Shown here: one piece after another, positions 1 through 10,756 of the stretch | Layout of the letters: each line of letters begins with the position of its first letter | Position numbering within the stretch: the stretch's first letter is position 1 | Source: Candidatus Kaiserbacteria bacterium | GTDB lineage: Bacteria > Patescibacteria > Paceibacteria > UBA9973 > UBA2100 | Reading direction: 5' to 3' | Assembly (NCBI GenBank): GCA_002401495.1 | Contig: NVTG01000041.1 | Span: forward strand, 1 to 10,756 | DNA: 10,756 nt | Translations under genes and position numbers: made by a program | Notes under the pieces: generated by a model | Database searches by the model: none | What the model saw: only the letters and a program-made list of their open reading frames with translations | Told to the model about the DNA's origin: nothing

Positions 1-716
1 TTATTAAAAATAGGGTTGTAGGTTGCCTCTAAATAAATCGGGCTGCCATCACGTTTTTTACGAGAAAATTGCCCAGAAAAAATGCGCCCGTTCGCAAGCT
101 CTTGCCAAAAGTTGGGGTTGTTTTGATAAAAGTCATCATAACAAAACAATTTATGATGCTGACCTTGGATTTCAGCGAGACTGTAACCCACAACATTAAG
201 AAAATTATCATTTGCAGAAATAATATGACCATCAGGAGTAAAACGGATCATCGCGGTACTTTTATTGACGGCATCATAAATTGCCGACATTTCATCAAGC
301 TTTTCAACTTCTCTGGTAATTTCTGAAGCAAACTTAATCGCACAGCGTACCTGGCCATCATCACCCCTAACGGGAAAATAAGTTGCACGCAGCCAAATAT
401 CTTCGCCGGCACCATTAATGCGAGAGAAAACCCCTGACTTTGCTTGGCCTCTAGCAATATCTTGCCAAAAGGTTTGGTATTCTTTTGAGCTACTATATTC
501 AGGCGCACAAAACTTACTATGATGCTGACCAATAATATCGCCTGCTTGCACTTTCATTGTTTTACAAAACAAATCATTGGCTTCAAGAACAGTTCCATCG
601 GGTGTAAATTCGATATAAGCAATATTTTCTCTGATCCCAGCTAAATACTGCTGACCTTTATCAACATCATGCTGCAACTCATGAATGAGTTGATCTTTAT
701 TGTTACTAAACCACAT
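1..716 (-). CDS. Tandem PAS-domain sensory protein, probable soluble methyl-accepting chemotaxis transducer (partial, C-terminus beyond window)
   Basis: The frame is open from an ATG at 716 to the window edge, giving 238 residues with no stop. A TAA lies in frame eight codons upstream of the ATG and no other usual start codon lies between, so the start is well defined, although no clear ribosome binding site is visible. Two homologous PAS domains are seen at about residues 25-130 and 148-238. Both carry the block AND-x-F near the PAS core, GQHH followed by an FC pair (64-70 and 185-192), a FW-Q-[DE]-[IL]-A motif, and the late W/Y-L-x-A-T-Y strand. No N-terminal membrane segment or signal peptide is present, so the protein should be cytosolic. 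This double-PAS arrangement with GQHH motifs is typical of Aer/BdlA-like soluble chemoreceptors, which continue into an MCP signalling domain. That domain lies outside the window, so a GGDEF or kinase output is not excluded. Its link to the adjacent sugar operon is uncertain. Confidence 0.8.
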   Translation of the reverse strand, partial: MWFSNNKDQLIHELQHDVDKGQQYLAGIRENIAYIEFTPDGTVLEANDLFCKTMKVQAGDIIGQHHSKFCAPEYSSSKEYQTFWQDIARGQAKSGVFSRINGAGEDIWLRATYFPVRGDDGQVRCAIKFASEITREVEKLDEMSAIYDAVNKSTAMIRFTPDGHIISANDNFLNVVGYSLAEIQGQHHKLFCYDDFYQNNPNFWQELANGRIFSGQFSRKKRDGSPIYLEATYNPIFN

Positions 717-856
717 TGAAAAACCAATTGTGAAGGTACTTTAATAAAGTTTATCTCAGTAAGTGATAGATTCACATAAAAAAGTACCTTTTAGCCCTAC
801 AGATAGAGCATTAGGCCAGAATAAATTCCGAAACTAACACTCCTTTTAATTGCTCA
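717..856. other. Intergenic region between GH20 gene and PAS-protein gene, with a 10-bp inverted repeat
   Basis: This 140-bp gap separates the end of the hexosaminidase gene from the start of the PAS protein, both on the minus strand. It must contain any terminator for the long operon and any promoter for the PAS gene, but neither is convincing by eye. The only clear structure is a perfect inverted repeat, AAGGTACTTT at 733-742 and AAAGTACCTT at 781-790, separated by 38 bp. A run of six A/T (778-783, T-run on the minus strand) follows a very short possible stem (AAAAG/CTTTT) and could make a weak terminator. Confidence 0.5.
733..790. repeat. Perfect 10-bp inverted repeat, 38-bp spacer
   Basis: AAGGTACTTT at 733-742 is the exact reverse complement of AAAGTACCTT at 781-790. 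The repeat lies just upstream of the PAS gene start (716) and downstream of the hexosaminidase stop (857). It could be a pair of protein-binding half sites or a long-loop RNA stem. The sites are AT-rich and each is itself close to palindromic, so chance is possible. Confidence 0.4.
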
Positions 857-3160
857 TTATCCACTGTTTTTACAAAGTGAAGACACTTTTTTATATTGAT
901 TTAATGAAGCCACTAACTGAGCAATCGTGCCATTATTATTAACAATGAACTGTGACTCATTTGACTGCAGCGCGTGTTTAATTTGCAGGTAGGGTTTTCG
1001 CCACTCTTTAATTCCTTCAATTAAGACCTTGTTATGCTTAATAAACTTATGCCATTCATCAACTTGTAATTGCAATGAGCTCTCAAGAGCTTTAGAACAA
1101 GACTGCTTGTAGTCAGCCACTTTATAATCAAACTCTCGCAGCATTAAGCTTTCAACTGGCAGCACATCAACTAACTTATCAAGGGGAGCCCCATGATGGT
1201 ATTCATCACGCAAATAAGCTAAATGATGCAAGGTGTAATAATGTGCAGGCTCTAAAAACTCGCTAAATTTTAGTAAATTAGCAATTTTCTCTTGTGTTAC
1301 ATTGTCGCCTAACAATGCCTTCAATCGAGCACTAAATTGCTGCTTATGCCGACCTCCATGCTGCAATGCAAACTCATCCATTACTGCTAAACGACGATAC
1401 ATATCTCGCTCATTTACTTGCGTTTTTGGCGACCAAAATCGCTCTGCAATCGCATATAAACGAGGCCATAAGCGAGTATCTAAGCTCTCTGTCGTTATAA
1501 GTTCGGCCCAGATAGTTGCTTCACCGCCCAACACCCTGCCACTTTTATCTTTACCTTGTTCATCGTGAAGTGAAATATTAAGTGCCGTTAAGCTTGGTTT
1601 ATTTTCTGACTTGCTTTTCATCTTGTATGGAGTGTTACCCACAAATGCAGTTTGATTACTTTCAATGTTTCCTACAAAAAGCTTTGTAGGCCCCATCCAA
1701 GTGTCTATCAATAACTCAAAACCGTGCTCTGATTGCGCAACTTGGTCAGTAATAAAATGCCCTTTTCCTTCTATGTATACCAATGCTGCTAACAAGGATT
1801 GAGTATCTCTAAATACCGTCACTTTTCCTTTGACTGAACTTCCTTTTAATCGTTTCAAAGTAAAAACTGAGTGGTTAATTACCTCTTTAGCAGTTACCCT
1901 TTTAGGTTTAATTGGATCTGGGTGGTTGCGATAGTGATAACTGGTCCATTGTGGTTGATCAATATAAAAGCCACTCGATAATAACCCATCGAACCCAGCT
2001 TCCTGTATAGCCGCGAGGGAATGATGGCCGCGCCAAGATTGCACTAAGGTTTGCTCGGGTAAGTTAGGGTGTAACACTTCATCCCAGCCTATCATCTTAC
2101 GATTATATTTTGCTAATATATCCGCAACTCGCTGATTAAAATAAGCATGCAAGCCATGCGTATCCGAAAGCTTATGCTTAGCCATAAATGATTGTATTTG
2201 AGTATTTTCTTGCCAATCTCTATCATCTATTTCATCACCACCAATATGTAAATAATGATCAGGAAATAACTCTGTCAATTCTTTAACAACTTCTTCAACA
2301 AAACGATAAACCTTAGGATTACTTGGATCTAATAAAGGCCTGAATACACCCCAGCGACGCTCTATCTCATCAAGTTTTGTTCCGCTGCCAAGCTCTGGGT
2401 AAGCAAGCACGATACTACTGGCATGGCCTGGCACATCAAATTCAGGCACAACTCGAATTCCTAAATTTGCTGCATATGCCACGACATCTTTGATTTCTTC
2501 TGCGGTATAAAAAAGCCCATCGGATGCAACTTGGTGTAATTTCGGGTAGCTTTTAAGGGCAACACGCCAGCCTTGATCATCGGTTAAATGCCAATGAAAT
2601 ACGTTCATTTTTGCTGATGCTAGCCCTCGCAATGTCCGTTTTACATCACTAATAGGTAAAAAATGCCTCACGCTATCAAATAACAATCCACGCCATGGAT
2701 AAGTGGGAGCATCGTTGATTGTCATTGCATTAAGTTGATAAGGTGTCTTTGCTGAAAATAGCAATTGATTAAGCGTTGCAAAACCGCGCAACATGCCAAA
2801 TTGTGTTTGGCTTTTAAGTGTTATGGCCTTAGTGCTAATAATCAGTTGATAACTTTCATCAACATCTAATCGAGGGATATCACCCAGCCAAGCAGCCACC
2901 TCAATTTTTAACTGAGCACTGCGCTTATCTTGCCAAGTAACTGATGAAAAATTTTGTAAAAACGCCGTATTTTCAAATAGTAACTTACTTGAGTTTCTGT
3001 ACTTTTCATCAAGGTAAACTGATAGATGGCTCGATGTCAGTTGCAGCTGGCCATCAAGATTCGTCACACTTACAGGCATAGGCATCAACAATGGCGGTTT
3101 AGCGACGGCAGTGCCTGTCACGCATAAAGCACACATCAATAAACGTAAAAAATAAGTCAT
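857..3160 (-). CDS. Secreted beta-N-acetylhexosaminidase, glycoside hydrolase family 20
   Basis: The 767-residue protein releases terminal N-acetylhexosamine from the non-reducing end of chito-oligosaccharides. It starts with a Sec signal peptide (residues 1-20, cleavage near AVA|KPP), placing it in the periplasm or outside the cell. An N-terminal GH20b-type domain spans about 22-150 and the catalytic barrel starts at PWRGLL (155). Barrel motifs are HWHLTDDQGWR (189-199), VPEFDVPGH (238-246) and HIGGDE (305-310). D309-E310 is the catalytic pair of the substrate-assisted mechanism, in which the substrate acetamido group is the nucleophile. Later motifs are GGEATIW (545-551) and WPRLYAIAERFW (565-576). 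About 120 residues (roughly 419-540) are inserted between strands that are normally close, and a helical-looking tail follows to the end. A GAGGG ribosome site lies in the last codons of kdgK, and the ATG is 3 bp after that gene's TAA, so it is the last gene of the operon. In context it would trim oxidised chito-oligosaccharides to GlcNAc plus GlcNAc1A. Confidence 0.93.
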   Translation of the reverse strand: MTYFLRLLMCALCVTGTAVAKPPLLMPMPVSVTNLDGQLQLTSSHLSVYLDEKYRNSSKLLFENTAFLQNFSSVTWQDKRSAQLKIEVAAWLGDIPRLDVDESYQLIISTKAITLKSQTQFGMLRGFATLNQLLFSAKTPYQLNAMTINDAPTYPWRGLLFDSVRHFLPISDVKRTLRGLASAKMNVFHWHLTDDQGWRVALKSYPKLHQVASDGLFYTAEEIKDVVAYAANLGIRVVPEFDVPGHASSIVLAYPELGSGTKLDEIERRWGVFRPLLDPSNPKVYRFVEEVVKELTELFPDHYLHIGGDEIDDRDWQENTQIQSFMAKHKLSDTHGLHAYFNQRVADILAKYNRKMIGWDEVLHPNLPEQTLVQSWRGHHSLAAIQEAGFDGLLSSGFYIDQPQWTSYHYRNHPDPIKPKRVTAKEVINHSVFTLKRLKGSSVKGKVTVFRDTQSLLAALVYIEGKGHFITDQVAQSEHGFELLIDTWMGPTKLFVGNIESNQTAFVGNTPYKMKSKSENKPSLTALNISLHDEQGKDKSGRVLGGEATIWAELITTESLDTRLWPRLYAIAERFWSPKTQVNERDMYRRLAVMDEFALQHGGRHKQQFSARLKALLGDNVTQEKIANLLKFSEFLEPAHYYTLHHLAYLRDEYHHGAPLDKLVDVLPVESLMLREFDYKVADYKQSCSKALESSLQLQVDEWHKFIKHNKVLIEGIKEWRKPYLQIKHALQSNESQFIVNNNGTIAQLVASLNQYKKVSSLCKNSG

Positions 3161-3163
3161 TGC

Positions 3164-4078
3164 TTAACCCTCATTCGCTATTTGGATTGTTGTTGGCACT
3201 ATCGCTCCTTTTTGAGCAATAACCTGAAGCGCTACTTGTTGTGCGGTACTTATAGCCTGTTGTGTATTATGCGAGTATAAATATGTAGCTAAAAAACCCG
3301 CACTAAAGGCATCACCAGCGGAAGTGGTATCCACCACATGCTCAGCCTTTTGTACAGTAAAGCGTTGTATTTCCTTGTTATTGAGCACTAAAGTATCAGC
3401 TACACCTTGCTTAATAATCACCAGCTTATTGGTAAATTGTTGATAAAAGCTGACTAATTCTTTCTCATTACATTGACCAAAAACGCCATGATGATCATCG
3501 TCAGTCACAAATAAATAATCGGCAAGCTTGTAAGCGGTTAAATAAAACGGAGTCGCTTGCTCAGATTGCCAAAGAACCGAGCGGTAGTTGCTGTCAAAAA
3601 TCACTTTGCCACCTGCACGCTTAAAGTCATCTAATACGTCGAGTAGTAACTGCCGATTAGCTGTATCTAAAATAGCGAGACTAATTGCCGATAAATAACA
3701 ATGACTAAAGTGTGTAGTTCTTAACGATTCTATAAAGTTATGTTGTGTATCTAACTGAAAAAATTGTTTGGCAGCGCTGTCACTTCGTGCATAACAAAAT
3801 TTTCGCTCACCATGACTGTCAGTTGTAATTCCATAACGTCCTAATGTTTTATCCGTTGACGTTTGCACAAACGAAAGTGATAACCCTTGCTGTCGCCAAA
3901 GCGTCTGGGCAGCTTGGCTTATTTCATCAATACCGATAGCACTAACAAATTGCGCGTCTGCCTGTGGTGCTAAGCGTTTAAAGTACACTGCAGTGTTATA
4001 AACATCACCACCAAAACGAAGTACGTGCTCGTCATTTAATTCCTGCATAGCTTCACCAAAAAATGCGATTTTAATCAT
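3164..4078 (-). CDS. kdgK: 2-keto-3-deoxygluconate kinase (PfkB/ribokinase family)
   Basis: The 304-residue cytosolic kinase uses ATP to convert KDG to KDPG, the substrate of Entner-Doudoroff aldolase. Assignment rests on close similarity to the E. coli KdgK sequence as I remember it: an N-terminal GE-M-EL segment (8-13), FGGD-x-x-NT (22-29), YLS-x-ISLAIL (128-137), GGKVIFD-x-NYR (156-166) and DTTSAGDAFSAG (250-261). D256 is the catalytic base and the GGD at 23-25 belongs to the sugar-binding PfkB signature. The frame is open further upstream to an ATG at 4102, but the start at 4078 is preferred. It has AGAGAGG nine bases before it, starts with the typical MIKIAFFGE, and gives the family's usual length. 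This ATG overlaps the symporter's stop by 8 bp (ATGATTAA), implying translational coupling. The gene fixes the pathway's product as KDG, so the upstream enzymes should make KDG from an aldonate or amino-aldonate. No KDPG aldolase gene is in the window. Confidence 0.93.
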   Translation of the reverse strand: MIKIAFFGEAMQELNDEHVLRFGGDVYNTAVYFKRLAPQADAQFVSAIGIDEISQAAQTLWRQQGLSLSFVQTSTDKTLGRYGITTDSHGERKFCYARSDSAAKQFFQLDTQHNFIESLRTTHFSHCYLSAISLAILDTANRQLLLDVLDDFKRAGGKVIFDSNYRSVLWQSEQATPFYLTAYKLADYLFVTDDDHHGVFGQCNEKELVSFYQQFTNKLVIIKQGVADTLVLNNKEIQRFTVQKAEHVVDTTSAGDAFSAGFLATYLYSHNTQQAISTAQQVALQVIAQKGAIVPTTIQIANEG

Positions 4079-5519
4079 GATGCATCGCCTCTCTTTGTGC
4101 ATTTAAAATTGCTAATGCTTGTTCACTATCACATGTTTGTTTTGGAGTAATGAGCGTTACAAATACCGATAGAAGCATTGATGCAGTTGTCGCTGGAATA
4201 ATCGGATTACTCCAATAAGCTTGCCAACTCGGTATTAAAATGACCGCCATTGATACAATAAATGACACAAACAAGGCTGTCATTGCTCCTTGCCAATTAA
4301 AGCGCGGCCAAAAATGTCCGAGTAGAACACATACACATAATCCCGACATCAAAGTGGCAATCATATTGGTGATATAACCAATCACATCATTGGTAAGTAA
4401 TGCCAATAACAACGCGATACCAATAGTTAGCACCAGGCCAATTCGCGAAAGCATTATGACTTCACTTGCATGCGGCATCCGTTTAAATACCAGTATATAA
4501 ATATCACGTATAAGCACACTAACAGCCGCAATAGCATCTGAGCTAGCACTAGAAATAGTAGCTGAAAGTCCAGCAATAATAACCAGCGCAGCTAAGCCAA
4601 ACGGAAGCAGCTCAAAGGCCATGTAAGGGAAAGAAAATGCACTGTTTTCAAGTGATGGGTTTAGTTTGTATGCAGCCATACCAATAATCGCTGGCACGAT
4701 CGCAAAAAGCAGATATAAGCCGCCTGATAAATAAAACGACTGCCGGATACTTTTCACATGCTTGCCAGAATAAATACGTTGACGAAATGAAGGCGCGACT
4801 AAAACACCAATCAACACTGCAAAAAATAACGAAACCCCATGCACTACACCTATTTTATCTAACGATAAAAAGCTTTGATTTAATAAAGGTTGTGCTTCGT
4901 TTATTGCGACTAAACCATCTGCCTGATACAACGCGACACCCGCCATCAAGAAAAATCCTATAAACAACACAAGTGCTTGAATAGAGTCTGTCCATACAAC
5001 GGCTACATAACCACCAATAACAACATAAATACTAAAACCAAGTGCAATAAATAATTTAGCACTGAGCGGCGACAGACCTGTTAACCAAGCCAAATACATA
5101 CCACCACCCAATATATGTGCGCCAAGCCAACCGATACTGGCTACAAAAATAAAAATAGCGATAGTATTTTTAACAAGCGGATTGGCACCGACATAAAACG
5201 ATACTTCTTCGCTCATTGTCATAAATTCGTATTTTCTGACCGGCGCAAAAAGTTTAGCCAGCAATAAAATCCCGCACGCACCTCCGAGCCCATATATCAT
5301 GCCAGCCCAACCATTGCTGTAGGCAAAACCTACGGCTCCCATGGATGAGCCAGTTCCAACCATAGTTGCAACAGTAGTACCTAAGGTTAAAAAGAAAGGA
5401 AGGTTTCGTCCGCCTAGAAGAAAATCATCACCCGTTTTACTGTTACGACTAACCCACCAGCCAAACCAGATCATAAAAATCAGATAACCTAAAAAGGCCA
5501 TTAATAATTGCCACTTCAT
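4071..5519 (-). CDS. Sodium:solute symporter (SSS family), inner-membrane importer for the pathway substrate
   Basis: The 482-residue protein is strongly hydrophobic with about 13 predicted membrane spans. Family marks are the N-terminal [GD]DFLLGGRNLP segment (30-41), the GTGSSMGAVGFAY stretch (55-67), and the helix with A320-x-x-S323-S324. In SSS members such as vSGLT, A-x-x-S-S supplies the second sodium site, so sodium coupling is likely. The ATSSA-type helix is followed by the typical VLIRDIY (335-341). The start ATG has AGGA six bases upstream. The gene begins 128 bp after the Rid gene and overlaps kdgK by 8 bp. SSS proteins carry many solutes (sugars, sialic acid, amino acids, carboxylates), so substrate cannot be read from sequence. 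From its position between an N-acyl-D-amino-acid-type deacylase and KdgK I infer an acidic amino sugar such as N-acetylglucosaminate. The tail after about residue 458 is cytoplasmic-looking and polar. Confidence 0.92.
   Translation of the reverse strand: MKWQLLMAFLGYLIFMIWFGWWVSRNSKTGDDFLLGGRNLPFFLTLGTTVATMVGTGSSMGAVGFAYSNGWAGMIYGLGGACGILLLAKLFAPVRKYEFMTMSEEVSFYVGANPLVKNTIAIFIFVASIGWLGAHILGGGMYLAWLTGLSPLSAKLFIALGFSIYVVIGGYVAVVWTDSIQALVLFIGFFLMAGVALYQADGLVAINEAQPLLNQSFLSLDKIGVVHGVSLFFAVLIGVLVAPSFRQRIYSGKHVKSIRQSFYLSGGLYLLFAIVPAIIGMAAYKLNPSLENSAFSFPYMAFELLPFGLAALVIIAGLSATISSASSDAIAAVSVLIRDIYILVFKRMPHASEVIMLSRIGLVLTIGIALLLALLTNDVIGYITNMIATLMSGLCVCVLLGHFWPRFNWQGAMTALFVSFIVSMAVILIPSWQAYWSNPIIPATTASMLLSVFVTLITPKQTCDSEQALAILNAQREAMHHD
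4088..4094 (-). promoter_or_regulatory. Ribosome binding site that decides the kdgK start
   Basis: AGAGAGG on the minus strand lies nine bases upstream of the ATG at 4078, inside the last codons of the symporter. It supports that ATG over the in-frame ATG at 4102, which would add eight residues not expected in the family. Confidence 0.7.
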
Positions 5520-5609
5520 ACGACATCCTGCTTCACCTAAGCCTCATTATTATGTTTACTTGCTGTTTGGCTTGGTGCTTATAGTTATAATTTCGTTTCG
5601 TGCTTTTGA

Positions 5610-5635
5610 CGTTCAACAGCCTTTGCTGCTGAACG
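5610..5635 (-). other. Intercistronic RNA hairpin between the Rid gene and the symporter gene
   Basis: CGTTCAACAGC (5610-5620) and GCTGCTGAACG (5625-5635) form an 11-bp stem with a four-base loop. On the plus strand one pair is an A-C mismatch. In the minus-strand transcript that pair becomes G-U, so the stem is fully paired, pointing to a role in the operon mRNA. It starts 13 bases after the Rid stop codon. The transcript bases after it are UCAAAAGC, with no U-run, so it does not look like a standard intrinsic terminator. It may protect the upstream message from 3' exonucleases, or be an RNase processing site that sets different levels for upstream and downstream genes. Confidence 0.6.
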
Positions 5636-5647
5636 CTTTAATGTTTT

Positions 5648-6031
5648 TTAAGGTGCTTTATAACAAGTCACATCAACTTCGACTTTACAGTCAACAACCA
5701 GATCTGCGACTGCGCAAATACGTGCCGGCGGATGTTCGCCAAAAAATTCTTTAAATACCTTATTAAACGACTGAAAATAGCGTGAGTCGGTCAAAATCAC
5801 TTTTACATGCGCCACATGTTCAAGACCATAACCCGCTTCATCCATAATATCGATGCAGTTTTGAATCGCTAAACGCGACTGCTCAATAATGCCACCTTCA
5901 ACAACTTCACCATCTTTCATTGGTGTTTGCCCCGAAACCATTAACCAACCACCTGCTTCTATCGCTCGAGCAAAAGGTAAATGCTGTCCACCGGTGCCTG
6001 TACCACCTTCAATACCAATACGTCTGATCAT
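5648..6031 (-). CDS. RidA/YjgF/YER057c/UK114-family enamine/imine deaminase
   Basis: The 127-residue protein has the usual family length. Rid proteins are small trimeric cytosolic enzymes that hydrolyse reactive enamine/imine intermediates released by PLP-dependent dehydratases, giving the 2-oxo acid and ammonia. The sequence shows the VSGQTP block (about 32-37) and, near the C-terminus, PARICAVADL then KVEVDVTCYK. The arginine in PARIC (R104) matches the substrate-carboxylate arginine needed for deaminase activity in RidA. The frame is also open from a TTG at 6043, but GGAG six bases before the ATG at 6031 makes the ATG the start. That leaves one base after the amidohydrolase's TAA, so the two are translationally coupled. 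Co-transcription with the PLP lyase (8356-9603) gives a natural partner: an enamine from D-glucosaminate dehydration. Subfamily (RidA versus Rid1-7) is not settled by eye. Confidence 0.9.
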   Translation of the reverse strand: MIRRIGIEGGTGTGGQHLPFARAIEAGGWLMVSGQTPMKDGEVVEGGIIEQSRLAIQNCIDIMDEAGYGLEHVAHVKVILTDSRYFQSFNKVFKEFFGEHPPARICAVADLVVDCKVEVDVTCYKAP

Positions 6032-6032
6032 G

Positions 6033-7490
6033 TTATTCTCCAACTGATGTTAAAAATTTGCCCGAGTGTGCTGGCACAACTTGGTCATTAAGAAGTGTTG
6101 CCTGCCCGTTGGTCCATACACGATGGACGCCTGAAGCCGGCAATTCGGAATTAATAAATGTGGCGTTATCGCAAATGGCATCGCTGTCAAAAAGAACCAG
6201 ATCAGCAAACTTACCTAAGCCAATTTCACCACGATCGGTTAAACCATAATTACTCGCGCTTAACCCAGTCATTTTATGGATCGCTGTCGCAAGTGAAAAA
6301 ATACCGTCTTCGCGAGCGTATTTGCCTAACACACGTGGAAAAGACCCCCACAAACGGGGATGCGGATGAGGGTCACAAGGGAGACCATCTGAACCAATCA
6401 TGGTTTTATCAAAAGCGAGTATCATTGCTACGTCTTTTTCATTCAGACCATGATACACAGCGCCGGCTGGTTGCAGCTTTTTAGCGGTATCAATTAATGA
6501 CAACTGCCAATCATCAGCAATCTCTTGTAGTGAGCGCTCGGCCATTTCTGGATGTGGTTGTGACCACGTGATAAAAATTTCAAAGTCACTTGTCACTTGT
6601 TTTAAATCTAATGTACTTGAACTAGCGGCATAAGGATAAGCATCACAACTACAACGAGAATGCGCTCCCTGAACTGAAAATCGTTCGATTAACTCAGGCG
6701 CGCGTCCCCAGTTATTTTTACCAGCGCACTTGAGGTGAGAAATGATCACCTTAATATCAAACAGCTTTTCCATCGCAAATGCTTCATCCATAGCGTCAAG
6801 CACAGCATCAAATTCGGTGCGCAAATGTGTTGTGTACAGCGCATTATGTGCTTTTAGCACAGGTCCAAACGCTTGAACTTCATCAGTTGTGGCAAAATTC
6901 GCATTTTTATAGGCAAGGCCGGTACTTAATCCTAGCGCGCCAGCATTCAATGCACTTTCAAGCTGCCGACACATTTGAGTAACTTCGCTTTCAGTCGCCG
7001 TGCGCAATAAATCATCCATCACATTATTACGAAGCGTTGTGTGACCAACCAAAGCGGCTACATTGACATTCGAAGGAGCGCTTTGAATTGCTGCTATGTA
7101 ATCAGCCATGTTGGCAAACTTAAACTCACTGGCTGCACCGAGTAGGTTCATCGGATCAGGAGCGCATCCTTTAACAATTGCAGGGGCTGCACTGATCCCA
7201 CAATTCCCTGTGATTACGGTTGTGACACCTTGACTGATTTTTGCAGCCATATTTGGATTGCGCAGTACTTCAAGGTCATCGTGCGTGTGAACATCAATAA
7301 ACCCAGGAGCAAGGCATAGGCCTTTAGCATCAATGACTTCTTTTGCTGACAATGACGTTAATTTGCCAATGGCAACAATACGATCACCGCTAATAGCTAC
7401 ATCACAAGTAAGCGCTTCGTTGCCAAGGCCATCAAATACTTTAGCGCCTTGAATTAATGTATCAACAGGTTGTGAGACGGTGTACTGCAT
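6033..7490 (-). CDS. D-aminoacylase / N-acyl-D-amino-acid deacylase family amidohydrolase; inferred N-acetyl-D-glucosaminate deacetylase
   Basis: The 485-residue metal-dependent amidohydrolase has almost the same length as the characterised Alcaligenes D-aminoacylase. Its likely metal and catalytic residues fall at nearly the same positions: H68 and H70 (VHTHDD), C97 (TGNCG), H222 (THLR), H252 (SHLK) and D368 (GSDGLP). Other family marks are NWG (260-262), CDAYPYAAS (282-290), HPHPRLWGSFPRVL (375-388) and the C-terminal GEIGLGKFADLVLFD. No signal peptide is seen, so it is cytosolic. The family hydrolyses N-acyl-D-amino acids to D-amino acid plus carboxylate. N-acetyl-D-glucosaminate is chemically such a compound. 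With KdgK and a D-serine-dehydratase-like lyase in the same operon, I infer deacetylation of GlcNAc1A to D-glucosaminate. Action on ordinary N-acetyl-D-amino acids is the main alternative. AGGAG precedes the ATG, which is two bases after the regulator's TAG. Confidence 0.92.
   Translation of the reverse strand: MQYTVSQPVDTLIQGAKVFDGLGNEALTCDVAISGDRIVAIGKLTSLSAKEVIDAKGLCLAPGFIDVHTHDDLEVLRNPNMAAKISQGVTTVITGNCGISAAPAIVKGCAPDPMNLLGAASEFKFANMADYIAAIQSAPSNVNVAALVGHTTLRNNVMDDLLRTATESEVTQMCRQLESALNAGALGLSTGLAYKNANFATTDEVQAFGPVLKAHNALYTTHLRTEFDAVLDAMDEAFAMEKLFDIKVIISHLKCAGKNNWGRAPELIERFSVQGAHSRCSCDAYPYAASSSTLDLKQVTSDFEIFITWSQPHPEMAERSLQEIADDWQLSLIDTAKKLQPAGAVYHGLNEKDVAMILAFDKTMIGSDGLPCDPHPHPRLWGSFPRVLGKYAREDGIFSLATAIHKMTGLSASNYGLTDRGEIGLGKFADLVLFDSDAICDNATFINSELPASGVHRVWTNGQATLLNDQVVPAHSGKFLTSVGE
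6038..6041 (-). promoter_or_regulatory. Ribosome binding site that decides the Rid-protein start
   Basis: GGAG on the minus strand lies six bases upstream of the ATG at 6031 and within the last codons of the preceding gene. It favours the ATG over the in-frame TTG at 6043, which overlaps this site. Confidence 0.7.
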
Positions 7491-7492
7491 TG

Positions 7493-8344
7493 CTAATCTC
7501 CTATCGGTGCACGGTCCGGTCCTTGGCGATATTGATCAAGCTCATGCTTTATGCGGCGTAATTTTTCGCGAGATTTCTTTTGCGTCAAAATTGCGACTTC
7601 ACTGGCTAACACATCAACTGCAGCTAACATCGCATATCGCGCGGTGCTTGGCGTAAAAATGTAATCAGATTCGTTAGTTTTGATTGGCAAATGAATCGTG
7701 GCTAAATCTGCTAACTCACTTTGCGGACAGATTGCGATAACCTTAGCGCCATACTCTTTTGCAATACGCGCAGTATCAATCAAGTCACGAGCACAACCCG
7801 TCAGAGATAGCATCACAACGACGTCGCTCACATCAACACTTGCCGCCGTCATGCGCATCATCACAGGGTCACTGTAGGCATTACTTAAAATATCTAATCG
7901 AAACAGACGATTATGGCATTCCTGTGCAACTACGGAACTCCCCCCACCAACACCAAAAATTAAGCTATGGCGGCTATTGGCAATATATAGGGCAGCTTGC
8001 TCTACATCGGCTTGTTTAATTAGTCCTGCGTTGATATCTAAAATATCGTGAATTGCTTTGTAAATAGCGGGGATATCTTCTCGCTGCGTAGAACTTTCAT
8101 TTATAAATCGCTCACCTACTGCTAAAGATTGCGCAAGTTGTAACTTCATATCACGTACATTGCTACAACCTAGCGCTTTTGCTAAGCGGGTAATTGACGC
8201 ATGACTAACATTCGCTTTATCTGCTAAATCACTAATACTTGCAGAAGCTGCAAACTGCAGATCCGCCAAAATCAATTGAGCGACGGCTTGTTCTGATTGG
8301 CGCAAATGCCCTAAGCGCTCTTTTATTCTTGAAACTATATCCAA
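7493..8344 (-). CDS. RpiR/MurR-family transcriptional regulator (HTH + SIS domain)
   Basis: The 283-residue protein has an N-terminal RpiR-type helix-turn-helix domain (about 1-77, recognition region near SHASITRLAKALG at 47-59). A SIS sugar-phosphate-binding domain spans about 112-250, with the GVGGGSS loop (131-137) and SLTG (180-183). The family senses phosphosugars or related acids. HexR, a member, responds to KDPG. The start is TTG, set by AGGAG eight bases upstream, which overlaps the preceding gene's TAG. A TTG start may keep the level low. The gene sits second in the operon, so it likely controls its own expression with the operon and perhaps the divergent receptor. The paired TGTTA-N5-TAACA sites in the promoter region are its best candidate operators. 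KDPG, glucosaminate or GlcNAc1A are possible effectors; none can be chosen from sequence. Confidence 0.92.
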   Translation of the reverse strand: MDIVSRIKERLGHLRQSEQAVAQLILADLQFAASASISDLADKANVSHASITRLAKALGCSNVRDMKLQLAQSLAVGERFINESSTQREDIPAIYKAIHDILDINAGLIKQADVEQAALYIANSRHSLIFGVGGGSSVVAQECHNRLFRLDILSNAYSDPVMMRMTAASVDVSDVVVMLSLTGCARDLIDTARIAKEYGAKVIAICPQSELADLATIHLPIKTNESDYIFTPSTARYAMLAAVDVLASEVAILTQKKSREKLRRIKHELDQYRQGPDRAPIGD

Positions 8345-8352
8345 TCGTCTAT

Positions 8353-8357
8353 CTCCT
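8353..8357 (-). promoter_or_regulatory. Ribosome binding site for a TTG start (RpiR regulator)
   Basis: AGGAG on the minus strand lies eight bases before TTG at 8344-8342 and overlaps the stop codon of the upstream PLP-lyase gene. No ATG is available nearby in frame before the helix-turn-helix, so this site is what supports the unusual start. Confidence 0.7.
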
Positions 8358-9603
8358 AAAAATAAGTTTCGACCACATCAACTACGTTGTAGCTATCATC
8401 AATCACATTGATGTAGCGCCACTTATCAAATGTTAAGCACGGATGTGAAGTAGCAAATGCGACAATATCGCCAACTCGAAGTGTACAATCGAGTGGTACT
8501 TTCATCATTGCGTGCTGATCCATCATTTTCTCTATCTTCCAAGTGGGATCTGCTTTACTTACTTGCCCGTTTTGATCAACCAGTAGTGAAGGAATTGGAA
8601 ATCCCGCATCAAATGCAGCATCTCGCTTACCAAAACCAATAATCACTCGACCCGGTTCAGGTATTGATTGCACATACGCCCAAATTTCTAAGCATGAGGT
8701 AAGCTCAGTTTCTAAAGAGCATGCCAATTCATTTCGCGCTAAAATTTGCTGCTGTGCTTGTTCGTAAATACCTTGATCATGAGTGACATAACAGCCCGGA
8801 CGAAGCACAGCGACCATGTTTTGAGTCAGTTTTTCGGGATGAAATGCCTCACACACTAAGTCGTAGTAAGCTGATCCCCCCGCTGTAATCATCACTTGTT
8901 GTGTGTCAAATGCGTTATCAGCAATTAATTGCTTACACGTTGCGACTGCATATTCGAGGAACTGACTTACCGCTTCAGTTTGCGATAGCACTCCCTCATA
9001 AACTTCGATGCCAGCCAATGCAAGCGATTGATAGTTAGCTATTTCAGCAACCAATAATGTCAGCTCTTTACTATCAACAACGCCACAGCGCCCTCCCGGC
9101 ACACCAAGCTCGATCAACACATGAATCGTATGCTTAGTGTTAGCAAAGTACTCGCCAAGCATGCGTATAATATCTAGGTTATCAACCAAGCAATAAAAGG
9201 TTATGTCGTTAGCAGCAAGCAACTCATCTAATTGCTGGCAATTAGCACGGCCAACTAATTGATTTGCCATTAGCACTCTTTTTGCACCACTCTTTACAGC
9301 GGCATGTGATTGGGCAACTGTTGCGACCGTTATCGCGTAAGCCCCTGCAGCTAATTGCTTTTTAAAAATTGCAGGAGTCATCGTTGTTTTACCATGCGGT
9401 GCAAAAAGAACATGGCTTTTTTTTGTATAGTCAGCCATCCACTGAATATTATTTATTAAGCGTGATTCATACAGGCATAAACAAGGCAAACTGACATCTT
9501 GCTTAGCGACATTCCAACCTGATGAAAATAGTTTTTGGTAATTACCAAGCCCTTTATTAGCTCGATTTACTGTTTCTAGGTTTGCGACACTAAATTTTTC
9601 CAT
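8356..9603 (-). CDS. Fold-type III PLP lyase of the D-serine dehydratase / D-threonine aldolase family; inferred D-glucosaminate dehydratase
   Basis: The 415-residue protein has an N-terminal alanine-racemase-like barrel and a C-terminal beta domain. The likely PLP lysine is K72 in the APHGKT motif (69-74). Other family marks are PGGRCG (169-174), ITAGGS (239-244), LRPG-x-YVTHD (267-276) and the C-terminal SHPC (386-389), whose His and Cys match the divalent-metal ligands of eukaryotic DSD1-type D-serine dehydratases. These enzymes act on beta-hydroxy D-amino acids. D-glucosaminate has that structure, and its dehydration with loss of ammonia gives KDG, the substrate of KdgK downstream. PLP- and Mn-dependent D-glucosaminate dehydratase activity is known from Pseudomonas. 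D-serine or D-threonine as substrates is the alternative. The frame extends upstream to a TTG at 9627, but ATG at 9603 with CAGG eight bases before it is better supported. It is the first gene of the operon. Confidence 0.88.
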   Translation of the reverse strand: MEKFSVANLETVNRANKGLGNYQKLFSSGWNVAKQDVSLPCLCLYESRLINNIQWMADYTKKSHVLFAPHGKTTMTPAIFKKQLAAGAYAITVATVAQSHAAVKSGAKRVLMANQLVGRANCQQLDELLAANDITFYCLVDNLDIIRMLGEYFANTKHTIHVLIELGVPGGRCGVVDSKELTLLVAEIANYQSLALAGIEVYEGVLSQTEAVSQFLEYAVATCKQLIADNAFDTQQVMITAGGSAYYDLVCEAFHPEKLTQNMVAVLRPGCYVTHDQGIYEQAQQQILARNELACSLETELTSCLEIWAYVQSIPEPGRVIIGFGKRDAAFDAGFPIPSLLVDQNGQVSKADPTWKIEKMMDQHAMMKVPLDCTLRVGDIVAFATSHPCLTFDKWRYINVIDDSYNVVDVVETYF

Positions 9604-9710
9604 TTCAAAAGCCTGTTTATAAATCAATCAGTTAATGGCGATAGTTTAAAAATCAAACAAAAAATATAACGCTTTTAATGTAATTGTTATTGCAATTTTG
9701 TTAAATCTAA

Positions 9711-9725
9711 TGTTAATTAATAACA
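9711..9725. promoter_or_regulatory. Candidate operator 1: TGTTA-N5-TAACA
   Basis: TGTTAATTAATAACA is a 15-bp palindrome with one mismatched pair. The outer five bases on each side are a perfect inverted repeat and are repeated exactly in the second site 32 bp away. The length and TGTnA...TnACA form resemble the HexR box (about TGTAATTAAATTACA), HexR being an RpiR-family protein like the regulator encoded in the cluster. Binding by that regulator is inferred. Confidence 0.6.
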
Positions 9726-9742
9726 CACACACAGTCAATACG

Positions 9743-9757
9743 TGTTACAAATTAACA
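9743..9757. promoter_or_regulatory. Candidate operator 2: TGTTA-N5-TAACA, overlapping the receptor -35
   Basis: TGTTACAAATTAACA has the same perfect 5-bp arms as operator 1 around a different 5-bp centre, so the arms rather than the centre are shared. It begins 32 bp after operator 1, about three helical turns, placing both on the same DNA face. Its right arm lies inside the predicted -35 hexamer (9752-9757), the position expected for a repressor. Confidence 0.6.
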
Positions 9758-9780
9758 AAAAATAATAATTACCCTAAAAT
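9752..9780 (+). promoter_or_regulatory. Predicted sigma-70 promoter of the TonB-dependent receptor
   Basis: TTAACA (9752-9757) matches five of six bases of the -35 consensus and TAAAAT (9775-9780) five of six of the -10, with an ideal 17-bp spacer. Transcription would begin near 9787, giving a short leader of about 17 bases that just contains the GAGGAA ribosome site at 9790-9795. Confidence 0.6.
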
Positions 9781-9803
9781 AAACAGGATGAGGAACGTTA
9801 AAA

Positions 9804-10756
9804 ATGAAATCTCAAACCCGTCGCCAACATAAACTGAGTCGCAGTATCACGGCTAATGCCGTTGCTGCTGTTATTTGCGGTTATACCAGCTTCAATGCGA
9901 TTGCTGCAGATCAAAACTCTTTAACAAATGAAGAAATCGAAACCATTGAAGTCCGAGGTATTGCAGCCAGTAACAAGCAAGATATAAATAACAAACGCTT
10001 TAGTACTGGTGTAATGGATTCAATCACCGCTGAAGACATTGGTAAATTACCCGATGTAACGATCGCAGATACTTTACAACGTATTCCAGGTATTCAAATT
10101 CGTCGCTCGGCGGGGGAAGGTTCAACCATCAATGTTCGCGGTATGCCGCAAGTGACAACGCTGTTAAATGGCGAACAGTTTTTAAGTGCAGGTTCAATTA
10201 CCACGTTACAACCTGACTTTACCGACGTACCGGCAGCGCTACTCTCAGGTATTGATGTACTTAAATCACCTCAAGCAGATACGCTAGCAGGCGGTATCTC
10301 TGGCACTCTAGATCTAAAAACACGCAGACCATTCGATTTAGAGCAAGGTACTACCTTCTCATTCACTGGAGAGGCCACTCGTGGCAGCCTATCAGAAGAA
10401 ACTGATCCAAAAGTGGTTGCTTTTGCGGGTTATAACAACGATGACTTTGGGATTATTTTTACTGCTGCTTACGATGAAGGCACGCTTGCTAACTACCGAA
10501 ACGGTACAATTTTGACATCAAGCGAAGTTAAAGATGAGACTACTCGCGATTTTAACGGTGACGGTGATCTAAATGACAGTTTCTACAGCCAACGATTTTA
10601 TGGTGTGATGCACCGTGAAACGGAGAGAGAACGTTTAGGCTTAAACACCACAGTTCAATATCGAATTTCAGACGCAGTGACATTTACTCAACTCGGCATT
10701 GATGCGCTGGGCTATGAACCAGACCAAAAAGACCTCTACATGGAGGCATTACAGCA
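9804..10756 (+). CDS. TonB-dependent outer-membrane receptor (partial, C-terminus beyond window)
   Basis: The frame is open from ATG 9804 to the window edge (317 complete codons). GAGGAA lies eight bases upstream of the ATG. A basic n-region and hydrophobic stretch form a signal peptide with likely cleavage at AIAA|DQ (residue 35). A TonB-box-like IETIEVRG follows (45-52). The plug domain then has DVTIADTLQRIPGIQI (84-99), GEGSTINVRGM and LNGEQFL, ending near DLKTRRPF, after which barrel strands begin. This pattern is that of the large receptors often called the TonB-Xanth-Caul type, common next to carbohydrate-use genes in Alteromonadales, Xanthomonas and Caulobacter. A DFNGDGDLND stretch (249-258) looks like a calcium-binding loop in an extracellular segment. 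Divergence from the operon and shared candidate operators suggest it imports (oxidised) chito-oligosaccharides across the outer membrane. The substrate is inferred from context only. Confidence 0.93.
   Translation, partial: MKSQTRRQHKLSRSITANAVAAVICGYTSFNAIAADQNSLTNEEIETIEVRGIAASNKQDINNKRFSTGVMDSITAEDIGKLPDVTIADTLQRIPGIQIRRSAGEGSTINVRGMPQVTTLLNGEQFLSAGSITTLQPDFTDVPAALLSGIDVLKSPQADTLAGGISGTLDLKTRRPFDLEQGTTFSFTGEATRGSLSEETDPKVVAFAGYNNDDFGIIFTAAYDEGTLANYRNGTILTSSEVKDETTRDFNGDGDLNDSFYSQRFYGVMHRETERERLGLNTTVQYRISDAVTFTQLGIDALGYEPDQKDLYMEALQ
10548..10577 (+). other. EF-hand/dockerin-like acidic loop in the receptor
   Basis: Residues 249-258, DFNGDGDLND, have the D-x-N-x-D-G start of calcium-binding loops with extra acidic residues, but not the usual residue at position 12. 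Its place after the plug and first barrel strands suggests a surface loop. Calcium binding is an inference. Confidence 0.4.

Follow-up and report, generated by a model that had tools for sequence, protein, structure and literature searches.

A Pseudoalteromonas-type ong cluster for oxidised N-acetylglucosamine and a predicted operator for its repressor OngR

The window, by which we mean the whole 10,756-bp stretch of DNA analysed, carries a tightly spaced run of genes on the minus strand, ongA to ongC, and the divergent receptor gene ongOT-1 on the plus strand, with predicted promoters and operator sites between them. Percentages below are protein identities to the equivalent position of locus L005.

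857..3160, minus strand: ongA, GH20 β-N-acetylhexosaminidase (Pfam GH20, 319 bits; 59.5%)
3164..4078 (upstream start at 4102 possible), minus strand: kdgK, 2-keto-3-deoxygluconate kinase (Pfam PfkB; 53.7%)
4071..5519, minus strand: ongIT, by homology an SSS-family inner-membrane GlcNAc1A importer (Pfam SSF, 132 bits; 86.1%)
5648..6031, minus strand: ongD, RidA-family protein of 127 amino acids (Ribonuc_L-PSP; 89.8%)
6033..7490, minus strand: ongB, by homology a GlcNAc1A deacetylase (amidohydrolase; PpOngB 9kb1, 823 bits)
7493..8344, minus strand: ongR, MurR/RpiR-family repressor (HTH_6 and SIS; 87.3%)
8356..9603, minus strand: ongC, by homology a PLP-dependent deaminase that converts glucosaminate to KDG and ammonia (D-ser_dehydrat and Ala_racemase_N; 62.4%)
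9710..9738, minus strand: predicted ongC promoter, TTGACT, 17 bp, TAACAT (consensus scan)
9711..9725, no strand assigned: predicted OngR operator site TGTTAATTAATAACA, covering the −10 element predicted for ongC
9743..9757, no strand assigned: predicted OngR operator site TGTTACAAATTAACA, covering the −35 element predicted for ongOT-1
9752..9780, plus strand: predicted ongOT-1 promoter, TTAACA, 17 bp, TAAAAT (consensus scan; weak alone)
9804..10756, plus strand: ongOT-1, TonB-dependent outer-membrane receptor, first 317 amino acids (Plug domain; cut by the window end)

The PLP-enzyme open reading frame spans 8356–9627, and translation from the ATG at 9603 yields a 415-residue OngC, the length of the reading frame in L001, L002 and L005, which bears out the coordinates of the first-pass annotation. 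The Rid frame spans 5648–6043, with the ongD start most likely at 6031 (127 amino acids being the OngD length in PMC9537276). For kdgK, 2-dehydro-3-deoxygluconokinase ranks first among NCBIfam models, although its 257.7 bits fall short of the model cut-off of 400, and the ongOT-1 frame is complete, with a β-barrel domain, in the closest relative, L150. Pfam finds every gene named in the first-pass annotation: KdgK, the D-aminoacylase homologue, the D-serine-dehydratase-like PLP enzyme, the Rid protein, GH20, the SSS importer and the TonB receptor. The regulator at 7493–8344, omitted from the reasoning there, belongs to the ong cluster too. An Rfam search of the window returned no matches at gathering scores.

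The window is almost certainly the already described ong (oxidised N-acetylglucosamine) utilization cluster of a Pseudoalteromonas, an assignment supported by gene content as in the published cluster and gene order as in L005. The window shares eight genes with the cluster described in Pseudoalteromonas prydzensis ACAM 620 (Nat Commun 2022, PMC9537276), a gene set that marine bacteria use on the oxidised sugar ends of LPMO-cut chitin. The full set—ongC, ongR, ongB, ongD, ongIT, kdgK, ongA and the TonB receptor, the last cut by the window end—is present in the published order, with ongOT-1 divergent from ongC–ongR–ongB–ongD, followed by ongIT–kdgK–ongA; ongD and ongIT are separated by 128 bp, consistent with the operon break published for ACAM 620 (PMC9537276). 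Order and orientation match L005 (P. prydzensis DSM 14232), from which the window differs in sequence only (54–90% protein identity), with no functional difference seen. This gene-order comparison had been proposed in the first-pass annotation, and its suspicion of a link to the chitin-oxidation system of marine Pseudoalteromonas is supported by gene content and order alike. The sequence of deacetylation of GlcNAc1A, deamination to KDG and conversion to KDPG, which it had deduced from chemistry, equals the published pathway, described in this genus from a cluster with an identical gene order; a chemistry-only reading of sequence recovered a route published in 2022. The path from GlcNAc1A through glucosaminate and KDG to KDPG is thus already known, and the window adds a further copy of that system.

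The pathway steps have been shown for P. prydzensis ACAM 620, including growth on GlcNAc1A, with the aldolase step a hypothesis there and OngD given no assigned role (PMC9537276). From homology, we infer the same steps in the window strain. C1-oxidised chito-oligosaccharides, produced by an LPMO encoded elsewhere, would reach the periplasm through the TonB receptor, where OngA—by homology a periplasmic enzyme that splits GlcNAc–GlcNAc1A—would cut them to GlcNAc and GlcNAc1A. OngIT would take up GlcNAc1A, OngB would strip its acetyl group, OngC would deaminate glucosaminate to KDG and KdgK would phosphorylate KDG, the resulting KDPG going to an aldolase whose gene lies elsewhere. OngD, which retains the PAR arginine in all five alignments to Rid structures shown, probably clears the imine or enamine released by OngC. 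The description of the pathway as self-contained goes too far, since neither the LPMO nor the KDPG aldolase is encoded in the window; sought in relatives rather than in the window strain's own genome, both lie on contigs other than the ong contig in the closest genome found (G089). The absence of kdgK from the ong locus of P. haloplanktis suggests that the kinase may be replaceable.

The substrate assignment turns on OngB. Generic family names would be compatible with a catabolic operon for N-acyl-D-amino acids or D-serine, composed of a deacylase, a D-amino acid deaminase and a Rid protein, and D-aminoacylases are among the relatives of OngB, with fold and metal site in common (PMC12017989). 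The window protein scores 823 bits against the solved PpOngB (9kb1), ungapped over 484 residues, compared with 551 for the best other protein, 445 for the Alcaligenes D-aminoacylase (1m7j) and 346 for 3gip. About 25% of its residues differ from those of PpOngB; nevertheless, it retains the zinc, catalytic and specificity residues (C97, H222, H252, D368, S290, S291, S292 and Q298), including the subtype V zinc site with S292 and Q298, and all 16 active-site positions compared hold the residues reported for PpOngB. The gap-free alignment, zinc site, Asp368 and specificity residues link the window protein to the GlcNAc1A deacetylases PpOngB, PaOngB and PfOngB (PDB 9kb1, 9kb3 and 9kb4; PMC12017989). 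In D-aminoacylases, position 292 (PpOngB numbering) is Thr and position 298 is Leu or Arg (PMC12017989), a signature of the AfDam/BbDam type that is absent from the window OngB, which has the Ser and Gln shown to matter for PpOngB specificity (J Biol Chem 2025, PMC12017989). PpOngB and two homologues have no detectable N-acetyl-D-amino acid activity, and PaOngB from P. arabiensis—the species of L001, 84% identical to the window OngB—acts only on GlcNAc1A (PMC12017989). A D-amino acid operon is therefore very improbable, and a KDG kinase, a GH20 enzyme and a TonB receptor would have no evident place in one.

GH20 enzymes and RpiR regulators also occur in pathways for amino-sugar acids and peptidoglycan-derived sugars, and the window kdgK and ongA differ considerably from their L005 counterparts, as might be expected of a cluster with equal chemistry and another substrate of that kind. 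We consider such a cluster less probable still: S290, S292, E226 and Q298, through which PpOngB touches the GlcNAc1A hydroxyls at C3 to C6, are unchanged, and in Pseudoalteromonas OngB co-occurs with LPMO, which was present in 32 of 32 OngB-bearing and 52 of 76 other genomes (Fisher P = 8 × 10−5; tallied by hand and uncorrected for kinship). Within the ong cluster, kdgK (54%) and ongA (60%) are the most diverged window genes against L005; against L001 they are 63% and 68% identical, and the remaining ong proteins 84–97% (OngC, 84%). A mosaic origin of kdgK–ongA was rejected, as L001 and L005 are also most diverged from each other there (56% and 60%, in a comparison that left out OngC), suggesting that the two genes evolve faster. 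OngD is 83–84% identical to two Vibrio genomes, in which the remaining ong proteins (those of L016) reach 36–57%; its apparent exceptional conservation is weakened by another Rid protein of those Vibrio genomes, conserved at 78–83%.

To the published ong work we add one element, not found in the literature searched. The ongC/ongOT-1 intergenic region holds two 15-bp palindromes, TGTTA-N5-TAACA, 32 bp apart and overlapping predicted promoter elements. OngR represses ongOT-1 and ongCRBD but not ongIT–kdgK–ongA (PMC9537276); the pair is confined in the window to the ongOT-1/ongC gap, with nothing matching before ongIT, and this placement at both repressed promoters makes it a likely OngR operator, through which OngR would act on both transcription units. 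By itself, the window is only mildly unusual in this respect (3 matches with at most one mismatch, against a shuffle mean of 0.80; 10 of 200 shuffles reach 3). In 32 of 32 OngB-bearing Pseudoalteromonas genomes, the receptor gene, ongC or both are preceded by a pair in which neither site has more than one mismatch, and the pair stands before the receptor gene where that gene heads the operon; the site upstream of ongC is absent in 20 of 47 test loci, and in some loci of Burkholderiales and Vibrionaceae ongC is preceded by sites of like form. The promoter scan gave 17 promoter-like sites in the window (shuffle mean, 28.6), and the ongC promoter is weak alone; its TTGACT is kept in six of six aligned intergenic regions. 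The first operator candidate, the inverted repeat TGCAAT-N4-ATTACA (9679–9694), was dropped in favour of the pair; it is kept in six of six close loci, but that form occurs in none of the ten more distant loci scanned.

The palindromes might instead serve another regulator, HexR-like or unrelated, as the half site is one base off the HexR consensus TGTAATTAAATTACA (PMC11906056) and the exact pair also stands beside other genes in seven genomes without OngB. This is unlikely given that in each of the 32 OngB-bearing genomes the pair accompanies ong genes, that the site is missing upstream of the regulator in all 21 loci that encode a related regulator and lack ongC, and that the next RpiR-family match to OngR is just 25–26% identical in the two Pseudoalteromonas genomes searched. 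HexR-type sites, TGTAATNNNATTACA, number 0 to 2 per genome in four genomes scanned.

HexR and RccR resemble OngR in being RpiR-family proteins with a 15-bp palindromic site of similar form, which RccR likewise has in two copies, before aceE (PMC5489143, PMC11906056). They differ in the half site (TGTAA, against TGTTA for OngR) and in an SIS glycine loop one residue shorter than in OngR-type proteins; OngR also fails the NCBIfam HexR model (178.8 bits; curated cut-off, 296). Both sense phosphorylated KDPG (PMC5489143, PMC11906056), suggesting by analogy that KDPG might be the OngR effector. The SIS-motif Ser/Thr is lost in the window OngR and its two closest relatives compared, a weak argument against KDPG as several more distant OngR proteins keep the residue; ong genes are induced by GlcNAc1A and not by glucose (PMC9537276). 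We tentatively propose that OngR binds the pair, about three helical turns apart, shuts both divergent promoters and senses an unphosphorylated intermediate—GlcNAc1A, glucosaminate or KDG—rather than KDPG. If so, the Burkholderiales and Vibrionaceae sites would mean that the switch is shared across Proteobacteria. The predicted operator makes the mode of action of OngR and its sensed compound testable and provides a DNA marker by which genes under OngR control can be located.

The window carries a compact gene set on the minus strand with a divergent TonB-receptor gene, and its domain-search matches comprise GH20, a PfkB kinase, an SSS symporter, a Rid protein, an amidohydrolase, an RpiR/SIS regulator, a D-serine-dehydratase-type PLP enzyme and a TonB plug domain; the gene map and these searches bear out the genes, and their coordinates, named in the first-pass annotation. 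Pseudoalteromonas prydzensis ACAM 620 has an eight-gene ong cluster with the same annotations, transcribed as ongOT-1, ongCRBD and ongIT–kdgK–ongA, in which gene deletions, enzyme assays in vitro and mass spectrometry showed that OngB converts GlcNAc1A to glucosaminate, OngC converts glucosaminate to KDG and ammonia, and KdgK converts KDG to KDG-6-P (PMC9537276, available text). In the window the genes stand in the order of the published cluster. The earlier reading of a route from GlcNAc1A to KDPG is supported, and the cluster is an orthologue of this experimentally worked-out system. The pathway is already known, and the novelty of the cluster itself is low.

The route had also been called self-contained, which does not fully hold: neither an LPMO nor a KDPG aldolase is among the domain matches of the window. 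In G089, one of 108 genomes from the genus of P. arabiensis, one LPMO_10 match and one KDPG aldolase match each lie on a contig other than that of the ong cluster. An LPMO occurs in 32/32 genomes with OngB (E below 1e-160) versus 52/76 others (Fisher p = 8e-5, a tally that ignores kinship between genomes). The PAR-motif arginine of RidA is needed for imine/enamine deaminase activity, and OngD retains it. A mutant that lacks ongD no longer grows on GlcNAc1A (PMC9537276, available text); in the explanation that we prefer, OngD would remove the imine that OngC releases.

Window OngB aligns without gaps to PDB 9kb1 over residues 1–484 (823 bits) and scores 820 bits against mutant PpOngB entries, with the amidohydrolase 9g5m (551 bits) and the D-aminoacylase 1m7j (445 bits) as the top chains other than PpOngB. 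The available text of PMC12017989 names the PpOngB zinc ligands Cys97, His222 and His252, the catalytic Asp368 and substrate contacts, and 20 of the 21 named positions checked agree in the window protein. The sole mismatch is the ‘Cys79’ given there for the alpha metal site, which is Pro79 in the window, where Cys is at 97; because Pro79 lies within the ungapped PpOngB alignment, ‘Cys79’ is probably a misprint for Cys97. Ser292 and Gln298 distinguish GlcNAc1A deacetylases from D-aminoacylases, which have Thr and Leu/Arg (PMC12017989, available text). Both residues are present in window OngB and in 81/81 aligned OngB proteins (the window plus the closest 80 of 592 confirmed loci, a biased sample).

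The locus of P. prydzensis DSM 14232, which we take to be the same strain as ACAM 620, has the gene order of the window, and residues 1–60 of its OngB are identical to solved PpOngB. Protein identities to the window are 53.7% (KdgK), 59.5% (OngA), 62.4% (OngC), 75.3% (OngB), 86.1% (OngIT), 87.3% (OngR) and 89.8% (OngD). The nearest named relative is P. arabiensis (OngB, 84%), and the named relatives point to a placement of this DNA with Pseudoalteromonas. In G089, OngB is 97% identical to the window protein and the region matches at 93.7% over 10,690 bp in the same gene order. In two Aeromonas examined for the pathway, OngB and OngC matches were distant or absent (PMC11653859, available text).

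The intergenic region 9604–9803, between ongC and ongOT-1, contains two palindromes of the form TGTTA-N5-TAACA, 32 bp apart.

Predicted operator sites in the ongC–ongOT-1 intergenic region
9711–9725, TGTTAATTAATAACA, predicted operator site, overlaps the predicted −10 of ongC
9743–9757, TGTTACAAATTAACA, predicted operator site, overlaps the predicted −35 of ongOT-1

The five closest loci retain both sites, apart from a single mismatch that one of the two carries in L003. The pattern was picked from the window and these five loci and then tried on 75 related, non-independent loci (L006–L080), of which 48 contain ongC, 21 have the regulator but no ongC, and 6 lack both. In 27 of the 47 loci usable for ongC, a site with no more than one mismatch fell in the 250 bp upstream of that gene, versus 0.92 expected from dinucleotide shuffles, the 250-bp limit having been fixed after the distant-locus scan was seen, and TGTTA-type repeats in L006 and L027 having been visible beforehand. 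Upstream of ongB the count was 9/48 (0.37 expected), some of these being space shared with a divergent ongC; it was 0/48 upstream of ongD (0.46 expected) and 0/21 upstream of the regulator in loci without ongC.

Among the 108 genus genomes the exact pair occurs in 28, once in each (backward-read control, 0/108), comprising 21/32 with OngB versus 7/76 others (Fisher p = 5e-9, a tally). The seven in OngB-less genomes adjoin other genes, some receptor-like or pilin-like by eye; the pair is therefore not confined to ong clusters. With one mismatch allowed per site and a spacing of 30–34 bp, exactly one pair, spaced 32 or 33 bp, was found in 32/32 OngB genomes (1.9 to 19 kb examined; counted without a shuffle control). 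It lies 84–126 bp before ongC in 17, with a divergent receptor gene found in 15 of these. In the other 15 it lies 107–144 bp before a receptor gene, with ongC 3.4–3.7 kb further on in 11 and the examined piece ending before ongC in 4; the pair therefore stays with whichever gene heads the unit as the arrangement varies.

OngR represses ongOT-1 and ongCRBD, not ongIT–kdgK–ongA (PMC9537276, available text), a pattern with which the predicted sites agree: no match precedes ongIT in the window, and the one further match (one mismatch) is inside ongA. The P. prydzensis DSM 14232 locus has a single site, with one mismatch, 306 bp before ongIT. The main text of PMC9537276, as available, mentions no binding site, palindrome or intergenic region, and a literature search on OngR, GlcNAc1A and the RpiR family in pairwise combination yielded no other paper; an earlier operator prediction, in supplements or regulon databases, is possible. 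The predicted operator is a well-supported, modest extension of the published system.

Two other members of OngR's family, HexR and RccR, respond to KDPG (PMC5489143, available text). KDPG is also where the ong pathway ends. The SIS loop (GxGGxS form) is one residue longer in 20/20 OngR-type proteins than in 8/8 other RpiR-family proteins aligned from the same searches, and for this reason the effector pocket of OngR may differ. The Ser/Thr ending the second SIS motif is absent in window OngR and its two closest relatives; as several other OngR proteins keep it, its loss argues little about the effector. An unphosphorylated effector is plausible.

Other layouts occur among related loci. In P. 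haloplanktis ATCC 14393 (L002:13441–13448) ongIT is followed directly by ongA, without kdgK between them, and the top-scoring kdgK-like gene elsewhere in the genome is 37% identical. In both Pseudomonas loci examined (L034:7743–9116 and L054:7710–9113), a permease of the gluconate-type GntP family (505 and 514 bits) stands ahead of an OngR-like regulator and of an OngB that has both Ser292 and Gln298; OngC was not found within either locus, which suggests another route after deacetylation.

Window positions 3–716 encode a partial double-PAS protein, whose homologue in L150, the closest relative's locus, is complete and has an MCP signalling domain. This gene follows ongA in the window and L150, not in the P. 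arabiensis, P. haloplanktis and P. prydzensis loci, and so probably lies outside the ong system. Past ongOT-1, outside the window, L150 carries a gene of the carboxylesterase family that runs in the same direction, and also a Sir2 gene (L150:894–2486 and 138–857), with a putative link to the acetylated substrate; by eye, ORFs with similar starts occupy the matching place in the loci of those three species.
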